From: Byssovorax sp.
GTDB lineage: Bacteria; Myxococcota_A; Polyangia; Polyangiales; Polyangiaceae
Assembly (NCBI GenBank): GCA_025362495.1
Contig: JANYGI010000231.1
Coordinates: 1-64,000 of the forward strand
DNA length: 64,000 nucleotides
Direction of reading: 5' to 3'
Of this stretch, positions 1 to 64,000 are shown piece by piece. The position numbers were made by a program, and so were the translations under genes. How positions within the stretch are numbered: position 1 is the stretch's first letter; every line of letters begins with the position of its first letter. A model generated the notes under the pieces. The model searched no databases. It saw nothing but the letters and a program-made list of their open reading frames with translations, and was not told where the DNA came from.

Positions 1-54
1 CGTTTCTCGCCCTTCGCGCGCGAGCTCGCGTCGATTCCCTTGCTTCCCGACTGA
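1..54 (+). CDS. 3' end of a gene entering from the left edge (partial)
   Basis: Reading frame 1 is open from the first base and ends at a TGA at 52-54, giving the tail RFSPFARELASIPLLPD. The composition is compatible with coding sequence, but 17 residues cannot identify a family. It could equally be chance open sequence. Confidence 0.35.
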   Translation, partial: RFSPFARELASIPLLPD

Positions 55-121
55 GTCCGTGGTCCTCGCGGCGTGGTGTTGCATCAGCGCTTCACTCGAT
101 GGTGATCACGGGCCCTGCAGG

Positions 122-685
122 TTGTCGACGTCAGTCCTAGAGAGCGTGTCCACCGGTGATCCGGAGGCGATGCGCGCATGTCTCGACCGCTTCGGAGGGC
201 TCGTGTGGTCGCTCGCGCGGCGCCTGTCACCGAGCGCCTCGGACGCGGAGGACGCGGTGCAGGAGATCTTCGTCGACCTCTGGAAGAGCGCGGGGCGCTT
301 CGATCCGGCGGTGGCGTCGGAGGCGACGTTCGTGGCGATGATCGCCCGTCGCCGGCTCCTCGATCGGCAGCGCCGCCGGCAGCGCCGCCCCGACACCGAG
401 CCGCTCCCCGAGGTGCCTGAGGCCCAGAGCGACGACGCCGAGCCGCCTGCGGAGCGCGCCGCCGAGGCCACCCTCGCCGCGCGCGCCGTGGCCCAGCTCC
501 GGCCGGAGCAACAGAAAGTGCTGCTGTTTGCGACGTACCATGGCCTCTCGCACGAGGAGATCGCCCGCGCCACCGGGATGCCCCTCGGCACGGTGAAGGC
601 GCACGCGCGGCGCGGCTTGAGCAAGGTGCGCGAGCTCCTGAGCGACGCCCTGAGCGTCCCCGCCCGCAAGGAGGACGCGACATGA
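122..685 (+). CDS. RNA polymerase ECF-type sigma factor
   Basis: A sigma-70 family factor that would direct RNA polymerase to a stress or envelope regulon. Region 2 is visible in the first half (RFGGLVWSLARRLSP, then DAEDAVQEIFVDLWKSAGRFDP) and region 4 near the C-terminus (HEEIARATGMPLGTVKAHARRGL, an HTH). The start is uncertain: the frame is open from a GTG at 59, but family members usually begin shortly before the GDPxAM segment, so the TTG at 122 (or GTG at 146) fits better. The stop overlaps the ATG of the next gene by 4 bases, which indicates translational coupling with its anti-sigma factor. Confidence 0.9.
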   Translation: MSTSVLESVSTGDPEAMRACLDRFGGLVWSLARRLSPSASDAEDAVQEIFVDLWKSAGRFDPAVASEATFVAMIARRRLLDRQRRRQRRPDTEPLPEVPEAQSDDAEPPAERAAEATLAARAVAQLRPEQQKVLLFATYHGLSHEEIARATGMPLGTVKAHARRGLSKVRELLSDALSVPARKEDAT

Positions 686-1593
686 TCGGTGAAGACGAAC
701 GATCACCATCGCGCCGCGAGGAGCTGCTGATCGATCGCGCCCTCGCGGGGCTCGATCCCGGCGAGGCGGCGGAGCTCCAGGCCTTGTTCGGCGACGGCGA
801 CGACGACGAGGCCTTCGATCGCGCCGCGGCGGCGATCGATCTCGGCTGCTTCGACGCGCCGAGCGATCCGCTCCCCGCGGCTCTGCGCGCGCGGATCGAG
901 GCGTCGATGCCGCAGATGCTCGCGAGCCGCAGCGCCGCCGCGCCGGGGCCTCGCGCGAGCGACGCCGCCCCGCGCCCCCGCGCCCCCGCGCCGCCTCTGG
1001 CCGACGTGATCGTGGTCCCGATGGCTCGCGCTCGCGCCGTCGATCGAACCCGCTGGCTCGGCTGGCTGGCCGCTGCGGCGTGCCTCGCCCTCGCCCTCGC
1101 CGCGTGGCTCGCGCGGCCGGCGCCGCAAGCGCAGCAGGTCCCCGCGCCGCCGTCGGCGATCGTCCCGCCGCCGGCGCCCCCGCCTCCGCCGTCGATCCTC
1201 GCGCAGCGCGCGACCCTGCTCGCCACGGCCAAGGACGTCGTTCGCGTCGACTGGTCTGCCACCAAAGACACCTCGGCGACGGGCGCGTCCGGCGACGTGG
1301 TGTGGAGCAACGCCGAGCAGCGCGGCTACATGCGCTTTCGCGGCCTCGCGCCCAACGATCCTGCGCAGCGGCAATTCCAGCTCTGGATCTTCGACCGGAG
1401 CCAGGACGCGCGCTTCCCCATCGACGGCGGCGTGTTCGACGTCGACGCCTCCACGGGCGACGTGATCGTCCCGATTACCGCGAAGATCCGTGTCACGCAG
1501 CCCACCCTCTTCGCCGTGACGGTGGAGAAGCCCGGCGGCGTCGTGGTGTCGAAGCGCGAGCACATCGTGCTCACCGCCGCAGTGAGCGGTTGA
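682..1593 (+). CDS. Anti-sigma factor, RskA family
   Basis: This 303-residue membrane protein probably sequesters the sigma factor encoded just upstream, with which it shares an ATGA overlap. The N-terminal 80 residues look like an anti-sigma interaction region. A single membrane helix lies at about residues 125-144 (WLGWLAAAACLALALAAWLA), followed by a Pro-rich stretch. The C-terminal half matches the RskA extracytoplasmic domain (RGYMRFRGLAPND, FQLWIFDRSQDARFPIDGG, FAVTVEKPGG). No zinc-binding HxxxCxxC is visible. The topology suggests release by regulated proteolysis, but the signal is unknown. Confidence 0.9.
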   Translation: MIGEDERSPSRREELLIDRALAGLDPGEAAELQALFGDGDDDEAFDRAAAAIDLGCFDAPSDPLPAALRARIEASMPQMLASRSAAAPGPRASDAAPRPRAPAPPLADVIVVPMARARAVDRTRWLGWLAAAACLALALAAWLARPAPQAQQVPAPPSAIVPPPAPPPPPSILAQRATLLATAKDVVRVDWSATKDTSATGASGDVVWSNAEQRGYMRFRGLAPNDPAQRQFQLWIFDRSQDARFPIDGGVFDVDASTGDVIVPITAKIRVTQPTLFAVTVEKPGGVVVSKREHIVLTAAVSG

Positions 1594-1619
1594 TAGCCGC
1601 GCCCCCGGGGCGAGCGCGC

Positions 1620-1943
1620 TCAATCCTTCGGCAGGCTGTCGAAGCCGATGTAGCCTCGCCCGGGCGAAGCGTCCTTGGCGTCGATGATCGCCTGGAGCTC
1701 GGGGATCTGCCGCTCCAGAAAGGCAATCTCGCGGGCCAAACGATCCTTCTTGCGGTCGCTGGCCTCGCCGGCCGCCTCGGCCTTTCGCGAAGCGATCGTC
1801 TTCACGAGCGGATCCATCGTCAGCTGGGCTTCCCAGGCGCGCGTACCGGGCTTGAACGCGGGGCCGCCGCCGCCCCCGAGCACCACGACCAGACCGACGA
1901 TGATGGCGAGCACGACCACGACGGCGACCACGATCATGACCAT
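1620..1943 (-). CDS. Small single-pass membrane protein
   Basis: A 107-residue protein starting at the ATG at 1943. The N-terminus is one strongly hydrophobic helix (residues 1-23, Val/Ile/Leu rich) followed by a Gly5 hinge, then a charged, helical tail (RKAEAAGEASDRKKDRLA, FLERQIPELQAI) likely to form a coiled coil. The same frame is open much further upstream, but that part is antisense-type shadow of the VanW-like gene, whose stop lies 50 bases away. The two are probably co-transcribed. The family is not recognised; function unknown. Confidence 0.6.
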   Translation of the reverse strand: MVMIVVAVVVVLAIIVGLVVVLGGGGGPAFKPGTRAWEAQLTMDPLVKTIASRKAEAAGEASDRKKDRLAREIAFLERQIPELQAIIDAKDASPGRGYIGFDSLPKD

Positions 1944-1993
1944 GGCGCGAAGGTACACGACTTCGCGGCGGCTGAAACCGCCTCGTTTCGTGG

Positions 1994-3460
1994 TCAGTTC
2001 GCGGCGGTGCGGGGCCCGGCCTTGGCCTCGGCGGGGCTCGCCTCGTCGGGGCCGGGCAGGGGAGGGAGGCTGTCGGGATCGGTCCCCGGAGCGACCTTGA
2101 GGATCTCGAACGTCGGCGGGTACACGTCGGTGCTCACCTCGACGCGATCGCGGCCCATCGCCAGGTGAATCGTCCGCGTCTTGCGCACCGAGACACCACG
2201 GATGCCCTTCTGCTTCACGACGACGGCGCCTTCCTTCACGCCCGCGTCTTCTTCCACCTTGCGCTTGAACGACGCGGTGCCGACCGTCACCGTCTCGTAG
2301 TCGACCTTCGCCGGCTTCTCGCGGCCGAGGATCTCGAACGCGAGCGTGCCTCTGTCGACGACCGCGTGAATGACGACCGGGAAATCGTAGGGGTTGCGCA
2401 GCTTGAGATCGACGGTGGGGAAGACGACGGTCGCGTCGAGCCCGAGGTGGATATAGCCGCTCGGTCGCGAGTGATTGATGCGCTCGACGATGTCGAGCCC
2501 GCCGAAGAACGCCGCCGCGTGGAGCGTCCCGGAGACCTGGCACGTGCCCCCGCCGACGCCGTCGCGGAGCTCGCCCTTGTAGATCTCGGGGGCCAGCGCG
2601 AACCCGTTATCCAGGCTGCGGGCGCCGACATTGGCGTTGAACGACACCGTCTCTCCCGGCATCAACACCACACCATCCATGCCGCTCGCGGCCCGGCGGA
2701 TGTTGCCGGCGCGGCCGATCTGGCCCTCGGAAAAGCGGGTCTCGAAGCGCGAGACGACCTGCGCGGTGTCGACGGCGAGCACCGCCTCGCGCGAGGCATG
2801 GGGCGCGATCTCGAAGGCGGGTACGGTGATCGATCCGGTGACGCCGCGAGCGAGGGCGCGATCGAGGGCCTCGGCGGCGGCGTAGACGTCGAGGTAGCGC
2901 CCCGGCGTGTGCTCGCTCGCGGTGTGGTGGACGAGATCGAGCTTCGCCGAGAGCGGCGGCGTGTCGTGCTCGTCCTTGAGGCGCTCGAGCTTTTCGGCGA
3001 GCGGCTCGATCGGAAAGGCCACGTGGACCGGAAAATCGGTGTGGCCGCGCCGCGCTTCGAGGGCCGCGTCGATGCGGGCGAAGAGCCCCGCTTCGTGCCC
3101 GACGGCCGCGAGGTGCGCGCCCAGCGCGCGGGTGTCGACGGTGCCGCCGAGATCGGCGAGCGAGGCCTCGACCAGCCGCTCTCCGCTCCAGGTGAACGTC
3201 ACGCGCCGCGCGAGGGCTCGCTGCGCAGCGGCCTCGGCGACGGACTCGGCCGAGGCGCCGGGAGGGGCTTCCGCGCCGCCCACGAGCACCCCGCGGCAGA
3301 GCTCGCCGTCGCGCGGCAACAGCTCGCGCGAGCTCCAGATCGCGGCGCCGGTGGCGGCCCCGAGCAGCGCCGTCGCGGTGATCCAGCGCCAGGCGGCGAT
3401 GGTCCGGCGGGGCGAGGCGTCGGGGTGCGTGGCTTGGCTCATGCGGTGGGGAACGCGCAA
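1994..3460 (-). CDS. VanW-like domain protein
   Basis: A 488-residue envelope protein. A membrane anchor or uncleaved signal lies near residues 22-45. A middle region resembles the putative peptidoglycan-binding domain that usually precedes VanW. The VanW domain covers roughly residues 240-390, with the diagnostic GGGTCQVSGTLHAAAFFGGL, INHSRPSGYI and LRNPYDFPVVIHA segments. VanW-like proteins are cell-envelope associated, but their biochemical role is not established. The ATG at 3460 was taken; MSQ at 3442 is also possible. It probably heads an operon with the small membrane protein downstream. Confidence 0.85.
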   Translation of the reverse strand: MRVPHRMSQATHPDASPRRTIAAWRWITATALLGAATGAAIWSSRELLPRDGELCRGVLVGGAEAPPGASAESVAEAAAQRALARRVTFTWSGERLVEASLADLGGTVDTRALGAHLAAVGHEAGLFARIDAALEARRGHTDFPVHVAFPIEPLAEKLERLKDEHDTPPLSAKLDLVHHTASEHTPGRYLDVYAAAEALDRALARGVTGSITVPAFEIAPHASREAVLAVDTAQVVSRFETRFSEGQIGRAGNIRRAASGMDGVVLMPGETVSFNANVGARSLDNGFALAPEIYKGELRDGVGGGTCQVSGTLHAAAFFGGLDIVERINHSRPSGYIHLGLDATVVFPTVDLKLRNPYDFPVVIHAVVDRGTLAFEILGREKPAKVDYETVTVGTASFKRKVEEDAGVKEGAVVVKQKGIRGVSVRKTRTIHLAMGRDRVEVSTDVYPPTFEILKVAPGTDPDSLPPLPGPDEASPAEAKAGPRTAAN

Positions 3461-3495
3461 GAGCCGAGACTACATCCGCGCGCCCCGTCGTGTCG

Positions 3496-4434
3496 CTAGA
3501 GACCGATCGCGGTGCGGTACACCCAGCCGACGTTCGAGCCGGATTCGACCTTGTACCAGTCGTTCTGCTTCGCCAGGATCTTCACCTTGGTCCCGCGGAC
3601 GAGGCGCCCGACCTTCTCTTTGCCCTTGGCCTCTTTGCGGAGAGACACCGAGTCGCTGGCGATCACGGCGTTGCCGGTGGCCTCGGTCTCGCTCGTGGTC
3701 GCGCCCGCGGCGGCGTCGCCGTCGCCGGCGTCGGCGCCCCCGGCGGCGTCACCGGGGTGCTTGCCCGGCTTGTAGAAGTTGAGCGCGTACGCCAGCGTGT
3801 AGCGCCGGTACTTGTGCGGGACCTCTTCGAGCGAGGCGTTGCCGAACTCGTGCGCGGCGCACTGGAGGATGCCATTGACGGTGGTCGACGGCATGCCGCT
3901 GACCTTCTTCGCCTTGGCGACCTGGATCTCTTTCTTCTCGAAATTGATCTCGAAGCCGATGGTCATCTTGCCTTCGAGGCCGAGCGCCGAGGGGCACTTG
4001 GACAGCTCTTTCAGGCGCGGGACGGCGATCGGATCGAAGAGCAGCTTCTCGCAGTCCTCGATCTTCTTGTCCTTCTTCTCGAAGCACTTGGTGATCTTGC
4101 CCGCGCCGACGACCACCAGCTCCTGGTTGGCCGGGGCCGCGGCGGGATCGCCGCTCCCCGCAGGCGCCGGGGCGACTGCCGCCGAGCCGGACGGGGCCGG
4201 CGCGCCCGAGGCCGCGGCGCGCGGAGCGGCCGAGCCCGCGGGGGACGCTGTCGCTTCGATCTGCGCCCGGAGATCCCCGGGGACGCTCGGGCCGATGCGG
4301 ACGCCGGCGATCCGCGGCCATGCGATGCCAATCAGGAACCCCGCGAGGCCGATGGCGCCGACGCGCGACCACGCCGGGTGCTCGCTCCCGGGACGCGGAA
4401 TCTCGACTGCAAGGGGGCGGTCTGTTTTGCCCAT
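3496..4434 (-). CDS. SH3-domain membrane-anchored protein
   Basis: A 312-residue protein with one N-terminal membrane helix (about residues 26-44), an Ala/Pro/Ser/Gly-rich linker (65-100), a central cysteine-containing domain (KCFEKKDKKIEDCEKLLFD, LSKCPSALGLEGKM, ILQCAAHEFG), and a C-terminal bacterial SH3 domain of about 60 residues (SVSLRKEAKGKEKVGRL, WYKVESGSNVGWVYRTAIGL). Bacterial SH3 domains often bind cell wall or mediate protein contacts. The central domain resembles the conserved-Cys domains common in myxobacterial AgmX-like proteins, but this is inference. It is transcribed towards the VanW-like gene with 36 bases between. Confidence 0.75.
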   Translation of the reverse strand: MGKTDRPLAVEIPRPGSEHPAWSRVGAIGLAGFLIGIAWPRIAGVRIGPSVPGDLRAQIEATASPAGSAAPRAAASGAPAPSGSAAVAPAPAGSGDPAAAPANQELVVVGAGKITKCFEKKDKKIEDCEKLLFDPIAVPRLKELSKCPSALGLEGKMTIGFEINFEKKEIQVAKAKKVSGMPSTTVNGILQCAAHEFGNASLEEVPHKYRRYTLAYALNFYKPGKHPGDAAGGADAGDGDAAAGATTSETEATGNAVIASDSVSLRKEAKGKEKVGRLVRGTKVKILAKQNDWYKVESGSNVGWVYRTAIGL

Positions 4435-4583
4435 TCGGACCCCTGGCTAGCACGAAAGGGCGAGGGCGCGGAAATACTCCGTGAAAGCTCCGGTGCGCGC
4501 CGGGGCGATCCGGGGGCCTCCCGACGCGCGGTTTCCCGGCACGCCGACGTCGGCTCCGGCGTCGCGGCTCCATTGCGAGGCGC

Positions 4584-4590
4584 GGAGGTG
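4584..4590 (+). promoter_or_regulatory. Strong ribosome-binding site of the metallothionein gene
   Basis: GGAGGTG lies 5 bases before the ATG at 4596. It is among the best Shine-Dalgarno matches in the window and is the main non-homology support that this short ORF is translated. Confidence 0.65.
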
Positions 4591-4595
4591 ATTTC

Positions 4596-4763
4596 ATGGC
4601 TCCTGCGAATCGATGTGCCCACCCGGGCTGCCAGTGTACCGTCCCCGACGACCGAGCGGCCCGGGGCAACACCTACTGTTCCGACTATTGCGAGCGTCAC
4701 GGCTCCGATCAAGCGCACAAGCCGCACGAGTGCGGATGCGGCCACGCGGCCTGCACGGCCTGA
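4596..4763 (+). CDS. Metallothionein-like Cys-rich small protein
   Basis: A 55-residue ORF with a strong GGAGGTG ribosome-binding site 5 bases before its ATG. It has eight cysteines at residues 7, 12, 14, 28, 32, 46, 48 and 53, plus several histidines. Spacing parallels cyanobacterial SmtA: an N-terminal CxxxxCxC pair cluster, a central TYCSDYCERHG (compare YYCSEAC in SmtA), and a C-terminal CGCGHAACTA (compare GCGHTGCNC). Such proteins bind Zn or Cd in a thiolate/imidazole cluster in the cytosol. The terminal Cys of SmtA is absent here while an extra CxC is gained. No SmtB-type repressor gene is adjacent. Confidence 0.85.
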   Translation: MAPANRCAHPGCQCTVPDDRAARGNTYCSDYCERHGSDQAHKPHECGCGHAACTA

Positions 4764-4849
4764 CGAGATCCACCCGCAGCCCCCGAAAACCTGAGGAGCC
4801 GAGCCCAATTTATCTCTCCGAGGGCGGGAATCGGATACAAGGGAAGCAG

Positions 4850-5512
4850 GTGCTCCCTTTCCTGATCCTCCTGCAGGTGAGCGGGGTCGCGCCTCCGTCG
4901 GCGCCGATACCGCCTCTCCGCGCCGACTTCCACGTCGACGAGGAGCTCACCTATTCAGTCCGCCCTCCGCCTCCGCCGCCGCGGCCACGCGACCTCCCGG
5001 CGGGGTTCGGCCGCGTGCAGATCGGGCTCGGTCCACCGGGGTTTTCACCCGAGACGAGCCTGCTTCGACTCGAAGGGTACGGCGGAGCCAAGCTGTGGGT
5101 CGAGGTGGACGGCGGGTACATGATCGGCCCGCTCGGTCACCACCTCGGGGGCGCCGTCTGGGGTGGAGTCGGGCGCTGGTTCAGCCCCGGGGGCGGCTCG
5201 ACGCCGGCGTTCACCGAATTCGAGTATTTCGCCGGCGTCGAGGCGCCGATTCGCTTCGGCACGCGCACCCTCGGCGTCCTCGCCGCCCCGCGGATCGGCG
5301 TCGCCAATGGCAGCTTCGATCTCGGCGGCACCAGCCTGTCCCGCCCGGCGCTCGTAGGCGGAGGGCAGGTGAGCGCGATCTCGTCGCGCTACCATCTCAG
5401 CCTCTCCGCCAGCTACCTGACGGCGCGAGTCCCCACGCTCGGTCCGATCGCGCCGACTCACGATCTCGGTGGCCTGTTCTTCTCGCTGGGAGCGATCTTC
5501 GATGATGGCTGA
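4850..5512 (+). CDS. Secreted, barrel-like outer-membrane protein (hypothetical)
   Basis: The frame is open from 4613, but a GTG at 4850 preceded by AAGGGAAGCAG gives a signal-peptide-like start (VLPFLILLQVSGVAPPSA), so a 220-residue exported product is preferred. After a Pro-rich segment (PPPPPPRPRDLP) the sequence is built of alternating short strands ending in aromatic or hydrophobic residues (GGAKLWVEVDGGYMIG, FTEFEYFAGVEAPIRFG, YHLSLSASYLTARV), typical of an outer-membrane beta barrel. No family is recognised. Its 3' end overlaps the following lipoprotein gene. Confidence 0.65.
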   Translation: MLPFLILLQVSGVAPPSAPIPPLRADFHVDEELTYSVRPPPPPPRPRDLPAGFGRVQIGLGPPGFSPETSLLRLEGYGGAKLWVEVDGGYMIGPLGHHLGGAVWGGVGRWFSPGGGSTPAFTEFEYFAGVEAPIRFGTRTLGVLAAPRIGVANGSFDLGGTSLSRPALVGGGQVSAISSRYHLSLSASYLTARVPTLGPIAPTHDLGGLFFSLGAIFDDG

Positions 5513-6020
5513 CGCCCGGACAGGGTATCTCGCGCTCGTGGTCGTCGCGGTCGGCCTCGCGGGCTGCGCCGGGCCGGAGAGCGCGCGGGCGATCGACCGC
5601 ATTTGCAAGACGATCGTGACCGGCGGGCCGGCCTGCGAGCTCGACGGCGCGGGCCTCCAGACGCCCGGGCCCACCGACGATTCGGTCGGCTTCACGCTCG
5701 ACGACGCGCGACTCGTCGTTCACCTCGCCGCGGTCCCGGAGGTGCGTGGAGCAGGCCTCTTCGATATTTCGCTCCTCACCGGCGCGAGGCAACCCGACAT
5801 GCAGCTCGACACGGCGCTCACCTGGGGCTCGTGCGGCGCGCGCTGCCCGACGGATCCGTCGGCCACCGTCCGGACGCTGCCGGACGAGCTTGGCTGGGTG
5901 ACCGTGGCCTCGGCACTGCACCGGAGCGCCGCCGACGCGAATGTGCCTTACGACGCCAAGGTGGTCTTCACCGGATTCGACGCCTTCGTCGTCGATCTGC
6001 GCGTGACGCCGACCCCGTGA
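5502..6020 (+). CDS. Putative lipoprotein
   Basis: A 172-residue protein beginning at the ATG at 5502 (an adjacent ATG at 5505 is equivalent). It overlaps the end of the preceding gene by 11 bases. The N-terminus is a lipoprotein signal with lipobox VGLAGC near residue 23. Four further cysteines follow (RICKTIV, PACELDG, GSCGARCP), likely disulfides in the periplasm. No homology is recognised. Coupling to the barrel-like gene suggests the two act together in the outer envelope. Confidence 0.65.
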   Translation: MMADARTGYLALVVVAVGLAGCAGPESARAIDRICKTIVTGGPACELDGAGLQTPGPTDDSVGFTLDDARLVVHLAAVPEVRGAGLFDISLLTGARQPDMQLDTALTWGSCGARCPTDPSATVRTLPDELGWVTVASALHRSAADANVPYDAKVVFTGFDAFVVDLRVTPTP

Positions 6021-6051
6021 TTGCCACTCTCCTCGGCCCTCGGGCCATCGC

Positions 6052-6693
6052 TCAACCGAGGTAGCGATCGAGCTCGGTCAGATCCTCGATCTCGCCTTCG
6101 CCTGCGGCGCGCGAGCCCCGTCGCAGCAGGAGCGCGCGCATCCCGACCCGCGCTGCGCCCGCGACGTGCTCGGGGCGGTTGTCGATGAAGAGGCAGGAGG
6201 CCGGATCGACGTCGAGCGCGGCGGCGATGGCGCGGTAGGCCTCCGGAGCCGGCTTGGCGACGCCGATCATCGCCGCGGAGAGCGCGGCGTCCACGAGATC
6301 CCCGAGGCCGATCGCCGCGAGCGAGCCCGGGAGATCGAGCAGCGTGAAGTTCGACAGGACACCGGTGCGGAGGTGGCGGGCCCGCGCGCGCTCGAGCGCG
6401 CCGCGCGCGTCCAGATAAGGCGAAAGCGCCGCGCGCGGATCGAAGCGCGCGAGGCCCACGCGGGCCGCGTCGTCGAGGCCGAGCTCGGCGCCGAGCTCGC
6501 CGGTGAACCGCGCGAAGAAGGCGCGCTCGCCGGGGCCATCGAGCGGGGGCGCGACGCGCTCGGCGAAGGCGCGGAGCCGGCGCCCGAGCTCGTCGAGGCC
6601 GAAGGGCAGGACGGATCCGAGCGCGGCGCGCGCGCGGTCGAGATCGAAGTCCGCCAGCACGCCGTCGCGATCGAAGATGACGGCCTTCAGCAT
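6052..6693 (-). CDS. HAD-superfamily hydrolase
   Basis: A 213-residue cytosolic hydrolase, probably a phosphatase. Motif I is VIFDRDGVLADFD near the N-terminus with the nucleophile Asp and acid/base Asp. Motif II is GVLSNFT, the motif III Lys lies in GVAKPAPEAY, and the motif IV acidic patch is CLFIDNRPEHV, typical of the phosphoglycolate-phosphatase-like subgroup. The substrate is unknown. The start (ATG at 6693) overlaps the stop of the isoprenyl synthase gene by 7 bases, so it is the third gene of a tightly coupled operon and may dephosphorylate a product of the first two enzymes. Confidence 0.85.
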   Translation of the reverse strand: MLKAVIFDRDGVLADFDLDRARAALGSVLPFGLDELGRRLRAFAERVAPPLDGPGERAFFARFTGELGAELGLDDAARVGLARFDPRAALSPYLDARGALERARARHLRTGVLSNFTLLDLPGSLAAIGLGDLVDAALSAAMIGVAKPAPEAYRAIAAALDVDPASCLFIDNRPEHVAGAARVGMRALLLRRGSRAAGEGEIEDLTELDRYLG

Positions 6694-7802
6694 GGCGTCT
6701 CCTCGGGCGCGGGCGCGGCCGACGCCTGCCGGATCGGATCCTCGGCGCCGAGCTCCACGCCGCACCGGCGCAGCCGATCCGCGAAGGTGCCGGTCATCTC
6801 TCGCATGATCCCGCGGAGCCCCGGAGGGGTCGCGGAGACGCACGCGCCGCAGCTCGCCAGCACCCGCTCCACCATGGCCGGCACGGCGAGCTCGAGCATC
6901 GCCTCGCGGAGCGGGCGGTACTGCTCGGCGAGCCGCGCGCCGAGCCGGGCGCGCTCGCGCGGCTGCTCCGCGAGCGAGGCGTTCCCGAGGGCCCGCGACG
7001 TCTTCCAGAGCGCGTCGAGATCGATGAGCAGCGCCGGCCGGCAGCGGAGCGCGAGCAGGAGCGGCATGGTGATCATGCCCATCACCACGTCGTCGTTCTC
7101 TCCGGCGGCGTCGCGCGGCTCGAGGAGGTTCACGAGATCGTCGACGTCCTGGAAGACGTGGCCGAACGCCTCGGTCGCGTCCTCGGAGAGCGAGGCCCGG
7201 TCGCTGAGGATCAGCGCGGTGTTGAGGGCGAAGGCGGCGCCCACGGCGCTCTGCCGGTAGCGGTGCTCGAGCCATCGATCGAAGACCTCGGGCGGCGGGT
7301 AGAGGTTCTGGCGCTCCCAGAGCTCGTTGGCGAAGAGCTCGACGAAGAAGCGCATGGTGTGATCGAAGACGCGGATGTCGACGCGCCGGGCGCGCTCGGC
7401 GACCATGGCCATCAACGCGCCCGCGAACGGGGTGGCGCTGCCCTCGCCGAACCGCGCCGGGAACGTCGGCCGGCCCGATCGGGCGAGCGTCCGATCCACG
7501 GTGTCGTCGGCGATGGCGACGAGCTCCATCGCGAGCATGATCACCGGCAGGCAGCGGCGGTGCGCGGGCGTGATCCCGCCCATGGACTCGGCGGTGGCCA
7601 GGAACAGGAGCGGCAGCAGCAGGAACGACGGCTGCGGGTTGTCCTGCACAACGTAGTCGAGATAGAGGCGCAGCTCGCCGGGCACGGTGATCTGTTGCAG
7701 CGCGCGGCGCGCGTCCTCGAGCAGAGGCTCGTAGGAGCCGCGCACGCGGCCGAAGATGCCCTGGAAGAGCCGCGGGTACTCGAGCGGGGCGAGCTCAGAC
7801 AT
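6687..7802 (-). CDS. Polyprenyl synthetase-family (class I isoprenoid synthase) protein
   Basis: A 371-residue all-alpha enzyme. The first Asp-rich Mg-binding motif is DDTVD (residues 99-103) and the second is DDLVN (221-225), matching the trans-isoprenyl diphosphate synthase fold. It is longer and more divergent than housekeeping GGPP synthases (about 300-330 residues), and the usual KTA segment appears as RQSA. Product chain length, or whether it is a terpene cyclase-like member, cannot be told. It overlaps the LOG gene by 8 bases upstream and the HAD gene by 7 bases downstream. Confidence 0.8.
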   Translation of the reverse strand: MSELAPLEYPRLFQGIFGRVRGSYEPLLEDARRALQQITVPGELRLYLDYVVQDNPQPSFLLLPLLFLATAESMGGITPAHRRCLPVIMLAMELVAIADDTVDRTLARSGRPTFPARFGEGSATPFAGALMAMVAERARRVDIRVFDHTMRFFVELFANELWERQNLYPPPEVFDRWLEHRYRQSAVGAAFALNTALILSDRASLSEDATEAFGHVFQDVDDLVNLLEPRDAAGENDDVVMGMITMPLLLALRCRPALLIDLDALWKTSRALGNASLAEQPRERARLGARLAEQYRPLREAMLELAVPAMVERVLASCGACVSATPPGLRGIMREMTGTFADRLRRCGVELGAEDPIRQASAAPAPEETPC

Positions 7803-8361
7803 GCGCCGGGGCCTCGGCCCACGTGCCGCGCAGCGCCGGCACCACGTCGCCCACGGCGCCGACGACGCGGCAGAGATCGCGCGAGGCGGCGTAGGCGAAG
7901 CCGTGATCGGTCAAGGCGTCGAAGAGGCCGACGAGGTGGGTGAAGAAGCCCTCGATGTCGACGAGCACGATCGGCTTCGCATGGGCCTTGAGCTGCTTCA
8001 TGTTGATGGTCTCGAGCGCCTCGTCGAGCGTGCCGAAGCCACCCGGGAGCACCACGAACGCGTCGGCGCGATCGGCCATCAGGCGCTTGCGCTCGTGCAG
8101 CCCGTCGGACCACACGAGCTCGGTGAGGCCCAGGTGCTCGACCTCGTAGCGCGCGAGCTGCTTCGGCATCACGCCGACGACGCGCCCGCCGCTCGCGAGG
8201 GCCGCGTCGGCCACGCGCCCCATCAAGCCGACGCGCGCGCCGCCGTAGACGATCGAGAACCCCTCCTCGGCGAGAGCAGAGCCCAGCGCGGCGGCGGCCT
8301 CCGCGTGCTCGGGGCGCGAACCATCGGCGGAGCCACAGTAGACGCAAACGTATTTCGACAT
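7795..8361 (-). CDS. LOG-family nucleoside 5'-monophosphate phosphoribohydrolase
   Basis: A 188-residue Rossmann protein of the TIGR00730/LOG family. The signature PGGFGTLDE is at residues 106-114 with the preceding catalytic Arg-Lys at 91-92 (HERKRLM). LOG proteins hydrolyse cytokinin riboside monophosphates or other nucleoside monophosphates to free base and ribose 5-phosphate. The length is typical. It is the first gene of a three-gene coupled operon with an isoprenyl synthase and a HAD hydrolase. True substrate unknown; many bacterial members act on AMP. Confidence 0.9.
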   Translation of the reverse strand: MSKYVCVYCGSADGSRPEHAEAAAALGSALAEEGFSIVYGGARVGLMGRVADAALASGGRVVGVMPKQLARYEVEHLGLTELVWSDGLHERKRLMADRADAFVVLPGGFGTLDEALETINMKQLKAHAKPIVLVDIEGFFTHLVGLFDALTDHGFAYAASRDLCRVVGAVGDVVPALRGTWAEAPAHV

Positions 8362-8517
8362 GGCCTTCTCCGGGCCAGCGCGCTGCGCCGGCGACGCGCA
8401 CCATCGCGCCTCGCCGCGAGTCGCGACAGCGGGTCATTTGACGGCAGCCCCGCGCGCGCATGGATACTTTGACGGCGAGCCGGTAGCCTCACGGGCGGGG
8501 TGGAGAGAGCGTCGGCG

Positions 8518-8850
8518 ATGGCAGCGCGCACCCGCGGTTCGAAGGTGATGAAGCACGAGGCGGTGAGCGCCGCGCCCGCGCCGGTGGGCCTCCGCGTGAC
8601 CCGGCTCGTCGTCGGCGACGAGGAGCTCGCGGTGCTGAGCTTCCCCTGCTTGCCGGCGGCGATCGCGGCGCTCGGGGCGCTCTCACCCGGCGAGCGCGAG
8701 GTGGCCGAGCTGGTCCTCGCGGGGCTCACCAACGCCGAGATCGCGCGGCTGCGCGGGCGATCCCTGGGGACGGTGTGCAAGCAGATCGACGCGGTCTACG
8801 GCAAGCTCGGCGTGCGCGGTCGGCGCGAGCTGGCCGCGCCTGGCCCATGA
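8518..8850 (+). CDS. LuxR-type HTH transcriptional regulator (small)
   Basis: A roughly 110-residue DNA-binding protein. The C-terminal LuxR/GerE HTH is clear: LSPGEREVAELVLAGLTNAEIA, then RSLGTVCKQIDAVYGKLGVRGR. The N-terminal 45 residues (VGLRVTRLVVGDEELAVLSF) form a short domain without a recognisable receiver. The start is uncertain: GTG 8500, ATG 8518 (GGAGAG upstream) and ATG 8548 (GAAGGTG directly upstream) are all possible. It is divergent from the LOG operon, with about 155 bases between, so it may regulate that operon (inference). Confidence 0.8.
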   Translation: MAARTRGSKVMKHEAVSAAPAPVGLRVTRLVVGDEELAVLSFPCLPAAIAALGALSPGEREVAELVLAGLTNAEIARLRGRSLGTVCKQIDAVYGKLGVRGRRELAAPGP

Positions 8851-8897
8851 CTATCTGGAACGACTCCTCTCGTTCCCGGAAGCCGAGCGCGGCCATC

Positions 8898-9299
8898 TCA
8901 TGATCCCTGCTTCGCCGCCGGCGACAGCGTGTGAGCATCGCGCGCCAGGAGCCATCGGCCGTCGGGCTGCTCGCGGTACACCGTGATCCGGTATCCGGCG
9001 AGCTCCATCGCTTCTCCGTCGGCGCGCGGGCGCACCGATAACGAGTCTCGCGCCCGCGTGTAGGCCACTTCGCCGACGACCACGACCTCTTCCAGCTCGC
9101 TGACGCAATGGATCCGGGAGTGCTGGTGGGCGGCCGAGAAGCCGGAGCGAAATTCGTCGCGGCCGTGAGGTGCCAGGCCCGGGCTGAGGAACACGACGTC
9201 GTACGCCATCAGCGTGAGCAAGCGGGCCAGATCGCCGGCGTTGACGGCGTCGATCCAGGTTGAATGCAGCGCGCGGATGGCTTGTTCGTCAGGTCCCAT
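8898..9299 (-). CDS. SnoaL-like / NTF2-fold protein
   Basis: A 133-residue protein with the alpha+beta barrel pattern of the DUF4440/SnoaL-like superfamily: IRALHSTWIDAVNAGDLARL, then LMAYDVVFLSPGLAPHGRDE, and a C-terminal YRITVYREQPDGRWLLARDA. Members are often of unknown function or polyketide cyclase-like; nothing here assigns a substrate. It appears monocistronic. Confidence 0.8.
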   Translation of the reverse strand: MGPDEQAIRALHSTWIDAVNAGDLARLLTLMAYDVVFLSPGLAPHGRDEFRSGFSAAHQHSRIHCVSELEEVVVVGEVAYTRARDSLSVRPRADGEAMELAGYRITVYREQPDGRWLLARDAHTLSPAAKQGS

Positions 9300-9463
9300 C
9301 GAAAACCTTCACCGGCACGGGGTCAATCGACAGGCAACCCTCGAATCGGCCTTCCCGTCGAGACGGCGAGGGGACACTCTCCGTCCTCCGGCTGTCAAGC
9401 GCATACGCGACGAGGTCGTCTCTCCGCCGCGCGCCCCCGATCTGGAGTAGTCTCTCGCCCCCC

Positions 9464-10030
9464 ATGGCGCTGCCCTCCCACCGAATGGATTTCGTGATCG
9501 CCCTCTCTCATGTCGATCGCGGCCTGGAAGCCTCCGAGAAGGTCGCCGTCGCGCGGCACCCGTCCGAGTCTGCCGAGCACGTCGTCCTCCGCGTCATCTC
9601 GTATTGCCTCTTCCACGAAGAGGGCCTGGCGTTCGGTCCGGGCCTCGCCGACGCCGAGGGCTCCGATCTCTGGACCCGCGATCCGGGGGGCCGCACCACG
9701 ACGTGGGTCGAGTGCGGGACGGCGTCGTTCGAGAAGCTCAAGAAGGTCGTCCAGCACAACACGGGCGTCGCCGTTCACGCCGTCTTCTCCGACGCGCGCC
9801 GCCGCGATGAATTGCTGGAGACGGCGCGTGATCCCGCGGCTCGCGCCGGCAAGGTCGCGAGCTCGATCGAGGTGTGGAAGATCGATCCGGCCCTCGTCGC
9901 CGCGCTGGCCGAGAACCAGGAGCGACGTCAGAAGTGGTCGGTCACCATCGTCGGCGATCACCTCTACATCGAGGCCGACGGCGTGGCCCGCGACGGCGCC
10001 CTCGAGCGCTCGCAGCTCGTCCCCGAGTGA
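9464..10030 (+). CDS. YaeQ family protein
   Basis: A 188-residue protein matching the YaeQ family over its full length. Hallmarks are VAVARHPSESAEHVVLRVIS, YCLFHEEGLAFGPGLADAEG, DLWTRDPGGRTTTWVECG and the C-terminal WSVTIVGDHLYIEADG. YaeQ has a restriction-endonuclease-like (PD-(D/E)xK) fold and was historically described as a suppressor of RfaH loss; its function is unresolved. The frame is open from 9260, but the ATG at 9464 gives the expected N-terminus. Confidence 0.9.
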   Translation: MALPSHRMDFVIALSHVDRGLEASEKVAVARHPSESAEHVVLRVISYCLFHEEGLAFGPGLADAEGSDLWTRDPGGRTTTWVECGTASFEKLKKVVQHNTGVAVHAVFSDARRRDELLETARDPAARAGKVASSIEVWKIDPALVAALAENQERRQKWSVTIVGDHLYIEADGVARDGALERSQLVPE

Positions 10031-10081
10031 TCGAAATAGCCTTGAATCCGGCGCCATTTCAGCGAACAGAGATGGCCAGTC

Positions 10082-10912
10082 TCACGGCATCCGACGGGCC
10101 TTGAGCCGCGCCAGCTCCTCGTCGGTGTCGTCGTCCTCCGTCTCGCCCGCCACCCGCAGGCGCGGACCCTCTATCCCCGGGATCCGCGCTCGCGGCGCCG
10201 CCGTGGTGGCCGGCACGACTGGCCTTCTCGTCAGCAGGCGAGCGGCGATGATCCCGCCGAGGAGGCCAAAGAGGTGCCCTTGCCACGAGACGCCGATCGC
10301 GCCCGGTACGACGCCGTGCAGCGCGCCGCCGTAGAGAAAGAACGTCACCACGCTGCCGACGATGGGCCAGAATCGGCGCTCGAAGATGCCGCGGAAGAGC
10401 AGGTATCCCAGGTAGCCGAAGATGAGAATGCTCGCTCCGACGGTGACCGTCATCGCCGGGGCGATGAGCCAGACCCCGAGTCCGCCGACGAGCCCCGAGA
10501 GGACGCTGACGGTGACGAGGTCGCGCTTCTGGCGGAGCATCACGAACCAGCCGAGCACGCCGAGCGGTATCGTGTTGGCGATGAGGTGAGCGAAATTGGC
10601 GTGAATGAACGGCGCGAAGAGGATGCCCCAGAGGCCCGCGAACGATCGCGGCACGATGCCGAGACTGGCGAGCCCACCCTGGAAAATCACGGTGTTGATG
10701 ATCTGGATGATCCAGAGCAAGCCGACGAACCCGCCGAGGATCTTCGCGTGAGATTTGGCCTCGACGACCAGCGCGCTCGCGCCCCCGGCGCCCTCGTTCG
10801 GCAGCTTTTTCACCGCGGAAGTATGGGGCGGGCTCGTCGCGGCCGCCAGCGCGGGCTTGCCCGACGTTGCATTCCTTCGTACTTCGCTCACGAGGGCTCC
10901 GGCCTCAACCAA
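10082..10912 (-). CDS. Rhomboid-family intramembrane serine protease
   Basis: A 276-residue protein with six or so membrane helices. Rhomboid hallmarks are HANFAHLIANT (His104, His109, Asn113), the nucleophile Ser161 in GASILIFG (usually GxSG; here the Gly after Ser is replaced by Ile) and the partner His213 in WQGHLFGLLGG. It cleaves membrane-embedded substrates if active. The N-terminal ~50 residues and the acidic C-terminal tail (ETEDDDTDEELARLKARR) are cytosolic and low complexity. The substitution after Ser leaves some doubt about activity. It is divergent from the STAS gene with almost no intergenic space. Confidence 0.85.
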   Translation of the reverse strand: MVEAGALVSEVRRNATSGKPALAAATSPPHTSAVKKLPNEGAGGASALVVEAKSHAKILGGFVGLLWIIQIINTVIFQGGLASLGIVPRSFAGLWGILFAPFIHANFAHLIANTIPLGVLGWFVMLRQKRDLVTVSVLSGLVGGLGVWLIAPAMTVTVGASILIFGYLGYLLFRGIFERRFWPIVGSVVTFFLYGGALHGVVPGAIGVSWQGHLFGLLGGIIAARLLTRRPVVPATTAAPRARIPGIEGPRLRVAGETEDDDTDEELARLKARRMP

Positions 10913-10941
10913 TCTCGGGTCGCGTTGTGGTAGACAGAGCC

Positions 10942-12006
10942 GTGATCGTCGAACACGCGTCGCAGCGCGCCGAGCTCCGGAGCGGCGAGATCCTCGTCCT
11001 GCACCTCTCGGGCGTGCTCAAGTCCGATGATCTCCGCGGCCTCCTCGAGCGAGTGCGGTCGCGAATCACCGGCGTCAGCGCGCTCGACGTGCTCTTCGAC
11101 ATGAGCGCGCTGCAGATGCTCCCCGGGGACACGCGGCGGCGCCTCACCGACGAGATCCGCGCGCTGCCGCTGCGCGCGGCGGCCTTCGTCGGAGGCGATT
11201 TCGCGCTCCGGATCATCGGCACCGTGGTGATGCGGATGCTCGACGCCGAGCGCGCCGAGCCGCGCCCGGTCCGCTTCTTCGACGACGAGGGCGAGGCCCT
11301 GGCCTGGTTCGCGCAGCTGCGCGACGCGGGCAAGCCGCCGACGCCGGATCCGACGGCCACAGTCGGCGTCTCGCGGAGCCGGATCGACAAGCTGATCCTC
11401 GCGCTCTCGTGCGCCTCGTTCGATCTGTTCGACGTCCCCGAGGCCGAGATCGCCGTCGAGGCCGAGGACGACTTCGGCCTGCTCGAAGGCGTCTTTCAGC
11501 TCTTCATCGACGAGCTCTCGGTCACCAAGATCATGCTCGGCCAGTCGCTCGCGGCGGCCGAGGCCGCGCGCGACGAGCTCGAGCAGCGCCTCGGGACCAT
11601 CGAGGAGCAGCGGCTCACCATCGCTGAGCTGTCGATCCCGATCATCGACGCGTGGGACGGCGTGCTGACGCTGCCGGTCGTCGGGGCGATTGACACCCAG
11701 CGGGCCGCCGACATGACCGATCAGCTCCTCCTCCGCGTCGCCGAGACGCGGGCGCACTCGGTGATCCTCGATCTCACCGGCGTCGAGGTCATCGACACCG
11801 GCTCCGCCGCGCACCTCGTCCGGCTGATCCGCGCGACGGGCCTGCTCGGCGCGCGCTGCGTGCTCACGGGCATTGGCCCGCAGGTGGCCCGCACCATGGC
11901 GTCGCTCGGGCTCGATCTCGGCGGCGTCCGCACCCTGCGCAACCTCAAGGACGGCCTCCGGCTCTGCATCCGCGAGTCGGATCCGCGCCTCGGCCGCGGC
12001 TCGTGA
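10942..12006 (+). CDS. RsbR-like STAS-domain regulator
   Basis: About 354 residues from the GTG at 10942 (the frame is open from 10867). The N-terminal ~115 residues form a SpoIIAA-like alpha/beta domain (GEILVLHLSGVLKSDDL to RFFDDEGEALAWFAQLRDA). A helical connector follows. The C-terminal STAS domain resembles RsbR: GVLTLPVVGAIDTQRAADM, VILDLTGVEVIDTGSAAHL, LTGIGPQVARTM. The threonines in IDTGSA and LTGI correspond to the RsbT-phosphorylated sites of RsbR. No RsbS or RsbT gene is adjacent. Probably a cytosolic stressosome-type scaffold or sensor. Confidence 0.85.
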   Translation: MIVEHASQRAELRSGEILVLHLSGVLKSDDLRGLLERVRSRITGVSALDVLFDMSALQMLPGDTRRRLTDEIRALPLRAAAFVGGDFALRIIGTVVMRMLDAERAEPRPVRFFDDEGEALAWFAQLRDAGKPPTPDPTATVGVSRSRIDKLILALSCASFDLFDVPEAEIAVEAEDDFGLLEGVFQLFIDELSVTKIMLGQSLAAAEAARDELEQRLGTIEEQRLTIAELSIPIIDAWDGVLTLPVVGAIDTQRAADMTDQLLLRVAETRAHSVILDLTGVEVIDTGSAAHLVRLIRATGLLGARCVLTGIGPQVARTMASLGLDLGGVRTLRNLKDGLRLCIRESDPRLGRGS

Positions 12007-12052
12007 GCGCGCTCCCCAATTCGATTCCTTCGAGCAATAGAGAGGTCAATGG

Positions 12053-12496
12053 ATGTACCTTCATCGACATGACGAGTCCGGCAGACTCGCCGTCTGGCTG
12101 TTCGACAAGTCCTCCTCGAAGGAGTGGGACGAGCACTTCGAACACCTGAAGGCGCTCTCGGGGTGGTCCGCGAAGGGCGGCCCGCGCGCCGCCGCCGTGC
12201 TCATCGCCGGGAGCTTCGCCCGGCCCGACTCCCACCACCGCGTCGAGCTCGCGCGCCTGACGGAGGCGCCTGGCTACGATCCTTACGTGGCCTTCGTGAT
12301 GCCGAACCTGGCTGTTCGAAGCGTCCTGACGATGATGGGCTGGGTGCAGAAGGCGCCGAAATACGAGATGAGCTTCGTCGCGAGCACCGCCGACGCGCTG
12401 ACCTGGCTCGACACGCGGCGCCGCGATGCCCGCATCGGCCTCCAGGCCATGATCGACGCCGTCCTCGAAGAGCAACGCCAGGTCACGAGCGCCTGA
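12053..12496 (+). CDS. SpoIIAA/STAS-like small protein
   Basis: A 147-residue protein with GAGAGG upstream of the ATG, 46 bases after the RsbR-like gene and probably co-transcribed. Its second half (NLAVRSVLTMMGWVQ, then FVASTADALTWLDTRRRDA) echoes the N-terminal domain of its neighbour (DFALRIIGTVVMRML, then RFFDDEGEALAWFAQLRDA). It therefore probably shares the SpoIIAA-like fold. This is a by-eye resemblance; a direct family assignment was not possible. It may be a partner or decoy for the upstream protein. Confidence 0.6.
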   Translation: MYLHRHDESGRLAVWLFDKSSSKEWDEHFEHLKALSGWSAKGGPRAAAVLIAGSFARPDSHHRVELARLTEAPGYDPYVAFVMPNLAVRSVLTMMGWVQKAPKYEMSFVASTADALTWLDTRRRDARIGLQAMIDAVLEEQRQVTSA

Positions 12497-12612
12497 ATCA
12501 GGCTGCAGATAATCCGGCCCGCTCATGCCGAGCTGCAACCCGCGCAAAACAACCATTGCGGTCCGGGGTATGGGGGGCCCCGGCGGGCTTTGCCCGACGG
12601 GGGGGGGAAAGG

Positions 12613-12742
12613 GCGCGAGCCCTTTCCTGGGACAAAACGCGCGAGCCCTTTCCTGGGACAAAACGCGCGAGCCCTTTCCTGGGACAAACTGCGCGAGCCC
12701 TTTCCTGGGACAAACTGCGCGAGCCCTTTCCCGGGACCCAGG
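12613..12742. repeat. Five tandem copies of a 26-bp repeat
   Basis: Units start at 12613, 12639, 12665, 12691 and 12717. The unit contains GCGCGAGCCCTTTCCTGGGA followed by CAAAAC or CAAACT; the fifth is diverged at its 3' end (CCCGGGACCCAGG). Immediately upstream GGAAAGGG pairs with CCCTTTCC of unit 1 around a CGCGAG loop (12606-12627). Stops and starts in all frames give only repetitive peptides, so it is treated as noncoding. It fills the 400-base gap between the SpoIIAA-like gene and the hydrolase gene. Confidence 0.9.
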
Positions 12743-12898
12743 TGGGCGGATGTGCCGCGGTGGAGCCTTTGAGTGTGGCGCAACCACTCGATTCCATTGA
12801 ATGTCGTGGCGTCGTTGCAATGAAAATTCGCGCGTGATAGCGATTGATGATTGCCCGATTATTCGCTGAGGGTCCCCCCAGCGAGGAGGTCATCGTCG

Positions 12899-13984
12899 AT
12901 GATTCGTAGGCGCGTCGCTTCTCTCTTGCTCTGCGCGGCTGGATTGCTTTCGTTCCTGGCGACCTCGGGGGTATCCCGGGCCGATCCTCAGGGAAAGCAG
13001 CACGATCACGATGACGACGACGATGACGACGCCGTTCGCGCCGACCGACTCTCGTTCCCGGTGACCCTGTCGGACGGCCATGCGTACACGGTGGTCGGGT
13101 ATCTCTATCACCAGGGCAAGAAGGTCCACAATCGCGCGCTCCAGGTCCTCGTGCACGGCGCCACGTACGACCACGAGTACTGGGACATCCCGTCGATTGA
13201 CGGCCACGAGTACTCGTACGCTCGGTACATGGCCGATCAGGGCTACAACGTCCTCGCGCTCGATTTGCCGGGCGCCGGCGAGAGCAGCAAGCCCGACGGG
13301 GATTTCTTCGGCCTCGACGAGGCCGCGTCGAGCCTCCACCAGGTCGTCTCGAGCCTCCGCACCCATTCGAACCCGGCTGGCCGCGGCTTCGGCACGATCG
13401 CGCTCGTGGGCCACTCCAACGGCTCCGTCACGGCGATCTACACGCAAGCCACCTACGCCGACGCCGACGCGCTCGTCACCACCGGCTGGGTGCACGGCTG
13501 CCGCGGTCTGCCGGTCGATCCGACGGATCCGCTCCTGGGCGCCGCGCTGGCGTTTCCCTACGTCGCGCTGCCCGGGTTCGTGCGAGCTCCGCTCTTCTAC
13601 TACGCGCCCTTCGCTGATCCGAACGTCATCGCCTACGACAACGCGAACATGGCCAACGCGATGCCCCGGCACCAGTTCCTGGACTTGCTCAGCGTCCATG
13701 GCGACATCGCCGCGCGCTGCGCCAGCGGGACGGCGACGACGCTCACCCGCTCGCAGCTCGTGACGGCGCCCGTGCTGGTGCAAGCTGGCCAGTTCGATCT
13801 GGCGATCGCCCCGGCGGGGATCATCAACAACGCTCCGACGGAGAAGAGCTTCTTTGCCGCGTCGCCCAGCGTGACGGTCCAGGTCCTGCCGAACATCGGC
13901 CACGCCTTCAACGGGCACACGACGAATCACCAGGGGTGGACGCAGATCGACGGATGGCTCCGCCATACGCTCGGTCATCCCTGA
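12899..13984 (+). CDS. Secreted alpha/beta hydrolase
   Basis: A 361-residue exported hydrolase starting at the ATG at 12899 behind GAGGAGG. The signal peptide ends near SGVSRA/DPQ, followed by an unusual His/Asp run (HDHDDDDDDD). The alpha/beta hydrolase core has an oxyanion strand (LQVLVHGATYDHEYWD), LALDLPGAGESSKP, the nucleophile elbow GHSNGS, and a C-terminal His in LPNIGHAFN; the acid is probably in QAGQFDLA. Substrate unknown (esterase or lipase-like). The Asp-rich segment might bind Ca2+ outside the cell (inference). Confidence 0.85.
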   Translation: MIRRRVASLLLCAAGLLSFLATSGVSRADPQGKQHDHDDDDDDDAVRADRLSFPVTLSDGHAYTVVGYLYHQGKKVHNRALQVLVHGATYDHEYWDIPSIDGHEYSYARYMADQGYNVLALDLPGAGESSKPDGDFFGLDEAASSLHQVVSSLRTHSNPAGRGFGTIALVGHSNGSVTAIYTQATYADADALVTTGWVHGCRGLPVDPTDPLLGAALAFPYVALPGFVRAPLFYYAPFADPNVIAYDNANMANAMPRHQFLDLLSVHGDIAARCASGTATTLTRSQLVTAPVLVQAGQFDLAIAPAGIINNAPTEKSFFAASPSVTVQVLPNIGHAFNGHTTNHQGWTQIDGWLRHTLGHP

Positions 13985-13997
13985 GCACAGCGACTCG

Positions 13998-16238
13998 CTA
14001 CCTGGGCTCGAGCGCCTCGAAGAGCGCTCGGGCCTTGCCCTGCGCGACAGCCCACGTCGCCGCTACCCCCTCTCGACGCACGTAGACGACGCGGCCGCCC
14101 TGGAACGTGTCCTCGGCCCCGAAGCGCAGGCGCACCGGAGGGACCTTGTCGCGCGTGCCGACGCCCGCGCGCTCGACCAGCACGTCGAGGCGGGGCTTAT
14201 CGAAGCCTTGCGCCTTCTCGGCGGGGCCGATCGACACCGCTCCTTCGGCGGTGAGCTCGGCGAGGGCGTCGCGGATCGTCGCCGCGCGGGCGCTCGCGGC
14301 GGCGTCGCGGGGCAGGCCGGCGATGGTGAGCGCGTCGCCGATCCGCTCGATCACGAGGTGCTTGCCGGCTTCGCTGGTGAGCGTCGCGCGGGTGATCGTC
14401 TCGGGGGCGATCGCCGTCGTGGTGCGATCGAGGAGCCAGCGATCCGCGGCCTCTTCCAGCGTCCGCGGCGCGATGAACACCGCGCCGTCGTCGCCCGCGC
14501 GCGCGAACGAGCCGGCGCCCGCGGGGGATCCCAGCGCGACGCGGAGCGAGCGAGGCGCGCCGCCGTCGCTGTCCGCGTCGAGCTGCGCCTCGATCGTCAA
14601 GCGAGGCTTTTCGAGGCCGTAGCTGCCGGTATTCGGGCCGATCCAGCGGTCGACGGAGAGCGAGCTCAGCGCCGACGCGACCTCGCTCGCGAGGACGCTG
14701 TCGGCGACGAGGCCCTCGCCGCGCGGCTCCTGCAGCGCGAAGTTGCCGTTCTCGTCGCGCACGAAGCGCTGCACGCGCCCGCCGGCCTCGACGCGGAGCG
14801 CGTGGACGCTGCCGAGCGCCTCGTCGAAGAGCTTGCGCGAGCGCAGCGCGGCGACGTCGGGCAGCAGCGCCTCGGCGCGATCGCGCGGGACGAAGAGCAC
14901 CGCGCCGTCCTCGCTCCGGCGCACCGGCACGAGGCCGCCTTGCTCGGGGAATAGCTCGAGCGTCTCCACCCGCTCCGCGTCGCCGCCGTCGACGCTCGCC
15001 GTCGGGATCAGCGAGACGACGCGGACCGTGGTGCGCGGCGCGCCGGCGAGATCGCGCGGCGCGAACCCGTCGCCCTCGACGGCGAGGAGCGCTTCAAGAA
15101 AGGCGCGGCCCGCGTCGGCGTCGACGCTGCGATCTTCGGGCGCGCGCAGGTGCCACTGTGGCCCGCTGCGCGCGAGCTCGACCGTGCGATCGGCGGAGGT
15201 GATCTTCACCTCGGTCACCTGATCGGCCGAGGCCCCGACGAGGTGGTGATCGACGAGCGTATCGACGGGCACGAGGAGATCGTCGACGAGGCCCGCGGCG
15301 ACGCACGCGGCGGCGCGATCGGGCTGCGTCCGCACGGCGACGACGTCGTCGGGGTGGCCGGGGCAGGGGCCGCCGAGCTCGAGCGAGGCCGGGCCGCGCG
15401 CGGCGTCGCGGGGCGAGAGGCGCACGGTCACGCGCCGCGCGAGCGCCTTCTCGCCCGCGCCCTGATCGAGGTACGCGTCGGCGTCGAGCGCGCCGAGCGT
15501 GCCCCAGATCTTCTCCATCGCGGCGGCGGCGACGCGCGCCTTGCCCTGCGGCGCCGGGCCGTCGAGGAGGAAGCCCGCGCCGTGGCCCGTGCCCGCCGCG
15601 TCGACGCGGGTGAAGCTCCGCGTGGCGCCACCTTGCTCGACGATCTGCAGGCTCGTCACGTCGCCCTCCGCATACGGCACGAGCGCGCGCGAGCGGAGCG
15701 AAGCGGGATCGGTCTCGAGCGCGGCGGCGAGCTCGCGGGTGATCACCGCGACGCCGCGCCCCTCGACCTCGGCGTAGTGGCTGCCCTCGGGCGAGGGCGC
15801 CGGGCCGCCGACGCGGAGCTTCAGCGTGAGCCGACCCATGACGATCGTGACGGCGATCCGCCCTGGATCCAGGCCGAACGCGCGCTGATCGACGGCGTCC
15901 TTCGCGACCCAGCGCTCGGCCGTGCCCATCTCGAGCGCGCTCACCAGCTGATCGGCCGCGCGCTCGTCGGCCGCGTGGCGCTGGCCGTCGATCTCGACCT
16001 GCCACGCGCGCTGCCCGGCGTCGTCGAGCCCGCCGCGAAACAGCCGCGCGGTCTTGCCGTCGACGGTGATCGTCAGCTCGGCGAGATCGTCGGGGCGGTA
16101 CGCTTCGAAGAGGTTCTTCTTCCGCGACTCGGCCTCGCCGGTCGTGACGCGATCGCGATCCATCACCAGCACGCCCACGCCGGCCGCTACCGCGAGCACG
16201 GTGAGAGCGATGGTCGTCGCGTGCTTCGCGACCTTCAT
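13998..16238 (-). CDS. DUF4340 domain-containing protein of the Gld-like ABC operon
   Basis: A 746-residue protein starting at the ATG at 16238, whose ATGA overlaps the stop of the GldG-type gene. One N-terminal membrane helix (TTIALTVLAVAAGVGVLVM) precedes RDRVTTGEAESRKKN and an extracytoplasmic region with repeated DUF4340-type beta modules (DLAELTITVDGKTARLFRG, VHALRVEAGGRVQRFVRDENG, LDVLVERAG). DUF4340 proteins are the regular fourth partner of ABC-2/GldG operons; their biochemical role is unknown. It probably contacts the transporter on the periplasmic side. Confidence 0.85.
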   Translation of the reverse strand: MKVAKHATTIALTVLAVAAGVGVLVMDRDRVTTGEAESRKKNLFEAYRPDDLAELTITVDGKTARLFRGGLDDAGQRAWQVEIDGQRHAADERAADQLVSALEMGTAERWVAKDAVDQRAFGLDPGRIAVTIVMGRLTLKLRVGGPAPSPEGSHYAEVEGRGVAVITRELAAALETDPASLRSRALVPYAEGDVTSLQIVEQGGATRSFTRVDAAGTGHGAGFLLDGPAPQGKARVAAAAMEKIWGTLGALDADAYLDQGAGEKALARRVTVRLSPRDAARGPASLELGGPCPGHPDDVVAVRTQPDRAAACVAAGLVDDLLVPVDTLVDHHLVGASADQVTEVKITSADRTVELARSGPQWHLRAPEDRSVDADAGRAFLEALLAVEGDGFAPRDLAGAPRTTVRVVSLIPTASVDGGDAERVETLELFPEQGGLVPVRRSEDGAVLFVPRDRAEALLPDVAALRSRKLFDEALGSVHALRVEAGGRVQRFVRDENGNFALQEPRGEGLVADSVLASEVASALSSLSVDRWIGPNTGSYGLEKPRLTIEAQLDADSDGGAPRSLRVALGSPAGAGSFARAGDDGAVFIAPRTLEEAADRWLLDRTTTAIAPETITRATLTSEAGKHLVIERIGDALTIAGLPRDAAASARAATIRDALAELTAEGAVSIGPAEKAQGFDKPRLDVLVERAGVGTRDKVPPVRLRFGAEDTFQGGRVVYVRREGVAATWAVAQGKARALFEALEPR

Positions 16239-17899
16239 TTGGCGCTCTTCTTCGACTTTTTTTTCGCGCTCTTGCGCTCCGGCACCTCGCGCGCGGGAGC
16301 CTCGCTCTCCGGCGTCGGGCCGCGGCGCTCCGTCCCGCGGCGGCGCAGGTACACGGCCATCCCGAGCATCACCGTCGCGAGCGGGATGTAGATCACCACG
16401 TAGCGAAACGTCGACGCGAGCCACGCGTCGCTCACGTGGAGGCCGGCGGTGAACGTGGGCTTCTCGGGGATGTCGAGGAGCTGCGGGCGCGCCGTCAGCC
16501 ACGCGACGGCGCTGCCCACGAAGAGCGATCCGCCGCGCAGCTCTTCGGACTGCCAGTTGGCGCCCCAGAGCGTGCTCGCCGAGCCGATGACAACGAGGCG
16601 GCCGCCGTGCGGCAGGCTCGATCCAGCCGGCTTCGGCAGCTCCGACGCGAAGGCCATCGTCAGCGGCCCCTTGCGATCGGCCGGGCCGGCGACGGGCGGC
16701 GTGCGGCTCTTCGACCACGCGAAGAAGTCGACCATGCCGAAGGCCTGATCGCTCGTGACGAGCAGCGGCGTCGGCGCCGCGGCGCCCGCGCCCGTCGCCG
16801 TGAGCGAGCTGCCCAGCGTGACGACGACGGCGACGCCGCGATCGGCGACCTTGAGCAGCGCCTCGGTGACGGGGTGCGTGCGCGCCTGCGCGATGAACGA
16901 CTCGCCGTAGCCCTGGGCCATGCGGAGGCGCGGATCGAGCTCGAAGACGAAGTCGTCGGTCGAGGCCACGCCGAAGCGCGCCAGCAGATCGCCCAGGCCG
17001 CGGTTCTTCGTGCGCTCGCGCTCGGCGTCGAGCTCGGGCCCGATCGCCAGGAGCAGGCTGCCGCCCTGATCGGCGTAGTCGATGAAGCGCTTGACCTCGA
17101 CGGCGGGGATCTTCTCGGTCGGTCCGGCGATGATCACCACGCGGCAGGCGGCGAGCGGCTCGTCCGCGGACGCGTCGACGACCTCGAAGTTGTTCTTGAT
17201 CAGGCTCTCGCGAAAGGGGCCGAGGCCGCCCGCGCCCGGGCCGGCGCCGGCGGCGACCGAGCCCTCGCCGTGGCCGACGGCGAAGCACGCGCGCGGCCGC
17301 TCGTTGCTGAGCGAGGCGCGGATCGCCGAGGTGAGGGCCTGCTCGATCCGCGGGCGGCGGCGGAGCTCGTCGTCCTCGTCGAGCTGGACGAGATCGCGCG
17401 TGGTGATGAAGTGGGGGACGTCGCCGCGCGCCACGACGATGGCCGCGTCGGTGACGATCTTGCCGTCCTCGCTCTTGCCCGCGACGATGCCGAAGCGCTG
17501 CTGCACGGCAAGGAACTCGGCCGCGCGCCGATCGGGATCGACGAACTGGACGTCGAGCCGCGTGGTCTCGCCGCGGTAGGCCTCGAGCAGGTGGCGCACC
17601 GCGAGCGCGAGCGGATCGCCCTCGGAGAGCAGCACGTAAATGTGGATCGGCTCTTCCAGCCCGTGCAGCGTCTGGGTGGTGGCATCGCTGAGGGTGTAGA
17701 GGCCGCCGCGCGTCCAGTCCCAGCGCCGGTAGTGGCGCGAGGCAAGCACGTTCACCAGCAGCGCCAGCACCATCGCCGCGACGACGCCGACGCTCGCCGA
17801 GAGCTTGGTCGCGGCCGTGGTCCCGGTGGGGACGGGCTCGCGATCATGATCATGATCACGATCGCGATCCGCAGGCGATTTCTCGGGTGATTCGCTCAC
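16235..17899 (-). CDS. GldG-family ABC transporter auxiliary protein
   Basis: A 554-residue membrane protein. The GTG at 17899 is chosen because it forms a GTGA overlap with the permease stop. The cytosolic N-terminus carries an Arg/Asp/His repeat (DRDRDHDHDREP), then a membrane helix near residues 35-50. The large ABC_transp_aux region follows (LYTLSDATTQTLHGLEEPIHIYVLL, VQFVDPDRRAAEF, ACFAVGHGEGS, VVIIAGPTEKIPAVEVKRF, DQGGSLLLAIGPE). A C-terminal helix (YIPLATVMLGMAVYL) precedes a Lys-rich tail. GldG is needed for gliding in Bacteroidetes; homologues elsewhere have unknown cargo. Confidence 0.85.
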   Translation of the reverse strand: MSESPEKSPADRDRDHDHDREPVPTGTTAATKLSASVGVVAAMVLALLVNVLASRHYRRWDWTRGGLYTLSDATTQTLHGLEEPIHIYVLLSEGDPLALAVRHLLEAYRGETTRLDVQFVDPDRRAAEFLAVQQRFGIVAGKSEDGKIVTDAAIVVARGDVPHFITTRDLVQLDEDDELRRRPRIEQALTSAIRASLSNERPRACFAVGHGEGSVAAGAGPGAGGLGPFRESLIKNNFEVVDASADEPLAACRVVIIAGPTEKIPAVEVKRFIDYADQGGSLLLAIGPELDAERERTKNRGLGDLLARFGVASTDDFVFELDPRLRMAQGYGESFIAQARTHPVTEALLKVADRGVAVVVTLGSSLTATGAGAAAPTPLLVTSDQAFGMVDFFAWSKSRTPPVAGPADRKGPLTMAFASELPKPAGSSLPHGGRLVVIGSASTLWGANWQSEELRGGSLFVGSAVAWLTARPQLLDIPEKPTFTAGLHVSDAWLASTFRYVVIYIPLATVMLGMAVYLRRRGTERRGPTPESEAPAREVPERKSAKKKSKKSAK

Positions 17900-18639
17900 C
17901 CCCACCTCCAGGCGTCGACGGTGCGCACCGTGGTGAAGAGCGGTACGGCGACCAGCGTCGCGTCGAGGACGAGGCGGCGCAGATCGACGATCCCGGCCGA
18001 GAAATCCGCCATGTGGGCCCACGGCGAGATGTACGAGCAGATGGCGCGCGCCGGGCCGTCTTCGAAGGCGAACTCGCCCAGGCCGACGGTGAAGATCGCC
18101 AGGAGCATCATCGCCGAGAGCATCGCTGCGGCGAGCTGGCTCTCGGTCATCGCGCTGCTCATCGTGCCGAGCGCGAGGTAGCCGGCGCCGAGGCCGAAGA
18201 TGCCGAGGTAGCTCGATCCGACGGCCCACCAGTCGACATCGCCGGTGCGCGCGAGGAGCGCGATGTAGAGCACCGTCGGCGCCCACATCACGACGAAGGT
18301 GGTGAGCGCCGCTCCGTACTTGGCGAGCACGACGCCCGTCGTCCCCACGGGCGCGGTCAGCAGCGCCTCGATCGTCCCGCTGCGGCGCTCCTCGGCGAAG
18401 ACGCGCATCGTCAGCATCGGGCAGACGAACAGCAGCGGCAGGTAGAGCAGCATCGTCTTGCCGAAGAAGGCCGGGATCGGCCCCCCTTCGGTGAGATCTG
18501 CCGGCCCCGCGAACTGCGTGACGAGGATGGCGAAGTGGATGCCCTGGACCACGAGGAACGCGGTGATCAGCACCCACGCCAGCGGCGTGACGAAGAGCGC
18601 GAAGAGCTCGCGCTTGTAGATGGCCCAGAAGCCCTTCAC
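17896..18639 (-). CDS. ABC-2 type transporter permease (GldF-like)
   Basis: A 247-residue integral membrane protein with six predicted helices. It begins KGFWAIYKRELFALFVTPLAW, the standard start of GldF/NosY-type permeases, and contains the conserved EERRSGTIEALLTAPV cytoplasmic motif. The GTG at 18639 overlaps the stop of the ATPase gene (GTGA), and its own stop overlaps the next gene in the same way, so ATPase, permease and auxiliary protein are translated from one message in stoichiometric fashion. Cargo unknown. Confidence 0.9.
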   Translation of the reverse strand: MKGFWAIYKRELFALFVTPLAWVLITAFLVVQGIHFAILVTQFAGPADLTEGGPIPAFFGKTMLLYLPLLFVCPMLTMRVFAEERRSGTIEALLTAPVGTTGVVLAKYGAALTTFVVMWAPTVLYIALLARTGDVDWWAVGSSYLGIFGLGAGYLALGTMSSAMTESQLAAAMLSAMMLLAIFTVGLGEFAFEDGPARAICSYISPWAHMADFSAGIVDLRRLVLDATLVAVPLFTTVRTVDAWRWG

Positions 18640-19634
18640 GCCGGCTCTCGCGCGCTCGCGGCGTCCGCGCGCGTGTCGGTGAGCTCGGTGAAGACCTGCT
18701 CGAGCGAGGCCCCGTGCGAGGCGACCTCGCGCACGCCGACGCCCGCTCCGACCAGCGCGGCGACGAGGGCCTCGGTGATCGCCGCGCCGTCGCCGTCGGC
18801 CGCGAAGTCGACCGTGAGCGCGACGCCTCCGGTGGTCGCGGGCTCGGCCGAGGCGCTGTTCACGCCGGCGACGCTGGTGGCGATCGCGACGATCGCGGCG
18901 CGCTCGCCGCGGGCGACGATCCGCGCGCTCGGGGCGCGGCTGCGGGCCCGGAGCGCTTCGATCGATCCCTCGGCGACGAGGCGGCCTCCGGCGATCACGA
19001 GGGCGCGCTCGCAGGTGGCCTCGACCTCGGGGAGGATGTGCGTCGACAGGAACACGGTGTGCTCGCCGCCGAGGCCGCGGATCAGCTCGCGCACCTCGCG
19101 GATCTGGTTGGGATCGAGGCCCGCCGTGGGCTCGTCGAGGATCAAGAGCGGCGGCGACCCCAGCAGCGCATCGGCGAGCCCGACGCGCTGGCGGTAGCCC
19201 TTCGAGAGGTGGCCGATCATCACGCGCTCGACGTCCTCGATCCGGGCTTGCGACAGCGCCTTGGCGACCGCGGCGCGGCGCTTGGCCCGGGGGATGAGCT
19301 TGAGCTCGGCGCGGAACATCAGGTACTCGCCCGATCGCATCTCGGGGTAGAGCGGCGAGAGCTCGGGCATGTAGCCGATCTGCGCGCGCGCCCGCTGCGG
19401 CTCCTCGGCGATGTCGTGGCCAGCGATGCGGACGCGCCCGGCCGAGGCCCCGAGGAACCCGGCGAGGATCCGGAGCGTGGTGCTCTTGCCGGCGCCGTTC
19501 GGCCCGAGGAAGCCGACGATCTCGCCCCTGTCGACGTGGAACGAGAGATCGTCCACCGCCTTCTGCGCGCCGCGCGCGCCGCGGCCGCCCTGGAAGACGC
19601 CGTACGACTTGGAAAGATGCGAAACCTCGATCAT
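18636..19634 (-). CDS. ABC transporter ATP-binding protein (GldA-like)
   Basis: A 332-residue ATPase that drives the permease encoded next. Walker A is GPNGAGKST, the signature is LSKGYRQRVGLADAL, Walker B is LLILDEPTAGLD and the switch His lies in FLSTHILPEVEATC. After residue about 220 a C-terminal extension (RIVARGERAAIVAIATSVAG to SLEQVFTELT) matches the DUF4162-like tail of gliding-type/ABC-2 ATPases. The start is the ATG at 19634; the open frame further upstream is not supported. First gene of a four-gene operon. Confidence 0.93.
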   Translation of the reverse strand: MIEVSHLSKSYGVFQGGRGARGAQKAVDDLSFHVDRGEIVGFLGPNGAGKSTTLRILAGFLGASAGRVRIAGHDIAEEPQRARAQIGYMPELSPLYPEMRSGEYLMFRAELKLIPRAKRRAAVAKALSQARIEDVERVMIGHLSKGYRQRVGLADALLGSPPLLILDEPTAGLDPNQIREVRELIRGLGGEHTVFLSTHILPEVEATCERALVIAGGRLVAEGSIEALRARSRAPSARIVARGERAAIVAIATSVAGVNSASAEPATTGGVALTVDFAADGDGAAITEALVAALVGAGVGVREVASHGASLEQVFTELTDTRADAASAREPA

Positions 19635-19772
19635 CGTCTCGGGCCGCGCCGGGTGTAGCCCATCCCGGCGCCCGAGGTAACCGCGACCGCGAGGGAGCGG
19701 CCTCCGGGGCACGCGCTCGCCAAAACATGGCCCCCTCCGCCCGGCTCTGGTAGACCCGCGCCCAAGAAGGCG

Positions 19773-20240
19773 ATGGATCAGACTCTTCTCCGCTCGTACT
19801 TCGCGACCGTGTACGAGTTTCCCACGAACTCCGGCACGCTTCGCGCCTCCCTCGACGGCGAGATCGTTCAGGACCACTCGGCCCTGCCCGAACTGCTCAC
19901 GAGGAGGTTCGCTGTGCTCACTGCCTACAACCCGCGGAGCATGCTGCTCCCACGCCGGGTGAACGAGCAACGGCACTTCGTTTTACGGGATCTGCTCATT
20001 CTCGGCTGCTACCGGGTCGAGCCCTGCGTGGGCTCGGAGAGCGAGCCCGAGGGCGTGTGGCGCGAGCCGGCGTACCTCGTCCACAGCATGGATCGCGAAG
20101 AGGCAATCTCGTTCGGCCGGGTTTTCCGGCAAAATACGATCCTCTACGCGCAGAACGGGCGGCCCGAGCTGATCATCACCGATCCGACGGCCGACGACAT
20201 CGGGCGCACTTTCCAGGGCAACTGGCGGGTGCGGAGCTGA
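19773..20240 (+). CDS. DUF3293 domain-containing protein
   Basis: A 155-residue cytosolic protein with AGAAGGCG before the ATG. Features of DUF3293 are the N-terminal LLRSYFATVYEF, RFAVLTAYNPRSMLLPRRVNEQ, and a C-terminal EEAISFGRVFRQNTILYAQNGRPELI. The function of the domain is unknown. A lipoprotein gene follows 13 bases after the stop with its own Shine-Dalgarno, so the two may be co-transcribed. Confidence 0.85.
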   Translation: MDQTLLRSYFATVYEFPTNSGTLRASLDGEIVQDHSALPELLTRRFAVLTAYNPRSMLLPRRVNEQRHFVLRDLLILGCYRVEPCVGSESEPEGVWREPAYLVHSMDREEAISFGRVFRQNTILYAQNGRPELIITDPTADDIGRTFQGNWRVRS

Positions 20241-20253
20241 ACCGGGGAGCGTC

Positions 20254-20703
20254 ATGCACCACGTCGCATCGCTGAAGCGCGCTGTCCTCGGGCTCGGTAT
20301 CCTCGTCGGCGCAGCGGCGCTCGCGGGCTGCGCGCAGAAGCGCGTCGCCGAGTGCAACGCGCTCATTCTGGTGATCAACACCGGGGTGCAGGGCCTCGAG
20401 AAGACGCCGAAGACCGAGACCGATCCCACCGGCGTCAGCGATCTCAAGGCCATGGCCGAGCGCATGGACAAGGTCGCCGCCGAGACGGCCGGCGTGCCGG
20501 TGACGCTGCCCGAGGTGAAGAAGCTGGCGTCCGAGTACCAGAAGATGGCGAAGGACATCGCGAAGGCCGAGCGCGAGCTCGCGACCGCCGCCGAGTCGCG
20601 CGACGCCGCGAAGCGATCTGCCGCGGAGCAGTCGCTCGACGCGGCGGTGAAGCAGGAAGATCCGCTCGTCGACTCGATCAACAAGTTCTGCCAGACGCAG
20701 TAG
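20254..20703 (+). CDS. Putative helical lipoprotein
   Basis: A 149-residue lipoprotein with GGGGAG before the ATG. The signal peptide ends in the lipobox AALAGC at about residue 27. The mature part is almost entirely helical and rich in Ala/Lys/Glu (AMAERMDKVAAETAG, YQKMAKDIAKAERELATAAESRDAAKRSAAE), consistent with a periplasmic coiled coil. Two further Cys (AECNALIL and NKFCQTQ) may pair the ends. No function is recognised. Confidence 0.75.
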   Translation: MHHVASLKRAVLGLGILVGAAALAGCAQKRVAECNALILVINTGVQGLEKTPKTETDPTGVSDLKAMAERMDKVAAETAGVPVTLPEVKKLASEYQKMAKDIAKAERELATAAESRDAAKRSAAEQSLDAAVKQEDPLVDSINKFCQTQ

Positions 20704-20760
20704 CGCGTCGGCGCGGGTCGACGGCCGGGGAGCGCGCGCCGACGGCCGCGAGGGCGCGCT

Positions 20761-23700
20761 TCAGGGCGGGGGCGGCGGGATCGAGCGGGCGAGCTCGAGG
20801 GTGCGGACGTTGTCGGGGACGCCCTTGAGAAAGCGATCTCGCCAGGCGCGGTCGCCGATCTTCGCGGCGCGCTCCATCAAGCGGGCGCGCGCGGTGGCGA
20901 TGGCGTGCGTGAACGCGGGGACGTCGCCGCTCGCCGCGAGGGCCTCGGCGTGGACGAGGCGCACGAGCGACTCGCCCTCCTCGATGCCGCCGAGGGACTC
21001 GAGGATCGCATGGGCCTCTTCGGCGACGGTGGCCGCCTCGATGAAGCTCTCGCGGCCGATCAGGGCGCGGGCCAGCGTGGCGAGCGCCACGGCGCGGAGC
21101 GGCGGGGCGACCTCGAGCGCGGACGCGGCGGCGCGGGCCTCGCGCTCGGCCTCGTCGAGATCGCCGGATTGAAAGGCGATCTTCGAGAGGTACATCCGCG
21201 ACACGCCCTCCATCCGGGGATCGCCGAGCTTGCGAAACTCCTCGGCGGCGCGGAGCTCGACGCGGCGCGCTTCGGCGAGCTGGTGCTGGTGAAAGAGCGC
21301 GTGCCCGAGGTTCTGGAGGGCGATCATCCCGACGTCTTGCAGGCCCATGCGATCGGCGACGGTGTGCGCGGCGCGGAGGGCCTCTTCGGCGCCGACGTAG
21401 TCGCCGAGCTCGGCGAAGGCCACGCCGAGGTTGTTGCGCACGGCGCACGCGTTGCGACGATCACCGGCGGCCTCGAACGCCGCGAGCGAGGCCTCGAACC
21501 CCTCGAGGCACGCGGCGAGATCGCCCGCATACGCGGCGCGGATGCCGCGGAAGAGCGCGACCGTCGCGGCGATCTGCGGCGCGAGCGCGGAGGGATCGCC
21601 GATCAGGCCGTCGAGGCCGAGGAACACCGCGTCGGTCTCGGCGGTGCGGCCGCCGAAGAGGAGCTGGATCGCGCACTCGGCCAGGCAGGCGATCTGCGCG
21701 CCGCGCCCGCCCGGCGCGGCCCCGTGCGCGCGGGCCGGCGCGACGTGCTCGGCGACGCGATCGAACGCGCCGAGCCGCCCCGCCGCGAGGACGGCCTGGC
21801 GGATCGCGCGGAACCACGCGCTCGATCCGGCCTCGAGCAGCGCGGCCGCCTCCAGGCCGCGGGCCTCGGCGAGGACGGGCTCGCCGCGCCACATGTGGGC
21901 CTCGGCTTCGATCAGGTGCAGCTCGCCCAGCTCGGCGCCGATCGCGCCGCACGCGACGCCGCGGCGCGCTTGCTCGATCACGGCCGCGAGATCGTTGGCC
22001 TCGAGCGCCTGCTCGGCCGCGCGCACGTACCAGCGGATGGCTCGCTTCGGGTCGGCGCCGCGCTGGAAGTGCTCGGCGAGCGTCGCGGCGTCGCGCGATC
22101 CGGTCCGCTCGAGCCACTCGCCCGCGAGGCGGTGACCGAGCCCGCGATCCTGCTCGGTCAGCGTGGCGTACGCGGCCTCGCGCACGATCGCGTGGCGGAA
22201 CGCGTACTGCGGATCGGTCGCGCCGAGCGTGGTGCTGGCGGGCCCGACGAGCTCGCGCGAGGCCAGCGTCTTCAGCCATTCGCCCGCCTCTTCGGCGTGG
22301 CGCTCGCCGCCGAGCAGCGCCGCCACGCCGGCCTTGGAGAAGCGGTCGCCGAACACGCTCGCGGCGCGCAGGACGCGCTTGGCCTCGTTGCCCTCGGCGT
22401 CGAGGCGGGCCTCGACGGTGCCGAGGACCGAGTCGGGGAAGAGATCGTCGCGGCCGCCGGCGACCGCGCGGATCAGCTCTTCCAGGTAGAACGGGTTGCC
22501 GTCGGCGCGCTCGATGATCCTGGCGATGGCCCCGGGCTTGGCGCCCGGCCCGAGCGCGTCGACGACGAGCTGCTCCGCCGCGCGCTTCGAGAGCGGACCG
22601 AGCTTGATGGTCTGCACCTCGCGCTCGGCCCAGAGGCCGGGGAACTGCGTCACGACCTCGGGGCGCGAGAGCACGAGCACCATCAGCGGTAGATCGCGGA
22701 GGTTCCGCAGCGTCGAGTCGATGAGGCGCACCGTCGCGGCGTCGCCCCACTGTAGATCCTCGAGCACGAGCAGCACCGGCGTCGCCGCACACTCGGCCGT
22801 GAGCCAGTCTTCCCAGGCGTCGCGCATGGCGTCGCCCATGAGCTGCGGGCTGTCGCGGGCCGCGCGCAGCGCCGCGTCGTCCTGGTCGGGGAACGGCGCG
22901 CCGAGCAGCTCGCCGAGGAACACCGCGGTGTGGTGCAGCGCGGCGCCGTCGAGGTGCGCGGCGAGGCGGCCGCGGAGCTTGCGTCGGCGCAGATCGAGGG
23001 CGTCCGAATCCTGGATCCCCGCGGTCTTGCGGATGGCGTCGGCGATCATCCCGAACGGCGATCCCGTGCCGAGCGAAGGGGCGCGCCCGGAGAGCACCAG
23101 CGCGCCGGCCCCGCCCTGGCGGACCTTGTCGACGAACTCGCGGCCGAGGCGCGATTTGCCGGCGCCCGCAGGCCCGATCACCAGCACGGGGCTCGCGACG
23201 CGCTCCGCGACGCAGCCGGCGAACACGCCCTCGAGCGTCGCGAGCTCGCGGGTGCGACCGACGCACGGCGTGGCCTTGCCGAGGAGCAGCGGCGGGCTGT
23301 CGAGCTCGGCGCTGTCGCTGCGGAGGAAGTAGTGACCGCGATCCTGCTCGAGGTTGAGGCGCCCGGTGAGCATCCCCGCCGTCACGTCGTCGAGGTGAAT
23401 CGGCCCGGGGCGCGTCGTGCGCAGCGTCCGCACGCCGCGATCGATGACGTCACCCTCGACGATGCGCGCCGAGACGCGGCCCCGCCCGCTGGCGATGCAG
23501 ATCGGCACGCCGGGCAGATTGGCGCGGAGGATCAGCGCGCACTGCGCCGCGCGATCGGCGCGATCGACGGCGCTGCCCGGCCCCCACAGCGTCACGATCA
23601 GCGAGTCGCCGGCGAGCACGTTGACCTGGCCGCCGAGGCCGGCGACGGCCTTGCGCAGCTCCACCACGGGCAAGCGCGGGCCGGGGCCCGACTCGTCGGC

Positions 23701-24726
23701 GTCGGGATCGCCGGCGAGGACGACGCTGACGAGGCGCTTCTCGCTCATCGTGAGCGACGTGGGCGCGGGCTCGTCCTCGGACGGCGCGGGCCCCGAGAGC
23801 GGCGCCGACGCGTCGTACAGGACCTTCTCCGTCGCCGCTGCGCCCGTCGGCGGGACGGATCGCCGCGGGGCCTTGGACCAGCCGCCGAGATCGTGGAATC
23901 GGGCGAGCTCCTCCGCGACCTCGCCGGCGTTGCTCGGGCGTTTTTCGGGATCCTTTGCCATCAGGCGAGCGACGAGATCGTCGAGGGCCGCGGGCACGTC
24001 GGGGCGGTGCTGCCGCACGCGCGGCGCCTCCTGGAGCAAGAGCTTCGCGAGGACCGCCATCGGGTGCGTCCCCTCGAAGGCAGGCACCCCGGTGAGGCAT
24101 TCGAACAGCACGCAGCCGAGCGAGAACAGATCGGTGCGCGGATCGTGCGAGGGCGGCCCCTGCACGAGCTCGGGCGCGATGTAGCCCGGCGTCCCCAGCA
24201 GCACGCCCGTCTGCGTGAGCCGCCGCGTCTCGCTCGAGGGCCGCGCGATCCCGAAATCGAGGAGCTTGATCCGCTCGACCTGCTTGCCGACGAGGAACAG
24301 GTTGCTGGGCTTGATGTCGCGGTGCACGAGGCCCTTCGCGTGCGCGAAGGCGAGCACCTCGGCCGTGCGCTGCATCAGGGCGATGGAGTCGGCGCCGTTC
24401 ACCGGATCGCGCACCAGGCGCTCGCCGAGATCCTCGCCCTCGAGCCACTCCATCGCGAGCCAGTGCTCGCCCTCGGGCGTCAGCCCGTGCCCGACGTAGC
24501 GGACGATGCCCGGGTGCGCGAAATCAGCGAGGATCCCCGCCTCGCGCTCGAAGCGCTCGACGTCGAGGGGCTGATTGCTGTGGAGGATTTTGAGGGCGAC
24601 GGTCGCGCCGTCGAGGCGATCCTGGGCACGGAACACCGCGCCCATTCCACCTGATCCGGCTTGCCGCTCCAGGACGAAGCGGCCCGCCATGATGATCCCG
24701 GGCTTCATTGGCTCTGCATAGCGCAT
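20761..24726 (-). CDS. Ser/Thr protein kinase fused to cyclase-like, ATPase and TPR regions
   Basis: A 1321-residue cytosolic signalling protein. Residues about 15-275 form a complete kinase: GSGGMGAVFRAQD, ALKIL, LVHRDIKPSNLFL, LLDFGIARP and GYIAPELVQ. A degenerate nucleotide-cyclase-like segment follows at about 330-460 (EKRLVSVVLAGDPDADESG, DSLIVTLWG) without obvious catalytic residues. An AAA_16-type ATPase carries Walker A GPAGAGKSRLG near 517 and Walker B LVLEDLQWGD near 655. The C-terminal ~450 residues are TPR-like helices. This architecture is typical of myxobacterial regulators. Start ATG 24726; MKPG at 24708 is possible. Confidence 0.9.
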   Translation of the reverse strand: MRYAEPMKPGIIMAGRFVLERQAGSGGMGAVFRAQDRLDGATVALKILHSNQPLDVERFEREAGILADFAHPGIVRYVGHGLTPEGEHWLAMEWLEGEDLGERLVRDPVNGADSIALMQRTAEVLAFAHAKGLVHRDIKPSNLFLVGKQVERIKLLDFGIARPSSETRRLTQTGVLLGTPGYIAPELVQGPPSHDPRTDLFSLGCVLFECLTGVPAFEGTHPMAVLAKLLLQEAPRVRQHRPDVPAALDDLVARLMAKDPEKRPSNAGEVAEELARFHDLGGWSKAPRRSVPPTGAAATEKVLYDASAPLSGPAPSEDEPAPTSLTMSEKRLVSVVLAGDPDADESGPGPRLPVVELRKAVAGLGGQVNVLAGDSLIVTLWGPGSAVDRADRAAQCALILRANLPGVPICIASGRGRVSARIVEGDVIDRGVRTLRTTRPGPIHLDDVTAGMLTGRLNLEQDRGHYFLRSDSAELDSPPLLLGKATPCVGRTRELATLEGVFAGCVAERVASPVLVIGPAGAGKSRLGREFVDKVRQGGAGALVLSGRAPSLGTGSPFGMIADAIRKTAGIQDSDALDLRRRKLRGRLAAHLDGAALHHTAVFLGELLGAPFPDQDDAALRAARDSPQLMGDAMRDAWEDWLTAECAATPVLLVLEDLQWGDAATVRLIDSTLRNLRDLPLMVLVLSRPEVVTQFPGLWAEREVQTIKLGPLSKRAAEQLVVDALGPGAKPGAIARIIERADGNPFYLEELIRAVAGGRDDLFPDSVLGTVEARLDAEGNEAKRVLRAASVFGDRFSKAGVAALLGGERHAEEAGEWLKTLASRELVGPASTTLGATDPQYAFRHAIVREAAYATLTEQDRGLGHRLAGEWLERTGSRDAATLAEHFQRGADPKRAIRWYVRAAEQALEANDLAAVIEQARRGVACGAIGAELGELHLIEAEAHMWRGEPVLAEARGLEAAALLEAGSSAWFRAIRQAVLAAGRLGAFDRVAEHVAPARAHGAAPGGRGAQIACLAECAIQLLFGGRTAETDAVFLGLDGLIGDPSALAPQIAATVALFRGIRAAYAGDLAACLEGFEASLAAFEAAGDRRNACAVRNNLGVAFAELGDYVGAEEALRAAHTVADRMGLQDVGMIALQNLGHALFHQHQLAEARRVELRAAEEFRKLGDPRMEGVSRMYLSKIAFQSGDLDEAEREARAAASALEVAPPLRAVALATLARALIGRESFIEAATVAEEAHAILESLGGIEEGESLVRLVHAEALAASGDVPAFTHAIATARARLMERAAKIGDRAWRDRFLKGVPDNVRTLELARSIPPPPP

Positions 24727-24763
24727 CGCACGGCGCGGGAGGTTCTTCCTGTCGCGGGATCGT

Positions 24764-25609
24764 TCAGGGGTCGAGGAAGACGGTGACGGAGGTGTTGTAG
24801 AAGCGGGTCCCGGCCGGGAACTGGCCGTTCACCTTGCGCCGATCGGCGCAGTGCATGAACGTCCCGTACCCGGACGACGCATCGCAGACGCTCGTGCAGT
24901 CGTCGACGTCGTTCACGACGCAGCCGTCGACCGACGGGCCGCAGACGCGCGGGAGGCCGACGCGCCCCGGAGCGACGCAGGCATCGCGCACCGGAGTCTC
25001 CAGGAACACGTTACCGTAGTACGTGCCTTCCCGGTACGTGTAGGCCGCGAGCTCCGCCGCCGTCGGCGTGAGGGCCGCGTTCGCGCCGCGGACCGAGATG
25101 GCCACCTTCTGACCGAGATAGTCAATCCGCGACAGGACACAGGCCGAGACCCACTCCTGACACGCGGTATTGCAGGATCCCCCGGCAGAACCCCATTTCG
25201 GATAGAGGCCGAGCTCGCCCGGGTACGAATAGTCGACTCCGTCGATCGTGAGATCGACATGCGAAGTCGCCGGGAGCGCGCAGCTGACGATGTACTTGAA
25301 GACCTCGCGCGCGGCGGGATCCGACAGCGCATTCGACGTGAGCGCATTCGACGTGAGCGCGTTCGACGTGAGCGCATTGGACGTCAACGCGTTCGAGGTG
25401 AGGGCGTTGGAAGTCAACGCATTGGACGTGAGGGCGTTCGAGGTGAGAGCGTTGGAAGTCAACGCGTTGGAGGTCAGGGCCGCTTCCTGCGTCGTGGCCA
25501 CAGACTCGATGTCGTTGTCGTCGTCGGTGCCCTCCGGCGCGACGCAACCGAGCACGGTGACCGTGCTCAGCAACATCGCGCACAGGGGCAGGATGGAATT
25601 GTTCATCAT
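24764..25609 (-). CDS. LTSNA-repeat lipoprotein
   Basis: A 281-residue lipoprotein. The double ATG at 25609/25606 starts a signal peptide with lipobox TVLGC. After a short acidic stretch (GTDDDNDIESV) come ten head-to-tail LTSNA pentapeptides. The mature domain has about a dozen cysteines (SCALPATSH, SCNTACQEWVSACVLSRIDYLG, DGCVVNDVDDCTSVCDASSG), giving a disulfide-rich extracellular module. The repeat-plus-Cys-rich layout recurs in myxobacterial surface proteins of unknown role. The frame is open to 25711, but the upstream codons do not give a signal peptide. Confidence 0.75.
   Translation of the reverse strand: MMNNSILPLCAMLLSTVTVLGCVAPEGTDDDNDIESVATTQEAALTSNALTSNALTSNALTSNALTSNALTSNALTSNALTSNALTSNALTSNALSDPAAREVFKYIVSCALPATSHVDLTIDGVDYSYPGELGLYPKWGSAGGSCNTACQEWVSACVLSRIDYLGQKVAISVRGANAALTPTAAELAAYTYREGTYYGNVFLETPVRDACVAPGRVGLPRVCGPSVDGCVVNDVDDCTSVCDASSGYGTFMHCADRRKVNGQFPAGTRFYNTSVTVFLDP
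25326..25475 (-). repeat. 15-bp tandem repeat encoding ten LTSNA pentapeptides
   Basis: Ten in-frame 15-bp units inside the lipoprotein gene. Synonymous and third-position variants are present (GCATTCGACGTG, GCGTTCGAGGTG, GCATTGGACGTC on the + strand), while the peptide LTSNA is kept in every unit. This indicates selection on the protein and not just recent slippage. Confidence 0.95.
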
Positions 25610-25908
25610 ACCTGAAGACGCTATCGCCCTGTCCGCGAGCTTGTCCATGTAATCGTGCATCACCGCGACCTCCCCCGTCCGTTTTATGGGCAACAGCGCG
25701 ACGTCTCGCACCTGGTGCGAGATTGACGTTCTCCGTCGCCGCGCGCTGCGTAATGAGCCGTTGGACGTGGTATTAGCAATCGATGGGCCACGGTGAAAGC
25801 GGCGGCGCCCGTTGCGCTTTTGCCCCGTCCAGCTCGCATCTGCGGGCGGGATCCCTCAGCCCGGGGCGGGCACTGCGGTCTGCATTCTGCAGGTTCCGTA
25901 GCGGCAGA

Positions 25909-26616
25909 TCAGCCGACGAAGCGATAGCCCACGCCGCGGACGGTCACGATGTGACCGGGGTCCGTGGGCGAGTCTTCGAGCTTCGCGCGGAGCTGAAGGA
26001 TGAAGTTGTCGATCGTCCGCGGCGTCCCGTGGTGCGTCGGGCCCCACACGCGCGACTGGATCTGCTCGCGCGAGAGCACGCGGCCGCCGGCCTCCACCAG
26101 GCAGAGCAGCACGTCGAACTCCGTCGCCGTGAGATCGACGCGCTCGCCGCGGCGGATCACCTCGCGGGTGGCGGTGTTGATCTCGAGGTCCCCCGAACGG
26201 ATCGGCGCGCCCTCGGAGGCGCGGGCGATCGCGTCGCGACGGAGGACGGCCTTCACGCGCGCGAGCAGCTCGGCGAGGCCGAACGGCTTGGTGATGTAGT
26301 CCTCGGCGCCGAGCTCGAGCCCCATCACTTTGTCCATCTCGGCGCCGCGCGCGCTCAGCATGATGATCGGCATCGTCCGTCGCTCGCTCCGGAGCACGCG
26401 GAGCAGCTCGAACCCGTTCAGCCGCGGCAGCATCACGTCGAGGATCAGCAGATCGATCTCGCCCTCGCGCGCCAGCTTGAGGCCCTCCTCGCCGTCGGCG
26501 GCCACCAGCACGTGGTAGCCCTCGGCGGTGAGGTTCATCTCCAGGCCCATGGAGATGCTCTCGTCGTCCTCGACGACGAGCACTGTCTTCGCTCCCCCGG
26601 TGAGCGCTCGCGCCAT
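25909..26616 (-). CDS. OmpR/PhoB-family response regulator
   Basis: A 235-residue two-component regulator. The receiver has the acidic pair VLVVEDDES, the phospho-acceptor Asp in LLILDVMLPRLNG and the conserved Lys in YITKPFG. The C-terminal winged helix is typical (RSGDLEINTATREVIRRGERVDLTATEFDVL, REQIQSRVWG, TVRGVGYRFVG). The ATG at 26616 is preferred; a GTG at 26634 is possible. It lies about 28 bases after the histidine kinase stop in the same orientation, so it is the cognate output. The regulon is not evident. Confidence 0.92.
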   Translation of the reverse strand: MARALTGGAKTVLVVEDDESISMGLEMNLTAEGYHVLVAADGEEGLKLAREGEIDLLILDVMLPRLNGFELLRVLRSERRTMPIIMLSARGAEMDKVMGLELGAEDYITKPFGLAELLARVKAVLRRDAIARASEGAPIRSGDLEINTATREVIRRGERVDLTATEFDVLLCLVEAGGRVLSREQIQSRVWGPTHHGTPRTIDNFILQLRAKLEDSPTDPGHIVTVRGVGYRFVG

Positions 26617-26644
26617 GAGGTCGGTGTGTATCACGTCCGGGTCG

Positions 26645-27613
26645 TCACGCGAGCGGCTGTCGCGCCGCGGCCTCGGCTTCGCGCTCCTCTCCGAGGAACG
26701 GCGGATTGCGCGGCAGGACCAGCGTGAACGCGCTGCCGCGCCCCGGCTCGCTGTCGACCTCGACCTTGCCGCGGTGGGCGCGCATCACGTGCTGCACGAT
26801 CGCCAGGCCGATGCCCGAGCCCTCCTGCTGCCGGGCCAGCAGATCGTCGACGCGGTAGAACTTCTCGAAAATTCGCTTGTGCTCGCGGCGCGCGATCCCC
26901 TTGCCGTTGTCGCGGACGGTGACGTTGACCGTCTTGTCGGTGAGGCGGGTGGAGATCTCGATCCGCCGCGGCTGGCCGCCGTATTTGTACGCGTTCGACA
27001 GCAGGTTCACGAGCGAGTCGACGAGCGCGCTCTTGTCGCACCAGACGCGCGGGTGCTCCGGTGACAGCGCGACGACGACCTCGACGTGGCGGGCCGTCCG
27101 CGTCGGTTCGAAGGCGTTGATGGCCTCGTCGATGATGCTGGCGACGTCGTGCTCGGCGACTTCGTAGACGCGGCGCCCGCTCTCCATGCGTCCCCAGTCG
27201 AGGAGGCGATCGATGAGCTGCTGCAGGCGCGCGCTCTCGCGGTTGAGGGCCTCGATGCAGCGGTCCTCGGCGATCTTGTCGCCACGGCGGAGCACCAGCG
27301 TCTCGGTGAACATGCGGATCGACGTGAGCGGCGTGCGCAGCTCGTGCGAGACCTTGGAGACGAAGTCGGCCTGGAGCTCGGACAGGTTGCGCTCGCGGCG
27401 GAGGAACACCCAGACGAGGATGACGCCGGTGACCAGCGTGCCCGCGAAGCTGAGCACGAGGATGCCAATCAGGAGGTTGTAACTGCTCTTCTCGAGGACG
27501 AGCAGCAAAACGCCGACCCCCGACAGCATCACGCCGGGCACGATGACCAGGTAGACCAGGAGGGTGACAATCCTCCGGTAACCAAGGGTCGTGAGATCCC
27601 TGCGCCGGGTCAT
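26645..27613 (-). CDS. Sensor histidine kinase (PhoR/ResE-like)
   Basis: A 322-residue membrane kinase with two helices (VTLLVYLVIVPGVMLSGVGVLLL and LLIGILVLSFAGTLVTGVILVWVF) and essentially no periplasmic loop, so it probably senses within the membrane or via partners. The H-box is VSHELRTPLTSIRM; the N-box is LVNLLSNAYKYGG; G-boxes are VRDNGKGIA and EGSGIGLAIVQHVM. The ATG at 27613 is chosen; the frame is open to a GTG at 27682. The order here is kinase then regulator. Confidence 0.9.
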   Translation of the reverse strand: MTRRRDLTTLGYRRIVTLLVYLVIVPGVMLSGVGVLLLVLEKSSYNLLIGILVLSFAGTLVTGVILVWVFLRRERNLSELQADFVSKVSHELRTPLTSIRMFTETLVLRRGDKIAEDRCIEALNRESARLQQLIDRLLDWGRMESGRRVYEVAEHDVASIIDEAINAFEPTRTARHVEVVVALSPEHPRVWCDKSALVDSLVNLLSNAYKYGGQPRRIEISTRLTDKTVNVTVRDNGKGIARREHKRIFEKFYRVDDLLARQQEGSGIGLAIVQHVMRAHRGKVEVDSEPGRGSAFTLVLPRNPPFLGEEREAEAAARQPLA

Positions 27614-27735
27614 GGGCAGGCTGATCGTACCGGCGACGCCGCCTTGTCGCACGCCTTCCCGGCCTTTGGAGGTTGAGGTCACGGTCGCGGGGGGCAGGGG
27701 CGTACGCTACCCTCCGGCTCGGTCGGAGGACAAGG

Positions 27736-28755
27736 ATGATCAGGACTCGTCAGCTCGTCGCGTTCGCGCTCTCGCTCTCGGTGCTGCCGCTCGCCTTCGC
27801 GCGCGCGGCGGACGCCGCAGATCCCCCCGCAGCGCCGCTGCCTCCCGCTGCGCTGCCAGATCCCCCGGCGCCGCCGCCTCCCGCGCCCGCGCCGCCGCCG
27901 GATGCGCCACCGCCTGCGCCTCCGGCCCCGCCGTCGTTGCCACCGCCGCCGCCGTCGCTCCCCGAGCCGGGCGTGCTGCCGCCCGCGCCGCCGCCCGCGC
28001 CGTTGCCGAGCGAGGTGCCTTTGCCGCCGCCTCCGCCGCCGCCCGTGCCCACGTTCGAGCCTCGACCGCCGCCTCCGCCTCCGGCGCCTCCGCCGCCGAG
28101 CGTGCCTGTCGCTCCGCCTCCTCCGCCGCCTCCGGTGGCGCTGCCGCCGCCGCCTCCGCCTCCCGTTGCCGCGCCGCAGCCGCCGGTCGCGGCTCCGGTC
28201 GTGCCGCCTCCGGTGCCGCCCGAGAAGGACGAGCCGAGCGAGCTGCGGTTGCGCGGTGGGTTCAGCGTCAACGGCGGCCTCGTGCACAACCCCGCGGGCA
28301 ACGGCCCTGCGTTCGGGTTCGCGGGCCGCCTCGGCGTGCAGATCAACTCGTACTTCGGGCTCTACTACCAGAACACGCCGCTCGTCACGTTCGCGCCCGC
28401 CGCGGGGACCCAGACCGTGAGCTTTCACGCCGGGTTCGCCGACTACAACACCATCCTCGCGAGCCTGACGCTGCTCGACATGTTCGAGCTCGCGGTGGGC
28501 CCGTCGGTCGACTACGCCAAGTTCGCCGACTGCTCGGCCGGCGTGCAAAGCTTCAAGCCGACCTCGGGGTGCCAGAGCGGATCGAGCTTCGCGCTCGGCG
28601 GCCACGGCCGCGTCTCGTTCGACTTCGGCGGCCTCTTCAGCAGCGGCAAGGGCCGGCGCAGCGGCTTCCAGATCAGCGCCGACATCCACCCGCTGCTGCT
28701 CTCCGATGTGTCGGCCTTCTCGGCGACGCTCGGCCTCGGCAGCGAGTGGTACTGA
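27736..28755 (+). CDS. Proline-rich outer-membrane protein (hypothetical)
   Basis: A 339-residue exported protein with GGAGGACAAGG before the ATG. A signal peptide (LVAFALSLSVLPLAFARAADA) is followed by about 130 residues that are more than half proline (runs of up to eight Pro alternating with Ala/Val). The C-terminal 150 residues have a beta-barrel look (LRGGFSVNGGLVHNPAG, AFGFAGRLGVQINSYFGLYYQ, ATLGLGSEWY). The Pro-rich arm could span the periplasm or peptidoglycan. Similar Pro-rich barrels are common in Polyangiales; function unknown. Confidence 0.7.
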   Translation: MIRTRQLVAFALSLSVLPLAFARAADAADPPAAPLPPAALPDPPAPPPPAPAPPPDAPPPAPPAPPSLPPPPPSLPEPGVLPPAPPPAPLPSEVPLPPPPPPPVPTFEPRPPPPPPAPPPPSVPVAPPPPPPPVALPPPPPPPVAAPQPPVAAPVVPPPVPPEKDEPSELRLRGGFSVNGGLVHNPAGNGPAFGFAGRLGVQINSYFGLYYQNTPLVTFAPAAGTQTVSFHAGFADYNTILASLTLLDMFELAVGPSVDYAKFADCSAGVQSFKPTSGCQSGSSFALGGHGRVSFDFGGLFSSGKGRRSGFQISADIHPLLLSDVSAFSATLGLGSEWY

Positions 28756-28783
28756 CGGATCGGCGCCCTCACCCCCTCGGTCT

Positions 28784-28808
28784 CCCTCTCCCGCCGAGCG
28801 GGAGAGGG
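28784..28808. terminator. Perfect 11-bp inverted repeat between convergent genes
   Basis: CCCTCTCCCGC / CGA / GCGGGAGAGGG lies between the stops at 28755 and 28810. It could act as a bidirectional terminator, although there is no U-tract. The upstream GCCCTCACCCCC at 28765 recurs at 39704, so the element may be a dispersed repeat doing double duty. Confidence 0.55.
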
Positions 28809-28809
28809 C

Positions 28810-30120
28810 TCAGGCCCCGATCCTCGCCATCACCAGCGCCGGGATCGCCTTATTTTTTGCGCTGATCTCGAACGCGGCGCGCACTCGCGCGAGCACGGCG
28901 GTGGCGTCGTCCGCGTGGCGGACGTGGAGGTGGGCGAGGGGAGCGCCGGCCTCGATCGCGTCGCCGCGGGTGACGTCGAGCTCGATGCCCACGACGGGAT
29001 CCACGGCCTGATCGACGCGGGTGCGGCCGGCGCCCATCGCCACTGCCGCGAGCCCGATCTCCAGCGGATCGATCCCGGTGATGAAGCCCGCGTGCTCCGC
29101 CAGGATGCCCACCTTCACGGCCGCGGACGGGAGCAAACCGGTGTCGAAGACGACGCGGGGATCGCCGCCCTGCGCCTCGATCATGCGCTCCATGGTGCGC
29201 GCCGCGGCCCCGCTGGCGATGGCCTTCTTCAGCAGCACGCGCGCCTCGTCCTCGGTGGTCGCGACGCGCCCGAGGCGGAGCATCTCGGCGCCGAGCGCGA
29301 GGGTGCACTCGACGAGATCGGCAGGCCCACGGCCGTGCAAGACGTCGATCGCCTCGCGCGTCTCGATCGCGTTGCCGACGGTGCGCCCGAGCGGCGCGCT
29401 CATGTCCGTGAGCAGCGCCGTCACGCGCTTGCCCGCGGCGGAGCCCACGCGCACCAGGGCTTCGGCCAGCGCGCGCGCGTCCTTCTCGGTCTTCATGAAG
29501 GCGCCGCGGCCCACCTTCACGTCGAGCACCAGCGCGTCGATGCCCTCGGCGAGCTTCTTCGAGAGGATGCTGGCGACGATCAGCGGGATGGACTCGACCG
29601 TCGCCGTCACGTCGCGGAGAGCGTAGATCCGCTTGTCGGCGGGGGCGATCCGGCTCGTCTGGCCGATCATGCAGGTGCCGACGTCGGCGACGATCCGCCG
29701 GAACGCCTCGGTGTCGAGGTTGACCGAGAACCCGGGGATCGCCTCGAGCTTGTCGAGCGTGCCGCCGGTGTGGCCGAGGCCGCGCCCCGACACCATCGGC
29801 ACCGGCACGCCGCACGCGGCCACCAGCGGCGCGAGGCAGATCGAGACCTTGTCGCCGACGCCGCCGGTGGAGTGCTTGTCGACCTTCACGCCCGGCACGG
29901 CCGAGAGATCGAGCACGTCGCCCGAGTGGAGCATCGCCTTCGTGAGCGCGACCGTCTCGGCGTCGTCCATCCCGCGGAAGAAGATGGCCATGAGCAGCGC
30001 GCTCATCTGGTAATCCGCGAGCTCGCCTTCCCCGAGGGCGACGATGACGCGCTGGATGTCTTCGTCCGAGAGGCGACCGCCGTCCCGCTTGTTCGCGATG
30101 AGCTCGACCAGGGTTTTCAC
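28810..30120 (-). CDS. deoA: Thymidine / pyrimidine-nucleoside phosphorylase
   Basis: A 436-residue enzyme that cleaves thymidine (or pyrimidine nucleosides) with phosphate to free base and (deoxy)ribose 1-phosphate in nucleoside salvage. It matches the family from start to end: KRDGGRLSDEDI, VDKHSTGGVGDKVS, the signature SGRGLGHTGGTLDKLE, KKLAEGIDALVLDVKVG and GRTVGNAIETREA. The length is normal for the thymidine phosphorylase group. It appears monocistronic. Separating deoA from pdp needs a phylogeny. Confidence 0.93.
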   Translation of the reverse strand: MKTLVELIANKRDGGRLSDEDIQRVIVALGEGELADYQMSALLMAIFFRGMDDAETVALTKAMLHSGDVLDLSAVPGVKVDKHSTGGVGDKVSICLAPLVAACGVPVPMVSGRGLGHTGGTLDKLEAIPGFSVNLDTEAFRRIVADVGTCMIGQTSRIAPADKRIYALRDVTATVESIPLIVASILSKKLAEGIDALVLDVKVGRGAFMKTEKDARALAEALVRVGSAAGKRVTALLTDMSAPLGRTVGNAIETREAIDVLHGRGPADLVECTLALGAEMLRLGRVATTEDEARVLLKKAIASGAAARTMERMIEAQGGDPRVVFDTGLLPSAAVKVGILAEHAGFITGIDPLEIGLAAVAMGAGRTRVDQAVDPVVGIELDVTRGDAIEAGAPLAHLHVRHADDATAVLARVRAAFEISAKNKAIPALVMARIGA

Positions 30121-30360
30121 GGCGCGGGAGCTTACTCGACGGGCTCTCGGCGAGGCGACTTATCCGGGCGTTCGCGCTCCGACGTCGCCCCGTCGCCGAC
30201 GCGCGATCGATCCCTCCCGTCGCTGACCGCGTGACGGGATCGTGCGCCTGACCGTCCACGAGGTATCCCCGATCTCGCCAGGATCGTTGGTCTCTCACCG
30301 CCTCCGCCGGAGAGGCTCCCTCGATTGACACTCCACGGTCGATCGGCGACGCTCGCGCGG

Positions 30361-30933
30361 ATGGTCTATCTGCGGCACATTGCAACGAGGGTGGGTCAGT
30401 GCCTGTCGCTCGTCACCGCGCTCGCGCTCACCACCGGGTGCGCCACCACGATGACTGACCGCCTGCAGAAGGCGCGCACGAGCTCGTACATTTATCATCA
30501 CTCCGCGCCGGACGTGGAGGCCACCGTCCGCCAGCTCCTGAAGGACCGAGGCTTCGAGGTCCTGGCCGCCGACCGGCCTGGAATCGTGCGTACCGAGTGG
30601 CGATCGATCCTCGCCGACGAGCAGTTTGCCACCGAGTACGAGCGCTACATCGTCGTCGTCAATCGGCTCACGAGCGAGCACTGTCGCCTCGCCGCGATGC
30701 GCGTGTCCCTCGCGACTCTGGGCATGGAGACCGCGCATCCTCAGGCCGTATCCAGCGGCAAGGACCAGAACATCACCACCACCACCTACGGCAAAGGCAC
30801 CTCGCCGCTCCTGATCGGGGCCCCGAACGCGCGCCGCGATCTCGACTTCGAGTGGAAGATCATCCTCCGCGAAGAGCCGGAGCGCGCCAGGGTGGTCGAG
30901 TCGCAGATCTCCTGGCAGCTCGCTCATCGCTGA
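30361..30933 (+). CDS. Putative lipoprotein
   Basis: A 190-residue protein starting at the ATG at 30361 (frame open from 30325), with lipobox LTTGC near residue 28. The mature domain has an alternating strand/helix pattern (VEATVRQLLKDRGFEVL, PGIVRTEWRSILADEQFATEYERYIVVV, DLDFEWKIILREEPERA), resembling small periplasmic NlpC/BamC-like lipoprotein domains only in a general way. No family is recognised. Confidence 0.7.
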   Translation: MVYLRHIATRVGQCLSLVTALALTTGCATTMTDRLQKARTSSYIYHHSAPDVEATVRQLLKDRGFEVLAADRPGIVRTEWRSILADEQFATEYERYIVVVNRLTSEHCRLAAMRVSLATLGMETAHPQAVSSGKDQNITTTTYGKGTSPLLIGAPNARRDLDFEWKIILREEPERARVVESQISWQLAHR

Positions 30934-31135
30934 TCGGGAGAGCTGGAGTCCGCGGGCCGACGCGGAGCGCGCCAAGAGGGTGAGTCCGCTCGCGCCCGCG
31001 CGAGGACGCGGCGCAGGCTCCTGGCCGTACGAGGCAAACCGCAGCTCTCGCGCGACGGATCGCTGTCGATGGAACACGGCTCACGGCGTCTTCGTCCTCG
31101 GCTAGGCTGCGGCCCGTCACGGAGGCGCGCGCGAC

Positions 31136-32098
31136 ATGACCGAGGACGTGGGCAGCGAATGCAGCGAGACCGCAGGCGACGCGGAGGTGCCGGATCTGCC
31201 GCTCTCCGCGGTGCTCGCCGCGATGCTCGCCGAGCAGGGCGGCGCGCCGATCGCGGCCAGCCCTTCGCTCGAGCACGCGCTCGCCGAGCTCTGCGAGTCC
31301 ACGCGCCGCGCGCTCCCGGGCCTGATCGTCGATCCCGGAGGCATCTTCGCGGCGGTGGCGCGCGTCGTCGCGTCGTCCCCGGATCCGGTCGCCGCCCTCG
31401 CCGAGGTGCGCGCGGCCGATCTCGTCCTGGCCTCGGCCTGCGCCGGCGGCGATCCCGCGGCGCTGGCGCTGTTCCGCGAGCGCTTCGGGCGCGACCTCGA
31501 GGTCACGCTCCAGCGCACCGTGGCCGATCCGGCGAGCCGCGACGATCTGCTCCAGCAGATCTGGGAGAAGCTCTTCGTGGCAGCCCCCGGCGCGCGGCCG
31601 CGGATCCTGGACTACTCGGGTCGCGGTGAGCTCCGCGGGTGGCTCCGCTCCACCGCCGTTCGATCGGGCCTGAACCACGTCTCGCGCGGGCAGCGAGAGC
31701 GGCCCGTCGAGGACGCGCTCTTCGCGGCGCTACCTGACGACCACCTGGATCCGGAGATGGCCCACTTGAAGGCGCTCTACCGCGTCGAGCTCAAGGAGGC
31801 GTTCGGCGAGGCCGTGCGGGCCCTCACCGCGCAGGAGCGGAACCTGCTCCGCTACGCGGCGATCGAGGGCCTGAGCATCGACGCCGTCGCCGCGCTTCAC
31901 GGCGTGCATCGCGCCACGGCCGCGCGCTGGATCCAGTCGGCGCGAGGGCGGCTCGTGGCCGAGGTCCGCTCCCGCCTCGCCTCCCGGCTCCGCGTGTCCC
32001 GCGGAGAGGTAGATAGCATCCTCCGCCTCGTGCAGAGCGGGATGTCGGTGAGCCTGGAGCGCCACCTCGCGCCGACCACGGAGCCGGCCCGCGGCTGA
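31136..32098 (+). CDS. RNA polymerase sigma factor, ECF-like with N-terminal extension
   Basis: A 320-residue sigma-70-family protein. The first ~100 residues are an acidic, Ala-rich extension not seen in ordinary ECF factors. Region 2 follows (ALFRERFGRDLEVTLQRTV, DDLLQQIWEKLFV, ELRGWLRSTAVRSGLNH) and region 4 (VRALTAQERNLLRYAAIEGLSIDAVAALHGVHRATAARWIQ). Extended factors of this type occur in myxobacteria next to Ser/Thr kinases with zinc-finger N-termini, and one is encoded just downstream at 32777-35581. A regulatory link is inferred, not shown. Confidence 0.85.
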   Translation: MTEDVGSECSETAGDAEVPDLPLSAVLAAMLAEQGGAPIAASPSLEHALAELCESTRRALPGLIVDPGGIFAAVARVVASSPDPVAALAEVRAADLVLASACAGGDPAALALFRERFGRDLEVTLQRTVADPASRDDLLQQIWEKLFVAAPGARPRILDYSGRGELRGWLRSTAVRSGLNHVSRGQRERPVEDALFAALPDDHLDPEMAHLKALYRVELKEAFGEAVRALTAQERNLLRYAAIEGLSIDAVAALHGVHRATAARWIQSARGRLVAEVRSRLASRLRVSRGEVDSILRLVQSGMSVSLERHLAPTTEPARG

Positions 32099-32120
32099 GA
32101 GGCGGATCGGTCTCCGGTCA

Positions 32121-32687
32121 CTACATGCAGAGCCCGCTGCTCCCACCGACGTTGGTGCAGGTCAGCCCGGTGCAGCACTGGTCGCCGCCCAGCTTGCAGG
32201 GGTTGTTCGACGGCATGCAGCAGGTGCCCATCGTGCAGGAGACATGCACGTTGTTGCTCATGTCGCAGCAATCGCTGCTGGTGGTGCACCCCGACGCGTT
32301 GTTGTCGATGCACATCGATCCGCCGCTCGAGCTGGAGCCGCTCGCGGCAGAGCTGGTCGAGGTGGACGACGTGGAGCTCGACGATTTCAGGCACTGCCCC
32401 GCGGCCGCGAGATCGCAGCCGGCGGCCTCGAGGCACTTGATCTGGGCCGCCGACGGGTTCATCGCGCAGACCTGGCCGCACTGCGCGGGATCCTGCCCGC
32501 ACTTGCTCGCGCTGCTCTTGCAGACGGTCATGCAGTCTTCGGGGGCCGCGCCGCCGGCGCCCGTCGTCATCGAGCCGCCGCTGGTGGTCGAATCGCCGCC
32601 GCCCGAGCCGCTACCTTCGGTGCTCCCGCACCCGGTACCCAGCAGCAAGACGGCCAGATTTACGAGAAGAAATGCTCGGCTGTTCAT
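32121..32687 (-). CDS. Cys-rich lipoprotein with Ser/Thr linker
   Basis: A 188-residue lipoprotein (lipobox LGTGC near residue 20). Gly/Ser/Thr-rich linkers flank two Cys clusters: DCMTVCKSSASKCGQD...CGQVCAMN...KCLEAAGCDLAA, then SMCIDNNASGC...SDCCDMSN and SCTMGTCCMPSNN...DQCCTGLTC. Eighteen or so cysteines in the mature part suggest small knottin-like disulfide modules, known from many myxobacterial surface lipoproteins. Function unknown. It sits between the sigma factor and the kinase. Confidence 0.75.
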   Translation of the reverse strand: MNSRAFLLVNLAVLLLGTGCGSTEGSGSGGGDSTTSGGSMTTGAGGAAPEDCMTVCKSSASKCGQDPAQCGQVCAMNPSAAQIKCLEAAGCDLAAAGQCLKSSSSTSSTSTSSAASGSSSSGGSMCIDNNASGCTTSSDCCDMSNNVHVSCTMGTCCMPSNNPCKLGGDQCCTGLTCTNVGGSSGLCM

Positions 32688-32776
32688 GATCGTGGACTCT
32701 CCCTCCGGCCTTCGCGCCGGTGTGCAGGGAGGACACAGGGCGGCGCCCCGGGTCGCAGACTATTTTCGGCGATCCT

Positions 32777-35581
32777 TCAACCCGATGCGTGGGCCGCGAG
32801 CCAGGCCCGGGCCGCCTCGTGCTCGCGAGCGCGCTCCGGCGAAGCGCCGGGGGCCATCGCCAGCGCCGCTTCCGCGAGCCGGCGCGCGCGGCCGCGATCC
32901 TTCCCGCTCTCCCAGAGCGCGCGCGCCAGCGCCATCCGCCCTGACAGCGCCGCGAGCGGCGTACCCGCGCCCTTCTCGTAGTAGGCGACGGCCGGCTCCA
33001 GCGCGGCGAGGGCGGGATCGATCGCCCCGAGCGCCAGCTCGACCCGGCCGAGGAGGACGCCGCACTCCGCGACCTTGAACTGGCCCGGTGTGATGATCTG
33101 CCAGATCCGGAGCGCCTCCGTGGCCGCCGTGCGGGCCTCGGCGAGCTGCCCGCGCCGGAGCAGCGCCTCCGCCAGCGCGACGGCGTCGAGCGCGTTCACC
33201 GGATGCGTCGCGGGGTAGCTGGCGTGGTGGAGCGCGATCCCGCGGCGGATCAGCGAAAGGCCCTCGTCCGGCTGCCCCTTTCGATCGAGCAGCGTGCCCA
33301 GCGTCACGAGGACGGCGGCGATGCCGCGCTCGCCGTAGGTGGCCTCTTGCACGGCGAGCGCGCGGCGGACCAGGGGCTCGGCGCGATCCAGATCGCCGAC
33401 CTGCAGCAGCGCCTGGGCGAGTCGGTGGGCGCTCTCCGCCGTGTCGGGGTGATCGGGGCCGACCTCGCGCTCGGTGAGTCGGTCGGCGCGATCGAGCAGC
33501 GACACGACCTCGGCCTCGTGCCCGAGCGGCTCCTCCACGCGGGCGAGATCCTGCATCGTGTCCGAGAGCGCGAAGGCGTCGGGCCCGAGGCGGCGCTGCT
33601 GGGCGGCGAGCGTCGCGCGGAGGACGGACTCGGCCTCGGTCACGTTCCCCTGCGCGAGGAGCACGATGCCGCGATTTCGCCCGAGCATCTCCGCGAGCTG
33701 GGGATCGCCGCCGGCCCGCTCGATCGCCGCCTCGGCGCGCGGCACGGACGCCGCGGCCGCGGGGATCTCCGCCGCGAAGAGGTTGATCGACACGCTGCGC
33801 GTCCACCCCTCGGCGGCGACCGGATCGTCGCCGGACGCCTCGGCGTTGAACAGCGCGTCGAGCATGGTCGCCGCGGCGTCGCGGTGTCGACGCAGGTTCC
33901 ACTCGAGGATGGCCTGCCGCAGCAGCGCCTCGGCGAGGACGGGCCGGTGCCGCGTCGTACGGGCGCGCGCCACGGTCTCTTTTGCCAGCTCCAGGCCTTG
34001 CCTGAAGCGGCCGGCGTCGCTCAGCGCCTTGGCGCGGATCACGTCGGCGCGGACCGCGTCGACGTCACGGCGGAGGGCGGGATCGGACGGCGGGTGGACG
34101 CGGGCGCCGAGCGCGGCCACGTCGCCGCACGAGGCGATCGGCGTCAGCGCGGCGGTGGCGGCGACGGCGGATTCGACCACGTCGCGGTCGGCCGTCTCCA
34201 GGATGTCGACCAGCGCCGCGAGCTCCTGCCGGCGCTGGGCCAGGCAGACAGCGCGCAGCGAGAAGATGCCGTCCGGCTGCGCGCCGCGGACCCGCGTCGC
34301 CGTGCAGCTCTCGGTCGTCATGGCCGTCCAGTCCCTGGCGTAGGCGTCGAGCGCCGGGGCCACGCGCTCCCACGTGCTCCTGGCGAAGGGCTGCCCCGTG
34401 GCGAGCAGAGCGCGCTCGACGCGGGCCTTTCGCGCCCCGTCCCAGGCGCCCCCGAGCGCGTCGGCGGGCTGCTCGCAGACCGCGGCGCGCGGCGACGCGA
34501 GGCGGACCGTGACCAGCGCGGCGATGGTCACCACGACGGCGACGGCGAAGGCCCGTCGGTGGCCGCGGGGAGCCTCGCCGAGCGCCACGAGCAGCGCGTC
34601 CATCGTCGGCCACCGCTGCTCCGGGGCGCGCCGCAGCCCGCGGAGGATGGCCCGCCGCACGCGCGGGGGGACGCGGGACTTCGCCGGCGCGGGGCGCACC
34701 TGATCGGCGAGCGCGGCGGCGAGCCGCTCCTCGCCGGTCGCGCCGTCGAAGGGCCCCTCGCCGTGGAGCGCCCGGTAGAGCGCGACGCAGAAGCTGTACT
34801 GATCGCTGCGCGCGTCGGTCAGGCCGCCGAGCTGCTGCTCGGGCGCCATGTAGCCGGGCGTCCCTCCCCGGGTCCGGAGGCTGACGCCGCCGAGGGCGCG
34901 CGCCTCCTCGCCTCCGAGCGTCGCGCGCTCGTCGCCCGCGTCCACCAGGCCGAAGTCGCTGACGCAGAGCCGGCCGTCGGCCGCGAAGAGCACGTTGTCA
35001 GGCTTGAAATCTCGATGAACGAGCCCGGCGCGATGAGCGGCCTCGAGCCCGCGGCCCGCCGCCGCGAAGAACGAGAGCACCTCGCCCGGGCTCGGCCCAT
35101 CGCGCAGGCGCTCGGTCAGCGTGCCCCCTTCGAGCAGCTCCATGGCGATGAACTGCTGCTCATCGACGCGCCCCGCGTCGTACACGGCCGCGATGTTGGG
35201 GTGGGCCAGCCGCGCCATCGCCCGCGCCTCGCGGAGGAGCCGCTCGCTCGCCCGCCGATCGGCCTCGTCGTCCTCGGGCGCCTGGATCAGCTTGAGCGCG
35301 ATCTTCCGGTCGAGGGTGGGATCGTAGGCGAGGTAGACGACGCCCATCCCGCCCGCGCCCAGCCAGCGCAGGAGCACGTAGCGCCCGACAACCCGCCCCG
35401 GAGCCGCCTCCGCTCCCGGCTCCTCCCGTTCGGCCTCGGGCGCCAGCAGCCGTCCCAGGCTCGCCACGATCGCCAGACACGAAGCGCAGTCGTCGAGGTG
35501 CTCTTCGAGGCCGCGGCGCTCGTCGCCGCCGACCAGCCCCTCGACGTAGCCGGCGATCACGTTGTCATCGGGGCAGTCCAT
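32777..35581 (-). CDS. Zinc-finger / Ser-Thr kinase / TPR regulator
   Basis: A 934-residue membrane-associated kinase. The ATG at 35581 opens an anti-sigma-type zinc-finger segment (GLEEHLDDCASCLAIV, HxxxCxxC). The kinase spans about 67-330: GAGGMGVVYLAYD, IALKLIQ, LVHRDFKPDNVLF, VSDFGLVD, GYMAPEQQ. A membrane helix lies near 350 (AFAVAVVVTIAALVTVRLA). The remaining ~560 residues are TPR-like (LARVEEPLGHEAEVVSLLDRA, SAHRLAQALLQVGDLDRAEP). It resembles myxobacterial kinases paired with extended ECF sigma factors. The open frame upstream of 35581 is not coding-like. Confidence 0.9.
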   Translation of the reverse strand: MDCPDDNVIAGYVEGLVGGDERRGLEEHLDDCASCLAIVASLGRLLAPEAEREEPGAEAAPGRVVGRYVLLRWLGAGGMGVVYLAYDPTLDRKIALKLIQAPEDDEADRRASERLLREARAMARLAHPNIAAVYDAGRVDEQQFIAMELLEGGTLTERLRDGPSPGEVLSFFAAAGRGLEAAHRAGLVHRDFKPDNVLFAADGRLCVSDFGLVDAGDERATLGGEEARALGGVSLRTRGGTPGYMAPEQQLGGLTDARSDQYSFCVALYRALHGEGPFDGATGEERLAAALADQVRPAPAKSRVPPRVRRAILRGLRRAPEQRWPTMDALLVALGEAPRGHRRAFAVAVVVTIAALVTVRLASPRAAVCEQPADALGGAWDGARKARVERALLATGQPFARSTWERVAPALDAYARDWTAMTTESCTATRVRGAQPDGIFSLRAVCLAQRRQELAALVDILETADRDVVESAVAATAALTPIASCGDVAALGARVHPPSDPALRRDVDAVRADVIRAKALSDAGRFRQGLELAKETVARARTTRHRPVLAEALLRQAILEWNLRRHRDAAATMLDALFNAEASGDDPVAAEGWTRSVSINLFAAEIPAAAASVPRAEAAIERAGGDPQLAEMLGRNRGIVLLAQGNVTEAESVLRATLAAQQRRLGPDAFALSDTMQDLARVEEPLGHEAEVVSLLDRADRLTEREVGPDHPDTAESAHRLAQALLQVGDLDRAEPLVRRALAVQEATYGERGIAAVLVTLGTLLDRKGQPDEGLSLIRRGIALHHASYPATHPVNALDAVALAEALLRRGQLAEARTAATEALRIWQIITPGQFKVAECGVLLGRVELALGAIDPALAALEPAVAYYEKGAGTPLAALSGRMALARALWESGKDRGRARRLAEAALAMAPGASPERAREHEAARAWLAAHASG

Positions 35582-35860
35582 TCGGTGGCGCGGGATTTGA
35601 CCACGGCCCCGCCGGCACGCGAGGCGAAAATCTCGCGCTGGTCCGGCTCGAACCTCGTCGCCATCCCATGCTCCGCGACGATCGGCGCCGGCCCTCACGT
35701 GTTTGCTTCCAGGAGTCCTGTCCTGCCCCGAGGACGATGCCTGTCTCCTGGAGCGGTTCACAATCGACCTCGATACCGGGCCTGCCCCGCCGCCCCATCG
35801 CGGCATCCCCGCAGATGGAGCCCCGTCGCGAACGTCGAGCGGCACAGCAGAAGATCCCGG

Positions 35861-38125
35861 TTGCCAGCGACACCACGGTTGATCCACTGGCTCACGCTCC
35901 CCGATCCCGAGGAAAGGGCGCACGCTGCGGCAGCGCTCGGCAGTCTGGTGATCCGATCCCCCGCGGTGCGACTGCTCGCGACGGCGCGCAGTGACTTCCT
36001 GACGCGGCTCACCGCGCTGCCCGAGCTCGGCCGCGAAATCGCGGAATCGCTGTTCCTGGTGCGAGCGATGGGCGAGTGCGAGCTGCGCGAGGCGATCGTC
36101 GGCCCCGCGCTCTCGGCCGGGTTCCGCTTCGAGGGCGAGGACACGGTCGATGCGCTGGTGGCGGCGACTCAGGGCGCCTCCGGCGGGCTGCCGCTTTTAC
36201 AGTTCACGCTCGCCGAGCTGTGGAAGCGCCGCGATCCGGTGCGGCGGCTCTTGCCAGCTACAGGGCTCGAGGAAGCCGGCGGCGTCACCGGCGCGCTGGC
36301 GCGACACGCCGACGGCCTGCTCGAGACGCTCTTGCCAGCGGAGCGGCGCGCCGCTCAGCGGGCGCTGATGCGGCTGGTGACCGCCGAGGGGACGCGCTCG
36401 CGGCGAACGCTGGAGGAGCTCGGTGGAGGCGAGCGCGAGCCCGACGGCGCCTCCGTCCGCGCCGCGCTGGACGCGATGGTGCGCGGCGGGGTGCTCGTAG
36501 CGCGGCAGTCCGACGACGGACGGACGGCTTTCGAGATCGCGCACGAGGCCCTCCTCGAGCACTGGAACACGCTGCGCGGCTGGCTGAGCCATGACGCCGA
36601 GCAGCTTGCGCTCCGCCAGCGTGTCGAGCGTGCGGCCGCCGAATGGCAACGCGTCGGCGAGCATCCGGGCGCGCTCTGGGGCGCCGTGCTGCTCGCCGAG
36701 GTACGGGGGCTGGATGCGTCCGCGCTCGGCGCGCGCGAGCGGCGCTTCCTGAGCGCGACGAGGCGCGCCGCGCGCAAGCGGAGGGGCCTCGCGATCGCTG
36801 CGGCGGCGTTCGTACCGCTCGCCCTCCTCGGCGTCTACGCGGGCTCGTGGCTCCGCGCGCACGCCGATCTGGAGCGCCGGATCGGCGAGCACGTCGCCGC
36901 CGCCGATCAAGCGATCATCGCGGCTCGTCGGCTCGACGTCGAGACCGCGGCGCTGCGCTCCGAGGCGCTCTCGACGTACGGGGCGATCGGGCGCGAGCAG
37001 GGAGATCAGGCCTGGGCCCGCGCCCGCGCCAGGTCGCTCGAGGTTGATCAGACCTACGATGAAGCGACCCGCGATCTGGAGAGCGCCATCGCCCTCGAAG
37101 ATCGCGCGACCCTCCGCGCCCACCTTGGCGACGTGACGCTCGCGCGCCTCCTCGCCGTCGAGCGGGATGGTCGTTCCACCGAGCGCGAGGCCCTCGGCTA
37201 TCGCCTCAGCTTCTTCGATCTCGACGGCTCGCGACGGGCCTTTCTCGCGGCAGGCGGCCGGCTGACCATCCGCAGCGCGCCGACGGCGACGGCGACGCTC
37301 CAGCGCTACGAGGGCGGGACGGGACGGCTCACTCTTGGTGCCCCGCGCGGGCTCGGCGAGACGCCCGTCGCCGCAATCGAGCTCGCGCAGGGCTCGTATC
37401 TGCTCGAGCTCGTCGCTCCAGAGCGCGCCCCGCTACGACTCCCCTTCGTCGTGGAGCGCGCGGAGACCGTCGATCTCATCCTCGATTTGCCGCGCCCCGA
37501 GAGCGTGCCCGAGGGGTTCGTCCATGTGCCGCCCGGCGCGTTCCTGTTTGGCAGCGACGAGCCCGACGCCTTCCGCGTCCAGAACCTCGCGCACATGCCG
37601 CTCCACCGCGCCTCGACGGGCGCGTACCTCATTGGCCTCCGCGAGGTGACCTTCGGTGACTGGATCCGCTACCTGGAGGCACTGCCGCCCGACGAGCGCG
37701 AGGACGACGCTGAAGCCTACGCGACGTGGCTCGATACCACCGGTCAGGTGCCGGGCGCGCGGCTCTGCGACGAGCGGGAGTGGGAGCGCGCGGGGCGCGG
37801 CGCCGATGGCCGGAGATTCCCGACGGGCGGGCGCCTCGGCATCGAGGAAGCCAGCATCAGCCCCGCCGAAGGACATGATCCCGACGGCTACGATCCACGC
37901 GAAGCCGGGTCCCACCCCGCGTCGAGGAGCGTCTTCGGGCTCGACGATATCGCCGGAAACGCGGCCGAGTTCTCGCGATCGGTGATCGAGCATGATCTGC
38001 TCGCTCAGAAGTCGGGCTCCTGGTATCAGGGGACATCCCACGCACGCCTCGACCGGCGCGAGGTGCTGGCGCCGACCACCCGCCATCCGCGTGTCGGCTT
38101 CCCCCTTTGCGCTACGCCACGTTGA
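35861..38125 (+). pseudogene. 5'-truncated STAND-type ATPase / FGE-sulfatase fusion
   Basis: Real homology begins only at about 35875. Residues 1-230 match the back half of a STAND-type NTPase (VRLLATARSDFLTRLTALPELG, GGLPLLQFTLAELWKRRD, FEIAHEALLEHWNTLRGWL) but no Walker A or B is present. A membrane helix (LAIAAAAFVPLALLGVYAGSW) sits near 310. The C-terminal ~205 residues are a formylglycine-generating-enzyme-like domain (VPPGAFLFGSDEP, GLREVTFGDWIRYL, VPGARLCDEREWERA, GLDDIAGNAAEFS). Intact relatives carry an N-terminal kinase and P-loop. No ATG with a ribosome-binding site exists near the break; TTG 35861 is nominal. Confidence 0.7.
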
Positions 38126-38249
38126 GGCGCGAGCGCGCAAAGCCATCCGAGCCTCGAGGCCTGCAACTCGGCCACCCTGATCGATCCAACTTGCCAGAAT
38201 AGGCACTTATTGGCTGGCCCGGTCGCGTCGAATCTTGTAGTATCGAGTG

Positions 38250-38762
38250 ATGCGTTACAACGGAGTGATGGTCATTGCGGCAGGGGGCTTTGCCGTGGCG
38301 CTGGCGGCGCTCGCCGGCTCCTGCGGCTCGGTGGCGGTGGAGCACGGGGGCTCGAATGCGAGCGCGAGCGGGAGCACGACGGGAGCCGGAGGTGCGGGGG
38401 GCGTGGGGACCACGAGCGTCACGAGCGGGGATATCGGAGGGGGCATTGGTTTCGGGGGCTTCGCCGCGACCGGGGGCGGCTCGGGCGGATCACCCGGTAT
38501 GCCGGGGCTCTTCGACTGCGGCGGCTGCCTCTGCGATGGGACGACTCACTACTGCCGATTTGAGGGCGGAGGCGGACCCACACCCCCGCCCGGGCCGCCT
38601 CCGGCGCCGCTTTGCGCAGACGATGCGGGCGTGACGAGCTGCAAGCCCATCCCCGCGGAGTGTCTGTCGTCACCTACCTGCAACTGCCTTGGTAAGCCCG
38701 ATTCAATTTGCTCCTGCGAGGTGATGGCACCCGGTATCCTGGTGAAGTGCATCAACCCTTGA
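38250..38762 (+). CDS. Gly-rich lipoprotein
   Basis: A 170-residue lipoprotein beginning at the ATG at 38250 (GTG at 38247 adjacent). The signal ends in a SCGSV site (ALAALAGSC). A Gly/Ala/Ser/Thr linker (residues about 35-85) precedes a Cys-rich tail (DCGGCLCDGTTHYCRFEGG, CADDAGVTSCKPIPAECLS, CNCLGKPDSICSCEVM). Myxobacterial surface-lipoprotein style; no specific family. Confidence 0.65.
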   Translation: MRYNGVMVIAAGGFAVALAALAGSCGSVAVEHGGSNASASGSTTGAGGAGGVGTTSVTSGDIGGGIGFGGFAATGGGSGGSPGMPGLFDCGGCLCDGTTHYCRFEGGGGPTPPPGPPPAPLCADDAGVTSCKPIPAECLSSPTCNCLGKPDSICSCEVMAPGILVKCINP

Positions 38763-38791
38763 AGCCACCCCTATCGGGACGCATCACGTCG

Positions 38792-39023
38792 TCTCGGCGG
38801 ACGATGGAGGCGCCTCGGAAGACGATGGAAGCGTCCCGGAGGACGATGGACGCGTCTCGGAGGACGATGGAAGTGTCTCGGAGGACGGATCAACCGTCCG
38901 GGAGGACGATGGACGCGTCTCGGAGGACGGATCAACCGTCTCGGAGGACGATGGACGCGTCTTGGAGGACGATGGAAGCGCCTCGGAGGACGATGGGTAC
39001 CGTCTCGGAGGACGATTCAACCG
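38792..39023. repeat. 21-bp minisatellite, eleven units
   Basis: Eleven imperfect units with consensus TCTCGGAGGACGATGGACGCG; two contain GACGGATCAACCG and one unit (38981-39002) is 22 bp. Frames on both strands stay open and yield repetitive heptads (SRRTMDA on +, SSSETRP on -), but no start signal, signal peptide or non-repeat domain supports translation. It occupies most of the 384 bases between the lipoprotein and the next gene. Confidence 0.9.
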
Positions 39024-39146
39024 TCCCCCGACAAAAATATGCTCCCACCACCGAATTCGGACAATGAAAATTCCACGCGCTCCGTCAGACAGGCCACGCA
39101 TGCAGGCAGCTCGCCGGCGCGCGAACGTGGGGACAGGGGAGAGCAC

Positions 39147-39683
39147 ATGAAGAACGCAAAGGGCGGGGACACGGCGGAGATCCAGGTCACGGCGGCACCG
39201 GTGGTGAACGCGCCGGAGAGCAGCGATCTCCTCCTCGATGCGCGACCGCTGGAGTCGTTCCTGGTCGATGTGGCCGACGGCGGGACCCAGGGCATGCGCC
39301 GCGAACAGGCGGGGATCGCCGAGGTGGTCCACGAGATCAAAGTCAATCAGAAGGCCTGGGGCGTCAAAGCGGGGATCACGCCCGACGAGGTGGCGACAAT
39401 CGTGACGACGACGGCGCAGCTTGCTCAGCTCCGCGCCTTCCGGCCGTCGGTGGCCAAGCTGCTCGAGATGATCGATGAGACCGAGGCGCTGCTCGAAGAC
39501 AAGCGCGATACCGTGATTCGCACCGTGGCGGGCTCGGTCGACGTCAAGGCGCTCGTGGTGGGTAGCGAGATCATCGCCAAGTACGAGCAGACGCGGGCGT
39601 ATCGCTCCGCGGTCGGCGACAAGGCCGCGAAGACGCGTAAGAAGAACGCGGCGGCGGCGAAGGCCAAGACCACGCCGGCCTGA
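39147..39683 (+). CDS. Hypothetical helical protein with Lys/Ala-rich tail
   Basis: A 178-residue cytosolic protein. ATG 39147 is preceded by GGGGAGAGC; the frame extends to 39039, but those codons run out of the repeat region. The body is helical (REQAGIAEVVHEIKVNQKAWG, VATIVTTTAQLAQLRAF, KLLEMIDETEALLEDKRDTVI). The C-terminus is a histone-H1-like basic tail (KAAKTRKKNAAAAKAKTTPA), which may bind nucleic acid. Family not recognised. Confidence 0.65.
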   Translation: MKNAKGGDTAEIQVTAAPVVNAPESSDLLLDARPLESFLVDVADGGTQGMRREQAGIAEVVHEIKVNQKAWGVKAGITPDEVATIVTTTAQLAQLRAFRPSVAKLLEMIDETEALLEDKRDTVIRTVAGSVDVKALVVGSEIIAKYEQTRAYRSAVGDKAAKTRKKNAAAAKAKTTPA

Positions 39684-39703
39684 GGCCGCGTGTCGCCCGT
39701 GCA

Positions 39704-39791
39704 GCCCTCACCCCCAAACGCCCTCTCCCGAAGGAAGAGGGCGATTGCCGGAAGAAACGACTCCCTCCCTCGCCCTTCGGGAGCGGGAGGG
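39704..39791. repeat. Paired palindromic element, related to 28765-28808
   Basis: GCCCTCACCCCC (39704-39715), also at 28765, is followed by hairpin CGCCCTCT...AGAGGGCG (39719-39743) and a second hairpin CCCTCCC...GGGAGGG (39763-39791). It abuts the 5' end of a gene remnant and may have been involved in its truncation. Confidence 0.6.
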
Positions 39792-39796
39792 CCGGG

Positions 39797-40244
39797 GAGA
39801 CGGCCGAGGCCAAGCTGCCCGAGCAGACCGTCGGCCCCCACGGCGGCCCGATCCAGATCGTCGGCGACGATCGCCTGGAGATGGTCGCCGAGGGCGACTC
39901 GGGCCGCACGCGGGTGTTCGTGCTCGATGCCAATCTCCAGCCCGTCACCCTCGAAGCGCGCACGCTGCGGATGGGCTTCATCGCCGAGCGATCCGAGCTC
40001 GTCACGTTCGTCCCGGAGCCGTCGGGCCTCTTTTTCGTGGGCCGGATCGGGCACGCGTTCAATCCGCTCCAGGTAACCGTGGCGCTCGGCTTCGGCGGCG
40101 TGACCCGCGCGGCGCGACCACGGCGGCCACGACGTCCGGGGGCCTTCCAGCAACGGCGGCCCCGGCCCCGCGAAGAGCGGCGGCGGCCACAGCGGCGGCG
40201 GCAACGGCGGTGGGAAGGGCGGAGGCAAAGGCGGCAAGCACTGA
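39797..40244 (+). pseudogene. Frameshifted, 5'-truncated gene remnant
   Basis: In frame 2 the codons read AKLPEQTVGPHGGPIQIVGD, then MVAEGDSGRTRVFVLDANLQPVTL and LFFVGRIGHAFNPLQVTVAL, a folded-domain-like sequence with no start codon before 39881. At about 40105 the frame degenerates into an Arg/Pro run, while frame 3 continues as a Gly/His/Lys-rich tail (SGGGHSGGGNGGGKGG) to the TGA at 40242. A single-base shift therefore splits the gene, and the upstream palindromes replace its 5' end. Confidence 0.55.
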
Positions 40245-40314
40245 CGACGGGCGGTGATCGGTGGTCGATCCGGGGCAGCCCCGAGGCGCCGCCCCGGCGG
40301 TGCACAGGCATCAA

Positions 40315-41505
40315 TCAGAAGAGCTGCTGGAAGAGAGCCGCGGATTGCGGGAACGCGGTGGTCGGCCAGAGCTGGTGATCGCCGTCGCCGGCCTTGACCT
40401 CGAAGTAAACGTGGAAGGCCACGTCGTGCGCGCCGATCCAGTCGTGCATGCGCTGGATGAACGCCGGATCGTCGCCGCCGCCGTGGTGATCGCCGACGGC
40501 CCACACGCCCCACTCGCCGATGGCCACGGGCTTGCCGTGCTGCGCCGCGAAGGCGGCATACCAGTCGAGGCCGTGATCGCCGGTGGACAGCGTCTTCCAG
40601 GCGGCGTCGTTCATGGCCTGGGTGATTGGCCCGCTCGTGGGGTAAGCGCCCCAGTCGCTGTCGTAGATGTCAGGGCCGATGAAGTCGACCACGTCGTCGC
40701 CGGGATAGGCATCCTCGGCGTGAAAGGGCTGGCCGTCCTGCGCGCTCACGCCGAGCGCCGGGTTCCAGAAGAACTGGAACTTCTGGCCCGGCACCGAGCG
40801 GAGCGCCGCCACGATGTGCTTCCAGTAGCCGATGAACTGCGATTCGCGCCCCTGCGGCGTGTACCAGTACCAGTTGCCGCTGAACTCGTGCGCGAGTCGA
40901 AACACGGTGTCGGTCAGGCCCGCGTCCGCGAGGCGCTGGCCGAGAAGCTTCCAGTCGTCGTCGAACATGCCCGCCGCGCCCGCGGCTAGATCCGTCGTTG
41001 GCCCGAGGGCAGGACCGAGGAGGAGTCGGTGCTTGGCGTCCGCCGCCTTCCAGGCCTTCCAGCCGGTGAGGTTCCAGCCGGGAGCAGCCCAGTCGGTCCA
41101 GCTCGTGCCCGCAGGCAAGAAGTCTTCGCCGAGGTCGACCGTGGTGCCGAGCCAGGTGGAGAAGCCGGGCAGGGCCTGCTCCGCCTGCGTTTTCCCCTGC
41201 GAGCACGTGCACGAGGCGCCGAGGTACGCGCCCAGCTCGCGCGCCGGCGCCGGTACGCTGCCTCCGACTCCGGCGCTGCTGCTGCTCGTGCTCGCCGCGC
41301 CGCCGGTGCCGTTGCCACCGGGTCCCGTCGCGGTGGTGGCGCCTGTCGTGGCCATGGCGCCGCCCGCGCCGCCGGCGCCGCTCGCGGTCGCGCTCGCACC
41401 CGAGGTGACGGCCGCGCCGCTGCTGCATGCGGTGACCGCGGCGAGCGACGCGGCGGTGAGCGCGATGAGGGCGAATGGCTGCCAGCGAGTCACGAGAAAC
41501 GTCAT
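40315..41505 (-). CDS. Lipoprotein with GH26-like (beta-mannanase-type) domain
   Basis: A 396-residue lipoprotein. ATG 41505 follows GGAG at a good distance; the lipobox is AAVTAC. A Gly/Ala/Ser/Thr linker (about 30-85) precedes a TIM-barrel domain. GH26 hallmarks are RLAHEFSGNWYWYTP (acid/base Glu near 207), VVDFIGPDIYDSDW and PVAIGEWGVW (nucleophile Glu near 329). It probably cleaves beta-1,4-mannan or a related beta-glycan at the cell surface. It is divergent from an esterase lipoprotein with 265 bases between. Confidence 0.8.
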   Translation of the reverse strand: MTFLVTRWQPFALIALTAASLAAVTACSSGAAVTSGASATASGAGGAGGAMATTGATTATGPGGNGTGGAASTSSSSAGVGGSVPAPARELGAYLGASCTCSQGKTQAEQALPGFSTWLGTTVDLGEDFLPAGTSWTDWAAPGWNLTGWKAWKAADAKHRLLLGPALGPTTDLAAGAAGMFDDDWKLLGQRLADAGLTDTVFRLAHEFSGNWYWYTPQGRESQFIGYWKHIVAALRSVPGQKFQFFWNPALGVSAQDGQPFHAEDAYPGDDVVDFIGPDIYDSDWGAYPTSGPITQAMNDAAWKTLSTGDHGLDWYAAFAAQHGKPVAIGEWGVWAVGDHHGGGDDPAFIQRMHDWIGAHDVAFHVYFEVKAGDGDHQLWPTTAFPQSAALFQQLF

Positions 41506-41770
41506 GTTGAGCTCCATGGGCCGCGCGACGGCGCTGTTCGGATGGAGGCCAGGAGACCCTGAAACGCCGGTGGAGACAAGGCACATCGCCGTGCGCGCCT
41601 GTCGAAGCGCTCGCCCCGTCCAGCGAGCATGCCAGTACAAGCACGGCTGATTTTTCGTCGAAACCACGCTGTCGATCGCGGGATCGGCGAGGCGAGGTGG
41701 TAATCCGTTGCATTGAAGGACCGGGTCCGGGAAGATAACCCCGCTGTCGCGTGCGACTGGCGGAGGTCTC

Positions 41771-42934
41771 GTGAACGACTCGATTGCATACTGGGGTTCG
41801 GCGGTGGGCTTGCTCCTGATCTCCGCTTGCGGCTCCGGCGCCACGCCGGGGGCCACGGGCGGCGCCGGGGGCAAAGGGGGCGCCGCGTCGAGCACCGCGA
41901 GCAGCGCGGCGTCGAGCGGAGGCGGCAGCAGCGTCGGCGGCGGCAGCAGCACCGGCATGGGCACCGGCGGCGGCGACGCGGGCGTGGATCTCGTGGGCAC
42001 CGCGGGCGACGGCGACTACGAGATCGGGCCCGACTACAAGGACGCTCCCGAGATCGTGAAGATGGACGGCGTCCCCCAGGGCAAGAGCTTTTCGTTCAAG
42101 ATGCTCTCCAAGGACAGCGCCTTTTACGACGGCCACGATCCGACGTTGAAGCCCGCGCTCAGCGGGGACTTCACCCGCAACGTCGAGGTGGTGATCCCGG
42201 CGGCCTACGTCGACGGCACCGACGCGCCCTTCATGGTCGTGCAAGACGCCCGCGATCGCGATCCGATCGTCAACTCGATCAACAACCTCATCGCCGACGC
42301 CGCCAATCCTTTCCCGCCCGTCATCGCCATCTTCGTCGCCAACGGCGGCAACGACTCGATCGGTAGCGAGCGCGGCCTCGAGTACGACACCATGTCGCCG
42401 AAATACCAGCAGTTCATCGACGCCGAGGTCCTCCCGGCCATCCCGAAGGACGCGGGCGTCAAGGCGGCTTATCCCAACCTCAAGCTCACGAAGAACCCGG
42501 ATGGGCGCGCGGCGTACGGCTGCAGCTCCGGTGGATCCGCGGCGCTGACGATGGGCTGGTTCGGGAGCGACACTTACCGCAAGATCGTCACGTATTCGGG
42601 CACGTTCGTCGATCAGCAGAACCCGGTGGCCCCGACCGAGGCGCAGTATCCGAACGGCGCCTGGGAGTACACCGATCAGCTGATCGTGGGCAATCCGGTC
42701 AAGCCGCTGCGCGTCTCGCTCGAGTGCGGCGAGCACGACAACGGCTACACCAACGACGAGGCCAGCCACCACAACTGGGTGATGGCCAATCAGCGCGTCG
42801 CCGCCGCGTTCAAGGCCAAGGGCTACCACTATCGCTTCGTCTTCGCGAAGAACGCCGGGCACTGCGACGGCGGCCCGATCCGCCAGACGCTCCCGGACAC
42901 GCTCCGCTGGATGTGGCGCGGTTACACGCCGTGA
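41771..42934 (+). CDS. Esterase lipoprotein (enterochelin esterase / feruloyl esterase-like)
   Basis: A 387-residue lipoprotein beginning at a GTG behind GGAGG (lipobox LLISAC). A Gly/Ser linker precedes an alpha/beta hydrolase of the putative esterase (Fes/FaeA-like) group: VVIPAAYVDGTDAPFMVVQD, nucleophile in AYGCSSGGSAAL (near 252), and His in NAGHCDGGP (near 363). Such enzymes remove feruloyl or acetyl groups from plant polysaccharides. Its divergent neighbour is a GH26-like lipoprotein, which supports a role in hemicellulose breakdown. Confidence 0.8.
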   Translation: MNDSIAYWGSAVGLLLISACGSGATPGATGGAGGKGGAASSTASSAASSGGGSSVGGGSSTGMGTGGGDAGVDLVGTAGDGDYEIGPDYKDAPEIVKMDGVPQGKSFSFKMLSKDSAFYDGHDPTLKPALSGDFTRNVEVVIPAAYVDGTDAPFMVVQDARDRDPIVNSINNLIADAANPFPPVIAIFVANGGNDSIGSERGLEYDTMSPKYQQFIDAEVLPAIPKDAGVKAAYPNLKLTKNPDGRAAYGCSSGGSAALTMGWFGSDTYRKIVTYSGTFVDQQNPVAPTEAQYPNGAWEYTDQLIVGNPVKPLRVSLECGEHDNGYTNDEASHHNWVMANQRVAAAFKAKGYHYRFVFAKNAGHCDGGPIRQTLPDTLRWMWRGYTP

Positions 42935-42942
42935 TTCGCGCG

Positions 42943-42963
42943 GCGGGGGGGCGTGCCCCCCGC
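42943..42963. terminator. G/C hairpin between convergent genes
   Basis: A stem with GCGGGGGG(G)C pairing GCCCCCCGC around GT lies 9 bases after the esterase stop and 9 bases before the stop of the opposing gene. It lacks a clear T-tract. Likely a bidirectional terminator. Confidence 0.5.
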
Positions 42964-42971
42964 TGCGGGAC

Positions 42972-44858
42972 TCAAGGCGTCTTCGCTTCGGCGATGAAGG
43001 CGTCGTCGCCGCCGGCGCTCGTGAGCAGGGTGCCGCCGAAGTCCGGCGCGCCGGCGAAGCTCCCGCAGAAGGCCGCCGTCGTCGCGCCGCTCAGCGCGAC
43101 CGCGTTGAGCTGCTGTGACGCCGCGTCGCCGAGGCGCAGGCTCCACACGTGGCTGCCGGCGCTGTCGAGCTTGGCGAGGAAGATGTCGTTTCCGCCGACG
43201 CTGGTGAGCGGGCCGCCGCCGAGATCGATCGTGCCCTGGAGCGTGCCGGCCACGAGCACGTTGCCGGCGGGATCGGCCGCGAGGTGGATCGCGCCGGCCT
43301 GATCGGTCGCGTCGCCCGCGCGGACGGCCCACACCGCGGTGCCGGCGGGATCGAGCCGCGCCACGAAGAGATCGCCCGCGCCCGCGCTGGTGAGGATCGT
43401 CGGGCCGACCGCGAGCTTGCCCGAGAAAGAGCCGCCGACGAAGACATTGCCGCTGGGATCGGCGGCGACGCCGGTGACCTCCTGCGCGAAGGTGCTGGCA
43501 CCGAACGAGGTGCTGAAGACATGCGCGCCGGTGCCGTCGAGCTTGGCCGCGAAGCCGCCGAAGGTGGTGGTCGGCATCGTCAACGGCGCGCCACCGAAGT
43601 TGACGGTGCCCTTGAAGCGTCCACCGATGATCACGTTGCCGGACGCGTCGGGCGCGAGCGCGAGGAGCTCTTGCGCCGAGGCGTCGCCGTAGCGCTTGGT
43701 GAAGATGCAGGCGCCGTCGCTGTCGAGGCGCGCGACGAAGGCGTCGCCGCTGCCCGCGCTCGCGACGTTGCCGCAGCCGAGATCGAGCGTGCCGTCGAAG
43801 ACGCCGCCGAGGAACAGATCGCCGGTGGACCCGATGGAGAGCGCGGTGCCGCGCTGGGCCGAGATGCCGCCGTAGCGCTTCGACGAGAGCGTCGCGCCGC
43901 TGGGGCTGAAGCGCGCGAGGAACGCGTCGCCGAGGGGATCGACGGAGCTGAGCACGCCCGCGCCGAAGTCGACGTTGCCGGTGATGCCGCCGGTGATCCA
44001 GATCTCGCCCGCGGCGCTGACGGCGACCGCCGCCGCCGTCTGATCGGAGGCGTCGCCGAAGCGCTTGCCCCAGAGGTACTTGCCGCTCGGATCGAGCTTC
44101 ACGAGGAAGATGTCCGAGCCGCCGGCGCTGACGAGCGGGCCGCCGCCGAGATCGATGTTGCCGTGGAACGAGCCCGTGACGATCACGTTGCCCGTCGCGT
44201 CGATGGCGATGCCCTGCGCCGCTTGATCGGCGATGTCGCCCGCGCGCGAGGCCCACGTGACGTTGCTCTTGCAGAGCATGCCCTCGCAGATCGTGCTCGC
44301 GCAGTCAGCCGTCGCCATGCAGGGCTGGCCGTCGGGGCACTTCGGGCAGGAGCCGCCGCAGTCGATGCCCGTCTCGGTGCCGTTGGTGACGCTGTCGTTG
44401 CACGTCGACGCCTGGCAGAGCCCGGCCGTGCACACGCCGCTCGCGCAGTCGGACGCGAACGAACAGCTCTTGCCGTCGGCGCACGGGGTGCACGTGCCGC
44501 CGCAGTCGATGTCGGTCTCCTTGCCGTCCTTCGCGGCGTCGCTGCACGTCGGCTCGGCGCAGACGCCGGCCGTGCAGGTGTTGCTCGAGCAGTCGGCGCC
44601 GCTCGTGCATTTCTTCCCGTCGGCGCAGCGGGAGCAGGTGCCGCCGCAGTCGACGTCGGTCTCGCTGCCGTCCTGCTTGCCGTCGAGGCACGGCCCCGCG
44701 GTGCCCCCGCCGGTCGCGCTGCTCGACGCGTCGCTGGTGCTCGCGCCGGATCCCCCGCCGGCGCCACCCGAGCCGGTCGTGGTGCCTCCGCCGCAGCCGA
44801 CGACGAGGGGCGAGGCCGCGCCGAGGGCGGCGAGAAAGCAGAAGGCGCGCGTGTTCAT
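42972..44858 (-). CDS. Cys-repeat / beta-propeller lipoprotein
   Basis: A 628-residue lipoprotein (lipobox LVVGC). After a Gly/Ser linker come four copies of a roughly 45-residue Cys module (DGKETDIDCGGTCTPCADG, CSFASDCASGVCTAGLC) common in myxobacterial proteins. The C-terminal ~420 residues hold about nine SBBP-type repeats (IAIDATGNVIVTGSFHGNID, GGSDIFLVKLDPSGKYLWGK, AGDLFVARLDPAGTAVWAV) predicted to fold as a beta propeller. Probably surface-exposed and adhesive or binding (inference). Its ATG overlaps the preceding phosphoesterase stop by 4 bases. Confidence 0.85.
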   Translation of the reverse strand: MNTRAFCFLAALGAASPLVVGCGGGTTTGSGGAGGGSGASTSDASSSATGGGTAGPCLDGKQDGSETDVDCGGTCSRCADGKKCTSGADCSSNTCTAGVCAEPTCSDAAKDGKETDIDCGGTCTPCADGKSCSFASDCASGVCTAGLCQASTCNDSVTNGTETGIDCGGSCPKCPDGQPCMATADCASTICEGMLCKSNVTWASRAGDIADQAAQGIAIDATGNVIVTGSFHGNIDLGGGPLVSAGGSDIFLVKLDPSGKYLWGKRFGDASDQTAAAVAVSAAGEIWITGGITGNVDFGAGVLSSVDPLGDAFLARFSPSGATLSSKRYGGISAQRGTALSIGSTGDLFLGGVFDGTLDLGCGNVASAGSGDAFVARLDSDGACIFTKRYGDASAQELLALAPDASGNVIIGGRFKGTVNFGGAPLTMPTTTFGGFAAKLDGTGAHVFSTSFGASTFAQEVTGVAADPSGNVFVGGSFSGKLAVGPTILTSAGAGDLFVARLDPAGTAVWAVRAGDATDQAGAIHLAADPAGNVLVAGTLQGTIDLGGGPLTSVGGNDIFLAKLDSAGSHVWSLRLGDAASQQLNAVALSGATTAAFCGSFAGAPDFGGTLLTSAGGDDAFIAEAKTP

Positions 44859-46636
44859 GGTGTCTCCGGTTCGGTGGCCGCGGGGGCCCGGTGGTTCTTC
44901 CAGGTGAAGCGATCGACGAGGACGACAGCGTCGCGTGCGCCGAGCGGGTCGACGCGGCCGAGCACCCAGCCGTCGACGCCCGTCCCGTCCTTGCGCACGC
45001 GCAGGCGGACGAAGTGCTTGTATCCAGGGTGCGCGAGCGCGCTGAAGGCCTGGTGAAGCTCGAGCCCGAAGATGGTGAGCGCCGTCAGGAACGAGCCGAA
45101 GGCCAGCGTGCCGATGTAGATCGCGGCGACGAACACCAGCGCGAGGCCGAGAGTGCCGTGCGGCGCGAGGCCGATCGCGCGGAACACGACGGGCGACGCC
45201 GCGGCCAGGACGAACGGGACGAAGCCGAGGAACACGCCCGTCAGCGCCGCGAGCGCGCCGATGCGCAGCGCCTTGCCGGCGCGCCAGCCGCCGATCAGGA
45301 ACAGCGCCAGCGCCGCGCAGAGGGCGGTGATCCCCGCGGCGTTGGGGCTCGCCGAGCCGCGCGCGAGATCGACGCCGAACGTCGGCAAATACAGGAGCGC
45401 GATCGCCACATGGATCAGGATACCGGAGCGCCCGTGGGCGATCTGGAAGGGGATCTGCAGCGCGAGCGCGAGCGACGCCTTCGGCCCGGGGAACTCGGCC
45501 GCGGGCGCCTCCAGGCCGCCGCGCCGGATGCGCGCGGGGTGGAGAAACGCGCCGCCGCCGCCGGCTGTCACGTGCAGGCCGGCGCCGAAATGCTGGCGGC
45601 AGTAGTGGTGCGTGTCGCCCGTGAGGATGAAGATCCCGTCGCCCTCGAGCGTGACGTCGAGCCCGCGGAGGATGTCTTGCCCGGCCTGGCTCGGCTCGAG
45701 GAACGCGTGGGCGGGATCAGCCAGGATCATCATCACGCCGCCGCCCCTCGGATCGCGGGCCTGGGCGAAGTAGGTGCGCTGGTGGAAGTCGACCGCGCGG
45801 AGCTGGCGATCGGGCCCCCACAGGTCGAGCCCCGGCGCGAGGCGCAGCGCCCAGTAGCTCGCGTTCTGCACCGGCGTGTAGCCGAGGAGCGGCAGCGTGG
45901 CGCGCTTGCCCACGAATTTGCCGACGCGAAAGGCCTCGACCCACTCGACGAAATGGCCGATCTGGCCCGCGCTATCGATCTGATCGACGTCGACGCGCGA
46001 GGCGCGATCGAGCGAGCCCCTGCGGCGGCGAAACATGCGACCGAAGCCGTCGAGGCCCGCGTACCAGTCGTGGTTGCCGGGGACACCCAGGAGCACGCGG
46101 TGCTTGCCGTCCTGCGTCTTCTTCAGCACGCGGTTCCACGGGACGATCACCCGGTTGTGGATCTCGAGCTCGGTGGCGACGGGGTACGCCGTGTCGCCGC
46201 CGAAGAGCAGCAGCCGCCCGCGCGGGAGCAGCAATTTACCGTCCGGTGCCGCGGGATCGTCGATCTCGTAGTCCTCGAAGATCATCTTCGCGACGGCGTG
46301 GCTCACCGACGAGCAGTCGCCGGTGTCGGCGACGAAGTCGATCCACAGATCCTCGTCCATCGCCTCGGCGAGGCTCGTCGCGTGGGCGTCGCCGCCGAGC
46401 TCGCGGGCCACGCGCTGCGTGAGCTCGTCGGGATCGTCCGCGGCCATCCAGTCGCGGCTGTCGATGTCCTCGGTGGCGATCACGCTCGCCGCGAGGTGCC
46501 AGAGGTGGCCCCAGAACGAGCGCGCGCCGAACCACACGATGGGCCCGGGGAAGCGTCGACCGCGCCGGAAGCGCAGCCTGGGGGCGTCCTCCGGGGCGGG
46601 GCCGGGGCGAACGGGGGGGCGATGCACAGGGATCAC
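44855..46636 (-). CDS. Metallophosphoesterase with C-terminal membrane helices
   Basis: A 593-residue protein. The N-terminal ~370 residues are a calcineurin-like phosphoesterase: FVADTGDCSS, LLLFGGDTAYP, LLGVPGNHDWYAGLDG, and ILTGDTHHYCRQHFG supply the metal ligands. Residues about 400-540 hold four or five helices (ILIHVAIALLYLPTFGVDL, ITALCAALALFLIGGW, LGLALVFVAAIYIGTLAFGSFL). The C-terminus is soluble. The substrate is unknown; the topology suggests a membrane-linked substrate. It overlaps the propeller lipoprotein gene by 4 bases, indicating an operon. Confidence 0.85.
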   Translation of the reverse strand: MIPVHRPPVRPGPAPEDAPRLRFRRGRRFPGPIVWFGARSFWGHLWHLAASVIATEDIDSRDWMAADDPDELTQRVARELGGDAHATSLAEAMDEDLWIDFVADTGDCSSVSHAVAKMIFEDYEIDDPAAPDGKLLLPRGRLLLFGGDTAYPVATELEIHNRVIVPWNRVLKKTQDGKHRVLLGVPGNHDWYAGLDGFGRMFRRRRGSLDRASRVDVDQIDSAGQIGHFVEWVEAFRVGKFVGKRATLPLLGYTPVQNASYWALRLAPGLDLWGPDRQLRAVDFHQRTYFAQARDPRGGGVMMILADPAHAFLEPSQAGQDILRGLDVTLEGDGIFILTGDTHHYCRQHFGAGLHVTAGGGGAFLHPARIRRGGLEAPAAEFPGPKASLALALQIPFQIAHGRSGILIHVAIALLYLPTFGVDLARGSASPNAAGITALCAALALFLIGGWRAGKALRIGALAALTGVFLGFVPFVLAAASPVVFRAIGLAPHGTLGLALVFVAAIYIGTLAFGSFLTALTIFGLELHQAFSALAHPGYKHFVRLRVRKDGTGVDGWVLGRVDPLGARDAVVLVDRFTWKNHRAPAATEPETP

Positions 46637-46683
46637 GAGGCGAGGCGAATTGAGTACACTCGGCGCCCGAAGGAAGGACAGGA

Positions 46684-47226
46684 ATGTTTCAGCAAAGCGC
46701 GTCCATCAAGCGAATCGTGACGAGGGCCGCGGCGGCGTCGGCGCTCGTGATCGTGGCGTCGGGCTGCGGCGGCGACAAGACGGCGGCGGGATCCACCGGC
46801 GCCGCCGGGGCCACCACGGCGACCACCCAGGCGACGACGCCGCCGCCGATCCTCGTGCCGCCTCCGGTGGCGACGGCGACACCGTCCGCGAGCGCCGACG
46901 AAGGCGAGGCCGACGCGCCCGCCGAGGCCGGCGCGAAGAAGTTCGACTGCGGCGCGAAGGGCCAGAAGCCTTGCCCCATGCAGAAGTGGATGAAGACCGT
47001 GATGGCCGGCGCGTCGTCGAGCGGGGAGGGCGCGAAGCTCGCCGAGGCGCTCACGTACGTGGCCAGTCACGTGCCGCCCGGCTTCGACAAATGGTCGGCT
47101 CTCGCGGCGGACGGGGCGAAGAAGGCCAGGGCGGACGACATCGACGGCGCCAAGGTGTCCTGCAAGCAGTGTCACGATCTGTACAAGAAGAAGTACAAGA
47201 GCACCCTCCGCGATCGGCCGTTCTGA
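46684..47226 (+). CDS. Lipoprotein with C-terminal CxxCH heme motif
   Basis: A 180-residue lipoprotein (lipobox IVASGC). An Ala/Thr/Pro linker of about 65 residues precedes a helical domain (MQKWMKTVMAGASSSGEGAKLAEAL, PPGFDKWSALAADGAKKARAD) ending in SCKQCHDLYKKKYKSTLRDR. The lone CxxCH near the C-terminus after helices resembles the cytochrome c' layout, and Met residues near the domain start could supply the sixth ligand. Probably a monoheme, membrane-tethered cytochrome. Confidence 0.8.
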   Translation: MFQQSASIKRIVTRAAAASALVIVASGCGGDKTAAGSTGAAGATTATTQATTPPPILVPPPVATATPSASADEGEADAPAEAGAKKFDCGAKGQKPCPMQKWMKTVMAGASSSGEGAKLAEALTYVASHVPPGFDKWSALAADGAKKARADDIDGAKVSCKQCHDLYKKKYKSTLRDRPF

Positions 47227-47249
47227 CCGACAAGCGAGGCGTGACGCCG

Positions 47250-47831
47250 TCAGAGGCTAACGGCGCACCGGAGCCCGAAAACATGCCCATCGCCGGTGTG
47301 CATCCGGTGCGCGCTTCGCAGCTCCCCCGGAGGGCTTTGCATATCGCCCCCGCGGCACCCAAGAAAAACCTCGCCGTCGCCGAGACGATGTTGAAAGTCC
47401 AGCGGCATCGGAAACTTGCCTGAATAGTCGACAGGCAAGCGATCATAGCCGTCGGGGTATGGCGGCGCCGGATCGACGATTTCCGCGAGGCTGCCCGCCA
47501 AGCCATAGATTCCCTCCGCCGACGGGGGGAAGCTCGTGACCGGGCGAAGTCCGTACTTGCCGTCATCGCCGCAAGTTGCGCCGTTGAACACCGCGAGGTC
47601 ACACCGCGGCTCCTCGTCGCCCCACGGATAAAGGCGCTTGCCTCCGCCCGTCGCGGCATACTCCCATTCCGCCTCCGTGGGTATGCGCTTGCCGAGGGCG
47701 ATGCAGTAGTCGGAGAAGGCTTCAGCTTCGGAGAACAGGTTCCCGAACGCGTCGCCAAATCCTTCGTGGAGCGCATCACGAGCGCACCGCAAATTCTGGC
47801 CCCAGAAGCCGCAGCCACTCTGAAGAGCCAC
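47250..47831 (-). pseudogene. N-terminally truncated FGE-sulfatase-like ORF
   Basis: The 193 codons from the GTG at 47831 match only the C-terminal two thirds of a formylglycine-generating-enzyme-like domain (AFSDYCIALGKRIPTEAEWEYAATG, LYPWGDEEPRCD, PSAEGIYGLAGSLAEIVD, FLGCRGGDMQSPPGELRSAHR). The usual MGSD start and metal-site region are missing, and no signal peptide exists. It begins 6 bases after the end of a metallopeptidase pseudogene. Probably a relic, although a small domain protein is not excluded. Confidence 0.6.
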
Positions 47832-47837
47832 TGCCGC

Positions 47838-49338
47838 TCAGGACTTCAGTATCGCCACAGACTCCAGAACGTGGTGATTGTACTCATGCGCCATGATGGT
47901 CGCGTCTGCGGTGGGATCGAAAGCAAACGTGTCGCTCGACCCGGGCTTTCTGAAGTCTCCGAATCCGTACTGATTTAGCGAGCCGTGCGTATTCGCGCCC
48001 ACAGAATTCAGGCTGCGTTGGTGCCTTCGTGGGTGGTTACTCGCATGCGGAACTCGTGCTGGCCGTTGTCAGGATCCGACGGAATTCCTTTGTGCGAACT
48101 CATCCCTAGCAACCCAAAGAAGTGCTGGAGCTGGCCGGCCATGTAGAACGCCTGAACGTCCGCGTGGAATACACCACCAGTCGCGGTGAATAACCGGCGA
48201 ATCCGGGATCGCCGCTGAGCGGAATTGCAGGAGCGGGTCCGCGTGCAGTCGGTTTGACGAAGTTCGCAATTACGGTGTATTCGTCCGTGCTCAGAACCCC
48301 GGGCCGGTGAGCCGGCAGACCTGCAAAGACTGCGGCATCGTTGTCGCAAACGACCATTCCGTGCGGGTAGTGCGAATCAAGGCAGTTGTCGATCGCGCTG
48401 CTATTGAAGGCTGCCGTATCAAATGTCGTGGTCTGGCCTGCGCCGACGGCGATCGAGGAGGGGGCAACGAAGCCATTCGTGACGCCCAGCGGGAAGTCGT
48501 TCGCCCAGCCATTGAAGGCGAAAGAGCGATTGGCATCGCTGACCTGTAGTGTCGTCGTCCCACCGTCGAGAAGCACGCTCTTTCCCACGTGGTGACCATC
48601 GAAGACGATGGAGACGTGACGCGCTTGAGGCGTTCCAGAGGGGGCGCCAGGGAGCGGGAACTCGTAATAACGGTAGCTCGTGACCAGGGACGAGGCTGGC
48701 ATGCCGGCAGCGGTGATCGCAGCGGCCTCGGCTTGAGCTACCGTGGCGCTGAAGCTGGAAAACGCGGGAACTACCGTCAGGTAGGGTAGCCTGCACGTGA
48801 GAATGGCGTAATTTGAGCCAGTCGCCGCAATCAACTCGCAACTGGCCGAGGTGACGGCGATCTGGCTCGCTCCGTACTTGGCCATGAGCTCTCAGACTCG
48901 AAACGATGGAATCGTATGTCCGAGCCCGTCGTCCGTGGGAGTGGTGCGGTAACTCGTGACGAAAATCGGTGCCGGAGGCGCGAAACCGGCGAGCTTGATG
49001 GCCCCCGTCGTCCAGTAAGCAATCTGAGTGTCGGTCGGAGCGGCCGCCTGGAGCTGCAGATTCTCGAAGTGCACGCTGTTGGGGCCACCGTCGAGGCGAC
49101 GGCGCAGTGGAGCATTCGCGAGGACGGCGGTCTGCACCGCATCGAGCCCCGCCGTTGAAAAGCCGGGGGCCCGTCCCGGAGTGCTGGATAGGATCGGTCC
49201 AAGCGGGTCAGTCGGGGCGTACGAACTCACCGACTGCGAGGTCTCGCCAACCTCCTCTGGGGAATCGTTGTCTCGTCTCACGCAGCCAGCAAGCAGGCTC
49301 GTTGCGACGAGGCTGGTAATGTAAAATGAACGCTTCAC
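47838..49338 (-). pseudogene. Secreted zinc-metallopeptidase-like lipoprotein gene, decayed
   Basis: Read from 49338, the frame starts with a lipoprotein signal (FYITSLVATSLLAGC) and continues to VRF-type sequence ending in FRV-TGA (48892-48894). The same frame resumes at once with ELMAKYGASQIAVTS and runs to about 48170. It then shifts frame into DVQAFYMAGQLQHFF...EFRMRVTTHEGTNAA, hits TGA at 48008, and shifts again into NSVGANTHGSLNQYGFGDF and the zinc motif MAHEYNHHVLES before the TGA at 47838. So one nonsense change plus two frameshifts break a ~500-codon gene. Confidence 0.75.
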
Positions 49339-50204
49339 ATGGAAATTTTCTGGGCTATTCCAGTGGCGATCTGTGCGCCGCTTGCGAGATTACCACGAGT
49401 AACGGTCGTGAAAGGCTCAGACTATGACTACGTCGTAAATCGCCGCTCCGCGCGGCATTGTCCAGGTCCTATATTGTTCAGGCATTCCCGTCAAGTTGTT
49501 TGTGACTATCTGGGTTCGCATCAAATCTCACGATCGACCGACAGCGGGGCAAGCGCCCGAAGAGCGCCGTTCACCGCTCCCTCAGCTCAGGATCCATCGC
49601 AGCTCTGTCTCGCGGGACAGAGCGATTTGAGCCGCAGCCGGCGCCTCCGGTGCTCGTTCGCATTCAGCAGCACGCGTGCTGGTCGTGGCGACGGTGAAGA
49701 GTCCGGAAACGGTCATTTCAATGCATCTTGACGTGCCTTTGGACCCGACCGATGCGGCACCTCCACGGTACATCCGCTGGCGAACGCTCTTCCTTGGAGG
49801 TATCTGACGTCCAGCGGACCCGCACCATCGTTCTCCGACCGCGATGCATGTCCCCGGTCGAGCCTAGAATTGAAGCCGGAGGCTCCAGACAGGCTCCCCC
49901 GGTCAATTGAAATTGCAGCTGGAGCCTCGCAACACGCGCCCCGGTCAATTTCAGGCTGTCGCGGGGTTGCATGTGAGCTCTCGTGGTCGAGCAAGCGCGC
50001 GGTGGCCATAGAGGAGGGCGCTTGCCACGGCGCTCGCGGTGAGGCGGGGAGCCGGCTCAGGACATAGTTGGACGGGCGGTGACGGTTCTGACCCGCTCCG
50101 GTGGTCGAGCCTGCCGTGCTTCGAGCTGGGCGCCTTGACCGGGCCTCTCGACAGACCTACGGCATGCTCCTCCGCCGCGTCCTGCGGCGGCGAAGGAGCG
50201 AGCG
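49339..50204. other. 866-base gap without a supported gene
   Basis: This stretch is visibly less GC-rich than the surroundings. Short open frames on both strands lack ribosome-binding sites and recognisable domains. It contains degenerate direct repeats at about 49853-49985 and ends at the Shine-Dalgarno-like GAAGGAGCGAGCG of the aldo/keto reductase gene. I see nothing else in it. Confidence 0.6.
49853..49985. repeat. Three diverged ~42-bp direct repeats
   Basis: CCCCGGTCGAGCCTAGAATT, CCCCGGTCAATTGAAATTGC and CCCCGGTCAATTTCAGGCTG each begin a unit of about 42 bp whose later part carries GGAGGCTCCAGACA / GGAGCCTCGCAACA / GGGGTTGCATGTG. They are too diverged for CRISPR and have no uniform spacers. 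Confidence 0.45.
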
Positions 50205-51239
50205 ATGCGTTACCGCCTTTTCGGACGAACCGGTCTCTACGTCTCGGAGCTGTGCCTCGGGACGATGACGTTTGGCGGCAAAGGGTTCTGGGAGGTCGTC
50301 GGCAAGCTGGGCGCGGCCGACGCGCAGGCCCTGATCGGCACGTCGCTCGACGCGGGGGTCAACTTCCTCGACACCGCCGACGTCTACTCCGAGGGCGAGT
50401 CGGAGACGCTCGTGGGCGCCGCCCTCGCCGCGCTCGGGCGCCCGCGCGATCAGCTCATCGTCGCCACCAAGGTCCGCGGTCGGACGGGCGCGGGGCCCAA
50501 CCAGGTGGGCCTGTCGCGCGGCCACATCCTCTCGGCCGTCGATGCCAGTCTGAAGCGCCTCAAGCTCGATTACATCGATCTCTACCAGATCCACGGCTTC
50601 GACCGCGAGACGCCGATCGAGGAGACGGTGCGCGCCCTCGACGACGTCGTGCGCTCCGGCAAGGTCCGCTACGTGGGGTATTGCAACCTGGCCGCCTGGC
50701 ACACGATGAAGGCGCTCGGCTACGCCGACGCGCACCACCTCGCGCGCTTCGTGAGCGCCCAGATGTACTACTCGATCGTCGGCCGCGACATCGAGCGCGA
50801 GGTCGTCCCGCTCGCGCAGGATCAAGGCCTGGCGATCCTCCCGTGGAGCCCGCTCGCGGGAGGCCTGCTGTCCGGCAAGTTCGATCTCGACAAGCCCAAG
50901 CCCGAGGGATCGCGGCGGACGTCGTTCGATTTCCCGCCCGTCGACCTCGCGCGCGCCCGCCCGGTGCTCGCGGCGCTCCGCGCGGTCTCCGAGGCAACGG
51001 GGGTGTCGGTTGCCCGCGTCGCGCTGGCCTGGGTCCTGACGCGACCGTTCGTGACCAGCGTGATCATCGGCGCCAAGACGCGCGAGCAGCTCGTCGACAA
51101 CCTCGCCGCGTCCGAGGTGAAGCTCTCGGCCGAGCACGTCGCCGCGCTCGACGCCGCGAGCGCGCTCCCGCCCGAATACCCGGGGTGGATGCTCGATTTC
51201 CAGAACCGCGATCGCCGTCCGCCGGGCGAGAGCGCCTGA
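50205..51239 (+). CDS. Aldo/keto reductase
   Basis: A 344-residue NAD(P)H-dependent oxidoreductase. Catalytic residues fit the family: Asp and Tyr in FLDTADVYSEGESE, Lys in IVATKVRG, His in DLYQIHGFD. The C-terminal cofactor segment is SVIIGAKTREQLVDNLAASE. It resembles the YajO/Tas-like AKR subgroup acting on small aldehydes. GAAGGAGCGAGCG precedes the ATG. High GC returns here after the decay zone. Stands alone. Confidence 0.92.
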   Translation: MRYRLFGRTGLYVSELCLGTMTFGGKGFWEVVGKLGAADAQALIGTSLDAGVNFLDTADVYSEGESETLVGAALAALGRPRDQLIVATKVRGRTGAGPNQVGLSRGHILSAVDASLKRLKLDYIDLYQIHGFDRETPIEETVRALDDVVRSGKVRYVGYCNLAAWHTMKALGYADAHHLARFVSAQMYYSIVGRDIEREVVPLAQDQGLAILPWSPLAGGLLSGKFDLDKPKPEGSRRTSFDFPPVDLARARPVLAALRAVSEATGVSVARVALAWVLTRPFVTSVIIGAKTREQLVDNLAASEVKLSAEHVAALDAASALPPEYPGWMLDFQNRDRRPPGESA

Positions 51240-51283
51240 TCGGCGCGGACCGGCGAGCATCCTCGATCCGGCCGAGGCCTCGC

Positions 51284-52621
51284 TCAGGCCGCCGCCGGAT
51301 CGCCGGGGACCGCCGCCGGAGGCCCGCTGTCGTCCTTGCTCGCGTCCTTCTGATCGATCGGAAAGGGAGCCTTCCACGCGGCGATCACGCTGGGGATCGA
51401 GGCGACGAGGACGAAGACGAAGAAGTGCCTGTATCCCAGCCAGTCCGCGACGGGGCCGCTGAGCATCTGCGTCGGAGTCAGCACCAGGTTCATCAGCGAG
51501 GTGCAGAACGCGTAGTGCGTCATCTTGTATTTGCCGGGCGCGATCTGCTGCATCATGTACAGCATGTTGCCGACGAACCCGAAGCTGTAACCGAACTTCT
51601 CGATCGAGACGAGGATGAGTATCGTCGTGAGCGAGAGCGGGTGCGCCGGTGAGACGCTGTAGCTCAGGAACACGTAGCAGAGGTGCGGGATGTTCATGCA
51701 CAGCGCGAGGATCAGGAGCGATCTCCGCAGCCCCAGCCGCGCCGCGAACATCCCGCCGAGCAGGCCGCCTATCAGGCTCACCACGGTGCTCACCGTCCCG
51801 TCGATGAGGGCCTTGTGAGTCAGGCTCAGGCCCGCTCCGCCGGCCTGCGCGGACGCCTGCAGGAAGAGCGGCGCCTCGACGAGCAGGAAGCCCTCGCCCG
51901 TGCGATAGAGGAAGACGAAGACCAGCATCCCCCAGATGGCCTTCTTCTGGAAGAACGCTTTGACGGTGTCGCCGAAGGTGGCGAACACCTCGGCCGCGCC
52001 CGTGGGGCGGCGGGCGACGACGCCCGTCGGCAGCATGAAGGCATGGTAGACGCCGAAGGCGCCGAGGATCACCGAGCTGAGCGCGAGCCCGCACATCCAG
52101 CCTGTCTTCACGTCGTGAAAGACGTCCTTCATCAGGCTCGCGAAGAGCACCACGACCGCCTGCGCGAGGATGCGACCCACGTTCCAGCTCACCCCCTGGA
52201 CCCCGATCCAGGCGGCCTGTTTGCTCTCCGACAGCTCGGTGATGTAGACGCCGTCGACGCAGATGTCCTGTGTGGCCGAGGCGAAGCCGAGCACCCAGAG
52301 CACGGCGATGACGACCGGGAAGTAACTCGGTAGCCGGAGCGCGGCCGCGGCCAGCGCCAGGAGAGCGGCCATGAAGCACTCCATGGCGATGACCCAGAAT
52401 TTCTTGGTCAGGTACATGTCGAGGAACGCGGCCCAGAACGGCTTCAGGGACCACACGATACCGATGCTCGCCGTCGAGAGGGTGATCTGTGTGTCCGTGT
52501 ACCCGAGGTCCTTGAACATCGTGGCGGACACCCAGATCACCATCGCGAAGGGGATCCCCTCCGCGATGTACGACGTGGGAATCCACCACCCCGGACGCCG
52601 AACAGGCTTGCTTTCGCTCAT
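51284..52621 (-). CDS. MFS transporter (AmpG-like), probable sugar permease
   Basis: A 445-residue membrane protein with about 12 helices. The N-terminal region (GWWIPTSYIAEGIPFAMVIW, TQITLSTASIGIVWSLKPFWA) and FASATQDICVDGVYITE resemble the AmpG/PUCC-type major facilitator subgroup; the latter matches the ASATQDIxxDG motif of AmpG. The ATG at 52621 lies 4 bases after the beta-glucosidase stop, so the two are one operon. It probably imports the oligosaccharide hydrolysed by its neighbour. A muropeptide role, as for true AmpG, is less likely in this context. Confidence 0.85.
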   Translation of the reverse strand: MSESKPVRRPGWWIPTSYIAEGIPFAMVIWVSATMFKDLGYTDTQITLSTASIGIVWSLKPFWAAFLDMYLTKKFWVIAMECFMAALLALAAAALRLPSYFPVVIAVLWVLGFASATQDICVDGVYITELSESKQAAWIGVQGVSWNVGRILAQAVVVLFASLMKDVFHDVKTGWMCGLALSSVILGAFGVYHAFMLPTGVVARRPTGAAEVFATFGDTVKAFFQKKAIWGMLVFVFLYRTGEGFLLVEAPLFLQASAQAGGAGLSLTHKALIDGTVSTVVSLIGGLLGGMFAARLGLRRSLLILALCMNIPHLCYVFLSYSVSPAHPLSLTTILILVSIEKFGYSFGFVGNMLYMMQQIAPGKYKMTHYAFCTSLMNLVLTPTQMLSGPVADWLGYRHFFVFVLVASIPSVIAAWKAPFPIDQKDASKDDSGPPAAVPGDPAAA

Positions 52622-52625
52622 GGTG

Positions 52626-53999
52626 CTACACGGTGTCGACGGAGTTCGTGGCGATGACCCGGCTGTACCAGAGCGCGCTGTCCTTCGGGATGCGGACCTG
52701 GGTCTCGTAGTCGACCCACACGATCCCGAAGCGCTGGCCATAGCCGCGGTCCCACTCGAAATTGTCGAGCAGCGACCACACGAAGAAGCCGTGGAGCGGC
52801 ACCCCGGCGTCGATCGCCCGGCGCGCGGCGAGGAAATGCTCGCGCAGGAAGCGCAGGCGGCGCTCGTCGGGGATGCGGCCGTCGGCGTCCGGCGCCGTCC
52901 CGTAGCTCGCGCCGTTCTCGGTGACGTAGATCCGCCGGGGGCCGTATACCAGGTGAACGCGATTGAGCACCTGATTCAGCCCCTCGGGGTACTCTTCCCA
53001 GCCCATCTCCGTCCACTCTTCCTTCGGGGCGAGCTCGACGGTGCGCGGCTGATTCTGCGCGTCCAGCACCTTGTCGCTCCGGGAGACGACGCGGTTGTAG
53101 TAGTTGACGCCGAGGAAATCGCACGGCGCCGCGATGGCCGCCAGATCCCCCGCTTTGACCACCGTGAGCCCCTCGGGCGGGAGGTGCCCATCGGCGATGT
53201 GATCGGCGATCATGTCGGCGGGGTAGCCTCGCCCGTGGACGGGATCGAGGAACCAGCGATTGAAGTACCCATCGAAGTTGCGACACGCCTCGTGATCGGC
53301 GGGGCTCGGGGACGCCGGGACGACGGGGGAGAGATTCAAGGTGATCCCGACGCGCGCGCCGGCCGAGTTCCCGCGGATGACGGGGACCGCGAGGCCGTGC
53401 GAGAGGAGCACGTGATGGCTCGCCGCGAGGGCCAGACCCCAGTCCTTGAGCCCGGGCGCGTGGAGCCCGACCTGGTGGCTGAGCATGCTCGTGCACCAGG
53501 GCTCGTTGTGGGTTATCCAGTCCTTCACCCGATCTCCGAGAGCGCGCGTCACCACGTCGGCGTAGTCCACGAAGGCCTCGGCGGTGGCGCGGCTCGGCCA
53601 CCCGCCCTCGTCCTGCAACGCCTGGGGAAGATCCCAGTGGAACAGCGTCGCGAAGGGCTGGATCCCGGCCTCGAGCAGGGCGTCGACGAGGCGAGAGTAG
53701 AAGTCGAGGCCGCGCGCGTTCACCGCCCCGCGCCCGCCGGGGAGGATCCGCGGCCAGGCGATGGAGAAGCGATAGGCCGAGAGGCCGAGCCCCTTCATCA
53801 TCCGGACATCCTCGGCGAAGCGATGATAATGGTCGCACGCGATCTCGCCGCTGCTGCCGTCCTGGACCTTGCCCGGGGTGGCCGAGAAGCGGTCCCAGAT
53901 CGACTCGCCCCGACCGTCCTCGCGGGCGGCGCCCTCGATCTGGTACGCCGAGGTGGCGGAGCCCCAGAGGAACCCTTCAGGAAAACTCACGTTGGGCAT
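52626..53999 (-). CDS. GH1 beta-glucosidase
   Basis: A 457-residue glycoside hydrolase family 1 enzyme of full length. The acid/base Glu is in WITHNEPWCTSML and the nucleophile in YVTENGASYG (near 361); the N-terminal signature is FLWGSATSAYQIEGAAREDG and the C-terminal aglycone segment WSLLDNFEWDRGYGQRFG. It lacks a signal peptide, so it hydrolyses imported cellobiose or other beta-glycosides in the cytosol. First gene of a two-gene operon with an MFS transporter. Confidence 0.95.
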   Translation of the reverse strand: MPNVSFPEGFLWGSATSAYQIEGAAREDGRGESIWDRFSATPGKVQDGSSGEIACDHYHRFAEDVRMMKGLGLSAYRFSIAWPRILPGGRGAVNARGLDFYSRLVDALLEAGIQPFATLFHWDLPQALQDEGGWPSRATAEAFVDYADVVTRALGDRVKDWITHNEPWCTSMLSHQVGLHAPGLKDWGLALAASHHVLLSHGLAVPVIRGNSAGARVGITLNLSPVVPASPSPADHEACRNFDGYFNRWFLDPVHGRGYPADMIADHIADGHLPPEGLTVVKAGDLAAIAAPCDFLGVNYYNRVVSRSDKVLDAQNQPRTVELAPKEEWTEMGWEEYPEGLNQVLNRVHLVYGPRRIYVTENGASYGTAPDADGRIPDERRLRFLREHFLAARRAIDAGVPLHGFFVWSLLDNFEWDRGYGQRFGIVWVDYETQVRIPKDSALWYSRVIATNSVDTV

Positions 54000-54361
54000 G
54001 TCGGAGGTGTCTCCTCGGCGAGGGGTGGGGCGCGAGCGCAGCCCGGCGAGGCTAGTTCCTCGAAAGCGACCCTGTCAAGCCACCTTCCATGATTCGTGAC
54101 GCCTGGTCATGTCGCCGAATTGCGATGCCGCGACGCGTCGCCGCTCCGCCGTCGAATTTCGTGACGCAACTTGATGCCGTGGAATTGGAGACGCGCGGCG
54201 TCAGGCCGGGAAACGCGATCGAGCCGTCAATCGCGCTTGACGACCCTCCGGTCCATGAGCGTACGATCGCGTTGTTGCCGCCGCGGATCGCCCCGCGCGC
54301 GCCGAGCGGGGCGGGGGAGATCGGGCGCCGTCCTGTCGAGACGAGATCCGGAGGAGATATC
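54000..54361. promoter_or_regulatory. Divergent intergenic region, GH1 operon / CBM3 gene
   Basis: This 362-base region separates the leftward GH1 operon from the rightward CBM3 gene and should hold both promoters. A loose sigma-70-like pair, TTGACG (54237) and TACGAT 19 bases later, points right. No convincing operator palindrome was found. Confidence 0.35.
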
Positions 54362-55165
54362 ATGAGGATCAAGAGCGGGCTCGGACGATGGATGAAGGCG
54401 GAGCTCGCGGGCGTCGCGGCGGTCGCGGCGGTGGTGTCGGTCGCGCTGGTCGCCTGCGCGACCGGTGTGGATCCGGTGCGACCGGCGGGCACCGGCGGCG
54501 ATCCGAGCGGGGGTAGCACCGGTGATCCCGTCGGCCCGTCGTCGAGCGAGAGCAGCGGCGATTTCACGTCATCAACGACTGTCACGACGAGCAGCGCGGC
54601 GTCGAGCAGCGCCGCGTCGAGCAGCTCCGCCAGCAGCACCTCCAGCGGCGCGACGAGCAGCACGTCGAGCAGCGCGGCCTCGACGAGCGCGTCGTCGAGC
54701 ACCGGGGGCGCGGTGATGGGCCTCTCGCTCCAGTACCTCTGCGCCGGCGTCAACGCGTCCGACAACCAGCTGAAGCCGCACTTCAACGTGGTCAACGGCG
54801 GCTCGTCGAGCGTCGCGCTCTCGAGCCTGACGATCCGGTACTATTTCACGGCCGAGGGCAACCCGCCGCTGACGTTCGAGTGCGACTACGCGAAGGTGAG
54901 CTGCGGCAACCTCGCCGGGGTGTTCGCGTCGACGGCCGGGGTCAACGCGGATCACTACCTCGAGGTGAGCTTCACCGCGGGCGCAGGCACCCTCGCGCCC
55001 GGAGCGGAGAGCGGGGAGGTCCAGGCGCGCGTCCACAACCAGGATTACTCCACCATCAATCAGGCCAACGACTACTCGTTCGATCCCACGAAGACCGCGT
55101 TCACGAGCTGGGACAAGATCACCCTCTACCAGGGTGGCGCGCTGGTGTGGGGGACGGAGCCTTGA
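54362..55165 (+). CDS. Lipoprotein with C-terminal CBM3 (cellulose-binding) domain
   Basis: A 267-residue lipoprotein with CCGGAGGAG upstream of its ATG. Lipobox VALVAC; a Ser/Thr/Ala linker of about 70 residues follows. The last ~150 residues match carbohydrate-binding module family 3: LSLQYLCAGVNASDNQLKPH, VALSSLTIRYYFTAEGNPPL, ECDYAKVSCGNL, DYSFDPTKTAFTSWDKITLYQ. Two Cys in the CBM may pair. It would tether cellulose-type polymers to the cell surface; no catalytic domain is present. Confidence 0.9.
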   Translation: MRIKSGLGRWMKAELAGVAAVAAVVSVALVACATGVDPVRPAGTGGDPSGGSTGDPVGPSSSESSGDFTSSTTVTTSSAASSSAASSSSASSTSSGATSSTSSSAASTSASSSTGGAVMGLSLQYLCAGVNASDNQLKPHFNVVNGGSSSVALSSLTIRYYFTAEGNPPLTFECDYAKVSCGNLAGVFASTAGVNADHYLEVSFTAGAGTLAPGAESGEVQARVHNQDYSTINQANDYSFDPTKTAFTSWDKITLYQGGALVWGTEP

Positions 55166-55197
55166 GTCGTCGTCTGGAACTCCGGGAGGATAGCTTC

Positions 55198-57015
55198 ATG
55201 AGAAACGCGATCACGCTCGTCATTCCTCTCTGCGGCCTCGTCATCGCGGCCTGCGATGCCGGCGGCGCCACCGGGACCCACCACGGAAACACCGGTGGCG
55301 CGGGCGGCCTCGGCGCGGGAGGGAGCCTGTTCACCACCACGGGCACCGACGGCGTCGGCGGTGGGATCATCGATCCCGGGCCGATCTGCAATCCGTGCAC
55401 CGATTTCCCCAAGGCGCCAATCTTCGACACCGTGGGCGCGCCTCCTCCTGCAAATGCGCCGGCGCTGTTCGGCGACGCGTCGAGCTCTTCCGGCAGCGGG
55501 GGACCGTGCCTGATCGAGCCGCCGATTGGCGCGCTGTTCCCGCGTAACTGGGTCCGCCCGCGCTTCCGCTTCACGGCCCCGGCGGGGCAGAACCTCTTCG
55601 AGATCCGCGTCCACGCCGATCTCGAGACCAACGATCTCGTCGTCTACACCACCAACCCGCAGTGGACGATGCCGAAGGATCTCTGGGTCGCGCTCGCCGC
55701 CCACGTGGTCGATCTCCCGATCACCATCACGGTGCGCTCGCTCGACATGAACGCTCCGGGCAAGCCGCTCCTCGGGAGCACGGGCGCCGTCACCATCGCT
55801 CCCGTGGTGGCCGACGGGACGATGGTTTACTGGGCGGCGGTCGGCGAGCAGCCCGCCGACGCGTGGCTCGCGGGCTTCGCCGTCGGCGACGAGAGCGTGA
55901 TCACCGCGCTCCAGGTCGATCAGGTGAAGCAGGCCGGGAAGAAGGATCAAGGCGGCAATCCCAAGGGCGACGGCTCGGTGACCTGCATCGGCTGCCACAC
56001 CTCGACGCCCGACGGCGAGGCGGTGGTGTTCACCGATCACTGGCCCTGGAGCAACGCCATCGCCTCGATCAAGAAAGACACCGTCGGCCAGGTGCCGACC
56101 TACGTGACGCCGGGCGGCCAGGAGACGATGAACCAGCCCTGGCTCGGGGCGGCCTCGTTCTCGAAGAAGCACTTCGCGCCGGGCGATCGAATCTACGTCA
56201 CCTCCTACGGCCGCAATTCGGACCAGATCTGGGACGGCTCGACGGTGAGCGATCAACCCGCCTCCCGACTCGCGTGGATCAACCTCGAGACCAGCGCTCC
56301 CGCCGGCCCGACCAGCGCCGCGGGGCTCATCGCCGCCAAGGGCACGGCCTGGGGGATCCTCGATCGCACCGGCGATCCCAGCGGAGCGATGCTGCCGAGC
56401 TGGAGCCATGACGGCGAGCACATCGTCTATGTCTCCACCAGCGCCGGCAAGGACGGCCGCGTCGGTGTCGGCGCGGCGGATCTCTACACGATCCCCTACA
56501 ACAACAGGGCCGGCGGCCCCGCGACGCCGGTGCCGGGGGCGGCCGATCCCGCGTACAACGAGTACTATCCTTCCTACTCGCCCGACGACGCGTTCATTGC
56601 GTTCAACCGGATCCCGAGCGGGCAGGACATGTATTACAACAGCTCGTCCGAGGTGTACGTCATCCCCGCGGCGGGCGGGACGCCGACGCGCCTCGCCGCC
56701 AACGACGCCCCCGCGTGCACCGGGATCAAGAGCCCCGGTATCACCAACAGCTGGGCCAAGTGGTCTCCCGAGATCAGCCCCTCCGGCGGCAAGACGTATT
56801 ACTGGATCATCTTCTCGTCGACGCGCGACGGGTACACGATCCAGAAGAAGCCGGCGGGCAAGGCGTCCCAGCTCTACATGACGGGCATCGTGGTGGAGAA
56901 CGGCAAGATCACCACGTTCCCCGGCGTTTACCTGTGGAATCAGCCGACCGACACCAGCAACAACACCCCGGCGTGGGACGTGTTCCAGATCCCGCAGGTT
57001 CCGCCGCCGAAGTGA
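55198..57015 (+). CDS. Large lipoprotein with propeller-like repeats and a CxxCH motif
   Basis: A 605-residue lipoprotein behind GGGAGGATAG (lipobox VIAAC). A Gly/Thr linker is followed by a beta-rich domain (GALFPRNWVRPRFRFTAPAGQ). Then comes a single CxxCH in SVTCIGCHTSTPDGEAV. WD40/TolB-like repeats follow (MLPSWSHDGEHIVYVST, YYPSYSPDDAFIAFNRIP, WAKWSPEISPSGGKTYYWI). The CxxCH could bind heme c or be structural. It follows the CBM3 gene by 32 bases and is probably co-transcribed. Confidence 0.8.
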   Translation: MRNAITLVIPLCGLVIAACDAGGATGTHHGNTGGAGGLGAGGSLFTTTGTDGVGGGIIDPGPICNPCTDFPKAPIFDTVGAPPPANAPALFGDASSSSGSGGPCLIEPPIGALFPRNWVRPRFRFTAPAGQNLFEIRVHADLETNDLVVYTTNPQWTMPKDLWVALAAHVVDLPITITVRSLDMNAPGKPLLGSTGAVTIAPVVADGTMVYWAAVGEQPADAWLAGFAVGDESVITALQVDQVKQAGKKDQGGNPKGDGSVTCIGCHTSTPDGEAVVFTDHWPWSNAIASIKKDTVGQVPTYVTPGGQETMNQPWLGAASFSKKHFAPGDRIYVTSYGRNSDQIWDGSTVSDQPASRLAWINLETSAPAGPTSAAGLIAAKGTAWGILDRTGDPSGAMLPSWSHDGEHIVYVSTSAGKDGRVGVGAADLYTIPYNNRAGGPATPVPGAADPAYNEYYPSYSPDDAFIAFNRIPSGQDMYYNSSSEVYVIPAAGGTPTRLAANDAPACTGIKSPGITNSWAKWSPEISPSGGKTYYWIIFSSTRDGYTIQKKPAGKASQLYMTGIVVENGKITTFPGVYLWNQPTDTSNNTPAWDVFQIPQVPPPK

Positions 57016-57038
57016 CTGTCACGAAATGGCAAGGCACC

Positions 57039-57056
57039 CTGGCGTACGCGCGCCAG
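57039..57056. terminator. Hairpin between convergent genes
   Basis: CTGGCG / TACGCG / CGCCAG lies 24 bases after the lipoprotein stop and 15 bases before the stop of the opposing GGDEF gene. Short stem, no T-tract; a tentative terminator. Confidence 0.35.
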
Positions 57057-57070
57057 CGGGATCGAAGGGA

Positions 57071-58543
57071 TCAGGGGAGCGGCGGCCAAGAGGTTGGCGC
57101 GCCCCGGCACAGCCGCCCTCGTCCCTGGCGCTTGGCCTCGTAGAGCGCGCTGTCGGCGTTCTGGATCAGGCTCTGGGCCAGCTCCTGGAAATAGCCTGGG
57201 GCGATCGGGTGGCGGACGTCGGCGAGCGGGATCCCGTGCGAGAGCAGGACGCCGATGCCGAGGCTGGTGCGGATCGGGAGCTCGCCCGAGGGGCCCGCGA
57301 TGCTCTTGTCGCCGAGGCGATCGAGGATCCGACGGCCGACGTGCTCGGCGCCGTCGAGCGTGGTTTGCGGGAGGAGAATCGCGAACTCGTCCCCGCCGTA
57401 GCGAGCGACCACGTCGCCCTCGCGCGTGGCCTGGCGGAGCGCGTGGCCGAGCGTCGCCAGCGCCTGATCGCCGGCGAGGTGCCCGGCGGTGTCGTTGATG
57501 CACTTCAATCCATCCATGTCGACGAGGATGATCCCGACGGGCTGCTGCGAGCGGAACGCGGCCTTGATCTCGCGCTGGATCCAGCGCTCGAAGAAGCGGC
57601 GCGCGTGCACGCCGGTGAGGGGATCGAGCGCCGCCATCTCGTAGAGCTGCATGTTCTGGATGGCGATCGTCGCCTGGTTGGCGAAGACCTGGAGCAGCTC
57701 GGTGTCGCGCGGCGGCGGGGCCGTCGTCGCCAGGTAGATCACGCCAATCGGCAGCTCGCCCACGCGGAGAGGGATCAGCGCCGCGGAGTCGGTGAACGCG
57801 ATCTCACCGCCGCCGAGCGCACGGTCGACGAGCGCGCGCTCGGCCTCGTCGAGGTGCGCGTCGAGCCGCTCGCCCGCGTGGAATCGGCCCGTCCCCGACC
57901 ACAGGACGGGCTCGGCGTCCTCCTGCGCGCCCGCGATGAAACCCTCGGTGGAGATCGCCGGAGGAGGCACGGTGTCCTCGCCCGGCCGCGCGACGACGAA
58001 GCCGTCGACCGCGGCGAGGAGGCCAGTCGTGCGCGCGAGGATGGTCTCGATCAGGTCGGGGAGCGGCTGGATCTTGTGCAGGCCCGGCGTCGCGTCGAGC
58101 ACGAAGCGCAGGCCCTGCTGGCTCTGGTAGAGCCTTTGAATCGTCGTCGCGGCCTTGAGGCCGGCGTCGGTCCAGAGGAGCAGTTTGTCCGGCCCTTCGC
58201 TCTTGTCGTAGTAACCCTGGATGTCGAGGCGTCGCAGCATCTCGCGCGGCGGACGCTCGTCGACGTAGCCCGTTTGCAGGATGATCTGCACGTGCGGGTT
58301 GAAGGTGCGGAGCTCGACGACGACGTCCTCACCCGTCATCCCGGGCATGAAGTAGTCGAGCAGCAAGAGATCCGCGCGGCGCTTGCGCAGGAACGCGAGG
58401 GCCTCGCTCCCGTTCGTCGCGCAGAGCACCTCGTGCCCCTCGGACTCGAGCAAGAGCCGCGTCGCCTCGAGGTAGTCGGTGTCGTCGTCGGCGAGCACGA
58501 TGTGGTAGCCGGACGAACGCGTGCTCCGGTATTTACGCGCCAT
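57071..58543 (-). CDS. REC-GAF-GGDEF diguanylate cyclase response regulator
   Basis: A 490-residue protein. Residues 1-130 form a receiver (VLADDDTDYLEATRLLLESEG, phospho-Asp in LLLLDYFMPGMTG). A GAF-like domain spans about 165-310. The GGDEF domain (320-480) has an intact active site ARYGGDEFAIL, and an RxxD inhibitory site (REGD) five residues before it, so c-di-GMP feedback is expected. It makes c-di-GMP when phosphorylated. Its ATG overlaps the sensor kinase gene by 11 bases, making the kinase its likely partner. Confidence 0.93.
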   Translation of the reverse strand: MARKYRSTRSSGYHIVLADDDTDYLEATRLLLESEGHEVLCATNGSEALAFLRKRRADLLLLDYFMPGMTGEDVVVELRTFNPHVQIILQTGYVDERPPREMLRRLDIQGYYDKSEGPDKLLLWTDAGLKAATTIQRLYQSQQGLRFVLDATPGLHKIQPLPDLIETILARTTGLLAAVDGFVVARPGEDTVPPPAISTEGFIAGAQEDAEPVLWSGTGRFHAGERLDAHLDEAERALVDRALGGGEIAFTDSAALIPLRVGELPIGVIYLATTAPPPRDTELLQVFANQATIAIQNMQLYEMAALDPLTGVHARRFFERWIQREIKAAFRSQQPVGIILVDMDGLKCINDTAGHLAGDQALATLGHALRQATREGDVVARYGGDEFAILLPQTTLDGAEHVGRRILDRLGDKSIAGPSGELPIRTSLGIGVLLSHGIPLADVRHPIAPGYFQELAQSLIQNADSALYEAKRQGRGRLCRGAPTSWPPLP

Positions 58544-61115
58544 TTTGCCGCTCCGCGAGGCGAGGGAAGCTCACCGTGAAGGTGGTGCCGAGCCCGGGTC
58601 GACTGTCGACGCGAACGGTCCCACCGAAGTCGCTGGTGACGATGTCGTGCACGATGGACAGGCCGAGCCCGGTGCCCTGACCGAAGGGCTTGGTGGTGAA
58701 CATCGGCTCGAAGATCCGCTCGACAAGGTCGGGATCGATGCCGGTGCCTTCGTCGGCGACCGTCAGATCGAGGCCGCCTTCCCGCGGCGCGAGCGCGACC
58801 GTGACGACGCCGCCGCCGAGGCTCGCGTAGATGGCGTTCTCGACCAGGTTCGTCACCACCTGACCGAGGCGCACCGGCGAGCCGGTGAGCTCGATCTGCG
58901 CGGCGGGGGGCTCGAAGATCGCGCGGCAGCTCCCTTTGCGGAGCGCGTGCGCCAGCAGCACCAGCGCCTCGCGCACGCAGATCACCACGTTGAACGGGAG
59001 CCGCTCGTGCGGCCCGAGATCGCGCGTCTGCGATTTGATCCCGCGCACGAAGAGCGCCGCGCGCTGGGCGGCGCCCGCCGCGAGCGCGATCGCGCGCTTC
59101 ATCTCGTCGCCGATCGCCCGGTGGTCGTCGGCCGTGACCTCGGGATCGCCGGCCGAGGCCTGGTACTCGTTCACCAGTGTCCCGACCTCGACGAGCGCGG
59201 CGCGCACGGCGCCGAGCGGCGAGTTCATTTCGTGGACGATGCTGGCGGTGAGGCGCCCGAGCGACGCGAGCTTCTCGGCGGTGACGAGCTTCTCCTGGTT
59301 CTCGCGGATGGCGCGGTTGGCGCGCTCGAGCTCGCCGGCGCGCTTCTCGAGATCGGAGATCAGCCGCGCGCGCTCGCGATCCTTCTCGACGATCCGCTCC
59401 ATGAGCGACGTGGCCATCAGCGCGGCGCTGATCTGATCGCGGAGCGACTCGTACACCGCGCCTTCGCGCGGCCCCATCTCGAGCAGGACGAAGCCGAGCT
59501 GCTCTTCCTGGAAGAACAGCGGCTCGAGGACGAACGCGGCGCGGCGCTCGCGGCTGCGCGCGCCCGGCGGCGCGAGCTCGCGCGAGGCGAAGCGACGCCG
59601 GCTCGACGCGGGCTCGGCGGGCCTCGTCGCGTCGTACGCGAGCAGGAGGCGCGAGGTCTCGGCGGGCGCGCCGCCGGGCTCGTAGAGCGAGAGGAACGCG
59701 CTCGGGATCGCCAGCCGCGGGAAGTGCTCGGCGACGGCCTCCACCATCGCGACGACGCCCTCCGCGGTCACCAGGGCCTTGCTCGTCTCGCTCAGGCGTC
59801 GCGCCCAGCTCTGCACCTCGAGGCGATGCTGCGCCTGGGCGCTCTCCGCCGCCTCGCTGATCACGAGGCGCACCTCGTGCCAGAGATCCTCGGCGTGCGC
59901 GCGGAGCTCCGCGTCGCCGGCGAGGCACGGTAGCACCCGGCGCCGCAGTGTCGTGAGCACGTCTTGCCACGCGCCGACGTCGGCGCCGGAGGCGATCACC
60001 GCGCCGAGGATCTCCTCGAGCGCGGCGCTGAAGCCGCCGCGCGGACCGCCGAGGAGCTCCATCGTGAACGCGTCGAGCAGCCGCGTCGCCCAGCCCGCGT
60101 CGAGCGTGGCCAGCGAGGTGCGCGCGGACCGCGTGAGATCGGCGAGCGTGTCGGCGCGCTGTGCGGCGAACGCCGCGAGAAAATCGCCGCGCGGCGCGGC
60201 CGCGAGCAGCTCGAGCGCGCGCGAGGAGCAGCCGCAGCTCCGGCGCGTGACGAGCTCGGTCGTGAGCGTGATCTGCTCGGCGATCGGCTCGCCTCGCCGC
60301 AGCGCGAGGACGATCTCGACCGCGAGCTCGCCCTGCTCGCGCAGCGGCTGGCGCACCGTCGTCAGCGACGGCGTGGCGAAGCGCGCCTCCTCGACGTCGT
60401 CGAACCCGACGACCGCGATCTCCTCGGGCACGCGCCGCCCGCGCGCGCGGAGCGCGTCGATCACGCCGAGCGCCATCGCGTCGCTGGCCGCGACCACCGC
60501 GTCGATCGCCGCGCCGCGCTCGTCGACGAGGACCCGGATCGCCTCGACGCCGGAGCGCCGCTGGAAGTCGCCGACGACGACCAGCGCGGGATCGAAGGGC
60601 AAGCCGCGCTCGACGAGCACGTCGAGGTAGACGCGATAGCGCCGCTCGGCCTCGGCGTTGGCGGCGGGGCCGCGGACGAACGCGACGCGCTCGCGGCCGT
60701 GCGCCTCGATCAGATGCACGAGCGCGGCGCGCATCCCCGCCGCGTTGTCGACGAGCACGCTCGGGATCCCGGGGAGCGCCACCGCGATGCTGCACATCGG
60801 GAGCGGGCGATAGCGATCGCAGTAGCGCGCGAGCGCCTCGGCGCCGACGTGGTTGCCGAGCGCGCCCGACATGATCATCAGCCCGTCGACGTTCTCCGGG
60901 CCAGCGAGATCGTGGACGGCGTTGCGCTGCGCCCCGTGACGATGCGGCGAGCCGAGCACGCCGCCCGCGAAGCAGATCAGGTCGACGTCGGCGCGCCGAG
61001 CGGCGTCCGCGACGCCGGCGAGGACGCTGTTCTGGTAGCCGTCCTCGAGCCAGTCGACGAGGAGACCGAGCGTCGCGCGAGCGCTCGACTGCGTTTGAGA
61101 AGCTCTCGCGCCCAT
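58533..61115 (-). CDS. Histidine kinase with LacI-type sugar-binding sensor domain
   Basis: An 860-residue kinase without a signal peptide or membrane helix. Residues about 15-290 are a LacI/GalR-like periplasmic-binding fold (ATLGLLVDWLEDGYQNSVLAG, ERVAFVRGPAANAEAERRY, AVVAASDAMALGVIDALRARG, VVGFDDVEEARFATPSLTTV), but the HTH of a repressor is missing. A helical region, a GAF-like segment and a coiled coil follow. The kinase core has H-box SIVHEMNSPLGAV, N-box LVENAIYA, and G-boxes DEGTGIDPD and GTGLGLSIVHDIV. It presumably senses a cytosolic sugar and phosphorylates the overlapping REC-GGDEF protein. Confidence 0.9.
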   Translation of the reverse strand: MGARASQTQSSARATLGLLVDWLEDGYQNSVLAGVADAARRADVDLICFAGGVLGSPHRHGAQRNAVHDLAGPENVDGLMIMSGALGNHVGAEALARYCDRYRPLPMCSIAVALPGIPSVLVDNAAGMRAALVHLIEAHGRERVAFVRGPAANAEAERRYRVYLDVLVERGLPFDPALVVVGDFQRRSGVEAIRVLVDERGAAIDAVVAASDAMALGVIDALRARGRRVPEEIAVVGFDDVEEARFATPSLTTVRQPLREQGELAVEIVLALRRGEPIAEQITLTTELVTRRSCGCSSRALELLAAAPRGDFLAAFAAQRADTLADLTRSARTSLATLDAGWATRLLDAFTMELLGGPRGGFSAALEEILGAVIASGADVGAWQDVLTTLRRRVLPCLAGDAELRAHAEDLWHEVRLVISEAAESAQAQHRLEVQSWARRLSETSKALVTAEGVVAMVEAVAEHFPRLAIPSAFLSLYEPGGAPAETSRLLLAYDATRPAEPASSRRRFASRELAPPGARSRERRAAFVLEPLFFQEEQLGFVLLEMGPREGAVYESLRDQISAALMATSLMERIVEKDRERARLISDLEKRAGELERANRAIRENQEKLVTAEKLASLGRLTASIVHEMNSPLGAVRAALVEVGTLVNEYQASAGDPEVTADDHRAIGDEMKRAIALAAGAAQRAALFVRGIKSQTRDLGPHERLPFNVVICVREALVLLAHALRKGSCRAIFEPPAAQIELTGSPVRLGQVVTNLVENAIYASLGGGVVTVALAPREGGLDLTVADEGTGIDPDLVERIFEPMFTTKPFGQGTGLGLSIVHDIVTSDFGGTVRVDSRPGLGTTFTVSFPRLAERQNGA

Positions 61116-61264
61116 GTGGCCTCCACTCCCTGTCCCCCTCGGGCCAGCAAACGGTAACAGAGGCCCGCACCCCGCCGACGACTGTTTTCAGCGCCGCCCG
61201 CGGCGCGCCCGCGCCGGTGGCGCTGACTGCCACGGTGAAAACGTCTCTCCAGGGTCGACAATAT

Positions 61265-61281
61265 CGCGTCATAATGACGCG
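61265..61281. promoter_or_regulatory. Perfect 17-bp palindrome, candidate operator
   Basis: CGCGTCAT-A-ATGACGCG lies in the 271-base divergent region between the sensor kinase and the outer-membrane protein gene. Perfect 8-bp arms are unlikely by chance in that position. It could bind a dimeric regulator. Confidence 0.45.
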
Positions 61282-61320
61282 ACGCGAAAGTGCAGCGCGC
61301 GCCGCGGGCTATTTTTGCCG

Positions 61321-61336
61321 AGTGAAACGGTTCACT
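61321..61336. promoter_or_regulatory. LacI/GalR-like palindrome upstream of the outer-membrane protein gene
   Basis: AGTGAAACGGTTCACT has one mismatch between its 8-bp arms and a central CG, the usual form of LacI/GalR operators. It ends 50 bases before the ATG at 61387. No LacI repressor with an HTH is encoded in the window. Confidence 0.45.
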
Positions 61337-61386
61337 GGTGTCTTTGTCGATTGCCATTCCTTCGCGCGGACGTGTAGGCTTTTCGG

Positions 61387-62985
61387 ATGAACGGTCGCCG
61401 TCACTCCGTACCGTCGGTCGCGAGCGCGCTCATCGCCGTTCTGCTCGGTGCGCCGTCGGCGCTCGGCGCCTCGAAGGAGGCGGCGGCGCTCGAACTCGCG
61501 AAGAAGGCAATCTCCGTCGACTACCTCGACACCCGATTTCCAGACGCGGAGAAGAAGCTCCAGCAGGCGCTCACCCTCTGCGAGCCGGAGGGCGCCTGCT
61601 CGGACAAGGTGCGGGCGCGGCTCCACGCCGCGCTCGGCGTCGTCTACGTCGGCGGGATGGGCAAGCGCGACGAGGGCAAGGCCGAGTTCGCCGAGGCGTT
61701 GAAGAAGGACGCGGCGGTGAGCCTCGACGCCGATCTCGCGTCGCCCGAAATCGAGGCAGCCTTCGCTGACGCGAAACGGAGCCCCGGCTCGGCGTCGCCT
61801 GTCGGGCCTGCCGCTGCCACGCCGCCCACGGGCCCGACGTCACCCGTGCCGAGCGGGCCTCCGGCGTCGCCCACGGGCAGCGGCGATCTCGTCCACACCC
61901 CGCCTGCCGAGCAGGCCACGCTGACGCCGGTGCCCCTCTATACCGAGCTGCCGAGAGGGATCGTCGCGGCCAGGGTCCAGGCGTTCTACAAGCCCTTCGG
62001 CTCGCCCGCGTGGAAGTCGCTCGACCTCCGGCAGATCGGCTCCGGCTGGGGCGGCGAGATCCCGTGTCTCGACGTCGGGAGCGCGACAGGGGCCCTCGTC
62101 TACTACCTCCAGGCGTTCGACGCGGAGAAGAACCTGCTCTCGTGGAGCGGCACGCGCGGCGCGCCGGACAGCGTCGCCATCAAGTCCTCGATCGAGGGAG
62201 ACGCGCCGCACCTCCCCGGGGAGCAAGCGCCGCTCCGGTGCCCGGATCCTGGCGACTGTCCGCCCGGGTTCCCGGGCTGCCACGGCGTGAAGGGTGACAC
62301 TCCGCCGCCCTGCGAGCCGGGGGCCGAGTGCGCCGACGTCCCGGCGCCGCCGAAGACGTACAAGAACTGGATATCGCTCTCGGTGCAGCAAGACCTGCTG
62401 GCGCTGGGCTCGAGCAAGGCCACCTGCGCCGGTGACAACGACTACGCGTGCTTCAGCGATGGAGGCACGTATTACAGCGGCATCCCCTACGACAGGTCGG
62501 GCGACGAGGTGAGCGGGGGATTGCGCCTGGCGACGACGCGGATCCTCGTCGGCTACGATCGCGCCATCGGGAGCTTCACCGTCGGAGCGCGGGTCGGCTA
62601 CGCCTTCGGCGGCGGCCCCAGGGCCGAAGGAGGCAGGGCGTTTCTGCCGCTCCACGCCGAGGCGCGCGTCGCCTACTGGTTTGGCCACGATCCCTTTGCC
62701 CGCACCGGGCCGAAGCCGTATCTGGTCGTCAGCGGCGGCCTCGCCCAGGTCGACGCCAGGGTGCCTGTCGTGGCCTACGCGACCGAGAAGGCCTATGTCG
62801 ACGACACCCGCACCACCTTCGACGCATGGAGGAAGAGCGGGACGGCGTTCGTCGGTGGCGGCGTGGGGATGCTCTACGCGCTGACGCCCCGTCAGGGGCC
62901 GCTCGCCGAGGTGAAGTTCATCGAAATGCTGGGCAAATCGGCCCCTACGCTGAGCCTCTCGCTCGGCTACGCGGTCGGGTTCTAG
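61387..62985 (+). CDS. Outer-membrane protein with N-terminal helical-repeat region
   Basis: A 532-residue exported protein (signal ALIAVLLGAPSALGA). Residues 25-130 are TPR-like (ALELAKKAISVDYLDTRFPDAEKKL, RARLHAALGVVYVGGMGKRDEGKAE). A Pro/Ser/Gly linker follows, then an Ig-like segment (IVAARVQAFYKPFGSPAWKSL). A Cys-rich insert comes next, and a C-terminal barrel-like domain (WISLSVQQDLLALG, YDRAIGSFTVGARVGYAFGGG, LSLSLGYAVGF with terminal Phe). This composite is common in myxobacteria; function unknown. A LacI-like palindrome lies upstream. Confidence 0.75.
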   Translation: MNGRRHSVPSVASALIAVLLGAPSALGASKEAAALELAKKAISVDYLDTRFPDAEKKLQQALTLCEPEGACSDKVRARLHAALGVVYVGGMGKRDEGKAEFAEALKKDAAVSLDADLASPEIEAAFADAKRSPGSASPVGPAAATPPTGPTSPVPSGPPASPTGSGDLVHTPPAEQATLTPVPLYTELPRGIVAARVQAFYKPFGSPAWKSLDLRQIGSGWGGEIPCLDVGSATGALVYYLQAFDAEKNLLSWSGTRGAPDSVAIKSSIEGDAPHLPGEQAPLRCPDPGDCPPGFPGCHGVKGDTPPPCEPGAECADVPAPPKTYKNWISLSVQQDLLALGSSKATCAGDNDYACFSDGGTYYSGIPYDRSGDEVSGGLRLATTRILVGYDRAIGSFTVGARVGYAFGGGPRAEGGRAFLPLHAEARVAYWFGHDPFARTGPKPYLVVSGGLAQVDARVPVVAYATEKAYVDDTRTTFDAWRKSGTAFVGGGVGMLYALTPRQGPLAEVKFIEMLGKSAPTLSLSLGYAVGF

Positions 62986-63039
62986 CGGGGGCCTGGGCCC
63001 GCGCGGGGGCCCGGAACTGGATCGAAGGAAGGGATATCG

Positions 63040-64000
63040 ATGCGCACGCTCAGAGTTTCGATCATCGTTTGCGGGCTCCTCGCCACCGGCGTCGCGTCGG
63101 CGCAGACCGACCCCAAACCCGCCGGGGACGAGCCGGTGGTGCAGATGGACAACGTCGCCACGGGGCAGCCCGCGCCAAAGGCCGTCAGCGCTCCGGATAC
63201 GACGCCGACGCCCGCGAGCGATGCGCCGCCGCCGTCGGGGCGCCCCCTCGGCGGCGGCAGCCCGACGTCCACCGGCGGGGCGGCCGGGAGCAGCGATTGG
63301 AAATTGGAGTTCCATGGCTACCTGCGGGCGCCGATGCGCCTCGGCCTCGGCCACCGCGACAACCCCGCGGCGGGCCAGAGCGCCTCGACGGTGCACAACC
63401 CCGTCGTCCCCGACGATCAATACCTGGGCTGGCAGTACACCGGCGTCCAGTCGAAGGACTGGGCCGAGGCCTTCTTCTCGTACGGTAACTCGTGGGTCAA
63501 GGGCACCATTGGCCTGCTCGGATTCAATTTCTCGGACGCCTCGTGGCAGCAGGCCAGCGCCCAGTTTGGCATCGGCCAGGGGTGGCTGACGCTGACTCCC
63601 CACCTCGGCTACCAGAACGTGCGCTTCGAGGCCAAGGTCGGCAGCTTCTGGAGCAAGTACGGCACCGCAGGCAAGTACGACGCCGGCAAATACGACACGT
63701 TCCTCTTCGGCCGCACTCACACCATGGGCGAGACGGTGCGGATGGAGATCGACGTCGGCAAAATCACCCTCTGGGGCGAAGAGGGCTTCGGCGCCAAGCA
63801 GCCGGATCCCAACAAGTACAACAACGCGAAATTCACGCTGCTCGCCCACGGCCACGCCGGCGCGAGCTGGAACAAGACGCTCGAGCTCGGCGTCCACGTG
63901 CTCCACTCGTGGGCCAGCGAGGAAGATCGGGAGAACAGCAACATCACCGGGCTGCCCGACGGGAAGCTCACGGTAGCGGGCGCGGATTTCCGGGTGACGA
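63040..64000 (+). CDS. Outer-membrane protein, porin-like (partial, cut by window edge)
   Basis: Starts at the ATG at 63040 behind GAAGGAAGGG and stays open to the right edge (320 codons seen). Signal peptide VSIIVCGLLATGVASA/QTD. After a Pro/Gly/Ser linker the sequence is barrel-like with aromatic-rich strands (WKLEFHGYLRAPMRLGLG, SWVKGTIGLLGFNFSDASW, LTPHLGYQNVRFEAKVGSFWS, KITLWGEEGFGAKQPD). It follows the preceding gene by 54 bases in the same orientation. A sugar porin role is conceivable from context but unproven. Confidence 0.75.
   Translation, partial: MRTLRVSIIVCGLLATGVASAQTDPKPAGDEPVVQMDNVATGQPAPKAVSAPDTTPTPASDAPPPSGRPLGGGSPTSTGGAAGSSDWKLEFHGYLRAPMRLGLGHRDNPAAGQSASTVHNPVVPDDQYLGWQYTGVQSKDWAEAFFSYGNSWVKGTIGLLGFNFSDASWQQASAQFGIGQGWLTLTPHLGYQNVRFEAKVGSFWSKYGTAGKYDAGKYDTFLFGRTHTMGETVRMEIDVGKITLWGEEGFGAKQPDPNKYNNAKFTLLAHGHAGASWNKTLELGVHVLHSWASEEDRENSNITGLPDGKLTVAGADFRVT

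Follow-up and report, generated by a model that had tools for sequence, protein, structure and literature searches.

Background

Metallothioneins were for a long time considered rare in bacteria, and functional studies cover few of them (PMC7387436). SmtA contains a Zn4Cys9His2 cluster (PMC10119931) and the Pseudomonas fluorescens protein PflQ2 MT a Zn3Cys9His or Cd4Cys9His cluster (PMC7387436). Bacterial metallothioneins bind 3–4 Zn(II) very tightly via a GATA-type fold; in SmtA the zinc-finger fold forms upon filling of site A, which is also the last site to lose its metal (PMC10612145). Blindauer et al. 2002, as cited in PMC10119931 and PMC3668242, has the expression "SmtA-like zinc fingers" in its title.

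Here we describe a small Cys-rich protein encoded in a 64,000-nucleotide stretch of a Byssovorax sp. contig (JANYGI010000231.1, positions 1 to 64,000; hereafter the window). It resembles the SmtA/BmtA proteins (PF02069; SmtA, PDB 1JJD; PflQ2 MT, 6GV6/6GV7) in its size, its N-terminal Cx4CxC frame, its long loop to YCSxxC and its C-terminal CGHx2C. However, it has CxHxxCxC and CxCGHxxC where SmtA/BmtA have CxCxxCxC and CGHxxCxC, it contains eight instead of nine Cys, and its gene has no SmtB neighbour.

Results

Identification of the gene

The features of the locus are listed in Table 1. Translation of the open reading frame yields MAPANRCAHPGCQCTVPDDRAARGNTYCSDYCERHGSDQAHKPHECGCGHAACTA, with Cys at positions 7, 12, 14, 28, 32, 46, 48 and 53 (spacing Cx4CxC / Cx3C / CxCx4C) and His at positions 9, 35, 41, 44 and 50. 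The length, the eight Cys with this spacing and the interspersed His are identical to those described in the initial annotation, and the strong ribosome-binding site that it reported was found as well (here read as GGAGGTGAT).

A leave-one-out profile was built from 43 relatives (see below), excluding the window protein. Among 1054 six-frame segments of the window, the ORF scored 42.4 bits (E = 2.8e-12) with this profile, and the runner-up 10.8 bits. Shuffling the window protein 5000 times with the Cys positions fixed gave at most 23.8 bits, and full shuffles gave at most 17.1 bits, clearly indicating that the gene is real and a member of the group of proteins described below. In addition, six-frame reading of 19.2 Mb of window sequence shuffled in codon blocks gave no instance of the eight-Cys motif. 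The G + C content by codon position was 0.64/0.64/0.75, a weaker signature than that of the neighbouring genes (GC3 0.83–0.95), so that composition alone would be insufficient to call the gene.

Table 1. Features of the metallothionein-like gene and its surroundings (positions in the window)
Feature	Position	Strand	Basis or remark
Eight-Cys metallothionein-like ORF	4596..4763	+	55 aa, ATG to TGA; translation and leave-one-out family HMM
Shine-Dalgarno sequence	4584..4592	+	GGAGG-to-ATG distance 7 nt; direct sequence reading
N-terminal block C7-A-H9-P-G-C12-Q-C14	4614..4637	+	Alignments; H9 at SmtA Cys11 position
C14–C28 loop, 13 residues	4638..4676	+	Gap counts, alignments
Zinc-knuckle block C28-S-D-Y-C32	4677..4691	+	Cx3C in 44/44 group sequences
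C-terminal block C46-G-C48-G-H50-A-A-C53	4731..4754	+	Group hallmark; CxCx4C 44/44, His 44/44
Bacterial SH3-domain protein, divergent neighbour	3496..4434	-	Pfam SH3_3, E = 1.3e-9; context only
Downstream neighbour ORF	4853..5512	+	No Pfam/NCBIfam match; open frame, start codon not set; context only

A group of eight-Cys proteins

A search of the host's phylum with the single window protein returned mostly chance matches, which were rejected; two (L050 and L055) were real and share the eight-Cys layout. The alignment of these two with the window protein retrieved relatives from Rhodanobacter, Dokdonella, an Acidobacteriaceae bacterium and a Deltaproteobacteria-labelled MAG, the protein of the latter being identical to that of L055; since L055 lies in the host's phylum, this agrees with the myxobacterial setting given in the initial annotation. 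With an eight-sequence profile, matches were obtained in 40 of the 150 sampled genomes (27%) of the family of the Acidobacteriaceae bacterium and at 2–3 places in several Rhodanobacteraceae genomes. In the host's phylum, 379 genomes were searched with the same profile and 8 gave a match; on reading of the sequences, 5 of these were real, the window's own included. There was no match in the sampled genomes of the class of Rhodanobacter apart from the Rhodanobacter centre. No orthologue was found in the 59 other genomes listed for the host's own bacterial family, where two weak matches lacked the motif, and the plasmid and phage collections yielded no relatives of the group. Conservation in related genomes, on which the initial annotation had made its reading depend, was found in distant phyla (Acidobacteriota, Rhodanobacteraceae) and in a few genomes of the host's phylum, but not in the host's own bacterial family.

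The proteins share the pattern Cx4CxC / Cx3C / CxCGHx2C, which the window ORF fits. All eight Cys were kept in 44 of 44 group sequences, and the spacings were exact in 43. The pattern used to gather these sequences presupposes the Cys layout, but all 29 loci retrieved by profile in the Acidobacteriota family search also satisfied it. A His at the position of H9 was present in 42 of the 44 sequences, and a second one, two residues after the seventh Cys, in every sequence. The group is coherent and fairly widely distributed, and the window protein is one of its members. Neither in Pfam nor in NCBIfam was a model of the group found, and no description of it turned up in the open-access literature searched, motif-letter searches included (subscription literature and RefSeq names were outside the scope).

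Some members in Dokdonella (L087, at about 1279–1668, and L089) lie behind an in-frame N-terminal segment containing ...AHESHALDEALQETFPTSDPVSPF... The L087 protein has no Pfam or NCBIfam match, and a short-chain dehydrogenase is encoded near it.

Comparison with known metallothioneins and zinc-knuckle proteins

The 43 relatives were compared by hhalign with six canonical bacterial metallothioneins: SmtA, PflQ2 MT, L007 (an SmtA-type protein from another family of the host's order) and three proteins from Acaryochloris, Nostoc and Methylobacterium plasmids. The match had a probability of 97.0% (E = 1.3e-10). A profile built solely from the canonical proteins also detected the window ORF among the window's six frames (E = 1.4e-4). 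The direct match of the window protein to the canonical profile (18.1–21.1 bits) is borderline by itself, since shuffles that kept the Cys reached up to 20.1 bits. In the alignment, CAHPxCxC of the group is placed on CACEPCLC of SmtA, with His replacing Cys11, and YCSxxC on YCSEAC, whereas the C-terminal CxC lies behind CGHxxC in SmtA and in front of it in the group. Judged by this profile–profile comparison, the eight-Cys group is homologous to SmtA/BmtA. The loss of the last Cys and gain of an internal CxC noted in the initial annotation describe the C-terminus well (CGHxxCxC to CxCGHxxC), but omit the change of Cys11 to His (H9 in the window protein).

The gap between C14 and C28 (the third and fourth Cys) comprises 13 residues in the window protein, compared with 15 in SmtA and 14 in L007 (both taken from the alignment of the group with the canonical proteins) and 7–8 in the other group members. 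With this near-canonical loop, the window protein looks like an intermediate between the canonical and eight-Cys lineages. L007 shares with it the CAHxGCxC start, YCSxxC and eight Cys, but ends in the canonical CGHxxCxC and scores 37 bits with PF02069, above the cut-off. The L007 gene, at 1501–1632, encodes MDTCAHEGCHCDV...CGHDGCTC, in which His already occupies the place of SmtA Cys11; judged by its motifs, it is possibly a link between the two lineages. A tree of 48 sequences had too few columns to decide whether the window protein is such an intermediate, where its gene originated or whether it was transferred.

The window protein matched Pfam PF02069 (Metallothio_Pro) with 16.9 bits (E = 0.0073), far below the curated cut-off of 33 bits, and so fails formal membership, as do most of its relatives. 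The assignment to Metallothio_Pro made in the initial annotation is therefore not upheld; of its SmtA/BmtA reading, the homology stands and the Pfam membership does not. Weak PF02069 matches (E ≤ 0.5) were present in 66 of the 184 genomes of the host's order, and many of them fell on zinc knuckles in other proteins or on chance frames. Because such matches are common in the order, the Pfam match alone proves little, and it was rejected as sole evidence for a metallothionein. Decisive for the assignment is instead the separate eight-Cys group, of which the initial annotation was unaware. Weak matches were also given by a recurrent Cys-rich protein of about 80 aa in the host's order (L014, L019 and L034; CxxCxNxYDKxF...FDxFECAI...CxHCxCR..GHG...CCAxCA), probably a zinc protein.

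NCBIfam (up to E = 1) and PHROGs gave no match to the window protein. The copper metallothionein MymT is likewise a small Cys-rich bacterial protein, but the window protein was unmatched by its model (NCBIfam NF052418, cut-off 80 bits), with which one relative scored 11.5 bits. The SmtA-like zinc fingers and YCSxxC zinc-knuckle proteins share the zinc-knuckle segment with the window protein; the examples found (L009, L036 and L077–L079) lack its first CxC and its C-terminal CxCGHxxC.

The AlphaFold2 model of the window protein was mediocre (pLDDT 76). Its only match in the PDB was 6gv6, the P. fluorescens metallothionein, and this was weak (E = 2.3, TM 0.43; VIA Z 2.1 over 39 residues), although its direction agrees with a metallothionein. 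The model of the relative L066 had no PDB match.

Genomic context

The ten neighbouring ORFs scanned comprise an ECF sigma factor/RskA pair, VanW, the SH3 protein, two ORFs without assignment, a HAD hydrolase, a polyprenyl synthase, a LOG-type protein and a LuxR-type regulator. An ArsR/SmtB-like gene or metal transporter was not among them, in agreement with the initial annotation, which had noted that no SmtB-like repressor is adjacent. In this the locus differs from the cyanobacterial smt locus with its divergent SmtB repressor; the absence has a precedent in the Pseudomonas metallothioneins, which likewise lack an SmtB-type regulator (PMC7387436). No Rfam RNA family, sigma-70-type promoter or convincing operator (by inverted-repeat scan) was found around the gene. 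The downstream neighbour in Table 1 is adjacent to a further ORF on the same strand (5505–6020), also without Pfam or NCBIfam match, which has a lipoprotein-like start (LAGCAG).

No recurrent metal-related gene was found next to group members, and no common gene neighbourhood outside Rhodanobacteraceae and three Acidobacteriota loci. In Rhodanobacteraceae, the group genes lie near genes for DUF2383 and a short-chain dehydrogenase, the same SDR-type dehydrogenase being present at four loci, which hints at a general-stress setting. At two Rhodanobacter loci, L065 (1773–1985 and 4989–5171) and L068 (2164–2379 and 4986–5171), a pair of paralogous eight-Cys genes is separated by about 3 kb, and the intervening segment contains a DUF2383 gene.

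Discussion

The product of the window gene is probably a small protein of the metallothionein type, presumably cytosolic, which would bind Zn(II) and Cd(II) as divalent d10 metals and buffer zinc. The metal binding, its stoichiometry, the physiological role and the cytosolic location are inferred here. The conserved residues, eight Cys and two His, would serve as the ligands. C7, C12, C28 and C32, which align with site A of SmtA (Cys9, 14, 32 and 36), would form the counterpart of its GATA-like zinc-finger site. C14, C46, C48, C53, H9 and H50 would make up the rest of a compact cluster and could hold one or two further metals, so that about 3 metals (range 2–4) may be bound in total. Such a protein could act in zinc buffering or storage and in protection against Zn/Cd or thiol stress.

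The main alternative is a structural zinc protein, with two separate ZnCys4/ZnCys3His sites in a fold that binds nucleic acids or a partner and takes no part in metal storage or detoxification. SmtA and PflQ2 MT each have one Cys more than the window protein, which makes a structural protein with two zincs possible, and its eight Cys can be split equally into two sites of four. Zinc fingers often contain the YCSxxC knuckle, SmtA-like zinc fingers have already been named as a class, and most genes of the group stand alone, without metal-resistance neighbours. However, the profile homology to cluster-forming metallothioneins spans nearly the whole length, the extra His residues are conserved, and no conserved stretch beyond the Cys/His framework that could serve as a partner surface is apparent in the alignments. 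We consider this alternative rather unlikely.

Considerably less probable is a thiol protein of the stress response, whose release of metal upon oxidation would outweigh detoxification. The two Rhodanobacter group genes that flank the DUF2383-bearing segment, the SDR-type dehydrogenase recurring at four Rhodanobacteraceae loci and the 2–3 copies in several genomes would fit it, but this context is missing from the window and from the Acidobacteriota loci, and is in any case compatible with a metallothionein. A chance or non-coding ORF is hardly credible: the codon-position G + C signature is weaker than in the neighbours and no orthologue was found in the genomes sampled from the host's bacterial family, but an independently built family profile recognises the frame at the E-value given above, its ribosome-binding site is strong, and shuffled sequence of 19.2 Mb is free of the motif.

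Conclusions

The 55-aa ORF is a real gene, and its product is probably of the metallothionein type. More tentatively, and here we are nearly evenly divided, the eight-Cys group may represent a second, so far unrecognised lineage of bacterial metallothioneins. Such a lineage would be frequent in Acidobacteriota of soils and would also occur in Rhodanobacteraceae and the host's phylum. Its cluster would be rearranged, with the C-terminal CxC ahead of CGH and one Cys changed to His, possibly with another metal number or preference, and the window protein would preserve an intermediate state. A family model of the group would expose many more members in soil bacteria that are missed by PF02069 and NCBIfam. 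With its rearranged ligand order, the group would provide a natural experiment on how the placement of ligands sets the number and selectivity of the bound metals in bacterial metallothioneins with a single domain.
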